Source: a bacterium | GTDB lineage: Bacteria; CLD3; SB21 | Assembly (NCBI GenBank): GCA_013360215.1 | Contig: JABWCP010000003.1 | Coordinates: 1-64,000, forward strand | DNA length: 64,000 nucleotides | Reading direction: 5' to 3' | Shown here: piece after piece, positions 1 through 64,000 of the stretch | Layout of the letters: every line of letters starts with the position of its first letter | How positions within the stretch are numbered: the stretch's first letter is position 1 | The notes under the pieces: generated by a model | Databases searched by the model: none | What the model was told of the DNA's origin: nothing | What the model saw: only the letters and a program-made list of their open reading frames with translations | Made by a program: the position numbers and the translations under genes

Positions 1-406
1 CCCATACCACGTCAAACGATGCATCCGGAAAATCCGTATGGCAATAATCCATGATTTTAAATTCCGTCTGTTCGGATACACCACGGTCTTTGGCAAAAGC
101 CTCCGCTTGGGCAACTTGCCTATCACTAAGTGTGATTCCTACCGCATGGCAGCCGCGGGTTTTGGCAAGATAAATACTGCTCCCGCCTACACCGCAACCG
201 GCGTCAAGTACCCTATCCGATGATGTAATCCCCACCGCCTCTGCCATCACTTCGTTCATCCGAAGCAGCGACTCGGAAAATGAAGAGACTTTATCGTCCC
301 AATAACCGTAGTGCACGGATAAACTGTTTTTCACATCCCAGTGCAGATGGTAAGCTTTTTCCGTCGCGTGATAATACTCGACTATATTTTTGAGATACGT
401 ATTCAT
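1..406 (-). CDS. SAM-dependent class I methyltransferase, 3' part cut by window edge
   Basis: The reading frame begins at ATG 404-406 on the minus strand and stays open to base 1, so only about 135 N-terminal residues are seen. It contains the SAM-binding motif I (VLDAGCGVGGSS) followed by an acidic/Thr motif (GITLSDRQ) and a post-motif region ending in DASFDVVW. This is the Rossmann-fold Methyltransf_11/cyclopropane-synthase-like arrangement. The substrate cannot be told; the N-terminal segment with YYHATEKAYHLHW and HYGYW resembles small-molecule or lipid methyltransferases of the sterol/tocopherol type. It lies downstream of the desaturase on the same strand, but a terminator at 482-512 separates them, so it is probably transcribed on its own. 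Confidence 0.85.
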   Translation of the reverse strand, partial: MNTYLKNIVEYYHATEKAYHLHWDVKNSLSVHYGYWDDKVSSFSESLLRMNEVMAEAVGITSSDRVLDAGCGVGGSSIYLAKTRGCHAVGITLSDRQVAQAEAFAKDRGVSEQTEFKIMDYCHTDFPDASFDVVW

Positions 407-481
407 AGTGTTACGGTAATTATCCCCTATAACTATAATAATGATCTTTTGATGTTATGCGATCCGTCTGAGCCAACACGC

Positions 482-512
482 AAAAAATTCGCCGCATGTT
501 GGTGCGGCGAAT
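482..512 (-). terminator. Rho-independent terminator of the desaturase gene
   Basis: A perfect 10-bp inverted repeat (487-496 with 503-512, 6-nt loop) is followed on the minus strand by a run of six T (complement of 482-487). It sits about 55 bp past the desaturase stop codon and before the methyltransferase start. Confidence 0.85.
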
Positions 513-566
513 GATAAGAAAAATATTTTAAAAGTAATGACTTTTTTTAAGTCATATCTCAAAATT

Positions 567-1655
567 TTACCCTAATTGTACAGGGATATATCCTACTTTA
601 CGCAGATGGCGTACATGCGACGCCAGCGCCGACCAGAACGACTTATTCTCATAATAAGGTATTCCAAATTCCTGCGCGGTTCGTTTTACGATATCCGAAA
701 TCGCCGGGTAATGCGTATGACAAATATGCGGGAACAAGTGATGCTCTACCTGCAGATTGAGTCCGCCACAAATCCATGTAGCAATTTTACTTTTACGTGA
801 AAAATTAGCAGTCGTTTTCAATTGATGTACAAAAAATTCGTTTTCGAGCATACCGTCTTCGTGCGGCTCGGGAAACTCCATACCTTCCACCACATGTGCC
901 ATTTGGAATACTAATGCCAGCGTAATACCGGTCGTCATGTGCATCACAAGAAATCCTATGATCACCATCCAGAACGGAACCGGCAACACAATAATGGGTA
1001 AAATAAGAAATAGCGTGAAATGCACGAGCTTGAACATAAACATGCTTGCGATGAGCGGCACCGACGGCAGTTTCGTCGTGTACACACCGTTATGCTTCAT
1101 AAACATACGCTGATAGTCTTTGCGCAGGACCCAATTAAGCGATGTGAGCGTATACACCGCAAAAGCGTAGATATACTGAAAACGGTGAATCTTATGCGTC
1201 GGCTGGCTGGGTGCGAGTTTTATCAAAGGACGACCGTCAATATCACGATCCGCACCCGGAATATTGGTATAGGTATGATGAATCACATTGTGATACATGC
1301 GCCACAAATACACACTAGCACCGAAAATTTCAAATGTAAGCCCCATCAGCGTGTTGACCCATTTACGGTGTGACATCGCACCATGAATGGCGTCATGCCC
1401 TACATTGAAGCCGATGCACGCTACTAAAAAGCCCATGAGCATAGCTGCAAGCAAAAGCCCCCATACCGATAAAATACCGGAAATTATAAGGACGTAAGTC
1501 ATCACAGCCAAACTCAAATAAAAGCCACTTTTGATAGCCATATGCAAACCGCCGCGCATGGAAATGCCTTTTTCAGCAAAGTATTGCTGAACGCGTTCCT
1601 TGAGTACCTGGCTAAAAGCGCCTTGTACCGGTGCAAAGGAAATCTTTCGATCCAT
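567..1655 (-). CDS. Membrane fatty acid desaturase (acyl-lipid/acyl-CoA, front-end-like)
   Basis: A 362-residue integral-membrane di-iron desaturase that introduces a double bond into a fatty acyl chain. All three histidine boxes are visible: HDAIH at 87-91 with a further H96, HNVIHH at 122-127, and QVEHH at 302-306. The Gln in the third box (QxxHH) is typical of front-end (delta-5/delta-6, linoleoyl-CoA type) desaturases. The N-terminal cytochrome b5 domain of eukaryotic members is absent, as in bacterial ones. There are hydrophobic pairs around 42-85 and 195-245. On the minus strand a good -10 (TATAAT, 1699-1694) lies about 40 bp upstream of the start, without a clear -35. Likely role: membrane fluidity adaptation. 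Regiospecificity cannot be assigned from sequence alone. Confidence 0.9.
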   Translation of the reverse strand: MDRKISFAPVQGAFSQVLKERVQQYFAEKGISMRGGLHMAIKSGFYLSLAVMTYVLIISGILSVWGLLLAAMLMGFLVACIGFNVGHDAIHGAMSHRKWVNTLMGLTFEIFGASVYLWRMYHNVIHHTYTNIPGADRDIDGRPLIKLAPSQPTHKIHRFQYIYAFAVYTLTSLNWVLRKDYQRMFMKHNGVYTTKLPSVPLIASMFMFKLVHFTLFLILPIIVLPVPFWMVIIGFLVMHMTTGITLALVFQMAHVVEGMEFPEPHEDGMLENEFFVHQLKTTANFSRKSKIATWICGGLNLQVEHHLFPHICHTHYPAISDIVKRTAQEFGIPYYENKSFWSALASHVRHLRKVGYIPVQLG

Positions 1656-1824
1656 TGGAAAAACTTTCTATTTATGATTGGTTAGTGAAACCGATTATAT
1701 CAAGCAGTGTTATCGCGTCGCTTGTAGGACGCGTAATAGTCATAAATTATATTTAAAATCTCAAGTAGAAAAATAAAATTAATTTAAACTACCTAAGTAA
1801 CTAAAAAATTATTGCGTCATCCGT

Positions 1825-1846
1825 TGCGCCTATCTATATTGGCGCA
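1825..1846. promoter_or_regulatory. Inverted repeat in the leader region of the Rieske operon
   Basis: TGCGCC (1825-1830) and GGCGCA (1841-1846) form a 6-bp inverted repeat around a 10-nt AT-rich centre, about 70 bp upstream of the Rieske start. It could be an operator or a weak hairpin; no T-run follows directly. The 260-bp space 1656-1915 otherwise holds AT-rich sequence and presumably the divergent promoters of the desaturase and the respiratory operon. Confidence 0.35.
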
Positions 1847-1915
1847 CTTCTTTTGATCCGAATCAGTCCAATCTTTCTACATAATTGTTTCACAACCTAA
1901 CGCGAGAACCTGTCT

Positions 1916-2383
1916 ATGAAAGACACCAAGGATCCATCGGAGCATATTCATATGCCCGACAAGCGGGATTTTATGCGCACGGTCTTTACGGGCGGCTTTA
2001 TGCTCTGGATCGGCGCATTTTTGTACCCGGTGTATCGTTATCTGAAACCGCGGGTCGAAGAAGATACGGCCAATGCCGTACAATCGGTCGTCGCCGGTAA
2101 AGTAGCCGACTTTGACAAAGTCCGGGCCAAGTTGGTCAAATTTGGAAGCAAACCTGTACTCTTGCTGAAAAACGATGCGGGCGAATTGGTGGCACTTGGC
2201 GCAACCTGCAAGCATCTCGGGTGTACGGTACAGTATGTATCGGACAAGAATCATATTTTTTGCGGATGCCATGGCGGCATCTATGATCTTACCGGAAAAA
2301 ACATTGCCGGGCCGCCGCCGGCGCCTTTAGATAAGTTCAAAGTCGTCACCAACGGAGACGAAATCGTGATTCATCGGGTTTAA
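1916..2383 (+). CDS. Rieske [2Fe-2S] protein of a cytochrome bc-type complex
   Basis: A 155-residue Rieske iron-sulfur subunit, anchored by one N-terminal membrane segment (about 22-40), with its redox domain outside the cytoplasmic membrane. The cluster ligands are clear: CKHLGC (C98, H100, C103) and CGCHG (C116, C118, H119). C103 and C116 are the expected disulfide pair of high-potential Rieske proteins. The length and the short N-terminus match PetC/QcrA forms. It is the first gene of a four-gene operon, 24 bp ahead of cytochrome b, so it should accept electrons from quinol oxidised at the Qo site and pass them to the c-type heme of the third gene or to a soluble carrier. The Shine-Dalgarno before this start is weak. 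Confidence 0.93.
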   Translation: MKDTKDPSEHIHMPDKRDFMRTVFTGGFMLWIGAFLYPVYRYLKPRVEEDTANAVQSVVAGKVADFDKVRAKLVKFGSKPVLLLKNDAGELVALGATCKHLGCTVQYVSDKNHIFCGCHGGIYDLTGKNIAGPPPAPLDKFKVVTNGDEIVIHRV

Positions 2384-2407
2384 TCCATCACTAAACGCAA
2401 AAAAACT

Positions 2408-3514
2408 ATGTCCAACGAAATTGCCAATAAAAACCATGACGATCCGAATATTGCGTTTCTTCCCAAATTTATACGGGAACGCTACGACGTAGGCTGGATA
2501 GTCGCTTTTTTCAAACATAAAGAAGTACCCGTACACAAGCACAGCGTGTGGTATTACATGGGCGGCATCTCCTTATTTTTGTTTATCGTTCAGATCGTGA
2601 CCGGCGTACTGCTGATGGTTCACTACAATGCCGGTGAAGCCCACGCCAGCGTACAAGCCATCATGTCGCAAGTAGACTTCGGCTGGTTGATCCGCTCCAC
2701 ACACAGTTGGTCGGCCAACCTCATGGTCTTTTTCGTATTCCTGCATATGTTCAGTGTGTTTTTTATGAAATCCTACAAATACCCGCGGGAAATGACGTGG
2801 ATGACGGGCATGATTTTGCTTGCCATGTGCCTCGGCTTCGGATTTAGCGGGTATCTTTTGCCGTGGGATCAGTTGGCTTATTTTGCCACACAGATCGGCG
2901 TGAAGACCACTGAAGCCGTCCCGGTGATGGGCGGGTTCATCGCGGACATGCTGCGCGGTGGTAAAGAACTCGGCACGCAAACCATTGAGCGCTTTTACGC
3001 GTTGCACGTGTGGGTGCTGCCGGCGCTTTTTATGATGACGCTGGGTTTGCATTTGCTTTTCGTTCAACTTCAAGGCATTCACGCACCGGAGTTTTTTGAA
3101 AATCAACCCGCCGACAAAAAGAAATACATGAAGTTTTTTCCGGACTTCGCGATCAAAGATGTGTATGTATGGCTGATTGTTATGAATTTTCTCGGCTTGC
3201 TGGCAGTGATGTTTCCCTGGGAACTCGGCGCGGAAGCCGATCCTCTGGCACCGGCTCCGGCAGGTATCAAACCGGAGTGGTATTTCCTCGCCATGTTCCA
3301 GCTGCTCAAACTATTCCCGCCGGAAATCGGACCGATCGAAGGCGAACTTTTCGGAATCATGCTCTTCAGTTTGGTAGGTGCGCTTTGGGCCGCGATACCC
3401 TTTATTGATTCGCGTACGGCGCCGGCATGGCGTTCACGGGCGACATTCTATTTTGGTATCGCATTTTTGACCGGCTTTATCATCTTCACGATGTGGGGCC
3501 ATTATTCGAAATGA
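2408..3514 (+). CDS. Cytochrome b (b6-like) subunit of quinol oxidoreductase
   Basis: A 368-residue polytopic di-heme cytochrome b. The four heme-ligating histidines are H99/H113 and H200/H215. The spacing of the second pair is 15, as in cytochrome b6, rather than 14 as in mitochondrial cytochrome b. The Qo motif PEWYF follows at about residue 277, so the b6 part and the subunit IV part are fused in one chain. About eight hydrophobic segments are visible. The gene lies between the Rieske gene and two CydA-like genes, with short gaps (24 and 29 bp). Together with the Rieske protein it forms the core of a quinol-oxidising complex; no classical cytochrome c1 or f gene is present in the operon. 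Confidence 0.93.
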   Translation: MSNEIANKNHDDPNIAFLPKFIRERYDVGWIVAFFKHKEVPVHKHSVWYYMGGISLFLFIVQIVTGVLLMVHYNAGEAHASVQAIMSQVDFGWLIRSTHSWSANLMVFFVFLHMFSVFFMKSYKYPREMTWMTGMILLAMCLGFGFSGYLLPWDQLAYFATQIGVKTTEAVPVMGGFIADMLRGGKELGTQTIERFYALHVWVLPALFMMTLGLHLLFVQLQGIHAPEFFENQPADKKKYMKFFPDFAIKDVYVWLIVMNFLGLLAVMFPWELGAEADPLAPAPAGIKPEWYFLAMFQLLKLFPPEIGPIEGELFGIMLFSLVGALWAAIPFIDSRTAPAWRSRATFYFGIAFLTGFIIFTMWGHYSK

Positions 3515-3543
3515 AAATTTTATTTCAATGAAAGGGCTCGTAT

Positions 3544-4920
3544 ATGCCTGAATATCCCGTATGGAATGTGGGCGGCGTCGGACATGGGTGGATCATCGGA
3601 TTGATCGCCATGACGCACGTCTATATTTCCCACTTTGCTATCGGTGGCGGATTGTATATGGCCGTCACAGAAGCGTTAGCCGTCAAGCGCAATGATCAAG
3701 CTATGATCGGTTATCTTCGAAGCCATTCTAATTTTTTGCTTTTGCTTACGACCGTACTCGGTGCGATGGGCGGCATCGGTATCTGGTTTGCCGTCGGATT
3801 GGTCAATCCCGCTTCGATCCAGGCTTTGATTCATAATTTTATGTTCTTTTGGGCGATCGAATGGGTGGTCTTTGTGGTCGAAATCGCCATTGCGTTTTTT
3901 TATTACTACTCCTGGGACAAAGTCTCGCCGCAATTTCACGTGAAGTTAGCATGGCTGTATTTTATCATCTCCGCATTTTCCCTCTTGGTGATTAATGGTA
4001 TTCTGACGTTCATGTTGACGCCCGGTAAATGGCTTGAGACCGGTAATGTGTGGGACGGATTTTTTAATCCTTCGTATTTCCCGTCCGTCATCGTTCGCTT
4101 TTTGATCATGTGTACGATTGCCGGTGTGTTTTCGATTTTTACATCCTCGCGCGTCAAAGACGAAAATTTGCGCACCCGCTTATTGCATTATTCGGCCAAA
4201 TGGCTTATGCCTTCGTTTTTCCTGCTGCCGTTCTTTTTATACTGGTATTTCACAAGCCTCCCGGCCGATGTGGCCAAACTTTTGGAAACGGGTATCGCCA
4301 ATATCGGCGCAGGCAATCTTTCCGTGTTGACCCGCGTACTTTTGTTAACCATGCTTTTATCCGTGACGATCTACGTGATCGCATTGGTCGGTCCGTTTTT
4401 CAATCCGAAAATCTTCACTTTCGGATTTAGCGTGGCGATACTGATTCTGGGTTTGATCGTCACCGGTGCCACGGAAAGTATTCGTGAAATGATTCGTAAG
4501 CCGTACACCGTGTACGGTTATTTGTATTCCAACGGCACCTTGAAAAAAGCTTCGGCGGATTCTTCCAATTACGGCATTCTCAAACATTATCCATGGATCG
4601 CCGAAAAAGAAATCACGCCGGCCAATATGAAAACCGTCGGGCAAAAAATATTTCTCGCGCAGTGCCAGAGCTGTCATACACCGACCGGCTATCGTTCGAT
4701 GAAAGATTTGGCCAAAGGCTGGGATCGTGAATTTATCTTTCGCCGTCTAACGACGCTGCCGGCAACGGGCATCATGCCACCTTTTATGGGTGATGAACAG
4801 GAACGCCGTGCATTGGCGGACTATATCGGTGATATTGTGGGCGCGGGTCCATGGCCTCCGACGGATAGCATACCCACAACAACGCCGGCGCCAGCACCGA
4901 CCGCCAGCATCAAAAACTAA
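3544..4920 (+). CDS. CydA-like membrane protein with C-terminal cytochrome c domain
   Basis: A 458-residue protein in two parts. Residues 1 to about 340 form many transmembrane helices resembling cytochrome bd oxidase subunit I (CydA), including an early helix with two histidines (HVYISHFAIGGG). Residues about 360-440 form a mono-heme cytochrome c domain with CQSCH at 374-378 and a distal MPPFM that can give the axial Met. A Pro/Thr/Ala-rich tail ends the protein. Position after Rieske and cytochrome b suggests that heme c replaces cytochrome c1 as electron acceptor, while the CydA-like part is an added membrane module. True quinol oxidase activity is doubtful because no CydB is present. The next gene is a paralogue of the membrane part. 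Confidence 0.82.
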   Translation: MPEYPVWNVGGVGHGWIIGLIAMTHVYISHFAIGGGLYMAVTEALAVKRNDQAMIGYLRSHSNFLLLLTTVLGAMGGIGIWFAVGLVNPASIQALIHNFMFFWAIEWVVFVVEIAIAFFYYYSWDKVSPQFHVKLAWLYFIISAFSLLVINGILTFMLTPGKWLETGNVWDGFFNPSYFPSVIVRFLIMCTIAGVFSIFTSSRVKDENLRTRLLHYSAKWLMPSFFLLPFFLYWYFTSLPADVAKLLETGIANIGAGNLSVLTRVLLLTMLLSVTIYVIALVGPFFNPKIFTFGFSVAILILGLIVTGATESIREMIRKPYTVYGYLYSNGTLKKASADSSNYGILKHYPWIAEKEITPANMKTVGQKIFLAQCQSCHTPTGYRSMKDLAKGWDREFIFRRLTTLPATGIMPPFMGDEQERRALADYIGDIVGAGPWPPTDSIPTTTPAPAPTASIKN

Positions 4921-4930
4921 CCCAGGAATC

Positions 4931-6070
4931 ATGCGTATGCAGAACCAACTCCCCATACCTCATCCCGATCCGCTCGGCGTACCCGGCGACATCGGATTGA
5001 TTCTTTTTTTACTGTATCTCACGTTTTTTTTACACGTCATCCTGATGAATGCACTCCTTGGCGGCGCATTCATGACAGTGATATCCGAATGGATTTCAAG
5101 AAAAACAAATAATCAGCAAACCAAAGATCACCATATCCATCTCGCGGAAAAATTAGGCCATATTCTTCCATTTAGTGTTTCGCTCACGGTATCGATGGGC
5201 ATCGCACCGTTGCTTTTCGTACAAGTGATATACGGGCAATTTTTTTATACCTCGTCCGTACTGATGGCGTGGATATGGCTGTCCGTCGTGTTTCTGATCG
5301 TTATCGGCTATTACAGTTTGTATGCCTACACGCGCGGATTTGAACGATGGGCCAATCGGCGTTATATCTTTATGATCATAAGCTGCGTGATGTTTTTTCT
5401 GATCGCTTTTATCTATGTCAATAATCTCACGCTCATGCAGACACCGCAAAAATGGTTAGACATTTATACTCAAACCAACGGCACAGGGTATCATTGGAAT
5501 ATGGATGAAGCCACCCTGATGCCGCGCTATCTGCATTTCGCATTTTCGGCCATTGCCGTAGCGGGTATGTTGGTTTTGATACTTGGTATGCGTGAGAAAA
5601 AAGATAACGCTCTTTCTTCGTTTATGAAACGTTGGGGCGGAACATGGTTTCTCATCGGCACCGTCGCCAATACCGTTGTCGGATTTATGTTTTATTTTGC
5701 CATCCCGGAAGCGTTGCGTAAAGCCTTCACGGAGGGCACCGGACAAATGTTATTCCTTTCCAGTCATGCATTATTCATCATCGGAACACTGGCTATTGCG
5801 GCCGTAACGTTTCTCAAAGCGAACAACATGATCGGATGGGTCGGCATCACCGCGATGCTCGTGGGTATCGCAGAAAAAGTCATCAGCCGCGATCTGTTGC
5901 GTCAGGAATATCTGAAACAAGTCAACTGGACGCACGCGGTATTACAAACCAAACCGCAAAACGATGTCATCGCGCTCTTTTTTATTTCCTTTGTCGCCGG
6001 TATCGGGTTGCTACTTTGGGTTTATATTCGATACAAAAAAGAAGTCGCTGCGCACACGCAACAATCTTAA
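4931..6070 (+). CDS. CydA-like polytopic membrane subunit, paralogue of the preceding gene's membrane part
   Basis: A 379-residue membrane protein. The start at ATG 4931 is chosen because AGGA lies 5 bases upstream; a longer reading frame from 4790 would overlap the previous gene by 130 bases. It aligns by eye with the membrane part of its upstream neighbour: HVILMNALLGGAFMTVISE against HVYISHFAIGGGLYMAVTE, LMQTPQKWLD against MLTPGKWLE, then a conserved helix with R(F/Y)L. It has no CxxCH motif. It is the last gene of the Rieske operon, and a strong terminator follows 4 bp after the stop. Inference: the two CydA-like proteins form a pseudo-symmetric pair attached to the Rieske/cytochrome b core. 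Confidence 0.78.
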   Translation: MRMQNQLPIPHPDPLGVPGDIGLILFLLYLTFFLHVILMNALLGGAFMTVISEWISRKTNNQQTKDHHIHLAEKLGHILPFSVSLTVSMGIAPLLFVQVIYGQFFYTSSVLMAWIWLSVVFLIVIGYYSLYAYTRGFERWANRRYIFMIISCVMFFLIAFIYVNNLTLMQTPQKWLDIYTQTNGTGYHWNMDEATLMPRYLHFAFSAIAVAGMLVLILGMREKKDNALSSFMKRWGGTWFLIGTVANTVVGFMFYFAIPEALRKAFTEGTGQMLFLSSHALFIIGTLAIAAVTFLKANNMIGWVGITAMLVGIAEKVISRDLLRQEYLKQVNWTHAVLQTKPQNDVIALFFISFVAGIGLLLWVYIRYKKEVAAHTQQS

Positions 6071-6073
6071 ACG

Positions 6074-6107
6074 AAAAACGCCCGATACAATGTCGGGCGT
6101 TTTTTTA
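6074..6107 (+). terminator. Terminator of the Rieske/cytochrome b operon
   Basis: An 8-bp GC-rich stem (6078-6085 with 6093-6100, 7-nt loop) is followed by a run of seven T (6100-6106), directly after the stop of the fourth gene. Confidence 0.93.
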
Positions 6108-6114
6108 TAAAAGA

Positions 6115-6162
6115 CTTCATAATTGAATTTACATGTATTCTTACGACACGCTTGATTCGTTG
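6115..6162. repeat. 48-bp direct repeat, copy 1
   Basis: The sequence from CTTCATAATTGAATTTACAT to CTTGATTCGTTG is repeated exactly at 6273-6320, 158 bp further on. The space between the copies contains TTTGCGGCTTTGCGAGACTG and no gene. The two copies lie in the 297-bp gap between the Rieske-operon terminator and the DedA gene. Confidence 0.9.
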
Positions 6163-6272
6163 GCTATGTTTTGACAAGCATGCGCCACTAACTTATTTCC
6201 AAAGTTTACTTCCCGTTTCTCTTTGCGGCTTTGCGAGACTGAATACAAGCTCGCTAAGGCGCATATCAATTT

Positions 6273-6320
6273 CTTCATAATTGAATTTACATGTATTCTT
6301 ACGACACGCTTGATTCGTTG
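6273..6320. repeat. 48-bp direct repeat, copy 2
   Basis: This is an exact second copy of 6115-6162, in the same orientation. It ends about 48 bp before the stop codon of the DedA gene, which is read from the other strand. Confidence 0.9.
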
Positions 6321-6367
6321 ACAATGACAATAAAAATATGCGATCCTTAATAAGAAGCGCAGTACTT

Positions 6368-7006
6368 TTATAAAATCACTTCGCGTTGTCTTTTTTTCCA
6401 TGCTTTGAAAATCATACCGCTGAGGGCAACGCTTAGAGCAATCATACTCAGGGGATAGAGCCACCGCTGCAGAGTCATAAGGTGACTTGCCCAATGGTTC
6501 ATATACATCGGACTGTAATATCCGATCAACACAAGCGACACCGACTGTATGCTCACAACCGCAGCATCTATAACGATAAATCGTCGAATCGGAAAACGAA
6601 GAAGACCCATAGCAAAATGTATATTTGAACGCAATCCGTACACCCATCGTCCAAAAAATAAAACTTTAGACCCCTGCCGTAAAAAAAGCGCGTCCGCTTT
6701 ACGTATGCGTTCTTCATTGAGTATCCATGAAAACGGACGCACACGCATGAGTTTGTTGCCTAGAATCTGAGCAAAATAGTACTGATACACATCGCTTATC
6801 ACAATACCCGCAAACAACGTCAAAATGGCCGGCGCAGGACTCATTATTCCGCGTTCGATAAGATAACCCGTCGTAATACACATTAGTTCTTCCGGCAACG
6901 GTAACGGGAATATGGTCGTTAATAGTAATAATCCAAATAAACCGGCGTAGCCATACGTCTCAAAATCTCCGCTTAATACGGTAATGACCGTTTGCAGTTC
7001 ACTCAT
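6368..7006 (-). CDS. DedA/SNARE-associated family membrane protein
   Basis: A 212-residue inner-membrane protein of the DedA family (VTT domain), whose members act as lipid scramblases or flippases, for example for undecaprenyl phosphate. The N-terminal reentrant-type segment holds FPLPLPEE, and the signature region FFGRWVYGLRSNIHFAMGLL is present at about 120-140 (normally FxGRxxPGxR; here the Pro is replaced by Tyr). Three or four further hydrophobic helices reach the C-terminus. The start overlaps the stop of the upstream phosphodiesterase-like gene by 4 bp (ATGA), so the two are translationally coupled. The substrate is unknown. Confidence 0.85.
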   Translation of the reverse strand: MSELQTVITVLSGDFETYGYAGLFGLLLLTTIFPLPLPEELMCITTGYLIERGIMSPAPAILTLFAGIVISDVYQYYFAQILGNKLMRVRPFSWILNEERIRKADALFLRQGSKVLFFGRWVYGLRSNIHFAMGLLRFPIRRFIVIDAAVVSIQSVSLVLIGYYSPMYMNHWASHLMTLQRWLYPLSMIALSVALSGMIFKAWKKRQREVIL

Positions 7007-7911
7007 GAGATCATGTTTCCGTTAATGGGTATCGGATTATGGACAATGATTTCTTGCAGCGTCGGTTTTATTCGGATTCCCACGGTTGATAACACGGCGC
7101 AATGATCCGAATACGGACGTTCTGCGTCATTCAGCATGCGTTCACTATCCACCATAGTCAGATCAAGCCGGCTTTGTTTGGGTGTGAGCAAAAACACGTA
7201 GTCGATACGTTCATTGCGATCGTGCATTTTCGGTTTGACATGATAAGAGCGATCTACAAAATAGGTATGGCCGTCCGCCTGTCCGTGCCGCGCAGAAAAG
7301 GTATCTGTAAGCGACTCGCGGAATTGATGTATAGCCCAATGACGGAACACACAATATTCTAATGAAGAAGGAGAGAAATTAAAATCTCCGGCAATCACGC
7401 TTGGAATATGATGTTCTAAACCGGCCACCCAACTTTGGAGCTGGCGCAATTGTTGAAGACGCATTGTGACATGCAACGGTTTTTTACCGGATCCCAGGTG
7501 CGTATTGATCACGCGCACAATGCCTTGTTTAGTATCTATATCCGCGGCTACTGCGCCTTTACCGACGAACCATTCATCCGGCGAAGTAAAACGATGAAAT
7601 CGCAACGTTTGGGTATGCATGATCGGAAACCGTGAAAGCATCAAGAGACCGTTTCCCAAAGGACCGCGCCATGTGCCCCGCCCGGGCTGGTAGACATGGT
7701 ACGGATAACCCGACTCGCGAATTAAAAAATTGGCAATAGAGGGACACCATACTTCCTGCAACAGAATGACATCCGATTTCGATCGATGCAGAGCGGAAGC
7801 GATGCGATCCATACGTGCTTGAATATCACGTGCGATGTGAAGCGGTCCGATCTTGAGTCCCCAGACATTAAACGTGAGTACGCGGAGAGGGAAATTTTTT
7901 GTTTGTTTCAT
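7003..7911 (-). CDS. Endonuclease/exonuclease/phosphatase family protein
   Basis: A 302-residue Mg2+-dependent phosphodiesterase fold. Catalytic motifs run in the usual order: TFNVWG near residue 14, LLQEVW (metal-binding Glu) near 52, NTHLG near 137, GDFN near 176, and the terminal SDHCAV with its essential His near 272. The layout and the TFNVWGL opening are closest to neutral sphingomyelinase-like and other phospholipid or nucleic-acid phosphodiesterases. No signal peptide is obvious, so a cytoplasmic or membrane-associated site is likely. It is coupled by a 4-bp overlap to a DedA-family gene, which hints at a lipid-phosphate role for both, but this is inference. Confidence 0.85.
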   Translation of the reverse strand: MKQTKNFPLRVLTFNVWGLKIGPLHIARDIQARMDRIASALHRSKSDVILLQEVWCPSIANFLIRESGYPYHVYQPGRGTWRGPLGNGLLMLSRFPIMHTQTLRFHRFTSPDEWFVGKGAVAADIDTKQGIVRVINTHLGSGKKPLHVTMRLQQLRQLQSWVAGLEHHIPSVIAGDFNFSPSSLEYCVFRHWAIHQFRESLTDTFSARHGQADGHTYFVDRSYHVKPKMHDRNERIDYVFLLTPKQSRLDLTMVDSERMLNDAERPYSDHCAVLSTVGIRIKPTLQEIIVHNPIPINGNMIS

Positions 7912-7995
7912 GCGCGGTGTTTTCTTTTAAAGAAACAACACGCATGTTATGAGAATAGAATGTTTTCGTTACGAAGAGATTAAATGAGAAATAAC

Positions 7996-9408
7996 TTATA
8001 AATACTTCATTACCAATTTGACGATTTTTTTTACACGCTCCGTGTACGGAGGGTACACAAGCTTCATCGTGGTCAAACCGCGTCGTTGTTTGAGAATACC
8101 GCGCTCATTGGAGAATGCGAGAAATCCATAATATCCGTGCGCTTTGCCGATACCGCTGGTATTCACACCGCCGAACGGTAAATCCGGATGCGCAAAGTTG
8201 AGTGTGGTTTCATTGATACATGTCGAACCGGCTGTGGTCTGAGCGATGATCGCGTCAGCTTTTGTCATATCCGTACTGAAAATATACAAATTCAGCGGCC
8301 GCTCCTGCGTGTTGATATAAGCAATCACTTCATCACGATGCGTATATTCCAGCAGCGGAAGTATCGGGCCAAAAATTTCATCCTGCATCACCGCGTGATC
8401 TGTTGTAACGTTACCAAGCACCGTCGGGGCAACATAACGTCGCGCAGCATCGGAATGATTTCCCGCAAGCACTTTCGCGCCCTGGGCCACGGTCGTGCGG
8501 ATCAGTGAGGCAATACGTTCATAGTGACGGTCGCTCACAAGACTGGCTACATCCGGCGAGGGCTCGTTCGCCGCGCCAAACATACGTGCGTACATGGCAA
8601 CCAGCGCTTCACAAAATGCCGTGTAAATCGTATGATGTACGTACACATAATTAGGCGCCATACAAGACTGGCCGCCATTCATAAATTTTCCCCACAACAA
8701 TTTGGAAACCGTATCTTCGATATCCGCCGTTTCGTCAACGATCACCGGGTTTTTTCCGCCAAGTTCCAGCGTTACGGAACTGAGATGCTCCGCCGCCGCG
8801 TGCATTACTTTTTTTCCGATGGCCGGGCTGCCGGTAAAAAAAATATGATGAAAAGGTAATTTCAATAAAGCTTCCGCTGCCACATGATCCCCTTCGACGA
8901 CGCACACTTCATTGGGATCAAATAATTCGGCTATCATGCGGGCAATAAGCCGGGACGTTTGCGGCGTCATTTCGGAAGGTTTTAAAATACAACAATTTCC
9001 CGCCGCGATCGCGGAAATCAGCGGCCCTACGGACAACATAAAAGGAAAATTCCACGGCGCTAAAATCAGACATACGCCTTTGGGTTCATACACGACTTTG
9101 GATCGTGTACCGAAAAAAAGCAGAGGGGTGGATACGTACCGCGGCGCCATCCAGGAACGAATATGAGCGAGAGCATGTTCGATCTCCATCAACACAGGAC
9201 GGATATCCGTCAGGTCCACTTCGACGGACGGTTTACGAAAGTCCTCGTAAATCGCATCGCGAATATCCTGCACGTGCGTTGTGATCCATGTGCGGATTTT
9301 TTTGAGTTTGACGATACGCGCATCGGGGCGGGATGACTTGATATGATTTTGAAAATGCTTCTTCTGCGCTTCAAATAATTCACTGAAACGATAATCCTGC
9401 ATTTTCAA
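7996..9408 (-). CDS. Aldehyde dehydrogenase (class 3-like)
   Basis: A 470-residue NAD(P)-dependent aldehyde dehydrogenase. Visible motifs: the NAD-binding PWNFPFM and KPSEMTPQTS, the FTGSPAIGKKV turn, the catalytic base in LELGGKNP, the nucleophile Cys in NGGQSCMAP, and EIFGPILPL. The short length, the hydrophobic C-terminal tail and the sequence PEWNFP-like block without a long N-terminus fit ALDH3-type enzymes, which oxidise medium- and long-chain fatty aldehydes. Its location near a desaturase and an NDH-2 gene is compatible with lipid aldehyde detoxification. It is 36 bp downstream of kgd on the same strand, so it is probably co-transcribed with it. Confidence 0.92.
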   Translation of the reverse strand: MKMQDYRFSELFEAQKKHFQNHIKSSRPDARIVKLKKIRTWITTHVQDIRDAIYEDFRKPSVEVDLTDIRPVLMEIEHALAHIRSWMAPRYVSTPLLFFGTRSKVVYEPKGVCLILAPWNFPFMLSVGPLISAIAAGNCCILKPSEMTPQTSRLIARMIAELFDPNEVCVVEGDHVAAEALLKLPFHHIFFTGSPAIGKKVMHAAAEHLSSVTLELGGKNPVIVDETADIEDTVSKLLWGKFMNGGQSCMAPNYVYVHHTIYTAFCEALVAMYARMFGAANEPSPDVASLVSDRHYERIASLIRTTVAQGAKVLAGNHSDAARRYVAPTVLGNVTTDHAVMQDEIFGPILPLLEYTHRDEVIAYINTQERPLNLYIFSTDMTKADAIIAQTTAGSTCINETTLNFAHPDLPFGGVNTSGIGKAHGYYGFLAFSNERGILKQRRGLTTMKLVYPPYTERVKKIVKLVMKYL

Positions 9409-9443
9409 GTCCTGCCTAAAACAACGTTAAAAATTATATCGCA

Positions 9444-12400
9444 CTATAGCTCAAACGCATCACGCACAAGCTGTTCCTGCTCGGCCTGATGCACGCTGAG
9501 CGAACCGACGGCGGGGCTTGCACTGGCTTTGCGTCCTGCGTAAACTAATTTTTGTTTCGCCGTCAGATCATTCGCCAGACGCTCTAACAGAAAATTCCAC
9601 GAACCCATATTGCGCGGCTCTTCCTGTGCCCACGCCACCGTAGCGGCATTGGGGTAGGACGCGAGGATACGCTTCATAGTATCCGTATCGTACGGATAAA
9701 TCTGCTCCAAGCGCACCAACGCGACATCGCTGCGGTTATTCTTCGTGCGAAATTTAGCCAGATCATAATGCACTTTGCCGGCCGAAATAATTACGCGCGT
9801 TATAGCTTGGCGATCCGTGACCGTCGCATCGTCCAATATTTCGTGAAACGTGCCGTTTGTAAATTCGTGTTTGTATGAACGCGCATCCGGCAAACGCAGG
9901 AGGCTTTTGGGCGTCATAATGATCAACGGTTTTTCCGTTTTCTGACGGATCTGGCGCCGCAACGCGTGGAAATACTGCGCCGGTGTCGTCAGATTGCAAA
10001 CGATCATATTATCCTCCGCACAGAGTTGCAGGTAACGTTCAAGACGTGCACTGGAGTGCTCAGGACCCTGCCCTTCATAGCCGTGCGGCAGCAGCATCAC
10101 CAGCGATGTAGAAAGACTCCATTTGGATTTGCAGCTCGCGATAAAATTATCAATGATCGGCTGCGCCACATTGCTAAAGTCTCCGAACTGCGCTTCCCAT
10201 AATACAAGCGTAAGCGGATCGGCAATGGAATAGCCAAATTCAAAACCCAATACGGCCGTTTCCGACAAAAGACTGTCCACCGCTTCGATTTTGGATTGAT
10301 TGATTTCGATAAAATTCATCGGAATATAATCGAGATCGGTATTCATATCCGTCAGCGCAAGATGGCGATGGCTAAACGTACCGCGCGAAATATCTTCTCC
10401 CGAAAGGCGAATCGGCGTACCTTCCATCAGCAGCGTGCCGAACGCCAACGCTTCACCGAACGCCCAATCCACGGTCACACTGTCGTCATGCATGAATTTT
10501 TTGCGCGTATCTATAAACGATTGTAATTTGGGATGCAACGTAAATTCGTGCGGCAGTCGCGTGAGGCCTTCGACGACCTTTGCAAGCAATTCACCGGATA
10601 CGGCTGTTCCCTGCGAAGTCGGTGCCGCCTGCGCGGCTTCTTCAGAAATCGCCAATGGCGTTTCCGATTGGTACGGGATAGCTTTCTGTTTGGCCGCATC
10701 AAGCGCCGTATTGAGCGCTTGGTAAAAATCAGATTCCATGGCTTTAAATTCGTCCGCCGTGATGACTTTTTCGCCGATCAGGCGCGCACCGTAAAGCTCT
10801 TTGACGGAATCGTGATCTTTGATTTTTTTATACATGACCGGCTGCGTATAGCCCGGTTCATCGCCTTCATTGTGGCCGTGACGCCGGTAGCCGAGTACGT
10901 CAATCACGACATCTTTTTCAAACTTCTGACGGTATTCGAACGCCAGCTGCGTAACCCAGAGCGATGCTTCCGGATCGTCGCCGTTGACGTGAAAAATCGG
11001 TGCTTGCACCATACGCGCCACATCGGACGAATATGTGGATGAACGCGCCGCTTCGGGCGTGGTGGTAAATCCGATCTGATTATTGATGATCAGATGCAGC
11101 GTTCCCCGCGTGCGGTATCCTTTGAGTTGAGACAAGTTCAGTGTTTCCGCAACGACGCCTTGTCCAGCAAATGCCGCATCTCCATGTATCAAAACGGCCA
11201 TTACGTTTTTATTGTATTCGCCGGGCATACGCGTTTGTTTGGCACGCACGATGCCTTCGACAACCGGATTGACAAATTCCAAATGGCTCGGATTGGGTGC
11301 GACGGAAATTTTTACCGATTTGCCGCTGCGCGTGGGATAATTACCGGTCGCGCCGAGGTGATACTTCACATCGCCGGAACCTTGCGCCGAATGCGGATCG
11401 TGATGGCCTTCAAATTCCGAAAAAATCTTTTGATACGATTTGCCGATAATATTGGCCAGCACATTGAGCCGGCCGCGGTGCGCCATACCCAGCACGACTT
11501 CTTTGACGCCGTCGTCTCCGCACCACTGCAACATCGCATCCAGCACAGCGATAATCGTTTCCGATCCTTCAAGCGAAAACCGTTTCGAGCCGACAAACTT
11601 GGTGTGCAAAAACCGCTCGAAACTTTCCGCTTCGATGAGTTTTTTCAAAATTTGCTTTTTTTCTTCTTTGGAATATTTGCCGGTATTGCGGGAAGATTCC
11701 ATACGTTCCTGCAGCCAAGCCTTTTCTTCAGGGCTTTGAATGTGACGAAACTCCACGCCGATGCGGTCACAATACGTTTGATGCAAAATGTCGAGAATTT
11801 CTTTGAGCGTCGCTTTCTTTTTTCCCGCTAAGCCGCCGGTAATAAATTCACGATCATAATCCCATACCGTAAAACCGTAAGTTTGCGAATCCAATTCCGG
11901 GTGATACAGCATCTGCGGCGTGAGCGGATCGAGATTGGCCAATAAGTGGCCGCGCACGCGAAACATATTGACCATCTCCAAAATACGCGCTTGCTTTTCG
12001 ATCAGTTCAAAATCCTGCGATTTACCGAACGCCATCGGATAATTATCCACCTGCCACTGCGCCGGTTTGACGGGCAATTGCAAGGCCTCAAAAATCTCAT
12101 CGTAAAAACCGTCTTCGCCGAGCAAAAGTTCATGCAGTTTTTTGAGGAAAAGCCCCGATTCGGCGCCTTGAATAATGCGATGATCGTAGGTGCTGGTAAC
12201 ATTCATCACTTTACTAATGCCCATCGCCGAAAGATTGGATTCCGGCATGCCGTGGTATTGCGCAGGAAAATCAATCGCACCGGTGGCGATAATCGCACCC
12301 TGTCCGACCATGAGTCGCGGGTTGGAAGAAACCGTGCCTACGGTGCCGGGATTGGTCAGCGAAATCGTCGTGCCCATAAAATCCGCCGGCTCGATCTTAT

Positions 12401-13079
12401 TGGCACGCGCCCGGCGAATAATGTCATCATACGCCGCAAAGAACTGAACAAAATTCATAGCTCCGGCATTTTTGATATTGGGTACGATCAAAGAACGGCT
12501 ACCGTCTTTTTTCTCCTGATCTACGGCAAGGCCAAGATTGATTTGCGGCTTGCGTATGACATGCGGTTCGCCGTTCATCACGGTAAAGGCATTATTCATC
12601 ACCGGATGCGCCTTGAGCGTTTTGACGATAGCCCACCCGATAAAATGAGTAAACGATAATTTACCGCGATTGGATTTTTTTAAAAAATTATTAATAATGG
12701 CGCGGTTCTCTTCGAGGATTTTTACGGGTATGGTGCGAAACGACGTAGCCAGCGGAAGACTCAAACTGTACGACATGTTTTCAACGATCTTCGCGCCGAC
12801 GCCGCGCAGCACAACGGCTTCTTCTCCGGCGGCCGGTTTGGGCATTGGAATGTTAGCCATCAAAGACCCGTTGCCGTTAGAACTTTCCGCCGGTTTGGCT
12901 GTTACCGGTTTGCCAGACATACGATCAAAGAAATCCTGCCAGGATTCGTTGACCATCGTGCTATTGTTTTTATAACTGGCCAGCAACTCTTCCACAAACC
13001 AGGAGTTCATGCCAAATTTTTCAAGTTCGCTGATTTCTTTTTCGGTAAACGTCGTTTCTTCCATGTTATTATTCTTCAT
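9444..13079 (-). CDS. kgd: Fused 2-oxoglutarate decarboxylase/dehydrogenase E1 with E2-type catalytic domain
   Basis: A 1211-residue multifunctional enzyme of the TCA cycle, equal in build to mycobacterial Kgd and corynebacterial OdhA. The N-terminal E1-type helix (FGMNSWFVEELLASYKNN) is followed by an E2 succinyltransferase catalytic domain (about 80-330) with the DHRIIQGA motif. Then comes the full thiamine-diphosphate E1 with GMAHRGRLNVLAN, GDAAFAGQGV and the NNQIGFTT cofactor region. There is no lipoyl domain, so the lipoyl carrier must come from another protein. The start at 13079 is preferred: the frame extends to 13127, but that stretch contains the promoter -10; ATG 13064 is an alternative. 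Activity: 2-oxoglutarate to succinyl-CoA with NAD when partnered, or to succinic semialdehyde. Confidence 0.93.
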   Translation of the reverse strand: MKNNNMEETTFTEKEISELEKFGMNSWFVEELLASYKNNSTMVNESWQDFFDRMSGKPVTAKPAESSNGNGSLMANIPMPKPAAGEEAVVLRGVGAKIVENMSYSLSLPLATSFRTIPVKILEENRAIINNFLKKSNRGKLSFTHFIGWAIVKTLKAHPVMNNAFTVMNGEPHVIRKPQINLGLAVDQEKKDGSRSLIVPNIKNAGAMNFVQFFAAYDDIIRRARANKIEPADFMGTTISLTNPGTVGTVSSNPRLMVGQGAIIATGAIDFPAQYHGMPESNLSAMGISKVMNVTSTYDHRIIQGAESGLFLKKLHELLLGEDGFYDEIFEALQLPVKPAQWQVDNYPMAFGKSQDFELIEKQARILEMVNMFRVRGHLLANLDPLTPQMLYHPELDSQTYGFTVWDYDREFITGGLAGKKKATLKEILDILHQTYCDRIGVEFRHIQSPEEKAWLQERMESSRNTGKYSKEEKKQILKKLIEAESFERFLHTKFVGSKRFSLEGSETIIAVLDAMLQWCGDDGVKEVVLGMAHRGRLNVLANIIGKSYQKIFSEFEGHHDPHSAQGSGDVKYHLGATGNYPTRSGKSVKISVAPNPSHLEFVNPVVEGIVRAKQTRMPGEYNKNVMAVLIHGDAAFAGQGVVAETLNLSQLKGYRTRGTLHLIINNQIGFTTTPEAARSSTYSSDVARMVQAPIFHVNGDDPEASLWVTQLAFEYRQKFEKDVVIDVLGYRRHGHNEGDEPGYTQPVMYKKIKDHDSVKELYGARLIGEKVITADEFKAMESDFYQALNTALDAAKQKAIPYQSETPLAISEEAAQAAPTSQGTAVSGELLAKVVEGLTRLPHEFTLHPKLQSFIDTRKKFMHDDSVTVDWAFGEALAFGTLLMEGTPIRLSGEDISRGTFSHRHLALTDMNTDLDYIPMNFIEINQSKIEAVDSLLSETAVLGFEFGYSIADPLTLVLWEAQFGDFSNVAQPIIDNFIASCKSKWSLSTSLVMLLPHGYEGQGPEHSSARLERYLQLCAEDNMIVCNLTTPAQYFHALRRQIRQKTEKPLIIMTPKSLLRLPDARSYKHEFTNGTFHEILDDATVTDRQAITRVIISAGKVHYDLAKFRTKNNRSDVALVRLEQIYPYDTDTMKRILASYPNAATVAWAQEEPRNMGSWNFLLERLANDLTAKQKLVYAGRKASASPAVGSLSVHQAEQEQLVRDAFEL

Positions 13080-13115
13080 TTCCTCTATGGTGCCTGATGT
13101 TTTTACAGGGCTGTG

Positions 13116-13144
13116 ATAATAAACCAAAACGCCATAAAATTCAA
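13116..13144 (-). promoter_or_regulatory. Sigma-70-type promoter of kgd
   Basis: On the minus strand TTGAAT (13144-13139) and TATTAT (13121-13116) are separated by exactly 17 bp. The predicted start of transcription, near 13109, leaves a leader of about 30 nt before ATG 13079, which carries AGAGGA close upstream. Confidence 0.6.
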
Positions 13145-13223
13145 ATGGAATTGTCCTTTATCCACACAAATCCAACGCTTGATTTTCCATTAAATTCTTG
13201 CTACCATCGCAAGGCATATTCGT

Positions 13224-14066
13224 ATGAAAAAACTTTTTTTTGCAGATCGGATAAAGGCCCCAACCTTTTGGGCCCAAAGACGGTACTATATGACCGTCGT
13301 GATGTTCTTTTTCATATTGTCAGACTTGGCCGCGCAAACGCCTTATACCTGGATGCGCAGCGCCGATTCGCTGGCCGCGCAGTACAATGCGGCACAAGCC
13401 GTTGACGCGTACCGTCACGTCGTTCAAAAAGATTCGGCTAACTGCGAAGCCCGGTGGAAACTGGCGTTGCAGACGATTGCACTGGGCAACGATTTGCCCA
13501 AATGCGAAGAGCAGGAAAAACTTTACGCCGAAGCATTTGAATGGGCGCGTGTCGCCGTAAGCTGCGATTCTTCGTCGTTGGCGGCGTGGTTGACCTTGGC
13601 CACCGCGGCCGAACGTGCGGCAATGGACGAATTCGGTTCGCGCCATAGCGTCTTATTAGCGGAAATGCGTTTTGCGGCAGAACGTGCGCTGGCTCTGGAT
13701 TCGCTCTCCGATGAAGCCGAACATCTTCTCGGTTTATGGAATCGTTTTGTCGCCAATGCGTCGTGGTTTTCGCGTACGACGGCCCGCCTTATGGGAACAG
13801 CCTACGGCACGGCCGCCATATCGCGCAGTATCGAACACTTTCAACGCGCGATACGTTTGCATCGGGACGAACCGCGGCATTATTTAGAATTGGGACGCAC
13901 GCTGGTGCTGATCGAGCGATGGAAAGAAGCCGATTCGGCGTTTACCAAAGCAGCTGAACTGCCCTGGCAAGACCGCTATGCGCACCGTCATCGCCGCGAT
14001 GCACGCCACTATCGCGAACTTCTGCGCGAAGGCCGGTATGCGGAATTGAAAAATAGTATTGAATAA
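13224..14066 (+). CDS. TPR-like secreted or membrane-anchored protein
   Basis: A 280-residue mostly helical protein. A hydrophobic segment (MTVVMFFFILSDLAAQT, about residues 23-38) looks like a signal peptide ending in AAQ/T; the true start may therefore be the internal ATG at 13290. The remainder is built of helix pairs with TPR character, for example AAQAVDAYRHVVQKDSANCE, AAERALALDSLSDEAEHLLG, SIEHFQRAIRLHRDEPRHYL and ADSAFTKAAELP. The overall spacing resembles the RMD/FIS1-like TPR proteins. The likely site is the periplasm and the likely role protein-protein interaction. It is divergent from kgd and is followed at 30 bp by a small conserved-looking frame. Confidence 0.7.
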   Translation: MKKLFFADRIKAPTFWAQRRYYMTVVMFFFILSDLAAQTPYTWMRSADSLAAQYNAAQAVDAYRHVVQKDSANCEARWKLALQTIALGNDLPKCEEQEKLYAEAFEWARVAVSCDSSSLAAWLTLATAAERAAMDEFGSRHSVLLAEMRFAAERALALDSLSDEAEHLLGLWNRFVANASWFSRTTARLMGTAYGTAAISRSIEHFQRAIRLHRDEPRHYLELGRTLVLIERWKEADSAFTKAAELPWQDRYAHRHRRDARHYRELLREGRYAELKNSIE

Positions 14067-14096
14067 CATAACGGATTGATTTGAAGGAGTATCCCC

Positions 14097-14312
14097 ATGA
14101 CTATTCGCGTGACCAACGCCGAAAACGGCATCAACGAAGAATTTAAAAGCAATAACCTCGACTTTATCCGTCGCAGCTATACGGAATTTGATGATGTACA
14201 AAAGATGTCGGAAGAAGATTACAAAAAACTTGCCATTCTGATCGTAAAAAAACGTTATACCGACACACGTTTTGATAATCTGGAATGGATCGTAACTACG
14301 GAAAACGATTAA
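14097..14312 (+). CDS. Small hypothetical acidic protein (71 aa)
   Basis: A 71-residue cytoplasmic protein that I do not recognise. A good Shine-Dalgarno (GAAGGAG) lies 7-8 bases before the ATG. The sequence is charged and helical, with NEEFKSNNLDFIRRSYTEFD and a C-terminal LEWIVTTEND. It sits 3 bp ahead of the peroxiredoxin gene, so the two are almost certainly co-transcribed, which could suggest a link with redox defence. Confidence 0.65.
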   Translation: MTIRVTNAENGINEEFKSNNLDFIRRSYTEFDDVQKMSEEDYKKLAILIVKKRYTDTRFDNLEWIVTTEND

Positions 14313-14315
14313 TTC

Positions 14316-14783
14316 ATGGCATTGCTCAAACTTGGCGCCAAGGCTCCTGATTTTAGTTTAGAGGATACCCACGGTAATGTGGTAAAGCTTTCAGCTTACC
14401 AAGGCCAAATGGTGGTACTCTATTTTTACCCGCAGGATAATACGCCGACCTGTACGATCGAAGCATGCAGTTTTCGTGATGCCCACGCGGCCTTCAAAAA
14501 AAACAAAATTGCCGTTTTCGGTATCAGCCCGGATTCGGTAAAAAAGCATCAGAACTTTACTAAAAAACACGAATTGCCGTTCCCGCTTTTGACCGATACG
14601 GAGCACCGCGTGATCAAAACATACGGGGTATGGGGACCAAAGAAATTATTTGGTCGCGCGTATCACGGGGTCTTACGCACAACCTATATTATCAACGAAA
14701 AAGGAAACATCGCCTTTGTGTTCGATAAAGTTCATGCCGAAACGCATGCGGAGGATGTTTTGAAAGCGATAAAAGCCTTGTGA
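14316..14783 (+). CDS. bcp: Thioredoxin-dependent peroxiredoxin, Bcp/PrxQ type
   Basis: A 155-residue peroxiredoxin that reduces hydrogen and organic peroxides. The peroxidatic cysteine C46 lies in DNTPTCTIEAC, and the resolving cysteine C51 is five residues later, the hallmark of atypical 2-Cys PrxQ enzymes. The usual TPGCT is TPTCT here (Gly to Thr), a change that leaves the Thr and Cys needed for catalysis. YPQDNTP, the late YGVWGPK and RTTYIINEKG blocks match the family. It is preceded by a small ORF (3 bp gap) and overlaps the next secreted protein by 4 bp, so it belongs to a short operon ending in NDH-2. Confidence 0.93.
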   Translation: MALLKLGAKAPDFSLEDTHGNVVKLSAYQGQMVVLYFYPQDNTPTCTIEACSFRDAHAAFKKNKIAVFGISPDSVKKHQNFTKKHELPFPLLTDTEHRVIKTYGVWGPKKLFGRAYHGVLRTTYIINEKGNIAFVFDKVHAETHAEDVLKAIKAL

Positions 14784-15283
14784 AAAAAACAATCTACACG
14801 GCGACTATTCTTATCTTTTGCTGCGTCGCACCTTTGGCTACCGCGCAAACATCGTGGGAAACGCATCGGTTTGAGCCGTATCGTATCGAATTTAAGACGC
14901 CACCGCACTGGCAGATCAGTATCAATACGGACGGGGAAAAGAGTTTTATCGAATGCTACAGCCCGGACAGCGAGATTTATTTTTTTATTACGGTCGCTGA
15001 AAACGAAAAAAAATCCGATCCCGATATTGTTCTGCAATACCTCAAAGTCGGCTCGCTCAATTCAGAATTTATCCGCGACGAGGCCCGCAAAATCAATAAT
15101 ATTGATTTCAAATTTTCGATCGGTATCAAAACGGTAAATAATTATTCCACGTATATCCGTATCGGCGTCGGTCAATACAAAGACAAAATCTATATGCTTG
15201 AAAGCGGTTTTAGCCGTGTGGACAGCGACGCCTCGGAAGCCTTACTCGATCAAGTCATTTCCAGTTTCAAAGCTATTCGGTAA
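14780..15283 (+). CDS. Secreted PsbP/DUF1795-like protein of unknown function
   Basis: A 167-residue protein with a clear signal peptide (KKTIYTATILIFCCVAPLATAQ, cleavage after about residue 23). The start is GTG 14780, overlapping the peroxiredoxin stop (GTGA). The mature part opens with WETHRFEPYRIEFKTPPHW, a beta strand followed by a Pro-His-Trp turn. It ends with EALLDQVISSFKAIR, a helix typical of small PsbP/Mog1-fold periplasmic proteins. No catalytic residues are evident. It is 6 bp upstream of NDH-2 and may serve that operon, but the function is unknown. Confidence 0.7.
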   Translation: MKKTIYTATILIFCCVAPLATAQTSWETHRFEPYRIEFKTPPHWQISINTDGEKSFIECYSPDSEIYFFITVAENEKKSDPDIVLQYLKVGSLNSEFIRDEARKINNIDFKFSIGIKTVNNYSTYIRIGVGQYKDKIYMLESGFSRVDSDASEALLDQVISSFKAIR

Positions 15284-15289
15284 CCTATC

Positions 15290-16525
15290 ATGAAAAAGCA
15301 ATTGCTTATTCTAGGGACAGGATTCGGTGGATTCAGTCTTATGAAAGGCATTCGTTCGGATCTCTACGATGTCACCGTGGTAAGTACCCGTAATCATTTT
15401 TTATTTACGCCGCTGCTGCCGAGCACTACCGTCGGCACGATCGAATTTCGCAGCATCATCGAACCCGTACGGCTTGCACGTAAAGATGTTACTTTTTATC
15501 AGGCCGGTGCCACAGCTCTCCATCCCGAAAAGCGCACCGTCATTTGCCGGAATAGCGCCGATGCACAAACCTTTGAACTGCATTACGATACTTTAGTCAT
15601 CGCGGTCGGAGCCGTAAATAATACGTTTAAAATTCCCGGTGTAGCGGAATACGCTTATTTTCTCAAAGAACTTCGCGATGCCCGGCGCATTCGCCAGCGT
15701 ATCATTGATAATTTCGAACGCGCATCCACACCCGGTTTGGACGCGGCCGAAATGCAACGTCTGCTGCACATCGTCGTCGTTGGCGGTGGCCCGACCGGGG
15801 TCGAATTCGCCGCAGAAATGGCCGATTTTTTGGAAGAAGAATTAGAAAAGGGATTTCCACATCTTGTCGGTATGGCTAAAATCACTCTTATTGAGGCCGG
15901 TAAACAAATCCTGAGCGCTTTTGATCATACCGTCTCGGAATATGCCATCAAACTTTTCAATCGTCGCCGTGTTACCATTCTTACAGGCAAGTCAGTCAAA
16001 GAAGTGACGGCACAAGAACTCACATTGCACGACGGCACCCAATTTTCGCATGGGTTGGTGGTATGGTCCACCGGCAACGGGCCAACCGATTTCGTGCAAA
16101 GTTTATCATGCCCTAAAGATCGTGCCGGACGCATTTTGGTGGATTCTTTTTTTAGGGTCAAAGATAACCCCGATATCTATGCGCTCGGCGATTGCGCTAC
16201 GACGGAGGAAAAGTCTTTGATCGCGACGGCACAGGTGGCTAATCAAGGCGGAAAATATTTGGCAAACTATCTCAATCAGCTTGCCAGAGGAAAATCGGCG
16301 GAATCATTAAAACCGTTTGTTTATAAACATCTGGGCATGCTGGCGTATATCGGCGATAATCGGGCCGTTGCCGATTTTGATGCGACCACCTCGCAAGGTT
16401 TTGCAACATGGATTTTCTGGAGATCCGCGTATCTGACCAAACTCGTCAGTTTAAAAAACAAAGCCATGGTGTTGTTTGATTGGGCCAAAGCGTTTCTTTT
16501 TGGCCGTGATGTGAGTCGGTTTTGA
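15290..16525 (+). CDS. ndh: Type II NADH:quinone oxidoreductase (NDH-2)
   Basis: A 411-residue FAD enzyme that passes electrons from NADH to quinone at the inner face of the membrane without pumping protons. The FAD-binding motif is LGTGFGG at residues 8-14. The NADH-binding motif is VVVGGGPTGVEFAAE near 162-176, and the second FAD-contact motif IYALGDCATTEE is near 298-309. The quinone/membrane-interacting C-terminus has KHLGMLAYIGDNRAVAD and a terminal amphipathic stretch (WAKAFLFGRDVSRF). The length and the absence of a second transmembrane domain match bacterial Ndh. It would feed the quinone pool used by the Rieske/cytochrome b complex encoded 10 kb upstream. Confidence 0.92.
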   Translation: MKKQLLILGTGFGGFSLMKGIRSDLYDVTVVSTRNHFLFTPLLPSTTVGTIEFRSIIEPVRLARKDVTFYQAGATALHPEKRTVICRNSADAQTFELHYDTLVIAVGAVNNTFKIPGVAEYAYFLKELRDARRIRQRIIDNFERASTPGLDAAEMQRLLHIVVVGGGPTGVEFAAEMADFLEEELEKGFPHLVGMAKITLIEAGKQILSAFDHTVSEYAIKLFNRRRVTILTGKSVKEVTAQELTLHDGTQFSHGLVVWSTGNGPTDFVQSLSCPKDRAGRILVDSFFRVKDNPDIYALGDCATTEEKSLIATAQVANQGGKYLANYLNQLARGKSAESLKPFVYKHLGMLAYIGDNRAVADFDATTSQGFATWIFWRSAYLTKLVSLKNKAMVLFDWAKAFLFGRDVSRF

Positions 16526-16572
16526 TCGAAAGGCATAGCTACACAGTTAATCGTTCCCAAGCGGAAAATATC

Positions 16573-19413
16573 TTACGTAATCGAAAAAAAAGTCGTCAGA
16601 TTATTCATCAGCACCTCTTCACTTGGCATCCGCAAAGCCTGAACCGGCAGTGAACGCATGAAATACGATCCGTAACTTTTAGTTACCACGCGATTATCAA
16701 AAACAAGAGCAACGCCGCGATCCGAGCGGCTGCGAATCAATCGGCCGAACCCTTGGCGAAATTTGATCACCGCTTCCGGTACCGAATAATCAAAAAATGA
16801 TTTTCCGCCTTGCGCGTCAATACGCTCCATCTTGGCCGCCACCAGCGGATCGGACGGAACTTCAAACGGCAACTTGGTAATAACCAAAATTTCCAAAGCA
16901 CTTCCCGGCACATCCACACCTTCCCAAAAACTATCCGTTCCGAAAAGTACCGACACGCGTTCCCGTCGAAAATGCTCCGTCAGTTGTGTACGCGACGCAT
17001 CGCGTCCCTGCATGAGAAGCGGAATACCTGCCGCATTCAACGGATCACGCAGTTGATAATAACAACTGTTCATCATCTGATACGACGTAAAAAGCACCAG
17101 CATGCCGCGCCGCGTTTCGAGCGTAATGCGCTTCAGGAGTTCGGCACACGCGTCGTTGTACTTCGGTGATTGCGGTTCCGGCAAAAATGTCGGCACCAGA
17201 ATGCGGCTTTGATTTTTATAGTCAAATGGCGAATCGGCGGTAAATTCCTGCACTTTTTCTGAACGCATCGCATCCAAACCGATACGGCGTTTGTAATAAT
17301 TAAATTGCCCCGCCACGGACAATGTGGCCGACGAAAATACACAGGTTTTTAATTTTTCTAAAAGTGTGTTTCGTAAAATATCCGCGATATTGAGCGGCAC
17401 GGCATAAAACCGCATGTCGTAAGAACGCTCCTTGGGTGGCATTTCGTACCAATACACATAATCTTTATTTGCACCTTCCGTCAGAAAATCCACGGTCTTG
17501 AGCAGCGCATCCAATTCATCCGTGCGCAGTATAATAAGATCACGCATTTCTTCTGCACCGTCCATCGCATCCGTCGGCCACTGGCGCATCGTTTCGCTCA
17601 ATACATCCAACGCCTGATGCAGCTTGACTGCTTTTTCATGCATCAGATCCACATCATCGGCAACCCGCAACAGCAAACTGTCTGTCGGGCCGTAACGCAC
17701 GCGGCGTTCTCCGCGCACGGCTTTATCGCCTTGCATGGCAAATTCTGTTTTGCGCAGCGCCTCGGTGGTCAACCGCTGAAACAGTGCTTGCGCCGCGAGC
17801 CAAAACTGTACGCACGCATCCGTCCCCGTCTGTATCTGTGATAAGAATGCCGACTGAAGCGCATCCGACAAACGGCTTTTCTGAAGCTTCTGCCGAAGCT
17901 GAATCAATACGCCGGTTTCCGTCTGATCGCGCTCGTATAGCTTGGAAGTCAGACCGCGCACCGCCCACAGCGAAAACTCGGCGCCGAGATAATTCTGCGC
18001 CACTTTTTCGACATTATGCGCTTCATCTAGCACAAGGTTATGGTAATCGCCCAATATCGCGTTATCGGAAACAAGATCGGAAAAAAGCAAGGCATGGTTG
18101 ACGACGACGACATGCGCTTGTTTGGCTTCTTCGCGGATTTTACGAACAAAACAATCTTCGGAACGGCTGCAGCGCTGCGCCTGACAATATGCGCTTTCGG
18201 AGGCGAGTTTGTGCCACACGCCGGGATTGGCCTCGGCCTGAAATCCTACGCATTCGCTGATGTCTCCCGTCCGGGTTCTATGAATCCAAAACAAAATCGG
18301 TAATAATTTTTCACGCTCCTGCGGCTGTACATGACTACCGGCATCGGCCGTGATGTGCGTCCATTTTTTCATACAGATATAATTGCTCCGACCTTTGAGC
18401 AACACGGCGCGGAATCCGAATGGCAGCGTGCGAGCCAGAAGCGGAATGTCTTTGTAAAAAAGTTGATCCTGAAGATTTTTGGTGTGCGTACTGATAACGA
18501 CTTGTTCACCCAAAGCGTTATTGTACGATGCCCAGTGGATTGCCGGGATCAGATACGCCAGCGATTTGCCGGTACCTGTACCCGCCTCTGCAAGAATATG
18601 CTGCGACGCGTTGAATGCGGAATTGATCGCAACCGTGAGGCGCGTTTGTTCGGCGCGCTCTTCGTACGCTTCCATACTACGGCTCAGTCCGCCTTGCGGT
18701 GAGAAAAAACGGCGTATGTCGCTGTCGGGAACCGAATGGATCGTATCGGAAAAAAAGCCCCCGTCGGCCACACCGATTACATTGGGTGCTGGTGTCGGCC
18801 ACTGCACTTCGGGGAAAATGAAATGAATATTTTTACCATCCCGAATATAGTCCGCCAAACCGCGCAGAATGCGTTTCAGCGGGCTTTTACTGTGCTCCAA
18901 AAAGCGGTTGGCCTGCGAAACGATACGCGGTTCCATGCGTGCAAGCGATTCGATCAACTGGTAAAAGATCAATATGACGGCTTCGCTCGACGCGGGGTTT
19001 TCACCTTCGGGAAAAGTAAAGTACACCGCCAATTCTTCGAGCGTAGCAAATGAGATCACCGGCAAAAGTGTTGAAGCCAACCGCTGCAAATCCCAACATT
19101 CATTCATCAGGAAAGGCGAAGCACGATCTTTATTATCATACATCGCGTGGAATGACGCGTGCAAAAAATCTATGTCCGCCGACGAAAATAAAACTAGCGG
19201 CACATCCCCGATCGTATCTTGTAAACGGCGTAACACCGCTTCGCGCGTATCATCGGAAGCGCAGGCTTCGTCCAATACGACGGTGATTTTTCCATCGATA
19301 AATTGCGCTACGGCGACGTGCGTGATCGCATCTTCCCAGATGTCACCTCCCGTGCGACGAAGCGCGATCCCGTAAAAATGTTGGAGCCGGATGGCGGATA
19401 ATAATGATTTCAA
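16573..19413 (-). CDS. DinG/XPD-family helicase with decayed N-terminal exonuclease-like domain
   Basis: A 946-residue superfamily 2 DNA helicase with an iron-sulfur cluster domain. The helicase part has Walker A AEAGTGTGKS (275-284), an Fe-S site with four cysteines (NYICMKK, AYCQAQRC, EDCFV), the DEAH box VLDEAHNVEK, VVVNHALL, and the late motifs FGTDSFWEGVDVPG and QGFGRLIRS. Residues 1 to about 165 look like a DEDD exonuclease fold as in DnaQ-DinG fusions: a strand and turn FSSADIDFL, then DLQRLASTLLP and EELAVYF. The DxE motif and the HxxxD end are lost. It unwinds DNA or DNA/RNA structures; nuclease activity is not expected. It converges with NDH-2. Confidence 0.88.
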   Translation of the reverse strand: MKSLLSAIRLQHFYGIALRRTGGDIWEDAITHVAVAQFIDGKITVVLDEACASDDTREAVLRRLQDTIGDVPLVLFSSADIDFLHASFHAMYDNKDRASPFLMNECWDLQRLASTLLPVISFATLEELAVYFTFPEGENPASSEAVILIFYQLIESLARMEPRIVSQANRFLEHSKSPLKRILRGLADYIRDGKNIHFIFPEVQWPTPAPNVIGVADGGFFSDTIHSVPDSDIRRFFSPQGGLSRSMEAYEERAEQTRLTVAINSAFNASQHILAEAGTGTGKSLAYLIPAIHWASYNNALGEQVVISTHTKNLQDQLFYKDIPLLARTLPFGFRAVLLKGRSNYICMKKWTHITADAGSHVQPQEREKLLPILFWIHRTRTGDISECVGFQAEANPGVWHKLASESAYCQAQRCSRSEDCFVRKIREEAKQAHVVVVNHALLFSDLVSDNAILGDYHNLVLDEAHNVEKVAQNYLGAEFSLWAVRGLTSKLYERDQTETGVLIQLRQKLQKSRLSDALQSAFLSQIQTGTDACVQFWLAAQALFQRLTTEALRKTEFAMQGDKAVRGERRVRYGPTDSLLLRVADDVDLMHEKAVKLHQALDVLSETMRQWPTDAMDGAEEMRDLIILRTDELDALLKTVDFLTEGANKDYVYWYEMPPKERSYDMRFYAVPLNIADILRNTLLEKLKTCVFSSATLSVAGQFNYYKRRIGLDAMRSEKVQEFTADSPFDYKNQSRILVPTFLPEPQSPKYNDACAELLKRITLETRRGMLVLFTSYQMMNSCYYQLRDPLNAAGIPLLMQGRDASRTQLTEHFRRERVSVLFGTDSFWEGVDVPGSALEILVITKLPFEVPSDPLVAAKMERIDAQGGKSFFDYSVPEAVIKFRQGFGRLIRSRSDRGVALVFDNRVVTKSYGSYFMRSLPVQALRMPSEEVLMNNLTTFFSIT

Positions 19414-19524
19414 AAGCGGTATTTTGTTTTATGGTGCGACTGCAAAATCCGATCGGCATTCCGCGCAACAAAAACAATTCCGAATTGACAATGCGCGGTG
19501 CTGTAGCTAAATTTATCAAAATTC

Positions 19525-19797
19525 ATGAGAAATGAAACGGCTATGACGGACGAATTTAAAACACAATGTGTAACGCTGGCACGTGAAATCCAAGAAGCCC
19601 TGACAACGCTGGAAGTGGCGGCCGATCCGAGTTCAGAAGAACGTGAACGCATCGAGGCGAAAAATGTAGTCGCCAATGTCCTGCGCAGCTATAAAAGCTT
19701 GATCGAAAATCTGAGCGGCACGGATAAAACAGAAGCCAGCAAACTGCTGCACAAAAAAATCGAAGATATGGCGTTGAAAGCTAAACATCTTCGCTAG
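19525..19797 (+). CDS. Small helical hypothetical protein (90 aa)
   Basis: A 90-residue charged protein, mostly alpha-helical (AREIQEALTTLEVAAD, EERERIEAKNVVANVLRS). It lies between two genes on the minus strand, the DinG-like helicase and the RmlD-like reductase. ATG 19543 (start MTDEF) is an equally good or better start. There is no signal peptide or metal-binding motif. I do not recognise the family. The frame is supported by its codon use and by filling the only space on this strand between divergent and convergent neighbours. Confidence 0.6.
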   Translation: MRNETAMTDEFKTQCVTLAREIQEALTTLEVAADPSSEERERIEAKNVVANVLRSYKSLIENLSGTDKTEASKLLHKKIEDMALKAKHLR

Positions 19798-19808
19798 TCG
19801 CAGGTTTA

Positions 19809-20702
19809 TCAATACCCTTCGATCTCCCGCTTAAGCCCTTCCTCCGGTGCGAGCAGTTTCGTCGTTAATATGTTTTGCGCTTGCGTTATTTTCAGCGATA
19901 CATTAGCCGGTCGTTTGGCGCCGCCGGGCATCTGTGCCATTGTTATTTTTTTAATGCTGGGATTTTTAACCTGCATCGCACGCGCCAGTATTTGACCAAA
20001 CTCATAACGGCTCACCGCCTGCGGGCCGCCTAAGTGCAAAAGCCCTTCAAACGATAAACCCGCCAGTTCCAACAAACAAGCCGCCGCATTGGATGCCGAC
20101 ATCACCGAACGGATTTGATCGGTGAACAATTTCAATTCCGACGACTGACGCAATGCCCTGGTCATTTCTGTGAAAAAATTTTCTTTACCGTTGAGATTGG
20201 AACCGTACAGATTGGCTAACCGCACAATTACAAAATGACCGTCTTTCATCACTTCGCGTACGGCCTGTTCCCCTTCGAGCTTGCTGTCTGCATAAAAATT
20301 GAGCGGCTGCGGCGTATCGCTTTCCGCGTAATTTCCTTGCACCCCGTCAAACACCAGATCGGTCGACGTATAGATCAGTCGCGCTTTGTTTTGCGCGGCG
20401 TACTCCGCAAGGCTTTGCGTAACAGATACATTGACTTGCCAGGCTTCTAATTTATTCTTTTCACAAATATCCGGCGATGCCAATGCCAATGTATGTAGAA
20501 TATGTGTCGGCGCGATACGCTCGATGATTGCACCTACGGGTTGGCGTGCATCCATCGGGTACCAAAAGACCTTGTGAAAATTGGGACGCTGGGAATAGTT
20601 GGTCGCATGGACTTCATCCCACGCGCCGGAGGCGATAGCCTGACGTACCAAATGGCTTCCGAGCGTACCCGTACCGCCGGTGATCAGTAGTTTTTTGGCC
20701 AT
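19809..20702 (-). CDS. RmlD-like NAD(P)-dependent sugar epimerase/reductase
   Basis: A 297-residue extended short-chain dehydrogenase with the nucleotide-binding motif GGTGTLGSHL (8-17) and the active-site YADSK. ST(D)LVFDGVQGNYAE and GLLHLGGPQAVSRYEFG are blocks of the RmlD substrate-binding family (dTDP-4-dehydrorhamnose reductase). There are no rmlA/B/C genes beside it, so it may serve another nucleotide sugar, or act like methionine adenosyltransferase regulatory subunit homologues. It lies 6 bp downstream of the SprT-like gene, in the same direction. Confidence 0.85.
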   Translation of the reverse strand: MAKKLLITGGTGTLGSHLVRQAIASGAWDEVHATNYSQRPNFHKVFWYPMDARQPVGAIIERIAPTHILHTLALASPDICEKNKLEAWQVNVSVTQSLAEYAAQNKARLIYTSTDLVFDGVQGNYAESDTPQPLNFYADSKLEGEQAVREVMKDGHFVIVRLANLYGSNLNGKENFFTEMTRALRQSSELKLFTDQIRSVMSASNAAACLLELAGLSFEGLLHLGGPQAVSRYEFGQILARAMQVKNPSIKKITMAQMPGGAKRPANVSLKITQAQNILTTKLLAPEEGLKREIEGY

Positions 20703-20708
20703 ACGAAT

Positions 20709-21551
20709 TTACGTAAACCAAGATTTGAACCAACGCGGGCCGCGGCGACGCGTCAGAAATTGAGGATATTCCGTTTTGAGCCAGTGCTGTGCTTCCGCGT
20801 AGTGCACAAAACGTTTTTCTTCCTGCTGAAATGCGCGCGAATGAATGATCTGCCGCCCTTCGTCATACACGACGGGGTGCTTGTGATGCAGCATTTCATG
20901 ATATACGATCGCCGTGACGACAGCCGGCGGAACGTCCGGGTGATCCAGCACCGGACTCATAATGATCATCTGTGCCGATCGGTCATAGTGCCCAAGGCGT
21001 GTTCGTGCTTTTTGCAAACTCCATCCGATCTGCACCTGCGCCATATTCCGATCAAAATACACGGCATCCAGTTGATCTTTAATCTGCGCGAGATCGTACA
21101 CCCGTCCTTTTGGCGGGGCAAACCGTTTGACTGTAGGCTTAGTTCCAGTTTCCTTTTCCCGGCTCAGACGCCATTCCGCGTCTTTGTAATACTGCAAGAT
21201 CGTATCCGGACAACGCACGCCAAAAATTTTGGACCACAGCACATGCGCCAATGCTTCAAAAAATTGCGCCGGTTCCGTACGCGCAATGGCGCTGATACGC
21301 ACGCGAGCCGTATGATCCCGGATTTGCATCGTATGTTTAAACTGTGTGTAGTTATAAAATGACACTTCGATGCGCGTCACCGAAATCCATCGTCGGCTCT
21401 GCGACTTGTATGTACGATACACCGATAAAAAGATGGCTTGCACGGACTCGACCGCGTCGTTCGGAACAAGCGTATCCTGCGCTTCCGTACGATTGAGCCG
21501 AGGAAGATGATACAGATGAAAGTCTAATTGACGCAGTTTGGTGTCTCCCAT
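20709..21551 (-). CDS. SprT-like zinc metallopeptidase-fold protein
   Basis: A 280-residue protein whose C-terminal half contains the zinc motif HEMLH (H218, E219, H222). A third His (H237) lies inside HSRAFQQEEKRF, as in SprT-like/YgjP-type metallopeptidases. Before it come GWSLQKARTRLGHYD and the strand MIIMSPVLDHPDVP, which are the core of the SprT domain. The N-terminal 110 residues form a separate alpha/beta region (VSFYNYTQF, RVRISAIART) that I do not recognise. The usual zinc ribbon at the C-terminus is lacking. Family members process DNA-protein crosslinks, but this truncated form may have another substrate. Confidence 0.75.
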   Translation of the reverse strand: MGDTKLRQLDFHLYHLPRLNRTEAQDTLVPNDAVESVQAIFLSVYRTYKSQSRRWISVTRIEVSFYNYTQFKHTMQIRDHTARVRISAIARTEPAQFFEALAHVLWSKIFGVRCPDTILQYYKDAEWRLSREKETGTKPTVKRFAPPKGRVYDLAQIKDQLDAVYFDRNMAQVQIGWSLQKARTRLGHYDRSAQMIIMSPVLDHPDVPPAVVTAIVYHEMLHHKHPVVYDEGRQIIHSRAFQQEEKRFVHYAEAQHWLKTEYPQFLTRRRGPRWFKSWFT

Positions 21552-21933
21552 ATAGCCAACCTAAGAACGGGCATGCAAAAAAGCAAGGCTGAGCTGTAAT
21601 GGGGTATGTTCGCTTGACAAGTTGATCGATAGATCGCACTTCATACCTCTTCTCGATCAAAAAACCTCACAATAACCCATTCTATTCTCAATCACAGCTT
21701 AAACGAACTATTGCCCCAGCATGAGACAGTCCTCCCGTCATGATACATTAACTCAATACTACATCTTTATGTAAAATAACCATAAGACTTTGAAATAAAA
21801 TGACTTATGCGTACCGAAAAATGCGGCATAACATTTGTTAATAAATAAACCGAGCAAAAAACAATAACTTCTGTACAAGAATTAGATGATGCATACTATG
21901 GAAATCATGTCGGAAAACATTCAAGGAGACGAA
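21552..21933. other. 382-bp intergenic region
   Basis: No gene is visible on either strand. The sequence becomes AT-rich from about 21760 to 21890. It must hold the promoter for the SprT/RmlD pair on the minus strand and that of the small membrane protein on the plus strand. No clear paired -35/-10 with good spacing was found. Confidence 0.6.
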
Positions 21934-22125
21934 ATGGCGAGCAAGGGCAGAGTCGCTTTACGGGCTTTGGGATTTATGATACTGGCGCTGATCATTGCCT
22001 CGATTGCCGTGATATTCAATGCACCTTCGATACTGATGGGTATTACCGGGATTCTTTTTCCAATCGGGCTTTTTATCATGCTGCTTGTCGCGTTTTACCT
22101 TTTAATCCTGAGCACCAAAGGCTGA
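21934..22125 (+). CDS. Small two-helix membrane protein (63 aa)
   Basis: The start ATG 21934 is chosen because AAGGAG lies 6 bases upstream; the frame is open further up to 21886. The 63-residue product has a short charged N-terminus (MASKGRVALRAL) and two hydrophobic helices (about 10-30 and 36-58) divided by a Gly/Pro turn (TGILFPIG). No motif or known family was recognised. It is followed by 180 bp without a gene, then by the UbiA operon. Confidence 0.65.
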   Translation: MASKGRVALRALGFMILALIIASIAVIFNAPSILMGITGILFPIGLFIMLLVAFYLLILSTKG

Positions 22126-22305
22126 AGCATTACATCGGTTACAATATTGCTAATCGAGTTTTAATTTCTCCCGTTCTTTTTATCTACTGTTTATCCTGAT
22201 GTTTTTCAGCGAATAGCGCCTACCCCGAATTCCGGATATTTCCTCTTTTGATTTTGCACATTCGTTTCTTTTTTTCTATACTCTTCTTAAAAAATTCCTT
22301 CAAAA

Positions 22306-23259
22306 ATGCCTGCATCCTCGAGTAAAACACTTCGACGCCTTGATTATTTTTTCATTCTCCGACCTATTTTATTCATTCCCGGTTGGACTACGACATTAGC
22401 AGGATATATGGCGGCTACAGGCCAAGCAAAGCATTGGCCGGTATGGAACGGGTTATGGTATCCGGATATGATGGGACTCTTTATTTCCACGGCCATGCTG
22501 ATGGGCAGCGGATTTTTGGTCAATCAGCTGCGCGATATCGAAACCGATCGTATTAATAAAAAACTTTTTTTTCTTCACGACGGTTCAGTAAATCCCCGCA
22601 TACTTATTTTACAAGCCATTTTATTATCCGTCGGTTGTTTAGTGATGGCTTCATTTTGGGGTGAACGCATGCTGGTCGTTCATTTTTTCGGCTGGCTTTT
22701 GATTGCGGTTTTATACAATCTCCCGCCGTTTCGCCTCAAAGATCGGGCCGTGACGGGACTTTTAGCGAATGCCGGTATGGGCGTTTTTGCGTTGGCTTAC
22801 GGATGGGCACTGAGCGATCAATCCTGGCTTTTATTTTTGATAACGGGGTTTCCCTATTTTATTTTCAATGGAGCGCTTTGCGTTCTCACAATGATCCCCG
22901 ATACGGAAGGCGATGCGGCTACATCCAAAAAAACATTCACCGTGCGATACGGCGTTACGTTTAGTATGTATACGGCATTTATTCTTTTTTGTATAGCAGC
23001 TATCACGGCTTTCATTCTGGACCAATACGTGCTGCTCGTCGTTTTGGTATCCGTCATCCCGATGTTTATTTTTATGGTCATTCGTAAAACAAAACCCGAT
23101 GCAATTCGTGCTTTGAAATTCAGCATATTTTCTTTTACTTCTTTAGTCGCGATGTATTTTCCTTTTTATATTATCCTGTTGATCTTTCTTTTTGTATGTA
23201 CGCGATGGTATTTCAAAGCGCGGTTTGATTTTGATTATCCCAATTTACAAGGCCGGTAG
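22306..23259 (+). CDS. UbiA-family membrane prenyltransferase
   Basis: A 317-residue polytopic enzyme of the UbiA superfamily, which attaches a prenyl chain to an aromatic or other acceptor. The first metal/diphosphate motif is NQLRDIETD (N73, D77, D81) and the second is DTEGDAATSKKT near 196. About eight hydrophobic helices are seen. The D/E-x-x-x-D signatures are intact, so activity is expected. The acceptor is not known: the family includes MenA, UbiA, CyoE and chlorophyll/bacteriochlorophyll and archaeal-lipid enzymes. The sequence is more like the digeranylgeranylglyceryl-phosphate-synthase/homogentisate side than CyoE, judged only from the motif context. It opens an operon with a membrane protein, XdhC-like protein and BirA. 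Confidence 0.85.
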   Translation: MPASSSKTLRRLDYFFILRPILFIPGWTTTLAGYMAATGQAKHWPVWNGLWYPDMMGLFISTAMLMGSGFLVNQLRDIETDRINKKLFFLHDGSVNPRILILQAILLSVGCLVMASFWGERMLVVHFFGWLLIAVLYNLPPFRLKDRAVTGLLANAGMGVFALAYGWALSDQSWLLFLITGFPYFIFNGALCVLTMIPDTEGDAATSKKTFTVRYGVTFSMYTAFILFCIAAITAFILDQYVLLVVLVSVIPMFIFMVIRKTKPDAIRALKFSIFSFTSLVAMYFPFYIILLIFLFVCTRWYFKARFDFDYPNLQGR

Positions 23260-23261
23260 TT

Positions 23262-24341
23262 ATGCGTTCCTTTTTTTCATACGTGATCGCCATGTGTATA
23301 ATAATAGCCGCATGCGCGTTGATCCCCGTCGAACGGTTTTTTCATTATATCATGGACACGGGCAGCATCGAACAAACCGTACGTCAGTCCGGTTTGTACG
23401 GTAAACTGATACAACAGGCTACACGTAATGTGACGCAGCATCGGCAGTTTAAAAAACTCGAATCTACGGCGCTGGCGTTAAGCACGGAGGAAATACAGCG
23501 GTTGATGACTAAAACCTTTGCCGAGGATTGGTTTTACACGTCCCTCCGCACGGCGCATCTTGATCTGATCAACCCGCTTAATGCAGAACCTTCCCAAAAT
23601 GATCATGTCGGTTATGTCATCATCACCGATAAAAAAGATTTGTTGCTCGAAAATCTGGTACAGATCATCGAAAACAAGATGGATGCTTTGCCGGAATGTT
23701 CACCCCGGCAAACCCTTGCTATGGCCGGACAGTATATGCGGAATAACGGCAAAATTACGCTGGATAAAATAAAACTGGACTGTAAACCGCCGCAGTCACT
23801 TGCCTCGGAGGTGCGCGCTATCATACGCCAGGAAGTTTCACAAGGACTCACGGCGTTACCGGATACCATCTACTATTTACAGTGGATGGATGAAAAAAAT
23901 TCGAAAATGCAGCATAAGGACTTTATTGAAGCGGGCACTACGATGCGCAATGTCCGTTTAGGTAGCATCATCCTGCTTTTTGCAGGAATGCTCATACTCG
24001 TGGTGATCAATTTTAACAACAAAAAACAACTCCTCGTGCGCACGGCTTTACCTCTGATACTCACAGGGCTTTTATTGGGTGGCGGTGTATGGTTTGGAAT
24101 CCGATATTTTGAGGACCCGACCCATGCGGATATATTTAAGATAGAGGGGCCTGCGACGATTAATAAACAACCTATGAACACCGACACGGCCAATATCATA
24201 TTGGGTGTGGTAAAAACATTTTTTCTGGACTACATGCGCAGTATTTTTTACACCTGCTTGGTCATTGGCAGTATCGGCCTGATGATGCTGGTGAGCAGCC
24301 GCTATGTGCACGACGAACATACGGAGACCGGCGCCTCATGA
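23262..24341 (+). CDS. Membrane protein of unknown function (359 aa)
   Basis: This protein has one N-terminal hydrophobic helix (about 5-25), a soluble helical region of around 200 residues, then three hydrophobic helices (about 225-250, 260-280 and 325-345). The soluble part is expected outside the cytoplasm. It contains two cysteines (C147 in LPECSPRQT, and another in LDCKPPQS) that could form a disulfide. It begins 2 bp after the UbiA stop and overlaps the XdhC-like gene by 4 bp. I do not recognise the family; no enzyme motif is visible. Confidence 0.7.
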   Translation: MRSFFSYVIAMCIIIAACALIPVERFFHYIMDTGSIEQTVRQSGLYGKLIQQATRNVTQHRQFKKLESTALALSTEEIQRLMTKTFAEDWFYTSLRTAHLDLINPLNAEPSQNDHVGYVIITDKKDLLLENLVQIIENKMDALPECSPRQTLAMAGQYMRNNGKITLDKIKLDCKPPQSLASEVRAIIRQEVSQGLTALPDTIYYLQWMDEKNSKMQHKDFIEAGTTMRNVRLGSIILLFAGMLILVVINFNNKKQLLVRTALPLILTGLLLGGGVWFGIRYFEDPTHADIFKIEGPATINKQPMNTDTANIILGVVKTFFLDYMRSIFYTCLVIGSIGLMMLVSSRYVHDEHTETGAS

Positions 24342-25123
24342 AAGGTTTCCTCCATGCCGCACTGACAGCGCTCGAACGTTACAACCGCATCGCTATCGCT
24401 ACTGTAGTACGTGCCAGCGGCTCTACACCGCGCGCCGCCGGTGCCAAAATGCTCATTTTTCCGGATGGCACGGCACAGTTTACTATAGGCGGCGGACTTT
24501 TCGAATCTCTGGTAATCAAAGACGCTTTAGAAGTTTTACAATCCGGCAAACCCATAACCCGCACATATGCGTTCACACTCGACGGTCAGCATGCCATCGG
24601 TGCCGTGTGCGGCGGAAGTGTGGAGGTTTTAATCGAAGCGATGCACAATACCCCTCAACTCTGGATTATCGGCGGCGGTCATATCGGGCAAGCTCTGATG
24701 CGAGCGGCTGCACCGCTGCATTTCACGATCAATCTTTTTGAAGATCGTGCCGAATACGCACGTACGCCGCATGACTTGCCGCACGTGCGTGCACATCATG
24801 TCGCGGCCGACTACCATGATATGCCCGAGCCGGGCGATGACACGTTTGTGTGCATCGTCACCAAAGGTTATATCACGGACGAAGCCGCACTCCGTCGCGT
24901 AATTCGCAGCCGCGCTCACTACATCGGTTTTCTCGGCAGCCGACGCAAAATCCACACCGTTTTTGAAAATATGAAGCGCGACGGATTTGAAGACAAATTA
25001 TTCGAACGTATATACGCCCCGATTGGCGAGTCAATTCATGCCGACGCTCCGGAAGAGATCGCGATCAGTATTCTTGCGCAGATCATTCGTGTAAAAAATC
25101 AGGTATTCACCGTTGAATCATGA
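24338..25123 (+). CDS. XdhC/CoxF-family protein for molybdenum-enzyme maturation
   Basis: A 261-residue XdhC-like protein. The N-terminal XdhC_CoxI domain has RASGSTPRAAGAKM, GGGLFE and a Cys-containing GAVCGGSVEV segment. The C-terminal Rossmann domain has the motif IIGGGHIGQAL, then VTKGYITDEAALR and IGFLGSRRK. XdhC proteins bind molybdenum cofactor, help add the terminal sulfido ligand and insert it into xanthine-dehydrogenase-family enzymes. No such oxidoreductase is encoded in this window, so the partner lies elsewhere. The gene overlaps its upstream neighbour by 4 bp and its downstream neighbour by 11 bp. Confidence 0.88.
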   Translation: MKGFLHAALTALERYNRIAIATVVRASGSTPRAAGAKMLIFPDGTAQFTIGGGLFESLVIKDALEVLQSGKPITRTYAFTLDGQHAIGAVCGGSVEVLIEAMHNTPQLWIIGGGHIGQALMRAAAPLHFTINLFEDRAEYARTPHDLPHVRAHHVAADYHDMPEPGDDTFVCIVTKGYITDEAALRRVIRSRAHYIGFLGSRRKIHTVFENMKRDGFEDKLFERIYAPIGESIHADAPEEIAISILAQIIRVKNQVFTVES

Positions 25124-25898
25124 CTGGGATAACATAAAAAACTGGTCGCTCGCCCGCGGCAACTTTCATACGACCGGTTACACCATCATCACACTGGACG
25201 CGATCGGTTCGACCAACGAATACCTCAAACAACTCTGGCGTGATGAAAAAGCGCAACACGGATGCCTCGTCATAGCCGATACCCAGACGGCCGGCAAAGG
25301 ACGCCTGGGACGCACTTGGGAATCACCGCCCGGTTCAGGTTTATGGATGTCCCTGCTTATCAAACCTTCGCTGTCGCCGGATAAACATTTTGCCTATTCT
25401 TTTGCAGCGGCTGTCGCTGTCGCTGAAGCCATCGAACAGACTACACGTCTTCGCCCCGAGCTCAAATGGCCCAATGATGTTTTGCTTTGCCAAAAAAAAT
25501 GCTGCGGCATTTTACTGGAATCGGTTACAACCGGTTCTGAACCATGGATTATCGTCGGCATCGGCATCAATGTGACGCAAGAGAGTTTTCCCGACGCCTT
25601 ATCGGATACGGCGATCTCGCTTCAGCAGGCTCACGCCGCACCCGTACATCGCCTTCAATTATTACAAAATTTGATTCCCGCACTGCAATCTAATTTCAGT
25701 TCAGACAGCCGTGAAATTTTGATCAAATGGCAATCCTACTGCCGTATGTTTGGCGCCATGGTCAGCGTGTTTCAGCAAGATAGTGTGATGGAAGCTAAAG
25801 CCGTCGGCTTAGCTCCGGACGGAGGATTGGTCGTAGAAAATGAGGGAAAACGAATAAAAGTATATGCGGCCGATGTCAAAATACGTTTAAAAAACTAA
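25113..25898 (+). CDS. birA: Biotin--[acetyl-CoA-carboxylase] ligase, without DNA-binding domain
   Basis: A 261-residue biotin protein ligase. The start appears to be TTG 25113, within the end of the XdhC-like gene. Motifs: STNEYLK, QTAGKGRLGRTWESPPGSGL (biotinyl-AMP loop), LKWPNDVL, CCGILLES and IVGIGINV, followed by the short C-terminal SH3-like domain. The helix-turn-helix of E. coli BirA is missing, so it is a class I, non-regulatory ligase. It activates biotin with ATP and attaches it to the carrier lysine of biotin carboxylases. It ends 4 bp into the convergent membrane-protein gene. Confidence 0.93.
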   Translation: MNHDWDNIKNWSLARGNFHTTGYTIITLDAIGSTNEYLKQLWRDEKAQHGCLVIADTQTAGKGRLGRTWESPPGSGLWMSLLIKPSLSPDKHFAYSFAAAVAVAEAIEQTTRLRPELKWPNDVLLCQKKCCGILLESVTTGSEPWIIVGIGINVTQESFPDALSDTAISLQQAHAAPVHRLQLLQNLIPALQSNFSSDSREILIKWQSYCRMFGAMVSVFQQDSVMEAKAVGLAPDGGLVVENEGKRIKVYAADVKIRLKN

Positions 25899-26218
25899 CG
25901 CCCTACGCGATACCGTTGCACGGCGGATTCTCCCAACAAAAGCCCCAGCACCGCCGACGACATTAATACCAGTACGTTCATAAAAAACAGTTCGGCCAGT
26001 TCGTGAGCATGGTGTGCAAACGACGAAACGGCTATGGTATTGAGTATGAGAAATAATGAAGGAATAGACCACTTACGAATGAGATAACACATACGAATGT
26101 GTGTATTGTCGCGCCAGATCGAGGGATTGGCCCACCCGTTGCGGGCCGCTAAAACCCGCTCGGATACGATCAGTAAGATAAAAAATTCGATACAGGATAG
26201 GATAAAATATTCGCTCAT
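25895..26218 (-). CDS. Small polytopic membrane protein of unknown function
   Basis: The start at 26218 is preferred since AAAGG lies 5 bases upstream; an upstream in-frame ATG at 26260 exists. The 107-residue product has three hydrophobic segments (EYFILSCIEFFILLIVSE, WSIPSLFLILNTIAVSSFA, LFFMNVLVLMSSAVLGLLLG) divided by a basic loop with RNGWANPSIWRDN. The His-rich HHAHE between the last two helices may be solvent-exposed. No family was recognised. It may be transcribed with the MtaD-like gene, 78 bp upstream. Confidence 0.6.
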   Translation of the reverse strand: MSEYFILSCIEFFILLIVSERVLAARNGWANPSIWRDNTHIRMCYLIRKWSIPSLFLILNTIAVSSFAHHAHELAELFFMNVLVLMSSAVLGLLLGESAVQRYRVGR

Positions 26219-26296
26219 AATGCCTTTATCCGCTGTGATAACTTCAAGAACATTATACATGCGATGTACCTTTCCGGTTAAGTTTTTTTTAACTTT

Positions 26297-27622
26297 TTAG
26301 GCAATCCGATTTAATAGTTTTTTCAATTCAGGTCCGATGCGGTGGCGCACCGATTCATCGTCCAAAGTTACCATGCGCCGGTCTTTCATCAGCACCTTTC
26401 CATCCACCACGACCGTACGGACATCCGTACTTTTGGCTGAGTAGACAATTTGCGAATACAGGTTTTCCTCCGGGCGGGAGTGAATTTCATCCAACTGCAT
26501 GATGATCAGATCGGCGCGTTTGCCGGTTTCAAGGCTTCCGATTTCATCCGACAAACCCAATGTTTTTGCACCGCCCAAAGTGGCCATAGTATACACTTCT
26601 TCCGCCGTGATCGAGCGCGGGCCGAGACGCGGTTTCTGCAAAAGTGCAGCCAGTCGCATTTCCTGAAACATATCCAAATTATTATTGCACGGAGCGCCAT
26701 CCGCACCTAAGGATACCGTCACACCAAGACCCAGCAATTCGGGAACATGGGCTATGCCCGAGCCGAGTTTGAGATTAGACGAAGGGCAATGCATCACTTT
26801 GGTGCCGGTATCACGCAGGATATGGCGTTCTGTTTCATTGAGGTGAATGCAATGCGCAAGGCACAGCCGCTCGCCGGTGAGGCGTATATCATGAAAATAT
26901 TCGACATTGGGCGTGCCGCATTTTTTGATCACTTCGGCCAGTTCGCCGCGGTTTTCAGACGCGTGCGTATGCACCAGCAGGCCGTATTCTTCGGATAAGT
27001 CACGCACTTCGCAAAGTAATTCTTCACTGCACGAGAGCACAAAGCGCGGCGCGAAGGCAAACCGTAGGCGCCCGTCCGAGCGCCGATGCCAGTATCGCAT
27101 GAGATGCAGGCTCTCTTCGACAGACCATGCCCGCGTTTCGATCAACCCTTTGGGCGCACCGGGACAGTCGTCCATCATCGCTTTGCCGCACAACGCACGA
27201 ATTCCGGAACGGTCCATCGCTTCAAAAATATGATCCGTATGATGCACCGTGCCCATATCCATGATCGTCGTCGTGCCTCCGCGAATCAATTCCGTTAACC
27301 CCATTTCTGCCGACAGCCGGATGGAAGCCGGGTTATGCGCCGCTTCGAAAGGCCAGATTTTAAGCTTGAGCCAATCAAGCAGTTCGAGATCATCGGCTAA
27401 ATTACGGAACAGGGTCTGACAAAGGTGAATATGTGTCTGTACGAAGCCGGGCGCAACGATACAGCCTTGGGCATCAATGACCCGCACGCGGGATCCGGAC
27501 GGTACGCGAATTTTTCCGATCTTGCGAATGATGGCGCCGTCAATGAGAACATCGGCTTTGACGATGTCCCGGGCGGAATTCATCGTAATCACAGTGCCGT
27601 TTTTGATAAGTGTTAATGCCAT
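26297..27622 (-). CDS. Amidohydrolase, 5'-methylthioadenosine/S-adenosylhomocysteine deaminase-like
   Basis: A 441-residue metal-dependent hydrolase of the amidohydrolase (ATZ/TRZ, MtaD) group. The metal site is the opening THIHL in FVQTHIHLCQ, followed by LLDWLKLKIWPFEA, VHTHASE, AHCIHLNETE and HCPSSNLKLGSG. The catalytic Asp lies in SLGADGAPCNNN. Such enzymes deaminate methylthioadenosine and S-adenosylhomocysteine, products of SAM use, or related guanine and triazine compounds. The exact substrate is not fixed by sequence. It lies downstream of an RNA methyltransferase that itself yields SAH. Confidence 0.87.
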   Translation of the reverse strand: MALTLIKNGTVITMNSARDIVKADVLIDGAIIRKIGKIRVPSGSRVRVIDAQGCIVAPGFVQTHIHLCQTLFRNLADDLELLDWLKLKIWPFEAAHNPASIRLSAEMGLTELIRGGTTTIMDMGTVHHTDHIFEAMDRSGIRALCGKAMMDDCPGAPKGLIETRAWSVEESLHLMRYWHRRSDGRLRFAFAPRFVLSCSEELLCEVRDLSEEYGLLVHTHASENRGELAEVIKKCGTPNVEYFHDIRLTGERLCLAHCIHLNETERHILRDTGTKVMHCPSSNLKLGSGIAHVPELLGLGVTVSLGADGAPCNNNLDMFQEMRLAALLQKPRLGPRSITAEEVYTMATLGGAKTLGLSDEIGSLETGKRADLIIMQLDEIHSRPEENLYSQIVYSAKSTDVRTVVVDGKVLMKDRRMVTLDDESVRHRIGPELKKLLNRIA

Positions 27623-27701
27623 AATTTTTATTTATGTGCTTGTCGGATTAGCTCTTTTGAATACTCAGAAACGGAGTCTGAGATGACAAGCCGGTTTGTT
27701 T

Positions 27702-28478
27702 TTATGATCGTGTAAGTGCATGGAGCAAAATGCCGCATGATACTGCCGCATTCAACGATTCACCGCGGCCATATTTTTCGATGGCCATCAGCTGAATGGG
27801 CGCGGATCGAACTTCATCGGACAATCCGTGCGCCTCGCTTCCGATGATCAACGCCCAGGGCGCGAGCATCTTCGGCGGTATTTTTTCGCCATGCATATCC
27901 GCCGCCAAAACGGTGTACTTTTTTTTCAATAACGTTTCGATCGTTGTACGGAGTGAAGCATTTTCCACTATATGCAAACGAAAGATACTACCCATTGTGG
28001 CCCGCACGGCTTTAGGGCTGAAAGCCTCCGCGCAGGAAGGACTCAAATACACATGGTCCACGCCAAACCAATCCGCACTGCGCAACATCGTTCCCAGATT
28101 ACCGGGATCTGCGATCTGATCAAGGATAAGGACATTACCCAAAGATGCTCTGCCATTTTCGTCTATCGCAGCAGGTTTTCTTATCGCGGCGACGATACCT
28201 TGGGCATGCTCCGTATCCGAAAGTTTTTTAATATCCAGACTGGAAGCTAACCATGTGCTAGCGCCAAATTTCTTCTTCAGAAATTCCGCAGCCTGCGGAT
28301 GAGCTTCCAAAAAGGGTGTGTCCACGGCGATCCATTCGGCTTCCCATCCGGAGGATGAAAATTCCTCAAATAACCTGACACCTTCGATGTGAAATAATGC
28401 CTTTTGTTTCCGGGTGCGTTTGTCGAGCACTTCGGAATATTCTTTGACTTGCAGTTTGGTTAGACGCGGAAAAGGCAT
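27702..28478 (-). CDS. SpoU/TrmH-family RNA 2'-O-ribose methyltransferase
   Basis: A 258-residue SPOUT methyltransferase. The three family motifs are present: motif 1 NVLILDQIADPGNLGTMLRS, motif 2 LIIGSEAHGLSDEV and motif 3 GRGESLNAAVSCGILLHAL. The N-terminal substrate-binding domain (residues about 1-100) has KALFHIEGVRLFEEF. It uses SAM to methylate a ribose in rRNA or tRNA; the target base cannot be predicted. The gene is 34 bp downstream of the B12-binding protein gene and in the same direction. Confidence 0.92.
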   Translation of the reverse strand: MPFPRLTKLQVKEYSEVLDKRTRKQKALFHIEGVRLFEEFSSSGWEAEWIAVDTPFLEAHPQAAEFLKKKFGASTWLASSLDIKKLSDTEHAQGIVAAIRKPAAIDENGRASLGNVLILDQIADPGNLGTMLRSADWFGVDHVYLSPSCAEAFSPKAVRATMGSIFRLHIVENASLRTTIETLLKKKYTVLAADMHGEKIPPKMLAPWALIIGSEAHGLSDEVRSAPIQLMAIEKYGRGESLNAAVSCGILLHALTRS

Positions 28479-28512
28479 CGTTTAATTTTTAAGAACCGTA
28501 AAAAGAAAGGAC

Positions 28513-28926
28513 TCAGACCAAAACGCGGCGCGAACTTTTTTCGTACCACGCACGGATAAAATCAACGACATCCGATGTGGATGTGCCGGGACCGAATATT
28601 TTTTGAACTCCTGTTTTCTCCAGTGCGGCGGCATCTTCATCCGGTATGATACCTCCGCCGATAACTAACACATCATCGAGTTCGGCCTCTTTGATTTGTG
28701 TCATTATTTTAGGAAAGAGGGTCATGTGCGAACCTGAAAGAATGCTTAACGCAATTACGTCCACGTCTTCCTGCAACGCCGCCTGCACGATCATCTCCGG
28801 CGTTTGACGCAGACCGGTATATATGACTTCCATGCCGGCATCCCGCAATGCGCTGGCAATGATTTTGGCACCACGGTCATGACCGTCTAAGCCGGGTTTG
28901 GCCACTAAAACTTTGATCGGTTTCAT
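28513..28926 (-). CDS. Stand-alone B12-binding protein, methylmalonyl-CoA mutase C-terminal-like
   Basis: A 137-residue cobalamin-binding domain with the DxHxxG motif ([11 protein letters not shown]) whose His replaces the lower axial ligand of B12. The Ser in SILSGSH and the [11 protein letters not shown] loop follow. It matches the C-terminal domain of methylmalonyl-CoA or isobutyryl-CoA mutase in size and order. The catalytic TIM-barrel chain is not in this window. It may be the small subunit of a split mutase encoded elsewhere. The Shine-Dalgarno is not strong, and it starts 7 bp after the DUF1573-cytochrome gene. Confidence 0.9.
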
Positions 28927-28933
28927 ACAAAAC

Positions 28934-29734
28934 TCACTTATGTTTCCAACTTCCGATATATTCTACAAGCGATTTTATCTGTGCTTCATCCAGCGGACCT
29001 CCGGCGCTTTTGGCAAAACCGCGCATCATGACATTGGACGGCGATCCTTTGGCGATACGCTCCTGCAGCAGCGACGCATCCGCACGATTGAGAAATTCAC
29101 CGCCACGCAAAGGCTGCGCTACGGCGCCGCGACCGTCTGCACCGTGACACATCGCACACGACACATCAAATAAATCTTTACCAAACTTTCCAACACCGGG
29201 TTCGACATGGCAATTAGCACATTTGCCTTCGAAATACGAACCGTGCATATCGCCTTCGACTTCCGGATGCATGGCGCTGGATTTTTTCATCCCGCCGGTA
29301 TGAGCGGAACCGTTACCTTCGACTTTGACGACAAGATTGAGCTGGGTGACGGGATTATCGGCGCTATTGGAAAAAACAGTAATCGTTTTGTGAATGTTTC
29401 CGACTTTGCCGCGTGAATTGAAGGTTGCTTTGATCTCGCCCTTACCGTTCGGCGGTATGATATCGGAACTGAGTAAAGCCGCCGTACAACCACAGGATGC
29501 TTTGACGTTTTGAATTTTGAGTGTGTCATCGCCGGCATTGGAAAAAGAAAAAACACCATCTACGATATCGCCTTCCCGTATTACGCCAAGGTCTAATGTT
29601 TCCGATGCAAAAACAATACGTGCTCCCTTTTTACCATCCCGAGGTTTAGTGGATAATTTTGTATTGGATGACAAAAAAAATCCTAAGGCGAACAAAACAC
29701 CCGTAAAAAAAAGTAATGAAATTTTTTCCCGCAT
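28934..29734 (-). CDS. DUF1573 domain fused to cytochrome c domain
   Basis: A 266-residue exported protein with an N-terminal signal anchor (about 5-22). It has a DUF1573 immunoglobulin-like domain (about 45-140), with the typical [19 protein letters not shown] and the paired-Cys-like CGCTAALLS. Its C-terminus bears two CxxCH motifs, CANCH and CAMCH (HGADGRGA). The second is within a normal mono-heme cytochrome c domain; the first lies in the connecting segment and suggests a second heme. The heme domain ends with a conserved LVEYIGSW helix. Likely role: periplasmic electron transfer bound to a structural domain. It heads a minus-strand gene run of five. Confidence 0.85.
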
Positions 29735-30073
29735 AATTTTAAATCAATTTAAAGTTCCCATGAAGAGATTTTGGTTACCTGTAAAAATACGTATTCACTA
29801 AAATACATGCAAGTCTTAATGTTTACAAAAGTTTACGTATATAAAAAAACAAACCCAAGCGTCAAATATTCAGTTAATGACACCACGCTTATAAATAAAA
29901 GCTAATTGCCAATTCATAAAACGAATAAAAACTTAACCACTTAACTCAATTCTAAAATGTGGCAAATTCTGAGCCAATACTACATATCATCGTTGCTTTT
30001 AGCTCGTGAATGAAATATCTTAATTTGAGCAAAAAGCGAGCCAAAAGAATTCACATTAGTAGTATGTTAAAAC
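29735..30073. other. 339-bp AT-rich intergenic region between divergent operons
   Basis: No gene is visible. The stretch separates two divergent operons (DUF1573-cytochrome leftward and recO-lpt-rpoN rightward) and is rich in A/T, with repeated TTTAC words near 29820-29840. It contains the candidate recO promoter described separately. Confidence 0.6.
29993..30021 (+). promoter_or_regulatory. Candidate promoter of the recO-lpt-rpoN operon
   Basis: TTGCTT (29993-29998) and TATCTT (30016-30021) are separated by exactly 17 bp, about 45 bp before the recO ATG. Both boxes are only partial matches to the sigma-70 consensus. Confidence 0.4.
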
Positions 30074-30832
30074 ATGGCGATAATAACCACAGAAGCGGTG
30101 ATATTGCGGTCAATGCCGTATCGCGAAACGAGCAAGATCGTCACAGCGCTGACCAAAGATCACGGCAAACTTAGTCTTATCGCACGCGGGGCGCGCGACA
30201 CCAAAAGCAAATACGGCGGAGCGCTGGAGCTTTTTAATCATATCTCGGTCATTTATTACGAACGCGCCAATCGGGATATGTTTTATATATCCGACGCGTC
30301 GGTTATTCGCGGGTTTACTCATATTCAAAAAGATCTCTCCCGCACCTATATCGCGATGGCAATTTTGGAGATGGCTAACCGCGTCGTGCACGGCAACGAA
30401 GAGCATCAAGGATTTTTCGAATTGATCCTGCAAACGCTCGCCGGACTGCATGAAGAGCAGCGTCCTAAAAACGGGTTGCTTTTTTTTCTGATGGCGATGG
30501 CCGATAATTTGGGATTTACGATGGACTTTGAGAACTGTGATTTTTGCGATAACCGTGTTAAGAATAAAGACATCCTGCGTTTCAATTCCGATCGCGGAAG
30601 ATTAGTTTGCGGCGAATGTCCGCGTGAATTTCACGTACACGATACGCCGGCATTATCCAAAGAAAGTATCGCCGTGATGGCGCATCTGGCGCGGTGCCGA
30701 GGTCGCGGCGTGTATAATCTGACGATCAGCGAACGCAGTACTCAGGAAGTATTTCAGGTATTACTTCAGCACTTGCAACGTCATATTGACGAATTGCGGA
30801 CGCTTCAAACTTTGGCGTATTTACGATTATGA
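30074..30832 (+). CDS. recO: DNA repair protein RecO
   Basis: A 252-residue recombination mediator that works with RecR to load RecA on SSB-coated single-stranded DNA. The N-terminal OB-fold begins with TTEAVILRSMPYRETSKIV and GKLSLIARGARDTKSKYGGAL. The helical middle follows. The zinc ribbon CDFCDNR...CGEC is near 157-183. Length and domain order are normal. It is first in a seven-gene operon, followed with a 4-bp overlap by lptC. This link between recO and lipopolysaccharide export genes is positional; a functional link is not known. Confidence 0.93.
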   Translation: MAIITTEAVILRSMPYRETSKIVTALTKDHGKLSLIARGARDTKSKYGGALELFNHISVIYYERANRDMFYISDASVIRGFTHIQKDLSRTYIAMAILEMANRVVHGNEEHQGFFELILQTLAGLHEEQRPKNGLLFFLMAMADNLGFTMDFENCDFCDNRVKNKDILRFNSDRGRLVCGECPREFHVHDTPALSKESIAVMAHLARCRGRGVYNLTISERSTQEVFQVLLQHLQRHIDELRTLQTLAYLRL

Positions 30833-31446
30833 AATATTGGTTCATTATAACGTACACAACTTTGTTGAGTTGTACAGCGCTGACTGAAAAAGAAGACCTG
30901 CCGGCCGGCGAAAAACCGGACCGCCCCGGGCAGGAAGGTTGGAACTCGGTGGCCGTGTTTAGCTCGGGCGGCGTGAAAGACGCAGAATTACATTTTGCAC
31001 ACATGCAGAAATGGGATACCAAACAATTGACGACTTTTCGAAACGGACTGCGCGTGGAGTTTTTTGAAAAAGGCACGCACAGCGCGACACTGACTTCGGA
31101 CAGCGGCGAAATTCGCTCCAATACCAATAATCTTTTCGCCTATGGCAATGTCGTGATCGTTTCCGACAGCGGCGTATCCATGCAAACCGAAAAAATTTAT
31201 TGGGATCATCAGAAACAACGCATTTTCGCCGACGGACTCGTCACCATGACGACCGACGAGGATACGTTACGCGGGTACCAGTTCGAATCCAATAAAGATT
31301 TGACCAACTGGAAAATGAAAAATGCAAGCGGTCGTTCGGCACGGGATATTGATCTGCGTACAGGTACCGTCAAGCCCAAGACTACACGCCGTAACGATAC
31401 GGAGCTTGATAAGGAGATGGACGCCATGATCAAGGAGCGTCCGTGA
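30829..31446 (+). CDS. lptC: LPS export periplasmic protein LptC-like lipoprotein
   Basis: A 205-residue protein with an N-terminal lipoprotein-type signal (TYTTLLSC), followed by a beta-rich LptC/OstA domain. Strand repeats such as LTSDSGEIRSNTNNLFAYGNVVIVSDSGV and TEKIYWDHQKQRIFADGLVTMTT show the beta-jellyroll used to hand lipid A from LptFG to LptA. The usual LptC has an uncleaved membrane anchor; here a lipobox is seen, as in many FCB-group homologues. It overlaps recO and the next gene by 4 bp each. It should act at the periplasmic face of the inner membrane. Confidence 0.82.
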   Translation: MKYWFIITYTTLLSCTALTEKEDLPAGEKPDRPGQEGWNSVAVFSSGGVKDAELHFAHMQKWDTKQLTTFRNGLRVEFFEKGTHSATLTSDSGEIRSNTNNLFAYGNVVIVSDSGVSMQTEKIYWDHQKQRIFADGLVTMTTDEDTLRGYQFESNKDLTNWKMKNASGRSARDIDLRTGTVKPKTTRRNDTELDKEMDAMIKERP

Positions 31447-32630
31447 GATCCTTTTGCTACTTCATCATATTCTTATGCTTCTTCGCGGTGGCGCATTCTC
31501 TTTGGGCACAGCAAAATGAAGATTACAAGCCGCTCAAACTGGATGAGGCCGACGAAATCGAAAACCAGCGCATTGACGGCAAAGATGTGATGAAGGCACG
31601 CGGCGACGTACGTTTTTCGCATGACACATTGACGGCGACGTGCGATCAGGCTGCTTTTTTTCGCGAAATGCAGACGGCGATCCTCATCGGCAACGTGGTG
31701 CTCAATGACCGCCACCGTACGATTTACTGCGAAAAAGCGCGTTATTACGCCCGGCAAAAAAGAGCCGTATGCGAAGGCAATGTGATTTTCGTAGATCGCG
31801 CAACGACACTGGTGGCCGATTCGCTCGTGTACTTTACCCAAAGCGAACAATTAACGGCGCAAGGTCAGGTTGTGATTTACGACAGCACAGAAGAAATGAC
31901 CATGTATGGCGAACGCGGATTTTATGATGCTAAACGTAGATATGCGAACGCGACCGGACACCCTTATATGATCCAATTTGACAGTACCCATTATAAAGGT
32001 CAAAATATCGCCCGCCTGAGTCGCGGCATATATACCCAGCCGCCGCGTGACAGTGTAACCGGTAAACCCGTGCGTTTTTCGCCGGATGAACAAATCACGG
32101 CGCGCGGGCTTTTCGTCGAAGTATATCAGGACAGCCATCTCGTCGATGTGCGCGACAGCGTGGAATTTTTACGTGAAAAACTTCGAACCACATCCGGCAA
32201 AGCGCGTTATCACACCAAAAAAGAATTTCTGACGCTGCAGAAAGAACCGATCGCCGATTATGCACTCAACCGTATGGTCGGTGATTCGATGATCGTTCAG
32301 TTTCGCAAACGCGCGATCGAAACCATGTATGTCATCGGAAATGCCATAGCCACTTCGTCGGTGGATACGCTGGGCACGATGGTCAATACGCTCCAAGCCA
32401 AACAAATCACCATGCATGTCAAAGATAAACACCTGGATGTGATGGAAGCGCAGGGAAATGCGTATAATGTATATTATCTCGAAGGCCGGGAGGGCGCCAA
32501 TCGCATATCCGGTCCTAACATGAGTTTGTTTTTTGATACCAAAGGAAAATTACGTAATTTTCGCGTGGATGGCGGAGCCGAAGGCACCTATTTTCCCGAA
32601 AACCTGAAGAATCGAATCGAAAAACCATGA
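31443..32630 (+). CDS. lptA: OstA/LptA-like LPS transport protein
   Basis: A 395-residue exported protein with a signal peptide (SFCYFIIFLCFFAVAHSLWAQ). Its mature part is made of repeating OstA-type strands, for example DVMKARGDVRFSHDTLTATC, VLNDRHRTIYCEKARYYARQ and TTSGKARYHTKKEFLTLQ. This is about twice the length of E. coli LptA (185 aa), so it may span more of the periplasm or combine LptA and an LptD N-terminal-like part. It is expected to form the bridge that carries lipopolysaccharide to the outer membrane. It overlaps both neighbours by 4 bp. Confidence 0.85.
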   Translation: MRSFCYFIIFLCFFAVAHSLWAQQNEDYKPLKLDEADEIENQRIDGKDVMKARGDVRFSHDTLTATCDQAAFFREMQTAILIGNVVLNDRHRTIYCEKARYYARQKRAVCEGNVIFVDRATTLVADSLVYFTQSEQLTAQGQVVIYDSTEEMTMYGERGFYDAKRRYANATGHPYMIQFDSTHYKGQNIARLSRGIYTQPPRDSVTGKPVRFSPDEQITARGLFVEVYQDSHLVDVRDSVEFLREKLRTTSGKARYHTKKEFLTLQKEPIADYALNRMVGDSMIVQFRKRAIETMYVIGNAIATSSVDTLGTMVNTLQAKQITMHVKDKHLDVMEAQGNAYNVYYLEGREGANRISGPNMSLFFDTKGKLRNFRVDGGAEGTYFPENLKNRIEKP

Positions 32631-33430
32631 GCGAAACCGTACAACACGAACAACCCAGTTTACCGGCATTGGCCGATTATATTGATCACCAATCGGATCA
32701 GAAAAAAACATTGCGTGCCGAGGGATTGCTCAAACGCTACGGCAGCCGCACCGTCGTCAATGGCGTGAACGTACAGGTCACGCAGGGTGAAATCGTCGGA
32801 CTTCTCGGTCCTAATGGCGCCGGAAAAACCACTACGTTTTACATGATTACGGGTATGATCAAGCCTAATCACGGCTCGGTCTTTCTTGATGAAAAAAAGA
32901 TAACCACGATCGCCATGTACCGCCGTGCACAATTAGGCGTCGGCTACCTTGCGCAGGAAGCTTCCATTTTCCGAAAGCTCTCCGTCGAAGATAATATCAT
33001 GGCCATCCTCGAGACGCTGCCCTTGAAACGGAAAGCCCGTCGCGAGCGGCTTGATCAACTGCTGGAAGACATGCGCATCACGCACATTCGCAAGAGTAAA
33101 GGTTATGCACTTTCCGGCGGCGAACGGCGGCGCACCGAAATCGCACGTGCCCTGGTCACCAATCCGCGCTTTCTTCTTCTGGACGAACCTTTTGCCGGCA
33201 TTGATCCGATCGCCGTTGAGGACATCCAGTCCATCGTGCAAGGGTTAAAATCACGCGGCATCGGTATTCTCATCACGGATCACAACGTGCACGAAACCTT
33301 GGCCATCACCGACCGCGCATACCTGCTATTTGACGGACGCGTACTCAAAAGCGGAACGGCACAATTTCTGGCCGACGACCCCGAAGCGCGTAAATTGTAT
33401 CTCGGCGATAAATTCAAATTGAGGGATTAG
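32627..33430 (+). CDS. lptB: LPS export ABC transporter ATPase LptB
   Basis: A 267-residue ABC ATPase that powers LPS extraction from the inner membrane together with LptFG. Walker A is GLLGPNGAGKTTTFYMITG, the Q-loop is YLAQEASIFRKL, the signature is ALSGGERRRTEIARAL, Walker B is RFLLLDEPFAGIDP and the switch His is ITDHNVHETL. The LptB-typical ERRR after the signature and TIAMYRRAQLGVGYLAQE are present. It has about 25 extra residues at the N-terminus. The permeases lptF/lptG are not in this window. Confidence 0.95.
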   Translation: MSETVQHEQPSLPALADYIDHQSDQKKTLRAEGLLKRYGSRTVVNGVNVQVTQGEIVGLLGPNGAGKTTTFYMITGMIKPNHGSVFLDEKKITTIAMYRRAQLGVGYLAQEASIFRKLSVEDNIMAILETLPLKRKARRERLDQLLEDMRITHIRKSKGYALSGGERRRTEIARALVTNPRFLLLDEPFAGIDPIAVEDIQSIVQGLKSRGIGILITDHNVHETLAITDRAYLLFDGRVLKSGTAQFLADDPEARKLYLGDKFKLRD

Positions 33431-33439
33431 ATCAGGATT

Positions 33440-35110
33440 ATGGCACAGGGGATGAAACAAATACTCAGCCAGCAAATGAAGCTGTCACCACAACAGGTGA
33501 TGCTATCCAGCTTGCTGCAGTTACCTATCACCGCGCTGGAACAACGGCTCAAACAGGAGCTAGAACAAAACCCGTTGCTCGAAGAATCGCAGGAACTCGA
33601 AGAACTGCAAGACGAGGAAATGGAACTCGAACAGACGCAAGAAAAACCTGAACTGAAACAGGAACAGGAAAAACCCGAAGACGTGGCCAAAGAGGAAGAA
33701 GTTGCTATCCAGGCAGAAAAAGACAAAGAGAAAAAAGAGGAAGAAGAAGTCGATTGGGCCAAAATCCTCAACGACGACAGTTCGTTTGAGATACGAATGC
33801 CCCGCGGCCAGGGCGAAGACGACGATGATCAGGAATGGATCCAACCGGACAAAATATCGCTCAGCGATCATTTACTCGAACAACTGCGGTGGACTTCGCT
33901 GACTGAAGAACAACGCCGTATCGCGGAATATATCATCTGGAATCTGAATGAAGACGGATATTTTGTGATGGATGATCCGCTCACCGGCGAAACACCGATC
34001 GCCGATGAAGTGCAGCGCTTTACCGAAGCCGTTGGTGAATTTCGTGACGATACGTTGCTGGCCGATAAACCGGACGAACCCGCGGAAGAATCTGAACGCA
34101 AAACGACACATAGAAAAAAAACAACACCTAAAATTGATGCGGTACAATTCGTCGCGGATGAATTTCAAACCACGGCCGAAGCCGTCGAAAAAATATTAAA
34201 AACCATCCATACGTTTGATCCGCCGGGCATCGGTGCGCGCCATCTCAAAGAGTGCATTCTGATCCAGCTGTATCGGCGTAAAGAATCGGACGGATTTTAT
34301 CAAAACGGCACGGATATCACTATACGCATCATGCATGAAGCCTATGAAGATTTTATCAATCGCCGGTACGATAAAGTCGCTAAAATGCTAAATATTCCCA
34401 TAGACGCCATCAAACACAGCATCAGCGAAGTACTTTCGATCAATCCCAAACCCGGCGAAGGATATATTACGCCGGAACAAAACTATATCACGCCCGATGC
34501 CGCCGTCAAAAAAATCGACGGCAAATTTGAAATCATACTCAACGATTACGATGTGCCCCATCTGCGTATCAATAATGCTTACAAACGGATGATGCTGGAG
34601 CGCAATAAAACGGGCAAAGAAACCAAAGACTTCATCAAGAATAAACTCGAAGCCGCAAAGTGGCTTATCAATTCGCTCTACCGTCGCCGGGATACGATCT
34701 ATCGTACGATCGAGTCCATCGTCGAACTGCAGCAGGAGTTTTTTGAAAAAGGCGTCCACCACATCAAGCCGATGAAACTTGAAGATGTGGCCGTACGTAT
34801 CGGTATGGATATTTCGACGATCAGCCGTGCGACCAACGGTAAATACGTCCAGACCGATTACGGCGTATTCGAATTAAAATATTTCTTCTCCACGGCCATG
34901 ACCAACAGCGACGGTGAAGACGTCTCCACCAAACAGATCAAAACTTTATTGAAAGAGGTTATTGATCAGGAGGACAAACGCCATCCTTACAGCGATGAAG
35001 AATTGGCTAAGGTCCTTACCGAACGCGGTACGCCGATAGCACGGCGCACGATCACCAAGTACCGCGAGCAAATGATGATCCCCTCGGGGCGTCTCCGCAA
35101 ACAAATCTGA
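33440..35110 (+). CDS. rpoN: RNA polymerase sigma-54 factor
   Basis: A 556-residue sigma-54. Region I begins with GMKQILSQQMKLSPQQVMLS and LEQRLKQELEQNPLLEE, the interaction site of enhancer-binding proteins. Region II is an unusually long acidic and lysine-rich linker (residues about 45-110). The core-binding region contains FDPPGIGARHLKECI. The HTH (DVAVRIGMDISTISRATNGK) and the C-terminal RpoN box (RRTITKYREQMMIPSGRLRK) recognise -12/-24 promoters; the canonical ARRTVAKYRE is seen with V to I and A to T changes. It follows lptB by 9 bp, the same order (lptB-rpoN) as in many proteobacteria. Confidence 0.95.
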   Translation: MAQGMKQILSQQMKLSPQQVMLSSLLQLPITALEQRLKQELEQNPLLEESQELEELQDEEMELEQTQEKPELKQEQEKPEDVAKEEEVAIQAEKDKEKKEEEEVDWAKILNDDSSFEIRMPRGQGEDDDDQEWIQPDKISLSDHLLEQLRWTSLTEEQRRIAEYIIWNLNEDGYFVMDDPLTGETPIADEVQRFTEAVGEFRDDTLLADKPDEPAEESERKTTHRKKTTPKIDAVQFVADEFQTTAEAVEKILKTIHTFDPPGIGARHLKECILIQLYRRKESDGFYQNGTDITIRIMHEAYEDFINRRYDKVAKMLNIPIDAIKHSISEVLSINPKPGEGYITPEQNYITPDAAVKKIDGKFEIILNDYDVPHLRINNAYKRMMLERNKTGKETKDFIKNKLEAAKWLINSLYRRRDTIYRTIESIVELQQEFFEKGVHHIKPMKLEDVAVRIGMDISTISRATNGKYVQTDYGVFELKYFFSTAMTNSDGEDVSTKQIKTLLKEVIDQEDKRHPYSDEELAKVLTERGTPIARRTITKYREQMMIPSGRLRKQI

Positions 35111-35145
35111 AATGAACCTAACTATTTTCATGAAGGAACGACGGC

Positions 35146-36939
35146 ATGAATTATCGGATCGTTATGTGCGCAGGCCTGCTCCTGGCCGGGCTTGCGAGCG
35201 AAGGACGTGCAAGCATGAATAAACCCTCCATCGAATACACCTTGCGCATGCCCGCGCCGCATACGCACTATTTCGAAGTGACGATGACGATGCAAGGCAT
35301 AAAAAAAGATTACATTGACATTATTATGCCCGTATGGACGCCCGGTTCATACAAAGTGCGTGAGTTTTCAAGGAACGTGGAAAACGTGCGCGCCACGTCG
35401 GGTTCGCAATCTCTGCGCGTTGAAAAAATTTCCAAAAACACATGGCGCGTGTTTTCCGGTAAAACGGAAAATGTCGCCGTAAATTATGCCGTATATGCCT
35501 ACGAACTCAGCGTCCGCACAAGCTTTATGGATGCCTCGCACGGTTATGTCAATGGCGCCAGTGTTTTTATGTATGCCGACGGATACCAAAATCTGACCCA
35601 TACCGTGACGATAGAACTTTACAAAGAGTGGAAGCATATTTCGACCGGCCTCAAACCGGTATCCGGCAGTACTCACCGATTTGTCGCGGATCATTATGAT
35701 GTCCTTGTGGATTCCCCCATCGAAATGGGTAACCACAAAATTTTAAATTTTGAATTGCAAGGCGTGCCGCATGAAATTGCCATCTACGGCATCGGTAACT
35801 ACGATACCGAAGCGATGCTTCGAGACATGCGAAAAATTGCTGAAACAACCGCAGCCATGTTCGGTAAACTGCCTTTCGAACGGTATGTATTCATCATTCA
35901 CTGCGTACCCGGTTATGGCGGCGGACTGGAGCATGCCAATTCCACGACGCTCGGCATGGATTCGTGGTCTTTTGCCGATGCGGCAGGTTATAATAGCTTT
36001 ATGTCGCTCACCGCGCATGAATATTTTCATCTTTGGAATGTCAAACGTATCCGCCCGAAAGAACTCGGCCCGTTTGATTATACGTCAGAAAATTACACTA
36101 AACTGTTATGGATTGCCGAAGGATTTACCGCATACTATGATGATCTGATCACACGGCGTGCGGGATATTATACGGTAGATCAGTATTTGCGTCGCATCGA
36201 AGGTAATATTCAGGAAGTCCAATCCGCACCCGGACGTTTTGTTCGCAGTGTCGAAGAAGCCAGTTGGGATGCATGGATCAAATATTACATGCCGGATGAA
36301 AATTCGGTGAATTCGTCCATTTCATATTACACTAAAGGCGCCCTGCTCGGCCTGATGCTGGATATGGAAATCCTGCGTGCCACGCGCGGCGAAAAAAGTT
36401 TGGATGATTTGCTGCGTTGGCTTTGGACTGAATACGATCAGAAACTCGGGCGTGGTTTTACACCGGAAGAATTTCAAAAAGCCGCCGAACGTTTGGCCGG
36501 AACATCCCTCGACATGTTTTTTCAAAACTACGTTCGCGGTACGGCCGAATTAGATTATAATGCGGCATTACAAACGGTCGGCTTGCGCGTAAAAGAAATC
36601 AAATCCGATGCCCCGTATTATGGTTTTGAAACGCGAAATAACGGTGAATTTACGATACGTACCGTTGTTAGAGATGCTCCGGCATGGCATGCAGGACTCA
36701 ATGTGAACGATGAAGTGCTCGCCGTGGACGGTATTCGTGTAACCGCGCGAACTTTGCAAGCTCGTCTGAATGAAAAGAAGATCGGAACCTCCGTCCGCAT
36801 ATTAATAGCACGGGATACCCAACTTCAGGAAATCGTCATCACGCCCTCCGAAATGCCGGCGCGGTATCGTTTAGAGCGCGTAAGTGAGCCGACGGCACAA
36901 CAAGAACAAATTTTTAAAAAATGGTTAAACCTTAATTAG
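35146..36939 (+). CDS. M61-family glycyl aminopeptidase with PDZ domain
   Basis: A 597-residue secreted metallopeptidase. A signal peptide (about 1-23, ending RAS) is followed by an N-terminal beta domain ([19 protein letters not shown]). The catalytic domain has HEYFHLW (H291, E292, H295), then the third ligand in the downstream [14 protein letters not shown] helix. A C-terminal PDZ domain (about 500-575) has [23 protein letters not shown]. Length is normal for the family. Substrates are N-terminal Gly/Ala peptides in the known members. It lies in the rpoN operon with a 35-bp gap. Confidence 0.92.
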
Positions 36940-36949
36940 GATCACCGCT

Positions 36950-37891
36950 ATGCGAATAGTCGTTACCGGCGGCGCCGGTTTTTTAGGCTCTCACCTTTGC
37001 GACCGGCTTTTGGCCGAAGGACATGAAGTCATCGCCATTGACAATCTGATCACCGGCAGCGTGGATAATATTTCGCACATCCGCGATAAACGATTCACGT
37101 TTATCCATTATGATGTGACCAACTATATTTACGTCGAAGGCCCTGTGGATTTCGTGTACCATTTTGCAAGCCCCGCAAGCCCGATTGATTATTTAGAATT
37201 ACCCATTCAGACGCTTAAAGTGGGTTCGCTCGGGACACATAAAGCGCTGGGTTTGGCCAAAAGTAAAGGCGCCGGTTTTTTGCTCGCCTCGACTTCGGAA
37301 ACATATGGCGATCCGTTGATCAATCCGCAACATGAAGAGTACTGGGGCAACGTCAACCCGGTAGGCCCACGCGGCGTATATGACGAAGCCAAACGATTTG
37401 CCGAGGCGATGACGATGGCCTATCATACATTTCATAAAGTTGATACGCGCATCGTACGGATTTTTAATACCTACGGACCGCGCAATCGCCCTAATGACGG
37501 GCGCGTTGTGCCGACGTTTATCAATCAGGCAATTCGCAATCAGCCCATTACCGTTTTTGGCGAAGGGAAACAAACGCGCTCTTTCTGCTATTGCAGCGAT
37601 TTGATTGACGGCATCTATCGCCTGAGTCAATCCAGCGAACACTATCCCGTCAATATCGGAAACCCGCACGAAATGACGGTGCTTCAGTTTGCTCAGCTTA
37701 TCATCCGACTGACCAATAGCAAAAGTGAAATCGTATATCGTCCTTTACCTAAAGACGATCCGACGGTTCGCCGCCCGGATATCAGCAAAGCCAAACGGCT
37801 TTTGAACTGGGAGCCTACTGTAGATATCGAAACCGGATTGCTAAAAACGATTGAATACTTTTCTGAAAAAATGAAACGCGAAGGCAAATAA
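36950..37891 (+). CDS. UDP-glucuronate decarboxylase (UDP-xylose synthase)
   Basis: A 313-residue extended SDR. The NAD-binding motif is [15 protein letters not shown] and the catalytic YDEAK contains Tyr and Lys. The sequence [13 protein letters not shown] with TLKVGSLGT and [14 protein letters not shown] is the signature of UDP-glucuronate decarboxylases, which convert UDP-glucuronate to UDP-xylose with NAD recycling. It closes the recO operon, 10 bp after the peptidase. UDP-xylose would be used for cell-surface polysaccharide. A short terminator follows. Confidence 0.9.
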
Positions 37892-37926
37892 AAATTTCAC
37901 GCGTTGCACTTACAATTGATCCAATA

Positions 37927-37960
37927 AAAAGACCTGCTTGAAAGAGCAGGTCTTTTGTTT
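37927..37960. terminator. Bidirectional terminator between UXS and the Tudor-like gene
   Basis: A 12-bp perfect stem (37927-37938 with 37945-37956, loop of 6) carries A-runs on the left and T-runs on the right. It ends the plus-strand operon and can also end the convergent gene whose stop codon is at 37985. Confidence 0.9.
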
Positions 37961-37984
37961 TTTTAAAATAATTTTCAGAAACAC

Positions 37985-39847
37985 TCAATTGCAGCTTTGG
38001 TAGTACGTAAAGTGATGCTCGATATAGGGCGTACCATACGCTCCTCCGCCCGCATAGTCTTCTCTGTAATACGCCGGGACAAAACGGCAACGACCTTGGG
38101 AATCTCTGAATAGTACACCGACTCTTTTATAGCGGTACAGCGGTATTCCCAGATTATTTTTTTCGATAACCTGATTACCGATGACACCGATTTTCAAAAT
38201 AGCAGCGCCGCTATAAGTTTTTTGGACATACGCTTTAGCCGAGGCCTCCGCTGCCGCATCATGTAATGTCGGATTAAATTGCGACGATACGAGCGACGAT
38301 GGGAATTTGCTCTTCACATCGGCGGATAATTTTTTTAGGAATTCCCGAAACGCGGTGATCTCATTTTGACCGAGATTAGCTTCCTGCGCCGCTTTGATGA
38401 CATCGGCTATTTTTTCTTCTTCTTTTTTCATAAAATCGGCGCCGTTATTATCCAAAATATCCTGAAGGCTTGATGTAACACCGATTCCTTTACCCGCTTC
38501 AAATTCACCGATTTCATGGTTTTTCAGAAATTCATAATTAGTCAAAATTCGGGTCGCCTCACTGATCTTATCTTTGATCATATCTGTCACGACACTCTGA
38601 GCCAATTCATTGCGCTCTTCGGCGATCACGCGCCAATGTCCGGGATTTTTGGACAGTTCCGTGGTCCATGTTTGTTCGGTATTCTGAATATTGGGATATT
38701 TACGTTTGATGAGCGCATCCAGTTCGTTCATTTGTTTGAGCATCGGTCCGACGTCGGAGGGACGCGGTGAAGTCAAACCCTGATTGTATAACACAAACTG
38801 CGTGTCATGTTTTTTATTGTAAAGGTAACCGAATATCCTTATCGCTTCGGAATATTTGTTACAATCTTGAAAAAACTGTTCTTCCATGGCTTTGGATGCC
38901 GCGATAGCCGCGGTACGCGCATCATTTCTTATTTCTTTTGCATCAAAATCAAACCACTTGGCGCCATATCCGCCGTAGTTGATGAGTAATTTGTTATCTT
39001 TGATGTCCACGATCGGCGCGTCCAACGAATCTCTGCCGCTGTACCATATACGAATATATTGACCCGTTTTATAATTGGACCCGCTGAAATTATACACCGG
39101 TATGACGCGAAGTTTGTTTTCTGTAAATTCTTTAGAACCTCCGTTATCAAAGGCAACCGTAAACATTTTATTTCCACTGTTGGTGGTGCGAATACTTTGA
39201 ACGGTTCCTTTATTCCATTGGCCAAAATCCACGGCTTCGATGACGTCGCCAACCTTAAATCCGACGGGCTCGCTGGATGCACCGGAGCCTTTCGCCCGCA
39301 CATTGGATTCCTTCACCCAAAATCCGCTATAATTTTCGATTTTTACGAAATACTCGTTCGGTTGACCTTCATTTACTTTTTGAATTTCCGCTTCATACCA
39401 CTTTCCGTCACGGTCGAGCACTTCCGCATATTCACCTACTTTGAATCCTCCGTCTCCGGTACCGTACACCTTGGTTTTACTTCCCGAAGCGGTAGAAGCC
39501 GCGGACATACTCGCGTTAGCGGAGGCACTTCCGGAAGAACCGATCGCCCTCACTTTACCTGCTTCAATCCAGCGATCATAAGTTGACTTATAGCCTTGCC
39601 AGTGAATAAAATATTTATCGGCTTCAACTTTAAGAATATCCACTTTATACCATTTACCATCCGTTTCTAGACCTTCGGCTACATCGCCCACTTTGAACGC
39701 GCCGGATGATGTCGTTTCAGTTTTGTTTTCCTTCTTTTCGTCTTTTTTTTCTTTGACTGAACCGGTTTTGAGTTTGACTTTTTGCGCTTGCACTGCGGGT
39801 AAACACAGAACAAAACAACACCATAAGAGCACGCTTCGAATTGTCAT
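37985..39847 (-). CDS. Secreted protein with four tandem Tudor/chromo-barrel-like modules
   Basis: A 620-residue exported protein. The start is supported by AAGGAGG 6 bases before the ATG and by a signal peptide (residues 1-21, ending VQAQ). After a Lys/Glu-rich linker, four SH3-like barrel repeats follow at about 51-103, 135-187, 197-249 and 259-309. The pattern is FKVGDVAEGLETDGKWYKVD with a later Y-F-I-H-W/K-I strand. The first has IHWQGYKSTYDRWIE, like the MRG/Tudor-knot fold of eukaryotic chromatin readers. Linkers are Ser/Ala-rich. The C-terminal half (310-620) is helical and unrecognised. Function unknown; a role in binding proteins or polysaccharide in the periplasm is conjecture. Confidence 0.78.
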   Translation of the reverse strand: MTIRSVLLWCCFVLCLPAVQAQKVKLKTGSVKEKKDEKKENKTETTSSGAFKVGDVAEGLETDGKWYKVDILKVEADKYFIHWQGYKSTYDRWIEAGKVRAIGSSGSASANASMSAASTASGSKTKVYGTGDGGFKVGEYAEVLDRDGKWYEAEIQKVNEGQPNEYFVKIENYSGFWVKESNVRAKGSGASSEPVGFKVGDVIEAVDFGQWNKGTVQSIRTTNSGNKMFTVAFDNGGSKEFTENKLRVIPVYNFSGSNYKTGQYIRIWYSGRDSLDAPIVDIKDNKLLINYGGYGAKWFDFDAKEIRNDARTAAIAASKAMEEQFFQDCNKYSEAIRIFGYLYNKKHDTQFVLYNQGLTSPRPSDVGPMLKQMNELDALIKRKYPNIQNTEQTWTTELSKNPGHWRVIAEERNELAQSVVTDMIKDKISEATRILTNYEFLKNHEIGEFEAGKGIGVTSSLQDILDNNGADFMKKEEEKIADVIKAAQEANLGQNEITAFREFLKKLSADVKSKFPSSLVSSQFNPTLHDAAAEASAKAYVQKTYSGAAILKIGVIGNQVIEKNNLGIPLYRYKRVGVLFRDSQGRCRFVPAYYREDYAGGGAYGTPYIEHHFTYYQSCN

Positions 39848-39940
39848 ACGACCTCCTTCACGAAATGAGAACCATTAAGATTATTCTTGAAGACATGAGA
39901 ACTTGCGTGCTGTAAGATACAGCCAAGTATTGGAGGGCAC

Positions 39941-39960
39941 AACCCCATGAGTATGGGGTT
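39941..39960. other. Perfect hairpin without T-tail
   Basis: AACCCCAT (39941-39948) and ATGGGGTT (39953-39960) form a perfect 8-bp stem with a 4-nt loop. It sits just past the tadA stop codon on the minus strand. It is not followed by a T-run, so it is not a typical intrinsic terminator; it may stabilise the tadA mRNA end or be a protein site. Confidence 0.5.
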
Positions 39961-39993
39961 GGGTTCATACAGAAAAAAACGACGTAGGCTTGG

Positions 39994-40464
39994 TTAGTTA
40001 TCCTGCGGGGCGGGTTTGCGTAGCTTGGCAAAAAAATCTTTAAGTATGGCCGAACATTTCGCATCCATAACACCGCGAAGGATTTCGATCCTGTGATTGA
40101 GGCGTTCATCCTGCACAATATTGTGCAGTGAACCGCAGGCACCGGTTTTGGGATCACCCGCTCCAAAAACAAGCTGACTCATTCGCGACAGGACCAGCGC
40201 ACCGGCACACATGGAGCACGGTTCGAGCGTGACGTACATCGTAGCGCCGTACAACCATTTGGAACCGATCGTAGCCACGGCCGACGTCATCGCGATCATC
40301 TCCGCATGCGCCGTCGGATCCTGAAGCATCTCCACCTGATTGTGACCGCGCCCGATAATGCGGTTTTCCAAGACAATTACGGCGCCGACCGGGATTTCAT
40401 TTTTGGCGTACGCTTTTTCCGCTTCTTTAAACGCCATCGCCATCCATGTTTCGTGCGTATCCAA
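39994..40464 (-). CDS. tadA: tRNA-specific adenosine deaminase
   Basis: A 156-residue zinc-dependent deaminase that converts the wobble adenosine A34 to inosine in tRNA-Arg(ACG). The zinc ligands and the proton shuttle are H53 and E55 in TAHAEMIAM, and C83 and C86 in EPCSMCAGAL. Length and order are normal. It is transcribed leftward; the divergent PAS sensor gene lies 148 bp away. Confidence 0.94.
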   Translation of the reverse strand: MDTHETWMAMAFKEAEKAYAKNEIPVGAVIVLENRIIGRGHNQVEMLQDPTAHAEMIAMTSAVATIGSKWLYGATMYVTLEPCSMCAGALVLSRMSQLVFGAGDPKTGACGSLHNIVQDERLNHRIEILRGVMDAKCSAILKDFFAKLRKPAPQDN

Positions 40465-40612
40465 AACGTTTTCCTTTCGTTAAAATAATTACGCATAACT
40501 AAAGATTTTACTTTTGAAAAACAAGTTTCTTCGCTACTTTTGATTCCGACCGAATTACAATTTTAACGCGCACCCCGACGATCCGACTCCCGCGCTCAGA
40601 TGGAGATATGGC

Positions 40613-42754
40613 ATGACGGAGCAAGTCCGTAACCGGTTATTTATGGCGTTTGTCGCGCTGTTTCCTATTCCATTCATCGTATGGTGTTTTTTCCTCATGC
40701 GCTCCATGACGGAAAATCAGACGCAGATCCAATCGCATACCGATAAAATCGCCCGTATATATAAACTGCAACAAGCCGTGTACGGTCTTGAAGAAGTTAT
40801 TTCCGATCAATTTTTAGCGGCCACCGACACGAGTTTTGATGACTGGAACCGTATCTATCAAAAAGCCTGGCAAGCCTCGCTCGGCGTAGATTGGACGGAT
40901 GCGTCGGTATTTGATATGCGCAATGCATTGCCCCGTATCGACAATCTCTACCAGCGTATTCATAAACGAAAATTCAAACGCGCTACGATCATTCCCGATA
41001 GCATCCGGGTAGAAAACCTCACCGGCGAAATGATTGACGAAATTCATCGTGCCGCCGAATCGCTCGGTATCTCTGCTGAAAAGCTCCGCACGCGCAGTAT
41101 CCGTTATCAGGAATCCCTTAGTCAGGACTGGCACACGGCGATCAAATTTCTCATCATCGCCAGCGCGATCACGATTCTGATCAGCGTTATCGCCGTTTTT
41201 TACCGTTACAGTCTGCAACGCAATAAAAAACTCGCGTTACTTTTGTACCGGCTCAATGAAAATGTATCCGGCATTTTAGGCAATACGCCGGATGGGGTTT
41301 GTACAGTCGATGAGCATTTCAAAGTGCTGCTGATCAACGAGCCGTTTAAACGGCTGTTTCATCTCCGCCATCAGATCGAACTGCATCCCGGTTCCAATAT
41401 GATCGATCATCTGAAGCCAGATGCCCAGGCGGCGTGGGTGATCGTACTTACGCGTGCGATGCGCGGCGAAAAATTTATGATCGAACAGCAGTTCCAATTA
41501 CCTGACCGGCTTGTGCTCGCCGAAGTGTCATTTAACCCGGTTTTGGTCAATAACAAAGTCAATGGTACGGCCATCCATATCCACGAAGTCACCAAACAAA
41601 AACGTTCGCAAGAAACGGCCGATCGAAAAAACAAAGAACTTCAGGACACGATCGAACGTCAGTTTCGTATGATCGAAACCATCGTACAAACGGCGCACGA
41701 CGGTGCGATGATCGTGGACGCGTCGGGTCAGTTTCCTTTTCAAAACGATGTGGCGCGCGATATCATGACAACGGCCGGGACCCCAACATCGCTGAGCCTG
41801 TGGTCGGGCATTCACGGCGTATTTCTGGACGGCAGCGAACAACCCATCGACAGCCAAAAACTGCTCGAACGCGCCCGCTCCGGTGAAGTTTTTACCATAC
41901 TCGTACGCAACGAACGTTATACGGAAGGACAAAAATTTGAAGTGTCGGCGTCGTCGTTAACCGAAGGCGACGATCAATCACGTATCATTGCCTTCAAAGC
42001 GCCGCCGGAAATCATCCCTGTGATGCAGGAAGTGCCCGTTCCTGAAATCGCACTCAAGGGTGCACTGGAAGAAATCCCGCAGTGGGCTTTTACGATCAAC
42101 CGGGAAATGGCCATTCAATCCGTGAATACCGCTTTTGAAAAACGTTTTAATAAACCGCGCTACACGACGATCGGTTATGATATCCGTCAGCTTATTCACC
42201 CCGATGATCAACCGGCCTTTGAAAGCCGTATACAAGAGGCTTTACCGGAACATCCCGTGCATACCGCCTTTCGTTTCCTTATTGACGGACAAGCCACCCA
42301 CATGGAGACGCGCATCATCGGCGGAGCACTGACGATTTTATGCGTTGGTTATTCCATCGAAGATATGCTTTTGGCCGAAGCGGCCGAAGAAATGCGCTCT
42401 GCGCCGCAACCGCTCTTTACCTTTGACTGCGACGCGTATGGTGTCATCACGCAGATCGAAGGGGATCGCACACTGATGCTGCCTTCGTACCGCAGCGAAT
42501 GGCAAGGCCAAAGTATGTTCAAACTATTCGAACAAGATCTTCCCATGCAGGAAGCCTTTTATCGCGCACTTGACGGACAACCGATACAACGAAACGCTGC
42601 GTATGGGCAACAAGAAGTGACTATCGTTTATCAGCCCGTCTTTGACGGCGTAGGTATCATCGCAGGTCTCAAAATTCAGATCTTCGATGCGGCGGCACTT
42701 CTTGCATTTCAGGAAAAAATCAAGACACGTCTCTCCGAAAAAGCTTCCATATAA
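40613..42754 (+). CDS. Membrane-bound PAS-domain sensor without output domain
   Basis: A 713-residue protein. An N-terminal membrane helix (about 8-28) and a second one (about 180-200) enclose an extracytoplasmic sensor region of about 150 helical residues. The cytoplasmic part has several PAS-type folds, near 215-325 (VSGILGNTPDGVCTVDEHFK), 345-450, 480-580 (WAFTINREMAIQSVNTAFEK) and 600-700. Coiled-coil linkers (KQKRSQETADRKNKELQDT) lie between them. There is no kinase, GGDEF, EAL or HTH domain. It may therefore modulate a partner by protein contact, such as the hybrid kinase encoded 1.4 kb downstream. A periplasmic signal is likely. Confidence 0.72.
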   Translation: MTEQVRNRLFMAFVALFPIPFIVWCFFLMRSMTENQTQIQSHTDKIARIYKLQQAVYGLEEVISDQFLAATDTSFDDWNRIYQKAWQASLGVDWTDASVFDMRNALPRIDNLYQRIHKRKFKRATIIPDSIRVENLTGEMIDEIHRAAESLGISAEKLRTRSIRYQESLSQDWHTAIKFLIIASAITILISVIAVFYRYSLQRNKKLALLLYRLNENVSGILGNTPDGVCTVDEHFKVLLINEPFKRLFHLRHQIELHPGSNMIDHLKPDAQAAWVIVLTRAMRGEKFMIEQQFQLPDRLVLAEVSFNPVLVNNKVNGTAIHIHEVTKQKRSQETADRKNKELQDTIERQFRMIETIVQTAHDGAMIVDASGQFPFQNDVARDIMTTAGTPTSLSLWSGIHGVFLDGSEQPIDSQKLLERARSGEVFTILVRNERYTEGQKFEVSASSLTEGDDQSRIIAFKAPPEIIPVMQEVPVPEIALKGALEEIPQWAFTINREMAIQSVNTAFEKRFNKPRYTTIGYDIRQLIHPDDQPAFESRIQEALPEHPVHTAFRFLIDGQATHMETRIIGGALTILCVGYSIEDMLLAEAAEEMRSAPQPLFTFDCDAYGVITQIEGDRTLMLPSYRSEWQGQSMFKLFEQDLPMQEAFYRALDGQPIQRNAAYGQQEVTIVYQPVFDGVGIIAGLKIQIFDAAALLAFQEKIKTRLSEKASI

Positions 42755-42777
42755 TTTCATCATTTTACCCTTTTTGA

Positions 42778-42861
42778 TCAGGTTTTCAATATACCCTGCT
42801 TAGGGTATTGTGTATGCGCTGCCCTGCTGCCTAATATCATACCGTAGTGGTCAGGTTTTCA
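42778..42861. repeat. Duplicated TCAGGTTTTCA word around a hairpin in the intergenic space
   Basis: The 11-base word TCAGGTTTTCA occurs at 42778-42788 and again at 42851-42861, 73 bp apart. Between them lies a perfect 7-bp hairpin (ATACCCT ... AGGGTAT, near 42790-42807). This may be a promoter-operator region for the TPR gene that starts at 42904. Confidence 0.45.
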
Positions 42862-42903
42862 CTATGTTAAAATCGTATGTAAATGTTATCAGCAGAGGTG
42901 TCT

Positions 42904-44058
42904 ATGGAATCAATAGGCGTCAATAGCAACGTATATGCAGGCGGAAAAGTTTTTCATATACAAACAGCCGGTAATTTATCCTCCCTTTTGGTCAAAGCGG
43001 AAATTTTTGATTCCGGCCGTATCGTCACCGTTCATCAAAAAAAACTCGATCCGGAACAGTATAAATATTTAGATACCGATCGCTTTCGCGATGTCGTAGC
43101 GGCATTTCATCAGGATATCGCGTGGGAAATCGAGTTGCTTTTTTTTATCCGCGACCGCATCAAAACCATCAAACACGCCGTCTCCAGCAATAAGATCGGC
43201 TTGCTTTTTTTGCACAAAGGTTTGGTGGATGAGGCCATTGCCGAGTTTGAAAATGCCATAACCATCAATCCGCAAATGGTCGAGTCGTATCGTAATCTGG
43301 GTTTAGCGTTTGTAGAAAAAAAAGAAACGCAAAAAGCCATCGAGGTCTTACACAAAGCGATCGCGCTGGAACCGCGCTACGCGGATTTGCATAATAGTCT
43401 CGGCCTCGCTTATGCGCTCAATGGCGAATTGGATACGGCGCTCCAGACCTACGAAACCGCATTGGAGATCAACCCTAATTATCTTGAAGTGCATCTCAAT
43501 ATCGGCATGGTGATTCTGCGCATGCACGCCGAACGGTTTCAAAGCGCCGTTTTTGCGCCGTCTTCCATCAAACCGACGCGCGTGATCAATGAACTTCAAA
43601 AACTGATGAACGCCCGCACGGAATTTATCAATTATCGTTTCTTCAGTTTTCGCTTTGAAAAAGCCATTCGCCAGATACAGGACAATGATTTTTCGGCGGC
43701 GATACAAACTTTGAAAGATATTCGCGAAGCCACACAAACGCCGAATCTCGACGAAACCATGCACGGTTTTTATCTCAAATTTTTGTTTGGCGGTGCCGGC
43801 AAAGACGAAAAAGTGCTGGGCGAATACCGTGCGCGGCTTGAAAAAAGCGTCGAAGAACATCCGCACTTTGCCGATTTGCATAATTCGCTCGGCGTGGTTT
43901 ATTTGATCCAGTGCCGCAACCTTTTTATTAAGGCCATGAGTGCTTTCAAAAAAGCTTACGAAATCAATCCGTCCTATAAAAGCGCGTACAAAAACTTCCG
44001 GTTGGTACAAAACGACGGACGGGAATTCCTCAATCTCTTGCGGGCCATACTCAAGTAA
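42904..44058 (+). CDS. TPR-repeat protein
   Basis: The start at ATG 42904 is preferred: GAGGTG precedes it by about 5 bases, while the frame extends to 42883 without support. The 384-residue product has an N-terminal alpha/beta region of about 85 residues (MESIGVNSNVYAGGKVFHIQTAG). Then come three or four tetratricopeptide repeats at about 100-210 (GLLFLHKGLVDEAIAEFENA, GLAFVEKKETQKAIEVLHKA, GLAYALNGELDTALQTYETA) and more divergent repeats to the end. It probably acts as a scaffold. Its place between a PAS sensor and a hybrid kinase suggests a part in signalling. Confidence 0.8.
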   Translation: MESIGVNSNVYAGGKVFHIQTAGNLSSLLVKAEIFDSGRIVTVHQKKLDPEQYKYLDTDRFRDVVAAFHQDIAWEIELLFFIRDRIKTIKHAVSSNKIGLLFLHKGLVDEAIAEFENAITINPQMVESYRNLGLAFVEKKETQKAIEVLHKAIALEPRYADLHNSLGLAYALNGELDTALQTYETALEINPNYLEVHLNIGMVILRMHAERFQSAVFAPSSIKPTRVINELQKLMNARTEFINYRFFSFRFEKAIRQIQDNDFSAAIQTLKDIREATQTPNLDETMHGFYLKFLFGGAGKDEKVLGEYRARLEKSVEEHPHFADLHNSLGVVYLIQCRNLFIKAMSAFKKAYEINPSYKSAYKNFRLVQNDGREFLNLLRAILK

Positions 44059-44179
44059 GTATCGCGCTGTGGCTTTACAACGGTATTTCGGAGGTAGTTT
44101 TATATTGCCTAAGTACGCCCTTTGCGTGTATATTGACCGGCGATACAATGGTTCCAATTAATCGTTTAAACACCGTCTA

Positions 44180-47100
44180 ATGAAAATTCTGATTTTGGAT
44201 GCCGTGGCGTCGGACGCCGATGCCTTGGAAAAACGTCTGCGCCGTCGTTCGATCACGGTCAAAGTGCGTCGTGCGCACATCAAAGCGGTGTTCCTTCGCG
44301 AATTGCGTGAATTTCAGCCCGACATTATTTTAGCCGATTACACACTCCCCGATCTCAACGGTATTGACGCTCTTACGCTGGCCGGCGATTTAGCGCCTAA
44401 AGCTCCTTTTATTTTTGTCACGGCGCACAATGGTGAAGCCGTGGCCGTTCGCTGTATGAAGTCCGGCGCTTTTGACTATGTGCTCAAAGATAAAATCGAA
44501 GACCTCGATCACGTTCTGGAGCGGGCCGAAACTTTCATCCAAAATAACGCCGTTCCTATCACAGCACATTTTGAAATGGCGCCGGAGCAGTTTCGTCGCA
44601 TCGCCGAAAGTACACGGGATCTGATCACGGTGATAGACATCGAAGGACGACGCATCTACACGAGTCCATCGTATGGCGATTATCTGGACACACATCAGGT
44701 GGAGCAAGGCTCATCTTTTTTTGATGAAATCGTGGCGGAAGATTTGCCGAAGGTCAAACAAACTTTTTATGAAGTGATTCATACCGGCAACGCCATGGTC
44801 GTCGAACATCGTATCATGGCTAAAGACCGGAAACTGATGTTTGTCGAAGCACAATGGAATCCGATCTTTGATAATTCCGAAAAACCCGTGCACATACAAA
44901 TCGCTTCGCGCATTATCACACGCCGCAAACGCGCCGAAGACGCCTTACGCGAGCATGTGCGCCAATACCGCGCCATGGTCGAACACATCGCCGACGCGAT
45001 ATCTCTGATCAATCCCTATGGTATCGTACTTTTCACCAGCCGTTCCACGCACCGTGTCACGGGCTATAACATCAGCGAATTTGTCAGTCAGAATTTTTTT
45101 GACTTCATTCATCCGCAGGATCGCGCCGAGGCGTTAGAGTATTTTCAGCAAGTCCAGGCCAAAGAAGGCATGGCGCCTTATACCGAAATGCGCATTCGCC
45201 ACAAAGACGGAAACTACATTTGGATCGAAGGGCTTGCAAAAAACATGCTGCACGACCCCAATGTCAATGCGATCGTTTTTAATTACCGTGATATCACCGA
45301 ATGGCTGCGTTCCGAAGCGGCGTTGCGCGAAAAAGACGAATTATTCCGCGCCTTGATCGAAAATAATTCCGATGCGATCACGCTGATCGACGCTGAAGGA
45401 CAAATCAAGTTCAGCGTGCACTCCGTTTTAGGATACGACGATGCCGAAGCGGTCGGGCAAAATATTTTTGATTCCATCCATCCCGAAGATCAAGACCACA
45501 TCGCCGAAGTATTTGAACAATTGATCGAGGCACCCGGCACTTCGCTAATCGCCGAATACCGTGCCATGCACAAAGATGGTTCCTGGCGATGGAATGAATG
45601 TACCGCAAAAAATCTTTTGAAAGAACCGCACGTACGTGCGATCGTCATGAACGCCCGCGATGTGACCGATCGTAAACTGACGGAACGCGCACTCTCCGAA
45701 GAGAAAGAACGACTTTTGGTAACGTTGCAAGCGCTCGGTGACGGCGTGATCACCACGAACACGGAAGGGCGTATTATGCTAATGAATCCCAGCGCGGAAC
45801 GTATTTTGGGAACTTCACTTTCGACCACACGCGGTCAAACGGTCAAATCCGTTTTTCCTCTTCTATCTGAAACCGCAGATAACAAAGCAGTGCATCCGGT
45901 GGATGTCGTTTTGAACGAGCAGCAAGCCTTCGTCTCGTCCGAATTTACCTATAAAGTTGCCGGCGATCAGTCACCGCGTTCTATTTTAGCCGGCGCTTCA
46001 CCGATCCGCGATATGAGCGGTGCGATGCAGGGTGTCGTGATGGTTTTTTCCGATATCACCGACCGCATCAAAATGGAACAGGAACTGTTGAAGTCCCGCA
46101 AAATCGAATCAATCGGCGTGCTGGCCGGCGGTATTGCGCACGATTTCAATAATATTCTTTCGGCCATTATGGGAAATATTTCTTTGGCTAAAGTTAAGAT
46201 CGCGGCCGCACAAAAAGATAAGGCTCAGGAACTTTTGAGCCGCGCCGAACGTGCATCCGAGCGCGCGAAAGAACTGACGCAACAACTTCTCACATTTTCC
46301 AAAGGCGGCGCGCCGGTCAAAAAAACCGCCAATATCGCCGATCTGTTACGGGAATCCGCGCAATTTTCGTCGGCCGGTTCCAATGTCCGTTGCGAATTTT
46401 TCATTCAGGATAATCTGTATCCTTCCGATGTGGATGCCGGTCAGATCAGCCAAGTGCTCAATAACTTGATCATCAATGCGCGTCAAGCCATGCCCAATGG
46501 CGGCATTATCCGTATTCTTGCACAAAACCATGCCATCCAGTCTCACCATGAAGGTATGCAACTCAAGCCCGGCTCTTACCTCAAAATCGCTATCGAAGAC
46601 AACGGCTGCGGAATTTCCGAAGAACATTTGCAACGCATATTTGATCCCTATTTTACCACCAAACAAACCGGCAACGGTTTGGGTCTTGCGACGTCGTACT
46701 CGATCATCAAAAATCACGACGGTGCGATCACGGTGGACTCCAAAGTCAACGTGGGTACGACGTTTACGCTATATCTCCCGGCATCCAAGTTTGCCGTTCA
46801 GCAGCCACGCCCGCAGGAGCCGCAGGCGCTTTTATCCAATGGCCGCATTTTGGTCATGGACGACGAAGAGTCTATTCGTGAAATGGCTTCCAATATGCTC
46901 AACCACTTGGGATTTGATGCGGTCTCCGCCAAATCGGGCGAAGAAGCCGTCGCGTTGTATGAAGATGCACGCGCACGCAATAAGACTTTTGACGCGGTTA
47001 TTATGGATCTCACAATTCCAGGAGGGTTAGGTGGTAAAGATGCGATGGCGCGGATTTTGTCCATCGATCCGGCTGTCTGTGGCATTGTTTCCAGCGGCTA

Positions 47101-47221
47101 TTCCAATGATCCTGTCATGGCTGATCATACACGCTACGGTTTCCAAGGCATTCTGCCCAAACCCTATTTCATCAACGATCTATCCCGCGTGCTCAATCAA
47201 CTTCTCAAACCGAAGGCCTGA
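44180..47221 (+). CDS. Hybrid sensor histidine kinase with N-terminal and C-terminal receiver domains
   Basis: A 1013-residue cytoplasmic signalling protein. The N-terminal receiver (1-120) has phospho-acceptor Asp in LADYTLPDLNG near 54 and Lys in DYVLKDK. Four PAS/PAC domains follow (about 135-250, 255-375, 380-500, 510-640). The HisKA domain has the phospho-His in AGGIAHDFNNIL near 654. The ATPase domain shows N-box LNNLIINARQAMP and DNGCGISEEHL. A C-terminal receiver (about 890-1010) has Asp in VIMDLTIPGG near 942. There is no membrane segment, so a cytoplasmic or protein-borne signal is sensed. It follows the TPR gene by 121 bp. Confidence 0.92.
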   Translation: MKILILDAVASDADALEKRLRRRSITVKVRRAHIKAVFLRELREFQPDIILADYTLPDLNGIDALTLAGDLAPKAPFIFVTAHNGEAVAVRCMKSGAFDYVLKDKIEDLDHVLERAETFIQNNAVPITAHFEMAPEQFRRIAESTRDLITVIDIEGRRIYTSPSYGDYLDTHQVEQGSSFFDEIVAEDLPKVKQTFYEVIHTGNAMVVEHRIMAKDRKLMFVEAQWNPIFDNSEKPVHIQIASRIITRRKRAEDALREHVRQYRAMVEHIADAISLINPYGIVLFTSRSTHRVTGYNISEFVSQNFFDFIHPQDRAEALEYFQQVQAKEGMAPYTEMRIRHKDGNYIWIEGLAKNMLHDPNVNAIVFNYRDITEWLRSEAALREKDELFRALIENNSDAITLIDAEGQIKFSVHSVLGYDDAEAVGQNIFDSIHPEDQDHIAEVFEQLIEAPGTSLIAEYRAMHKDGSWRWNECTAKNLLKEPHVRAIVMNARDVTDRKLTERALSEEKERLLVTLQALGDGVITTNTEGRIMLMNPSAERILGTSLSTTRGQTVKSVFPLLSETADNKAVHPVDVVLNEQQAFVSSEFTYKVAGDQSPRSILAGASPIRDMSGAMQGVVMVFSDITDRIKMEQELLKSRKIESIGVLAGGIAHDFNNILSAIMGNISLAKVKIAAAQKDKAQELLSRAERASERAKELTQQLLTFSKGGAPVKKTANIADLLRESAQFSSAGSNVRCEFFIQDNLYPSDVDAGQISQVLNNLIINARQAMPNGGIIRILAQNHAIQSHHEGMQLKPGSYLKIAIEDNGCGISEEHLQRIFDPYFTTKQTGNGLGLATSYSIIKNHDGAITVDSKVNVGTTFTLYLPASKFAVQQPRPQEPQALLSNGRILVMDDEESIREMASNMLNHLGFDAVSAKSGEEAVALYEDARARNKTFDAVIMDLTIPGGLGGKDAMARILSIDPAVCGIVSSGYSNDPVMADHTRYGFQGILPKPYFINDLSRVLNQLLKPKA

Positions 47222-47316
47222 AATTAAAGACCGGGTAAAACGGCTAAAGCGAATTTAAGATGCGTTCACTATTTTCTGACCGACATCTACGTAGTCACTT
47301 CAAATCAATTTCAAAA

Positions 47317-47871
47317 TCATTGCGAAATCCTGCGGCATCCCAAATAATGCTTCTCATAGTACGACTCATCCAGCGATGAAATCGTTACGCCGACCGTCGT
47401 ACTAGCGTGAGCGATTTGGTTATTTCCGACATAGATACCTACATGCGAAGCGCCGACGGCACCTTTATAGGTATTTTGAAAAAAAACCAAGTCGCCAAAT
47501 CGTAATTCATTGCGTGTGATCGGTGTTCCTTTGGCATACATGTCCGCAGCTTGCCGCGGCAATTCGATCTGACGAACTTTTCTGAAAACCGCGCCGACAA
47601 ATCCTGAACAATCCGTACCCTCTGATTTTTTTTCCATACCAAAACGATAAGGCGTACCTATCCAAGTTTTGATCTCTGCCATCATCGCTTCTTCGATGTT
47701 TGCCGGTTCCTTCTTTGCACCGGTCGCGGATGAGTCACTTACCGATGCGGTCGGCATATGCGTTTCAGACGCTTTCACCGACGTCTTTTGCCCATCGGCT
47801 TTCACGGCACGATAGATCGGTTGAGGCGTGCAACCGACAAACACCAGCATAACAATCAAAATGCGTGTCAT
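47317..47871 (-). CDS. NlpC/P60-family lipoprotein (cell-wall peptidase)
   Basis: A 184-residue lipoprotein: the signal peptide ends with the lipobox VFVGC (C14). The catalytic domain has the nucleophile C88 in GTDCSGFVG, the catalytic His H143 in GASHVGIYVG and the third polar residue H155 in NQIAHAS. Such enzymes cut the gamma-D-Glu-diaminopimelate bond of peptidoglycan. It overlaps the RND gene by 4 bp, so it is coupled to it. Confidence 0.92.
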   Translation of the reverse strand: MTRILIVMLVFVGCTPQPIYRAVKADGQKTSVKASETHMPTASVSDSSATGAKKEPANIEEAMMAEIKTWIGTPYRFGMEKKSEGTDCSGFVGAVFRKVRQIELPRQAADMYAKGTPITRNELRFGDLVFFQNTYKGAVGASHVGIYVGNNQIAHASTTVGVTISSLDESYYEKHYLGCRRISQ

Positions 47872-50513
47872 TTTTTTTCCGGCGCATGCGCCGCTGTTAC
47901 TTTTTTGATCATCGTGTCCTTATTCGGCGATTCTTCCTCACGCGCTTCCTTCCATATTTTTTTACCCCACAGACGCAATAACGCCGGCAGGATAATCAGG
48001 GACGAAGCGGAACAGATAATAATACCAAACGAACACATATAACCCAGGCTGGCCAACCCGCGGTTGTCCACGAAAATCAATGAACCAAAACCGATCACTG
48101 TAGTCGCCGCACTCAGAAAAAGTGATTGGCCGGTTTCGTGAATGGCCGCATACACATCGTGGCTGTGATCTTCAAGATACCGCGAAATAATATAAATACC
48201 GTAGTCCACGCCGCTCCCGATCAAAAGCGGGAGCGTGATCATATTGACAAAATTGATCTTGATGCCCATGAGCCGCATCACACCCATGATCGTGAGCAAT
48301 GAAAATGTAAGTGGAACCATGCATACGAGTACCGCGCGAAATTTGCGATAATGCACAATCACTAAAAGCAATATCGCGGTCAAAGAAACAATCACGGCAA
48401 TTTGAAAATCCTTTTTTACGAGGGTGAGAAATTCAGCCGTCACAACGCGGATACCCGTAATGATAACGTTTTCATTACGAATCTGTTCGTCGCGATTAAA
48501 CTCATCCACAAATTGATTGACGATATCGATTTCATACGACTGACCTGTAAAATCAACTTGGGTGACCACTTTTTTTACGCCGTTACGTTCCACGTAAAAA
48601 TGTTTCATGATTTCATTAAAGCCTTCGTCTTCGAAGTTGCGTATCGTGATAGGCTCACGCACCTGCAACATATCGCGCAAACGGTCGAGACGGAAATAAT
48701 TCATCCGAAGTCCGTTTTTATTCATCTCCAACCGGATTTTAAAGAGAATACTCTCGACGTCCAGATTGCGAATGGCCTCAAGGTTATGCTTCTGCTGCTC
48801 GATGGAGGGAATATAACGCAGCATGGAGTTGTATTCTTTGATCATGCCTTTGGCCGTCAATTCGTCCAATTTGGCATTGAGCTTATGCAAACGGGCGATC
48901 AACGCATCATCCGAAGTCGCCGAAACGACAACGCTGATCGGCTTAAAGTGCGAGCCGAATTTTTGTTCCAAGCGCCGGATCATCTGAAGATCAACATCGT
49001 TTTTACTGCGGATATTTTCGATGTTATCGTCAAATGTGACGCCAAGGCCTTCATCTTTACTGGGTACGACTCCGGTTAAAACGCCGATCATAAATATCGT
49101 TATGATCAGTGCGCCTGTAGCGATGTATTTCGGATGTTGGAGAACAAACCGTGAATTGAATCCAAGCAATTTGCTGAACGCGCCTTGAAGGTAATTCACA
49201 CGCGGATTTTTACGTTTACGAAGCTTGATCTCTGCCGGCATGACAATCACAACCGCAACAAAAAGTATCAGGATGCCTACCCCGCCGAGAAAACCCAGTT
49301 CATACAATCCGCGGAATTCAGTAACCATGAGTACGATAAAAACAAATGCCGTACTGACAGCACCGTAAAAAACACTGGTACCGGTTTCGCGAAACGTGAT
49401 ATCCAGATTTTTTTCAACCGTATTATGGCGTTCATGCGTTTCCTGTTCGACAAAGCGATTATAGATATGTATCGCATAATCTACCCCAAGCCCCAATAAC
49501 ATCGCACCGGCTGCCGCCGTGATGATATTGACTTTTTCAAACATCAGATCGGCAAAACAAAATACCCACGTCACACCGGCAAGTATCGGTATCATGATAA
49601 ACGCCAGCGAACGAAAATTACCAAAGAAAAAAAAGAAGAGTACAAGAATTAATAATATCACAATAAACGAACTGCTGATCAGACCTTGTTTGACGGCATT
49701 GGCGTTGGCGAGGGACGAAACATAGTTACCGCCCAAAGTCACGGAGAGTTTTTTACCGTTATCACCCATCGCTACGATAAGCGAATCGGTAATTTCGCGG
49801 CTGCGTCCTACGATCGTTTCGCAAAATTTCGTGTCATTCGCTACGCCGTCCGGTTTGACGAACATGAGCAGCGTACGTTTGTCTTTGGACATGTAGTAGC
49901 TCTCTTTTTCTCGAATTAACGAGGCATTTTGAGGGCCCAACATTTTTTCGATATACGGCACGAACAGTTCGGACAAAAGCAGCGGATCTTCGCGTAAAAC
50001 ACGCTTCAGCAAAGGATCCGGCGGAATCGGCGCATTGAGTATATTTTTAGCGTTGAGAATGGCTTTTTCGATATTGGCATCATCTAAGCGTCGCACGACC
50101 GAATCCAAATCCTGCGGTGAAAGATAGAGCAACGCATTGCGAATAAAAAAATCTTCGACAAACGATTTTTGATCGTCCGTGATCCGGTAATTGACTTGTT
50201 TGACCAATCCCGATGCCATAAAGGCCGCATCCAACCGCTCGGCGTAATCTTTGATGATTTCCGGCTCGGCGGGCAATGAATCGTTGGTTTCGATAAGCAG
50301 GATATGTGTTTCCTGCGCACCAAAATCTTCGTTGACTTCCCAAAATTCTTTGATGAGTTTGGAATTTTGCGGCAACAGATCAAAATTATTAGTGCTTATT
50401 TTGATCTGCATCATGTAATATGTAGAGACAACAGTTATAAGCCCGACGGCTATAAGAACGGACGTAGAGTGACGATAACAAAAACCTGCAATGGCCGACA
50501 AAATACGCTTCAT
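47868..50513 (-). CDS. RND-superfamily (MMPL/SSD type) exporter
   Basis: An 881-residue membrane protein in two equal halves. Each half has one N-terminal helix, a large periplasmic region and five further helices. The first half contains GAMLLGLGVDYAIHIYNRF and the second LPLLIGSGVDYGIYIISRY, which are the proton-relay helix 4 motifs of the MMPL/HpnN type. No membrane-fusion or outer-membrane partner is encoded beside it, so it is likely of the lipid/hopanoid-exporting group rather than a drug pump. It is divergent from the transglycosylase gene and overlaps the NlpC/P60 lipoprotein gene. Confidence 0.9.
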   Translation of the reverse strand: MKRILSAIAGFCYRHSTSVLIAVGLITVVSTYYMMQIKISTNNFDLLPQNSKLIKEFWEVNEDFGAQETHILLIETNDSLPAEPEIIKDYAERLDAAFMASGLVKQVNYRITDDQKSFVEDFFIRNALLYLSPQDLDSVVRRLDDANIEKAILNAKNILNAPIPPDPLLKRVLREDPLLLSELFVPYIEKMLGPQNASLIREKESYYMSKDKRTLLMFVKPDGVANDTKFCETIVGRSREITDSLIVAMGDNGKKLSVTLGGNYVSSLANANAVKQGLISSSFIVILLILVLFFFFFGNFRSLAFIMIPILAGVTWVFCFADLMFEKVNIITAAAGAMLLGLGVDYAIHIYNRFVEQETHERHNTVEKNLDITFRETGTSVFYGAVSTAFVFIVLMVTEFRGLYELGFLGGVGILILFVAVVIVMPAEIKLRKRKNPRVNYLQGAFSKLLGFNSRFVLQHPKYIATGALIITIFMIGVLTGVVPSKDEGLGVTFDDNIENIRSKNDVDLQMIRRLEQKFGSHFKPISVVVSATSDDALIARLHKLNAKLDELTAKGMIKEYNSMLRYIPSIEQQKHNLEAIRNLDVESILFKIRLEMNKNGLRMNYFRLDRLRDMLQVREPITIRNFEDEGFNEIMKHFYVERNGVKKVVTQVDFTGQSYEIDIVNQFVDEFNRDEQIRNENVIITGIRVVTAEFLTLVKKDFQIAVIVSLTAILLLVIVHYRKFRAVLVCMVPLTFSLLTIMGVMRLMGIKINFVNMITLPLLIGSGVDYGIYIISRYLEDHSHDVYAAIHETGQSLFLSAATTVIGFGSLIFVDNRGLASLGYMCSFGIIICSASSLIILPALLRLWGKKIWKEAREEESPNKDTMIKKVTAAHAPEKK

Positions 50514-50653
50514 ACAATACTCCTAAATAGTGGCGCAAAATAGAATATTTAGGTTATTTGTGCAATTTAATTCACCTCTTTATTTGTCATCATAACATGG
50601 ACTGTTTACCGCTTTCGCATTGAATTAAAGTTCGCGAACATCTACTTTTTTGT

Positions 50654-52894
50654 ATGACCACACAATATATATTACAACCCATGCGATGGGTTATAGGAAT
50701 CAGTCTTTTGGGAATGGTATTACCCGTTATGGCACAGCATGGCCATTCCTTAAAAGTTTCCGAGACGGATGATCTCTCCGCGGCCGATGTGTCTTTTTAC
50801 CTTCAAAGAGCCTCTGAACTTTTAGAGCAGCGTGAATATGCATCGGCATTACGCCATTTTGTTTTTGCCGGGGAAATCGAGCCTTCATTGTATCGTCAAT
50901 TTGTTTTTCAGTACAAATTGGCCAAAACGTATCGCGGTCTTCGCCAGATGGAAAAGGCCATCCAATATTTTTCACATACCGCGACCGACTCGGCGTTTGG
51001 CGACTTTGCGCTCTTATCTCTCGGTGAATTATATTTGGCTGTAGATAGTACGAATCAAGCCGGGTCGGTTGCACGCCAGTTGTTGCGCCGTTTCCCCAAG
51101 TCCGCTCTTATTCCGCATGGGTATTATCTCCTGCTGAAGAGTACTGATATTCAAAAAGATGACGGGGCATGGAAACCGACGATGGCGGATCTGCGGCGCA
51201 TTCTGTCGGATTATCCGAAATTGCAAATGCAGTGGGAACCCGATCTCCTGCAAAGAGAAGCACGTTTTTTTATACGCAATCGTGAAAACGAACAGGCGCA
51301 GGCGATTTTACGTCGTTTACAAAACGAATACCCTTACTCACAAGAGGCATACGAGGCTTGGCCGCAATTATTTAGTTTTTATCCATCCAAAAACAATCCT
51401 CCCCCTGTAGATGACTTGATCAATGCATTGCAGGTGCGCATGATGCAAGGTCATCATACCGAAGCGCTCAATATGATCGCCGCTTTAAGGACATGGTATA
51501 TAGATGATTTCGCTCATAAAGAAATAGATTTTATGACGGCGCGCATTTATTTCGCTCAAGGAAAGTACGACTTGGCGTTGCCGCGTTTTGCCAATCTATG
51601 GTCGGATCATGCGTCTGCGGAAGCGCTTTTTCAGATGGGTCGCGCAGCACGTTATGCGGATGAAATCGAACGATCCATTCACGCGTACGGCCAATACTTG
51701 CAGCACGGAAAACTCAACGATGCATGGTCGTCGTATATTCGTTTTGAAATGGCCAACAACCGTGCGATACACTTCGATTCCGCCGCGATCGGTGAAGTCA
51801 ACGACGGATACCGTTCCGTATATCAAAACGCCTCCCAACGTTCGCACTATGCCGTCGCATCGCGCTTTCGCGAAGGGCTCAATTGGTATGTCGCCGGGAC
51901 GTATGACAGCGCGATCGTTTATTGGGAAAAATATATGCGCAGTACGCCGTCTCAAAAAACACGCGCACAATACTGGATCGCCCGCGCGTACGCCAAAAAA
52001 AATGACATACAAAAAGCGAAAGCGTTGTACGAAAGTATTACGCACACCAAAGGGGATGAATACTATACCACATTAGCACACATGCGTTTGACTTCGCATG
52101 ACCTGCGCGCTTTTTATTTTACCGATACGACCGATAGCGGCAACAAGACCAAAAAATTATTCCACCCCGTAAGCATCCCCGATATCGGTAATGATCCGAG
52201 ATTGGACCGCGTAGCGATGGCTATTAGAATCGGTGAAGTGGCGTGGGGGGAACAGGAAGCCGAGCCGCTGGTGAATGACTACATCACCCGCCGCGATCGG
52301 GGTGAAAAATTTCGTGATTATTTGGAAAGCCTGCACGCATACGATCTGGCCGTGGATGTCAATGTTGCTCTGAAAAAGAAATACCGCAGCTATTATAAAA
52401 TATACAATGACGACGTGCGCATGTTTTATCCGCTGTACTATCGTCCGTTGGTTAGGCATCATGCGACAGCCTATCGTCTGGACGAAACTCTGATCTTTGC
52501 ATTGATCAAATCAGAAAGCGCTTTCCGCACGTACGCATTGTCCCCCGCTCGCGCGATCGGTTTGATGCAAATCATGCCGTTTACGGGCAAAGCGCTGGCG
52601 GCAGAAACCGGTATGCCCGACTTTCAACCTTCGTCTTTGCATGAACCGGACGTCAGCATTCACCTCGGATCCCACTATCTCCGGCAACTTGCCGATATGT
52701 ATAAAAATTATATACCGGCTGTATTGGGCGCATACAACGCGGGGCCGCATCGCGCCACGTTTTGGATGAAAGCGTTTAACAACGAGGAACCTGACATCAT
52801 GCCGGAAGTGGTGGAGATTTTTGAAACGGAAACGTATATCAAACGCATTCTCGTGGATCGCTATAAATACGATCTGAAACTGCACGCTAAATAA
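50654..52894 (+). CDS. Soluble lytic murein transglycosylase with TPR-like superhelix
   Basis: A 746-residue exported protein, signal peptide about 1-27 (ending VMAQ). Residues about 45-560 are a long helical superhelix as in Slt70, with TPR pairs (QREYASALRHFVFAGEIEPS, GKYDLALPRFANLW). The C-terminal catalytic SLT domain (about 605-740) has the catalytic Glu E621 in LIKSESAFR, then SPARAIGLMQIMPFTGKAL and GAYNAGPHRATFW. It cleaves peptidoglycan to 1,6-anhydro products in the periplasm. Its end overlaps the convergent DUF2851 gene by 8 bp. Confidence 0.93.
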   Translation: MTTQYILQPMRWVIGISLLGMVLPVMAQHGHSLKVSETDDLSAADVSFYLQRASELLEQREYASALRHFVFAGEIEPSLYRQFVFQYKLAKTYRGLRQMEKAIQYFSHTATDSAFGDFALLSLGELYLAVDSTNQAGSVARQLLRRFPKSALIPHGYYLLLKSTDIQKDDGAWKPTMADLRRILSDYPKLQMQWEPDLLQREARFFIRNRENEQAQAILRRLQNEYPYSQEAYEAWPQLFSFYPSKNNPPPVDDLINALQVRMMQGHHTEALNMIAALRTWYIDDFAHKEIDFMTARIYFAQGKYDLALPRFANLWSDHASAEALFQMGRAARYADEIERSIHAYGQYLQHGKLNDAWSSYIRFEMANNRAIHFDSAAIGEVNDGYRSVYQNASQRSHYAVASRFREGLNWYVAGTYDSAIVYWEKYMRSTPSQKTRAQYWIARAYAKKNDIQKAKALYESITHTKGDEYYTTLAHMRLTSHDLRAFYFTDTTDSGNKTKKLFHPVSIPDIGNDPRLDRVAMAIRIGEVAWGEQEAEPLVNDYITRRDRGEKFRDYLESLHAYDLAVDVNVALKKKYRSYYKIYNDDVRMFYPLYYRPLVRHHATAYRLDETLIFALIKSESAFRTYALSPARAIGLMQIMPFTGKALAAETGMPDFQPSSLHEPDVSIHLGSHYLRQLADMYKNYIPAVLGAYNAGPHRATFWMKAFNNEEPDIMPEVVEIFETETYIKRILVDRYKYDLKLHAK

Positions 52895-54305
52895 AATCCG
52901 AATACACCATGCGTTGGAATATGCGGCAATCACTGCAATTGCGCACACGGCACTTTTTATGCAGTTCGATCAGCCCTTGCGCATATTCGGCATTGATCCG
53001 ATCCGGCATGCCCGGTAAGCGTTTCCTCATCCAGCCGATGATATGATTGTGTTCGTACGATGCCCACGTTTTCATACACGTCATGACGGTATCATGCAGT
53101 TGTTTATCCCCTCGGCGTTGTGCGTACAGCGTGACGTACGGAACGATCGCATTGACGATGATCTCGTATGCGCGTTGCTTTCCGATCAGATCGGAATACG
53201 CGCGGCTCGTTTGGACATTCCACCAAATGTGTTCCCCCCAATAACCGTAGGCACGGACTTTTAGAATACGATGTAAGTTTTTGAGAATTACTGGCGGCGT
53301 GTCGCATTGAGAAAATAGTCGTACCACAGCAGCACTCAAACCGTCTTTGAGATGAGTTACAAGCAATCCCGCAAGAGCGGCCATGCGCGGAAGAGGGTAA
53401 TTTTTCGGGCGAAGCCGGTCGCGTATCCAAACCTCGGCATGCAACGGAGTAATTTGGTACTGCGAAGATAAGGCCAACCACAAATCCCATAATCGCCCTG
53501 CATAAGGCCACAACTTGGGATCGGCTGACATTGTCGCCTCATCCGGAAGCAAACCCGCCGCACCGATCAGCAGCGCTTGCACACGCATCAGCGCGACCGA
53601 TGAATCTACACCACTTGCCGAAGCATACACTACATCATAAGGCACACGTTCGGCTAACATACAAAAAGGAAGCCTGTTCTTTGTAAAGCCCATCGCATCA
53701 CACAGAGCATAGTAGAGAAGCTGCTCATCCGGCCACTGTTTTTCTTTTTGTAAGTTTTTGAGTTGCTCGGTTTTCCGGCGCAGCCGATGCGCACCATTTT
53801 CCTGCACCCATTGCGTTACAAATTCAGGTTCGATGGACGACACAAAGTCACTGCAAAAAAGAGTATCCTGATCCGCATCCAATAGCATTACCTTTTCCGT
53901 CAGCGTTTTCAAAGTATCGCTCAGTTGATCTTTGATTTCCAGCGTGTATGGTGCCCCTTGGTGCAGATCTTTATCGTGACGGTACACGACATGTAAGATC
54001 ACTCGAAAATAAGCCGGATCGCGTTCATGGCCGTGTTTGAGCCAGTCTGTGGTTTGCCAGTGAATTTCTACATCGCCGCACAATATCGTATCACCGATGC
54101 GCAAAGTCGCCTGACGAAAGTCCGGCCCACTGCCGCTGTGCCATCGCCCTTTGTCTAAAATGCGAATTTTATGCCCCTCCACGGTCGTCAGATCATCCAT
54201 ACGCAAAAACAGGTAATTCCATATACCCTGTATGATGTGTTCGGAAATGCGTTCGGCATTTTCACGCAACTGGATGTCGCTATAAATGGACTCGACGTAA
54301 AACAT
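52887..54305 (-). CDS. DUF2851 family protein
   Basis: A 472-residue protein of the DUF2851 family, common in Bacteroidota and relatives. The conserved start is IWNYLFLRMDDLTTVEG, followed by GRWHSGSGPDFRQATLRIGD and GDVEIHWQTTDWLKHGH, typical of the family; the GPDF...GDVEIH acidic residues recall a nuclease-like core. The C-terminus carries CRVRNCSDCRIF, a four-Cys-like cluster that may bind metal. The function is not known. It is divergent from tRNA-Leu. Confidence 0.85.
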   Translation of the reverse strand: MFYVESIYSDIQLRENAERISEHIIQGIWNYLFLRMDDLTTVEGHKIRILDKGRWHSGSGPDFRQATLRIGDTILCGDVEIHWQTTDWLKHGHERDPAYFRVILHVVYRHDKDLHQGAPYTLEIKDQLSDTLKTLTEKVMLLDADQDTLFCSDFVSSIEPEFVTQWVQENGAHRLRRKTEQLKNLQKEKQWPDEQLLYYALCDAMGFTKNRLPFCMLAERVPYDVVYASASGVDSSVALMRVQALLIGAAGLLPDEATMSADPKLWPYAGRLWDLWLALSSQYQITPLHAEVWIRDRLRPKNYPLPRMAALAGLLVTHLKDGLSAAVVRLFSQCDTPPVILKNLHRILKVRAYGYWGEHIWWNVQTSRAYSDLIGKQRAYEIIVNAIVPYVTLYAQRRGDKQLHDTVMTCMKTWASYEHNHIIGWMRKRLPGMPDRINAEYAQGLIELHKKCRVRNCSDCRIFQRMVYSDFI

Positions 54306-54315
54306 AAAAAATCTG

Positions 54316-54343
54316 TTGCAAAAAATGGAAAACTGGCTATATT
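54316..54343 (+). promoter_or_regulatory. Sigma-70 promoter of the tRNA-Leu gene
   Basis: TTGCAA (54316-54321) and TATATT (54338-54343) are separated by 16 bp. The predicted transcription start lies near 54350, just over 20 bp before the mature tRNA. Confidence 0.6.
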
Positions 54344-54371
54344 CATGCCACGTTTTTTGAAACGATAAAAC

Positions 54372-54457
54372 GCCGAAGTGGTGGAATTGGTAGACGCGCT
54401 GGACTCAAAATCCAGTTGGGCTCAAACCCAGTGAGAGTTCGAGTCTCTCCTTCGGCA
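54372..54457 (+). tRNA. tRNA-Leu (anticodon CAA)
   Basis: The acceptor stem GCCGAAG (54372-54378) pairs with CTTCGGC (54450-54456), with discriminator A54457. The anticodon stem (54399-54403 with 54411-54415) holds anticodon CAA at 54406-54408, decoding UUG. A long variable arm (TGGG/CCCA) and the T-loop GAGTTCGAGTC confirm a class II tRNA-Leu. The CCA end is not encoded. Confidence 0.97.
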
Positions 54458-54461
54458 CCCC

Positions 54462-54498
54462 AAAGCCATGCATAATACTGTTATGCATGGCTTTTTTA
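54462..54498 (+). terminator. Terminator after tRNA-Leu
   Basis: A stem of about 14 bp (AAAGCCATGCATAA with TTATGCATGGCTTT) around a 5-nt loop is followed by a T-run up to 54497. It sits directly after the tRNA. Confidence 0.93.
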
Positions 54499-54824
54499 TT
54501 TCTCTCAATTAAAAATCTCGCATCGTATTTATTAAAAAATACACCACGATAGTTTGAATTTTATGTCAATTTCTGACAAAAAAAGGCCTTAGAGTTATAT
54601 ACGACGTAGTATAGAAACGACAGCCAATAAAAAAAACCCGGTTTTAATTATCCAATTTTCTTTTAGTGATTAAATAAATCCCTTATTTTCAATTGGTATA
54701 AATCGCGCACGATTTACTTGCATAGCCCGATTTCACGATATACATTAATAGGTCTCTCAGTAAAATATCTCCGAGTGAAGAAATCTCTTAATCGAAACGG
54801 AGAGGAATCAATTCGTCAATAAAA
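54499..54824. other. 326-bp AT-rich stretch between tRNA-Leu and the tracrRNA
   Basis: No gene, tRNA or repeat could be seen on either strand. The stretch is clearly richer in A/T than the flanking host genes. It may hold remains of an integration or be a spacer ahead of the CRISPR-Cas locus. Confidence 0.5.
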
Positions 54825-54858
54825 TAAAAAAGGCTCTACTGCTTTCGCAGGCAGAGCC
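54825..54858 (-). terminator. Terminator of the tracrRNA
   Basis: On the minus strand, GGCTCT (with further pairing CTGC/GCAG inside) pairs with AGAGCC, and the stem is followed by six T (complement of 54825-54830). It forms the last hairpin of the tracrRNA. Confidence 0.9.
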
Positions 54859-54922
54859 CAAGACTTTTCATCTGCGGCATATAGCCTTATTGTGAAAAGA
54901 TTTCAAAGGTGTGATTTGATCA
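54825..54922 (-). ncRNA. tracrRNA of the type II-C CRISPR-Cas system
   Basis: Read on the minus strand, this gene starts near 54922 (7 bp past the -10) and ends at a terminator at 54825-54858, giving about 97 nt. The anti-repeat lies at 54890-54912: 14 bases (54899-54912) are exactly complementary to the crRNA repeat, followed by a 4-nt bulge and a second 5-bp pairing block (54890-54894). Then come CACAATAAGGC and the small nexus hairpin AAGGC-TATAT-GCC, GCAGATGAAAAGTC and a strong stem. CAATAAGGC directly after the anti-repeat is characteristic of type II-C tracrRNAs such as that of Neisseria. It is transcribed divergently from cas9. Confidence 0.88.
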
Positions 54923-54924
54923 CA
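54910..54924. promoter_or_regulatory. CRP/FNR-like palindrome at the start of the tracrRNA
   Basis: TGTGAT (54910-54915) and ATCACA (54919-54924) form a perfect palindrome around TTG. It resembles a CRP-type site with a spacer one base shorter than usual. It covers the predicted tracrRNA start and the first bases of the anti-repeat, and lies about 50 bp before cas9. As RNA it can fold into a 5' hairpin. Which of these applies is not known. Confidence 0.4.
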
Positions 54925-54928
54925 AACT

Positions 54929-54957
54929 AAGATAATATCAGATTCGTCGTTTGTCAA
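54929..54957 (-). promoter_or_regulatory. Promoter of the tracrRNA
   Basis: On the minus strand a perfect -35 TTGACA (54957-54952) and a -10 TATCTT (54934-54929) are separated by exactly 17 bp. The -35 box lies only 9 bp before the cas9 ribosome-binding site, so the two genes share a very small divergent control region. Confidence 0.75.
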
Positions 54958-54975
54958 TACTCTATGGAGGAAAAA

Positions 54976-57900
54976 ATGGGAAAAACTCTTGGGTTGGATT
55001 TAGGCACTAATTCCATCGGATGGGCCTTAGTTGATAACGAACATAAGCAAATCATAAAAACCGGTGTTCGTATCTTTCCGGAGGGCATCAATAGGGATAC
55101 TAAGGGTTCTGAAGTGTCAAAAAATGAATCACGAAGACTAGCCCGCCAAGCGCGTCGAAATAATTTCAGAACAAAGATGCGGAAATCAATACTTAAAAAA
55201 GCGTTGATTGCTAATGAATTGTGTCCAAATGGCGATACGTTAACCGATTGGCATGCGCTAAATCCATACGAACTCAGGTCGCGAGCGTTAAAGGAAAAAT
55301 TATCACTTCACGAAATAGGCAGAATCTTATATCACCTTTCGCAACGCCGAGGCTTCAAAAGCAGTCGAAAAACGGCCAATGATAAAAATGAAGGAAGCAT
55401 ATTTGACGGAGATGAAAAAATCGGAAAAACGGGTATCAATGAAACAAGTGATTTCATAGCAAAACATGGAACCCTTGGGAATTACCTTGCCTCATTGGTT
55501 CCTGACAAGAAACCTTACAATCAACTGAAAAGGATACGTAATCGTTATACAACCCGTGATATGTATATTCACGAATTTCAGATCGTATGGGAAGCTCAAT
55601 CAAAGTATTATCCCACCGCCTTAAATAATGAACTTCGTGATACGATAGGACATCCTGAAAAGGGGATTTTGTTCTTCCAACGCCCACTAAGATCGCAGAA
55701 ATTTCTTATCGGCAAGTGTACGCTTGAAAAAAAGAAACCACGCTGCCCCTCCAGTGCGCTTCCTTTTGAAGAATTTCGCGCATGGCAATTTATTAATTCG
55801 ATACAGCGCTGGAACTCTAACGGTGAAATCATCAATTTTTCAACAGAAGAGCGACTCGCTATCTTAGATGTTATCAATACTTCCGAAAAAGCTTTCGAAT
55901 TCAAAAAAATACTCAACAAAATTGATAAGAAGAGGTTATATAGATATAACTACGTACCCGATCACACCGTACCGGCAAACCCCACACATGCCGGGCTGAT
56001 CAAGGTCTTTGGAAACAAATTATGGAATGCCATGACTGAAGATGATAAAGAAACTATTTGGCATAACTTATTTATTGCCAAAGAAAATGAATGGCTTAAA
56101 GGAGAAACAAATTCCAATTCTCACAGATGGTCCGATCGAGCAAAGGTGCTTGGCTTGTCAGATGAACAGCTTGAAAAGCTTTCCAAAATACATCTTAAAG
56201 ATGATTATGCCAACCTTAGTCGCAAAGCGCTCAACAATATTTTGCCCTTCCTACGCATCGGCTTTATTTATTCGACAGCTGTTTTGTTCGGCGGCATAAA
56301 AAACGCCCTTGGGCTATTGTGGGATGAATTGAGCGAAGAATCTAAAAATAAAGTAATAGAAGAAATCAACAATCTTAAAGAGTCCAATACCGACGAAAGG
56401 CTAAACGAGCTAATAATAACTTATTTGATCAAAAGATTCTCACTCTCTCCGACCCAATTAAAAAAACTTTATCATCACAGTGATGATGAGGTTTTGAGAA
56501 AGCCTGAATTAGAAGAGTTGCCCCAGCCTAAAAACCTTCGCAATCCACTCGTTCAACAAGCATTATATGAGCTACGTAATCTTGTTAATCACATTATTAA
56601 GCAATATGGAAGACCCTCCGAAATCCGGATTGAACTAGCTCGTGATTTGAAAAACCCAAAGAAAAAACGTGACGAGATGCGTTTTGAAAACAAACAACGA
56701 GAAAGAGAAAATACTAGGATCAAGCTTGAGCTTGAAAAACTAGGTGAACTACCATCTCGTGACAATATTCAAAAATATGCGCTATGGGAAGAATGCAAAA
56801 AACAATGCCCTTATACGGGTAAAGAAATAAGCGTTACCGATCTTTTTGGGAACAAGTTTCAGATTGAACATATTATTCCGTGGAGTGTTTCTTTAGATGA
56901 CTCTATGGCCAATAAGACCTTATGTGAGGCCAATGAAAATAGAAATAAGGGCGATCTAACGCCATATCAGTATTACGGGAAGAACCTCGAAAAATGGGAT
57001 GAAGTTAAGCGTAGAGCGTATGACTTACTCCCAATGTATAAATATAAACGATTTATTCGTGAAGAAATGGCCGCTCCGGATGATTTTATAGCCCGCCAGC
57101 TTAATGATACGCGTTATATCAGCCGTGAAGCCAAACAATACCTTAGTCATGTATGCAAAAACATATTGGTTACCAAAGGCCCCTTGACGGCAGAATTGCG
57201 ACACTACTGGGGTATGAATTCTATTTTGAATCCGTCAGAAAATAAGAAAAGCCGCGATGATCACAGACATCATGCTGTAGATGCTATCGTTATCGCGTGC
57301 AGTAAAAATTCACATTTTCAAGAACTTCGATCTTGGAATAAGTATCGAAAAAGCCATGAAAATCATAATTTTCCTGAACCATGGAAAGGTTTTCTTGATG
57401 AGGCTAAACAAAGTGTCGAAAGCATACTTGTTTCTCACAAGAACAGACATCGTTTGTTATCTACAACTAAGAAAAAAATAGTTAAAGATGGGAAAAAATT
57501 TACCGGACAAGGTGTGTCCGCTCGGGGTACGCTTCACGAAGAAACCGTATATGGGAAAAGAAAATCTCCATTCGGAGACGAACATTTTTACACAGTTAGA
57601 AAACCTATCGGAAGTCTTACTCCCGCTATGATACGAGACAAGATCGTTGACCCTGAAATCCGTAAACTGATATGGGAACGTCTAATGAAGTACGACATAA
57701 ATCCTAACGATAAAAAATTTGAAATACCCAAAGACGCGTTTGCTAAACCGATATACTTACGAAACAAAAATGGCGACCCTGTACCGGTTTTTAAGGTGAG
57801 AATTCGTGTCGAATCATCAAATATACTTCAGATGCGAGAAGGGGTTAATCAATGGGTTGATCCCAAAACAAATTTGATGGTTATTTTATATCGTGATCAA

Positions 57901-58287
57901 CAAGGAACATTGTATGAAGAAGTTTTAAATTTTTTTGAAGCAACAAAAAGAAAAATCAATAAGCAATCGCTTATTAGTATTCACGAAAACAAGCAGTACT
58001 TTGAATCTATTCAAAAAAACGACCTTTTCGTACTTGGGTTAGCTAAGTCACAATTCAGAACTTATTTTTCAAGGCCTGACATCCTAAGCAAACATCTTTA
58101 TAAAGTAGAAGCTATTTCATCAAAGTATTATGAGTTTAGGCTTCACTGCGAATCAACTCAAAAAAACAATGATTTCCCGGAATACCTTATAATTAGTAGC
58201 TTGGGAGCAGGAAAAAAAGGTTGGCTAACTTTTAATCCAATAAAAGTAAAAATTGACCCATTAGGAAACATTGTCGAGGATGCTTAA
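54976..58287 (+). CDS. cas9: CRISPR-associated endonuclease Cas9, type II-C
   Basis: A compact Cas9 of 1103 residues. The start is ATG 54976, with GGAGG 5 bases upstream; ATG 54964 would overlap that site. RuvC-I has the catalytic Asp D8 in LGLDLGTNSIGWAL; an Arg-rich bridge helix (RRLARQARRNNFRTKMRK) follows. RuvC-II has E553 in IRIELARDL. HNH shows H632 in QIEHIIPWS and Asn in NRNKGD. RuvC-III has H766 and D769 in HHAVDAIVIA. The REC region has LFFQRPLRSQK, usual in type II-C. Two Cys precede the HNH (ECKKQC). Codons are more A/T-rich than in neighbouring genes. All catalytic residues are intact, so active double-strand cutting with crRNA:tracrRNA is expected. Confidence 0.97.
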   Translation: MGKTLGLDLGTNSIGWALVDNEHKQIIKTGVRIFPEGINRDTKGSEVSKNESRRLARQARRNNFRTKMRKSILKKALIANELCPNGDTLTDWHALNPYELRSRALKEKLSLHEIGRILYHLSQRRGFKSSRKTANDKNEGSIFDGDEKIGKTGINETSDFIAKHGTLGNYLASLVPDKKPYNQLKRIRNRYTTRDMYIHEFQIVWEAQSKYYPTALNNELRDTIGHPEKGILFFQRPLRSQKFLIGKCTLEKKKPRCPSSALPFEEFRAWQFINSIQRWNSNGEIINFSTEERLAILDVINTSEKAFEFKKILNKIDKKRLYRYNYVPDHTVPANPTHAGLIKVFGNKLWNAMTEDDKETIWHNLFIAKENEWLKGETNSNSHRWSDRAKVLGLSDEQLEKLSKIHLKDDYANLSRKALNNILPFLRIGFIYSTAVLFGGIKNALGLLWDELSEESKNKVIEEINNLKESNTDERLNELIITYLIKRFSLSPTQLKKLYHHSDDEVLRKPELEELPQPKNLRNPLVQQALYELRNLVNHIIKQYGRPSEIRIELARDLKNPKKKRDEMRFENKQRERENTRIKLELEKLGELPSRDNIQKYALWEECKKQCPYTGKEISVTDLFGNKFQIEHIIPWSVSLDDSMANKTLCEANENRNKGDLTPYQYYGKNLEKWDEVKRRAYDLLPMYKYKRFIREEMAAPDDFIARQLNDTRYISREAKQYLSHVCKNILVTKGPLTAELRHYWGMNSILNPSENKKSRDDHRHHAVDAIVIACSKNSHFQELRSWNKYRKSHENHNFPEPWKGFLDEAKQSVESILVSHKNRHRLLSTTKKKIVKDGKKFTGQGVSARGTLHEETVYGKRKSPFGDEHFYTVRKPIGSLTPAMIRDKIVDPEIRKLIWERLMKYDINPNDKKFEIPKDAFAKPIYLRNKNGDPVPVFKVRIRVESSNILQMREGVNQWVDPKTNLMVILYRDQQGTLYEEVLNFFEATKRKINKQSLISIHENKQYFESIQKNDLFVLGLAKSQFRTYFSRPDILSKHLYKVEAISSKYYEFRLHCESTQKNNDFPEYLIISSLGAGKKGWLTFNPIKVKIDPLGNIVEDA

Positions 58288-59173
58288 ACGAACCGTTTAC
58301 ATCACCAATCCTTTTCACATCAGTTGCCGTCTGAAACAACTGATATTGACACCTAAAGAGGATGGTAAAGAAACTACCATGCCCGTCGAAGATTTGGGTT
58401 TTGTGATATTGGATCATCCTAATACGACCATCACATTGGCCGCTTTGCAGGAACTTCAAGCCAATAACACGGCGGTGATTGTCTGCGATGCAAAGCATCT
58501 TCCTGCCGGATTACTATTGCCATTAGAAGGACATTATCTGCATAGTGAACGATTAGCGACTCAAATACAAGCTTCAGAACCGCTCAAAAAACAACTGTGG
58601 CAATATACCATCAAATACAAAATACGAAATCAAGCTAAACTTTTAGAAAGCTTGGGGTATCCGTTTGAAGCGGTAAAACGTCATGCAGACGAGGTCAAAA
58701 GCGGCGATACTTCAGGAGAGGAAGCCAAAGCGTCGCGTCATTATTGGAAAAATTTATTTCCGAATATGGACTTTCGGCGCGATCCTGACGGTGCATGGCC
58801 TAATGCCGCGCTTAACTACGGATATGCTATTTTGCGTGCTGCGGTCGCCCGTGCTCTTGTGGGCAATGGATTGCTTCCGGCACTTGGGATTTTTCATCAC
58901 AATCGGTACAATGCCTATCCATTGGCGGATGATATGATGGAGCCTTATCGTCCTTTTATAGACAGCTGTATTGTTGAAATTATCAACGACATGCGGGATA
59001 CAACCGAACTTAATAGAGAAATCAAAGCGCGGTTGATACATACCCTATCATCGGATGTAAAAATGCTGGGCGAGAGAAGTCCCATGTTAGTGGCCATCGA
59101 AAGAACGGCCACGTCGCTCTCAAAAAGTTATGAAGAAAACATACGACAGCTTCTCTATCCTGAAATGAATTGA
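58280..59173 (+). CDS. cas1: CRISPR integrase Cas1, type II
   Basis: A 297-residue Cas1, the catalytic half of the Cas1-Cas2 spacer integrase. The start ATG 58280 overlaps the cas9 stop by 8 bp and gives the usual LKRTVYITNP opening; a TTG at 58271 with AGGA before it is an alternative. The active-site region includes Glu in GEEAKASRHYW (E147/E148), His in ALGIFHHN (H206/H207) and the Asp/Glu in LADDMMEPYRPFID (D218, E221). This fits Cas1 of type II-C loci. Confidence 0.95.
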   Translation: MLKRTVYITNPFHISCRLKQLILTPKEDGKETTMPVEDLGFVILDHPNTTITLAALQELQANNTAVIVCDAKHLPAGLLLPLEGHYLHSERLATQIQASEPLKKQLWQYTIKYKIRNQAKLLESLGYPFEAVKRHADEVKSGDTSGEEAKASRHYWKNLFPNMDFRRDPDGAWPNAALNYGYAILRAAVARALVGNGLLPALGIFHHNRYNAYPLADDMMEPYRPFIDSCIVEIINDMRDTTELNREIKARLIHTLSSDVKMLGERSPMLVAIERTATSLSKSYEENIRQLLYPEMN

Positions 59174-59199
59174 CCGCTTAATCATTGACGAGCCGCACT

Positions 59200-59538
59200 A
59201 TGCAGTTCGACCGAATTAATGCGTACCGAGTTATGTGGGTTTTTGTTTTTTTTGATCTCCCTACCGAAACTAAACCTGAGCGCAAAGCCCATGCGCAGTT
59301 TCGTAAAGAATTGATGAAAGACGGCTTTACGATGATGCAATTTTCAGTGTATGTGCGTCACTGCGCCAGCGCAGAAAGCGCGGAAGCGCATATTCGTCGC
59401 GTCAAAGCTTTTATGCCCAAAAAAGGCCATGTCAGTATTTTGCGTATTACCGATAAGCAGTACGGAGATATACTCAATATCTGGGGCGCCAAAACCGAAC
59501 CACTTGAATCACCGCCTGCCCAGTTGGAATTTTTCTAA
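59200..59538 (+). CDS. cas2: CRISPR-associated protein Cas2, type II
   Basis: A 112-residue Cas2, structural partner of Cas1 in spacer capture. The start ATG 59200 is preferred; the frame is open to 59185. The ferredoxin-like fold begins with VMWVFVFFDLPTETK (conserved Asp D19) and continues with FRKELMKDGFTMMQFSVYVR, a family signature. It lies 26 bp after cas1. No csn2 or cas4 follows, which makes the locus type II-C. Confidence 0.95.
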   Translation: MQFDRINAYRVMWVFVFFDLPTETKPERKAHAQFRKELMKDGFTMMQFSVYVRHCASAESAEAHIRRVKAFMPKKGHVSILRITDKQYGDILNIWGAKTEPLESPPAQLEFF

Positions 59539-59608
59539 CAATTTTTCGCCAAAAGCACAAAATAAGCCGACGTCTTAGTTTCGCAGTAATTCAAAAAATT
59601 AAAAAAAG

Positions 59609-59646
59609 AAAAAGATGCCCTTTATTGCAAAAAGAGCATCTTTTTT
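59609..59646. terminator. Bidirectional terminator between cas2 and the array
   Basis: GATGC (59614-59618) pairs with GCATC (59636-59640), with an inner CTTT/AAAG block after one mismatch. The stem has a run of six T on its right (59641-59646) and A-rich sequence on its left. It can stop the cas operon rightward and the array transcript leftward. Confidence 0.75.
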
Positions 59647-59707
59647 CATTTTTAAACGATATTTAAGCCCTCTAAGTCGAACGATTGTGTGAGTTACAAT
59701 CACATCG

Positions 59708-62182
59708 AATATCGTTCATACACCTTTGAAATCAAACCACAACCGGCTTGCCCATTGCTCAACATTACGCTTTAATATCGTTCATACACCTTTGAAATCA
59801 AACCACAACGATTTTTTTGGCAATCGCTGTTTTAGGCTTAATATCGTTCATACACCTTTGAAATCAAACCACAACAGAGTGCGTTATTTGACGGTTGTTT
59901 CCCTCAATATCGTTCATACACCTTTGAAATCAAACCACAACTGTTTGATTCTTTAAGTTGCGTTATCGTAGAATATCGTTCATACACCTTTGAAATCAAA
60001 CCACAACCTTCAGTTTGCGATTCAAATGTTTCCGATGAATATCGTTCATACACCTTTGAAATCAAACCACAACAGTACTCATGCCGTCGTTCCGGTTAAA
60101 CCGAATATCGTTCATACACCTTTGAAATCAAACCACAACTAAAGTCCAGTATCTATCGTTTCCGCCGTCAATATCGTTCATACACCTTTGAAATCAAACC
60201 ACAACAACGCTGGGCTTTAAAGGTTTATACGATGCAATATCGTTCATACACCTTTGAAATCAAACCACAACGATAGCCATTCTAAATCGTTTCACGTTTC
60301 TAATATCGTTCATACACCTTTGAAATCAAACCACAACAAACGGCAAGGAAAGTAATACAAGAATATAAATATCGTTCATACACCTTTGAAATCAAACCAC
60401 AACCCGATCAGGCTTTTGTATTCGGCGTCTGCCAATATCGTTCATACACCTTTGAAATCAAACCACAACAGACCACTTTCCGGCTATTTTATCGGTTATA
60501 ATATCGTTCATACACCTTTGAAATCAAACCACAACACAATACCTTCAGCAATGCTGGCAGCCTTTAATATCGTTCATACACCTTTGAAATCAAACCACAA
60601 CAGACAGTGTGCGTGAGACAACCGTAGAAGAAATATCGTTCATACACCTTTGAAATCAAACCACAACCAGTTTGTACATCCTGCGGTGCGGCGGTGAAAT
60701 ATCGTTCATACACCTTTGAAATCAAACCACAACATTGTGATACGGACAGTATTTTTACTCCTAAATATCGTTCATACACCTTTGAAATCAAACCACAACG
60801 TGAAAAAGATTTATCCAAAGAACGGTTTAAATATCGTTCATACACCTTTGAAATCAAACCACAACTGTCCATGTCTGTGAGTTAAAGTCAAATCAAATAT
60901 CGTTCATACACCTTTGAAATCAAACCACAACGCTATTCATGACTATAAATTTGCTCGGTTGAATATCGTTCATACACCTTTGAAATCAAACCACAACTGT
61001 TCGTGTCGGCTTAAAAAACGGTACGGTAATATCGTTCATACACCTTTGAAATCAAACCACAACCTTTTAACAGCTTGCCTATAATGACAAGCTAATATCG
61101 TTCATACACCTTTGAAATCAAACCACAACTTGAGCGCCTATCAGAATGTTGTCAGGATAAATATCGTTCATACACCTTTGAAATCAAACCACAACCTCCA
61201 CGCAGGGAGTTTGCCGGACTCTTTGAATATCGTTCATACACCTTTGAAATCAAACCACAACAACCGGCAATAAAAGACCTTAGTGAGAGCGAATATCGTT
61301 CATACACCTTTGAAATCAAACCACAACAGATCCGGAAACAGGAAAAATGGTTCACTTAATATCGTTCATACACCTTTGAAATCAAACCACAACTGAACGT
61401 AGCCGCTGGTGTGCACGATATGCAATATCGTTCATACACCTTTGAAATCAAACCACAACCGAAGTCGTTGCAGTGAATCAGGTACGTCTAATATCGTTCA
61501 TACACCTTTGAAATCAAACCACAACTCACTTAGATTCGGCCCGGCTTGTCCAAATAATATCGTTCATACACCTTTGAAATCAAACCACAACCCAACCGTG
61601 CAATTCGTCGCCATCTTTACAATATCGTTCATACACCTTTGAAATCAAACCACAACCGACCAATGCGATCATCATTATGATTGTGAAATATCGTTCATAC
61701 ACCTTTGAAATCAAACCACAACCACGCGACGTGGTTACCGATAGTGTCGCGAATATCGTTCATACACCTTTGAAATCAAACCACAACTGATATAGGTGCA
61801 TCATAACTTTATATACGAATATCGTTCATACACCTTTGAAATCAAACCACAACTATTCATCGCGTGATACGTCGCTCATACTCAATATCGTTCATACACC
61901 TTTGAAATCAAACCACAACAGTCCTTCAGTCCACGATACATTCATAGTAAATATCGTTCATACACCTTTGAAATCAAACCACAACCGTGAGGAAATCATC
62001 GCCATGATGGACGCTAATATCGTTCATACACCTTTGAAATCAAACCACAACCCACCACGCTTCTCTACATCGCGCGATAAAATATCGTTCATACACCTTT
62101 GAAATCAAACCACAACCAGAAGCAATTGAACTTAAAGCGCACATTGAATATCGTTCATACACCTTTGAAATCAAACCACAAC
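59708..62182 (-). CRISPR. CRISPR array, type II-C, 38 repeats and 37 spacers
   Basis: Thirty-eight 36-bp repeats appear identical, from AATATCGTTCATACACC to CAAACCACAAC on the plus strand; the period is 66 bp. Spacers are 30 bp, except three of 29 bp (before repeats 30, 32 and 37, that is at about 61592, 61723 and 62052). In crRNA sense (minus strand) the repeat starts GTTGTGGTTTGATTTCAAAG, which is the normal type II beginning, and it pairs with the tracrRNA anti-repeat. The array is therefore read from right to left. No degenerate terminal repeat is present at either end, and no spacer is duplicated. The spacers show no match that I could see to other parts of the window. Confidence 0.98.
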
Positions 62183-62282
62183 CGTGTAACTATAAATAAA
62201 TTATTCTTTGTAAAGATCGCTCAAAGATTATCGAAATTAAACAACAAAATACTTTTGTTTATCTCACCGAAGCATTCCCAAT
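62183..62282 (-). promoter_or_regulatory. Leader of the CRISPR array
   Basis: About 100 bp of AT-rich sequence flanks the right end of the array, upstream in the sense of crRNA transcription. On the minus strand it includes TTTACA followed by TATTTATAGTTA near the first repeat, a possible promoter with imperfect spacing. Spacer acquisition is expected at this end. Confidence 0.6.
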
Positions 62283-62316
62283 AAAAAAACCGCGCGGTCT
62301 CCCGAGCGGTTTTTTT
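62283..62316. terminator. Bidirectional terminator between leader and oxygenase gene
   Basis: AAAAAAACCGC (62283-62293) pairs with GCGGTTTTTTT (62306-62316) around a 12-nt loop. On the minus strand it ends the oxygenase gene (stop at 62339) and insulates the array leader. Confidence 0.85.
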
Positions 62317-62338
62317 AACGAGAAAAATATTAATCGGA

Positions 62339-63475
62339 TCAGGCTTCCGCACCTTTGAAAGGTTTGAATTCGATCCAGTCATTTTCTTTGAAAATGTCTT
62401 TCAACAGTTCACGATCTTTATCAGTGGGCAATACCGTTTCGCGATAGGTCTTGTATTGCTCTTCACTCAAAAGACGACCGTCCACTGTGTACGGCTGTTT
62501 GGCATGCAGACCGATGCTGCGGTTAAACTTTACATCGGGCACGATCAATTTGGGCATTTCGCGAGGGATCAGAGTATTCATGTCCTCCACGAGTTTGCTG
62601 ATCTCGGCGATATACAGATCGCGTGCAAGCTGATTGAGTTTGTCTTTCTGCACTTCTTCATCCGTCTCATGTTCATTAAAACGACCTTTGAGACCCCATA
62701 CATATGCCCAGTGCGCGTTGGACGAATTATCCGTTCCGAAAAGATCGTAGGCGGTAGGAACCCATTTGTTAAAATATTTCTGAATAATCTCGACCGGTAT
62801 TTTGCCCGCTTTGATGATACGCTTGAGGCCGTTATTACCTGTGCCAAGGTGAAATGATTCTTCTTTGAGCATAGGATTCATACTCATCGAGAGCGGCATA
62901 AATGCCGAATGGCTCAGCATTTTGAGCTGAAACTTACCGTCCCGATCAATGAATTCGGTATAGGTGTAAAGATCGAGCCAGTTTTCCATCACTTCATTAA
63001 ATGAACCCAGTAACCGTTTTTGTTCAAACGCACGGCGCTCCAGGAGTTTCATCGCTTCTTTGCGGCCGGCATCGCCGAAGTGCGTCACTAAGATGTGACT
63101 CATTTGCCAACCGTGGCGCATTTCTTCCGCGTTAATACGCATCAGCGCATAGAGATCGTAATCGCTGGGCGCACGATCCACCAGATACCGCTGCTGTTCG
63201 ACCGAGGCAAATTCCGTATCGCCTTGGAATACGATCAACTGCTGCAACGCATCGCGAATACCCTGATTGGGTATGTCCAGCACGCGTTCCCACTTACGAT
63301 CACCTCTAAAATCGCCGAATTCGATTTCGTTGTACTTCAGCGCTTCGTACTTGGGTTCCAATTTGTAGTTGGGAAGAAACCGCTTAAAAGTTTTTTCATC
63401 ATAGCCGATGTCTTTTTTCCATTCTTGGAAAAGATCAATCCAATCGTCAAATGTGGAAACCTGTGCTTTGATCAT
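62339..63475 (-). CDS. Ferritin-like diiron oxygenase of the PaaA/BoxB group
   Basis: A 378-residue protein of the phenylacetyl-CoA/benzoyl-CoA epoxidase family. The four-helix diiron site is visible: Glu in QGDTEFA near 88, E118 and H121 in AEEMRHGWQ, then E206 and H209 in KEESFHLGTG; a further Glu lies in TYTEFID near 174. It resembles BoxB and PaaA more than ribonucleotide reductase. No partner subunits (PaaB-E or BoxA) are seen, but the window ends 500 bp further on. A TetR regulator gene lies directly upstream on the same strand and may control it. Confidence 0.8.
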   Translation of the reverse strand: MIKAQVSTFDDWIDLFQEWKKDIGYDEKTFKRFLPNYKLEPKYEALKYNEIEFGDFRGDRKWERVLDIPNQGIRDALQQLIVFQGDTEFASVEQQRYLVDRAPSDYDLYALMRINAEEMRHGWQMSHILVTHFGDAGRKEAMKLLERRAFEQKRLLGSFNEVMENWLDLYTYTEFIDRDGKFQLKMLSHSAFMPLSMSMNPMLKEESFHLGTGNNGLKRIIKAGKIPVEIIQKYFNKWVPTAYDLFGTDNSSNAHWAYVWGLKGRFNEHETDEEVQKDKLNQLARDLYIAEISKLVEDMNTLIPREMPKLIVPDVKFNRSIGLHAKQPYTVDGRLLSEEQYKTYRETVLPTDKDRELLKDIFKENDWIEFKPFKGAEA

Positions 63476-63510
63476 AACGCGGCCTTTCGGTTAGGAGTTA
63501 TTTATGTGAA

Positions 63511-64000
63511 TTATGATTGTAAATTCTTTTGTAAGAAACCGCTCAGAAAAATATCCACCATCTGCTTGGAAATACGGGCGATATTAGTGGTATTGTGGGT
63601 ACGTTTTTTGGGATTGTACCACGTATAAGTCCAGTTCATCATACCGAAAAGAGCCAACGCGGCAATTTTGATCTCCGGCGTCGTCCGACGGGCAGATTTG
63701 TTGTTTTTGGAGATTACCATTTCGGAGAGTATGGTTTCTAAAATTTTAAGATAATTTTTCTTCTTTTCATTAATAATGCGATGATACTCTCCGGTCAGCG
63801 AATCGCTCTCCAACGCGAGTATTTTCATAGCGTCAAGGTGCGTGACAAAATAGAGCAAATGATTTTGAACGAGGATGTGCAGTTTCAACACCGGATCGTG
63901 GACGTGTGCAAGTTTTTCGTGCAGCGAACCGATAACCGAGTTAAATGAGTACTGCGAAATCAAAAACAAAAGCTCTTCTTTAGTTTTAAAATAATAATAC
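63511..64000 (-). CDS. TetR-family transcriptional regulator, N-terminus cut by window edge
   Basis: The frame is open to the right edge and ends at 63511. The visible 162 residues begin with the end of a TetR helix-turn-helix (YYYFKTKEELLFLISQY), so only about 30-40 N-terminal residues are missing. The ligand-binding part has LLYFVTHLDAMKILAL and FGMMNWTYTWYNP, which is typical of the FadR-like TetR_C_24 group that senses acyl-CoA. It is followed after 35 bp by the diiron oxygenase, which suggests control of an aromatic or fatty acyl-CoA pathway. Confidence 0.88.
   Translation of the reverse strand, partial: YYYFKTKEELLFLISQYSFNSVIGSLHEKLAHVHDPVLKLHILVQNHLLYFVTHLDAMKILALESDSLTGEYHRIINEKKKNYLKILETILSEMVISKNNKSARRTTPEIKIAALALFGMMNWTYTWYNPKKRTHNTTNIARISKQMVDIFLSGFLQKNLQS

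Follow-up and report, generated by a model that had tools for sequence, protein, structure and literature searches.

Organization of the Locus

The window, meaning the whole stretch of 64,000 nucleotides that was analysed, contains a CRISPR-Cas9 locus in which three cas genes on the plus strand are followed by a CRISPR array. The protein-coding and array features are as follows:

54976–58287, plus strand: cas9, 1103 aa, with RuvC-III and HNH detected (TIGR01865, 635 bits)
58280–59173, plus strand: cas1 of type II (TIGR03639, 289 bits), with an 8-nt overlap with the end of cas9
59185–59538, plus strand: cas2, an open frame with a Cas2 domain from about residue 17 (domain match)
59609–59645, no strand assigned (called minus by the scan): hairpin between cas2 and the array, with an A-run before it and a T-run after it
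59708–62182, crRNA strand minus: CRISPR array of 38 identical 36-nt repeats and 37 different spacers of 29–30 nt
62213–62248, minus strand: degenerate repeat with 11 mismatches at the cas-distal end

The reading frames of cas9, cas1, and cas2 are all intact. The start codon of cas9 is placed at 54976, behind a GGAGG motif, in preference to 54964. The encoded Cas9 has the RuvC and HNH domains of a type II-C protein; type II cas1 and cas2 adjoin its gene, and neither csn2 nor cas4 is present beside them. The locus is flanked by genes for a DUF2851 protein and a PaaA/BoxB-like protein. The latter (62339–63475, minus strand) scores 234 bits against a BoxB cut-off of 499 and is perhaps a non-standard BoxB. 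A tRNA gene (54372–54457, plus strand) lies immediately upstream of the CRISPR locus and was the only match in an Rfam search, which returned no match to a tracrRNA family. Integration of an island at this tRNA was considered and set aside, as the expected integration scar, a duplicate of the tRNA 3′ end, was sought within the window and not found.

The tracrRNA Gene

Between the tRNA gene and cas9, the minus strand contains the predicted parts of a trans-activating CRISPR RNA (tracrRNA) gene:

54826–54922, minus strand: tracrRNA, about 97 nt predicted (fold; match at E = 7.3e-9 to a covariance model of tracrRNAs from other organisms)
54929–54957, minus strand: sigma-70-like promoter of the tracrRNA, TTGACA-N17-TATCTT (10 of 12 consensus matches)
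54889–54912, minus strand: anti-repeat, consisting of ACACCTTTGAAATC (54912–54899), an internal loop TTTT, and CACAAT (repeat match, co-fold, genome-wide 14-mer count)
54876–54888, minus strand: nexus hairpin AAGGCTATATGCC (AAGGC the same in all 10 loci compared, base pairs preserved in 9–10 of 10)
54826–54859, minus strand: terminator hairpin with T-run (both-sided changes that keep pairing at 8 of 13 consensus pairs)

The initial annotation had described a complete tracrRNA gene at this site, with a minus-strand promoter of 17-bp spacing, an anti-repeat, a nexus, and an intrinsic terminator, and every one of these elements is present. Transcription is predicted to start at about 54921–54923, roughly 53 nt ahead of the cas9 start codon, with the −35 box 18 bp ahead of it. 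The run of six T residues at 54826, after the terminator hairpin, is the predicted 3′ end, and the RNA would thus measure about 96–98 nt. This agrees with the earlier estimate of about 97 nt, but the implication that such an RNA is unusually short did not hold, since the length is ordinary beside the 99-nt tracrRNA used for F. psychrophilum (PMC12609912) and the approximately 73–74 nt reported for C. jejuni (PMC4607530, PMC3656092).

A perfect inverted repeat, TGTGATTTGATCACA, spans 54910–54924 at the predicted tracrRNA start and resembles a CRP/FNR-type site, except that it has five central bases and not six. It was rejected as an operator, as none was seen in the upstream sequences of relatives that were read and its length is short enough for chance.

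Pairing with the CRISPR Repeat

The anti-repeat is complementary to the 5′ portion of the crRNA repeat and is followed by the nexus and terminator hairpins. The segment ACACCTTTGAAATC is an exact 14-base repeat match and is succeeded by a TTTT/AAAC mismatch block, CACAA, and one G:U pair. The 14 and 5 exact bases reported earlier were therefore correct, whereas the supposed 4-nt bulge is a symmetric internal loop, either 4 × 4 or, with one extra G:U pair, 3 × 3. The duplex has a predicted energy of −28.6 kcal/mol, and co-folding of crRNA and tracrRNA returned, as expected, lower and upper stems with the internal loop between them, then the nexus and the terminator. The array accounts for 38 exact copies of the 14-mer in the 3.72-Mb genome, and the tracrRNA site is the only other one; the longest repeat match in the rest of the window is 11–12 nt.

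The specificity of this pairing was compared among related systems in a 17 × 17 matrix of duplex energies, each repeat against each anti-repeat. The cognate partner was best for 15 of 17 repeats, that of the window among them. The cognate sum was reached in none of 20,000 permutations, a test that favours cognate pairs where anti-repeats had been picked by repeat match, as some of the 17 were; those of the window and of loci L010, L011, and L017 had been located through the nexus motif or in the initial annotation. A cognate preference of this kind is what joint change of repeat and tracrRNA would give, and such joint change has been reported for Campylobacter (PMC4607530).

Conservation of the Nexus and Terminator

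A covariance model was built from nine tracrRNA candidates located upstream of cas9 in other organisms, with the window left out. It matched the window at 54909–54826 on the minus strand with 51.6 bits, the runner-up reaching 16.5 bits, and in a genome-wide search the tracrRNA site was the sole strong match (E = 4.2e-7); the model holds just three base pairs, and the score comes mostly from conserved sequence. This test, which is independent of the repeat, is stronger than the repeat match. When the nine loci and the window were aligned, AAGGC of the AAGGC..GCC nexus hairpin was unchanged in all ten, and the both-sided compensating changes were all within the terminator stem.

Placement of the tracrRNA among Relatives

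A contig search for relatives of the window Cas9 gave 37 loci with a two-row alignment and none with a single-sequence scan. In 32 related loci that were fetched, the position of the tracrRNA was assigned from a match to the repeat or from the nexus motif (L028 and L051 by motif alone; L020 and L023 were excluded as ambiguous). It lies upstream of cas9 on the opposite strand in about 23, upstream on the same strand in 7, and downstream in 2. The sample is centred on the window Cas9 and so is informative on its relatives rather than on type II systems as a whole. The position just before cas9 and on the opposite strand was correctly noted at the outset, but it had been called less common than downstream placement; among the relatives fetched it is ordinary and the commonest arrangement. 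In R. anatipestifer, the anti-repeat is also upstream of cas9 (PMC5006608).

Orientation of the CRISPR Array

Since a tracrRNA must be complementary to its crRNA, the strand of the anti-repeat fixes the crRNA strand as minus, as had been proposed, and the array runs towards cas2. The array is thus predicted to be transcribed against the cas genes, the convergent arrangement that is usual in type II-C (PMC4607530). For transcription in this direction, the degenerate repeat at 62213 is at the proximal end, where such repeats are common in II-C arrays (PMC4607530). The hairpin at 59609–59645 could end transcripts from both sides, which would suit two convergent transcripts. All three 29-nt spacers sit within the third of the array that is farthest from the cas genes.

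A repeat 3′ end that resembles a −10 box is common, although not universal, in type II-C. The 3′ end of the present repeat reads GATATT, with TTGATT 16 bp upstream, and the two together have only 8 of 12 consensus matches. They are a weak candidate for repeat-borne promoters, which have been mapped in C. jejuni (PMC3656092).

Alternative Interpretations

Complementarity to the repeat might arise by chance in a region that contains no tracrRNA gene. The promoter match, taken alone, is at chance level (two promoter-like sites in the region versus 2.8 ± 1.7 in shuffled sequences), and the terminator scan, also taken alone, is about background. Against this stand the covariance-model match, the unique genomic occurrence of the 14-mer, the covariation, and the cognate pairing. 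Coincidence is in effect refuted by the relatives, in which nexus and position are conserved, and we consider its probability negligible. It is also very improbable, though somewhat less so, that the gene is a silent remnant of a system that is no longer expressed. Such a state would fit the spacer searches, in which the 37 spacers gave no clear target in a phage collection (among the matches listed, chance level only, best E about 0.8) or in the remainder of the host genome. But every tracrRNA element is intact, as are the reading frames of cas9, cas1, and cas2, and upkeep is suggested by an array whose 38 repeats are identical and whose 37 spacers all differ.

A further reading concerns the cas9 transcript, which might begin within the tracrRNA gene or upstream of it; the cas9 leader would then run antisense to the tracrRNA, and each could regulate the other. 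No plus-strand promoter-like site was found between the tracrRNA and cas9, and the sole one in the region for cas9, at 54739–54766, lies beyond the tracrRNA gene; if it were used, the leader would be antisense to the entire tracrRNA. Equally tight packing of tracrRNA and cas9 is found in several relatives. We regard this reading as unlikely.

Identity and Proposed Mechanism

We conclude, with a probability of about 95%, that the feature encodes the tracrRNA of a complete and probably working type II-C CRISPR-Cas9 locus. The earlier assignment to a type II-C Cas9 is borne out by the unique 14-mer, the covariance-model match, the cognate pairing, and the cas9-cas1-cas2 set without csn2 or cas4. 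By analogy with known II-C systems, RNA polymerase would transcribe the minus strand from about 54922 and stop at the T-run at about 54826. The 5′ part of the tracrRNA is predicted to pair with bases 1–24 of each minus-strand crRNA repeat, and RNase III would trim the resulting duplex. The nexus and terminator hairpins would keep the duplex in Cas9, which, with the duplex as guide, would cut DNA that matches a spacer. Transcription, processing, loading, and cleavage are all modelled here on characterized II-C systems.

The gene is a routine component of an immune system that is already known, here in a new organism, and it leaves the understanding of type II systems unchanged. With this gene, the set of parts for an uncharacterised compact II-C Cas9 (1103 aa) is complete, and the Cas9, the crRNA strand, and the tracrRNA can now be written down.

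Comparison with Known Systems

The closest Cas9 relatives found are from Bacteroidota, at about 41–42% identity, and no similar Cas9 was found in the other eight genomes searched of the host's small phylum (one of nine overall). For these two reasons, horizontal acquisition of the locus is plausible. Long tracrRNAs that act as natural single guides (tracr-L) are described for type II-A (PMC11417352). The II-C loci of Campylobacter, Neisseria, Riemerella, and Flavobacterium likewise have cas9-cas1-cas2 only; in this comparison, the window Cas9 is just distantly related to the Cas9 proteins of solved structure. In Bacteroidota II-C loci, such as L017 (Bacteroidales) and L010 (Chitinophagales), the tracrRNA is likewise on the opposite strand just upstream of cas9, and Bacteroidota II-C tracrRNAs have the same lower stem CACAA(U/C), AAGGC..GCC nexus, short hairpin, and terminator. 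In L010 and L017, the repeat has the same ends as that of the window, GTTGTGGTTTGAT and GATATT, but a different middle, and the uninterrupted upper stem of the window tracrRNA, at 14 bp, is longer than that in either locus.
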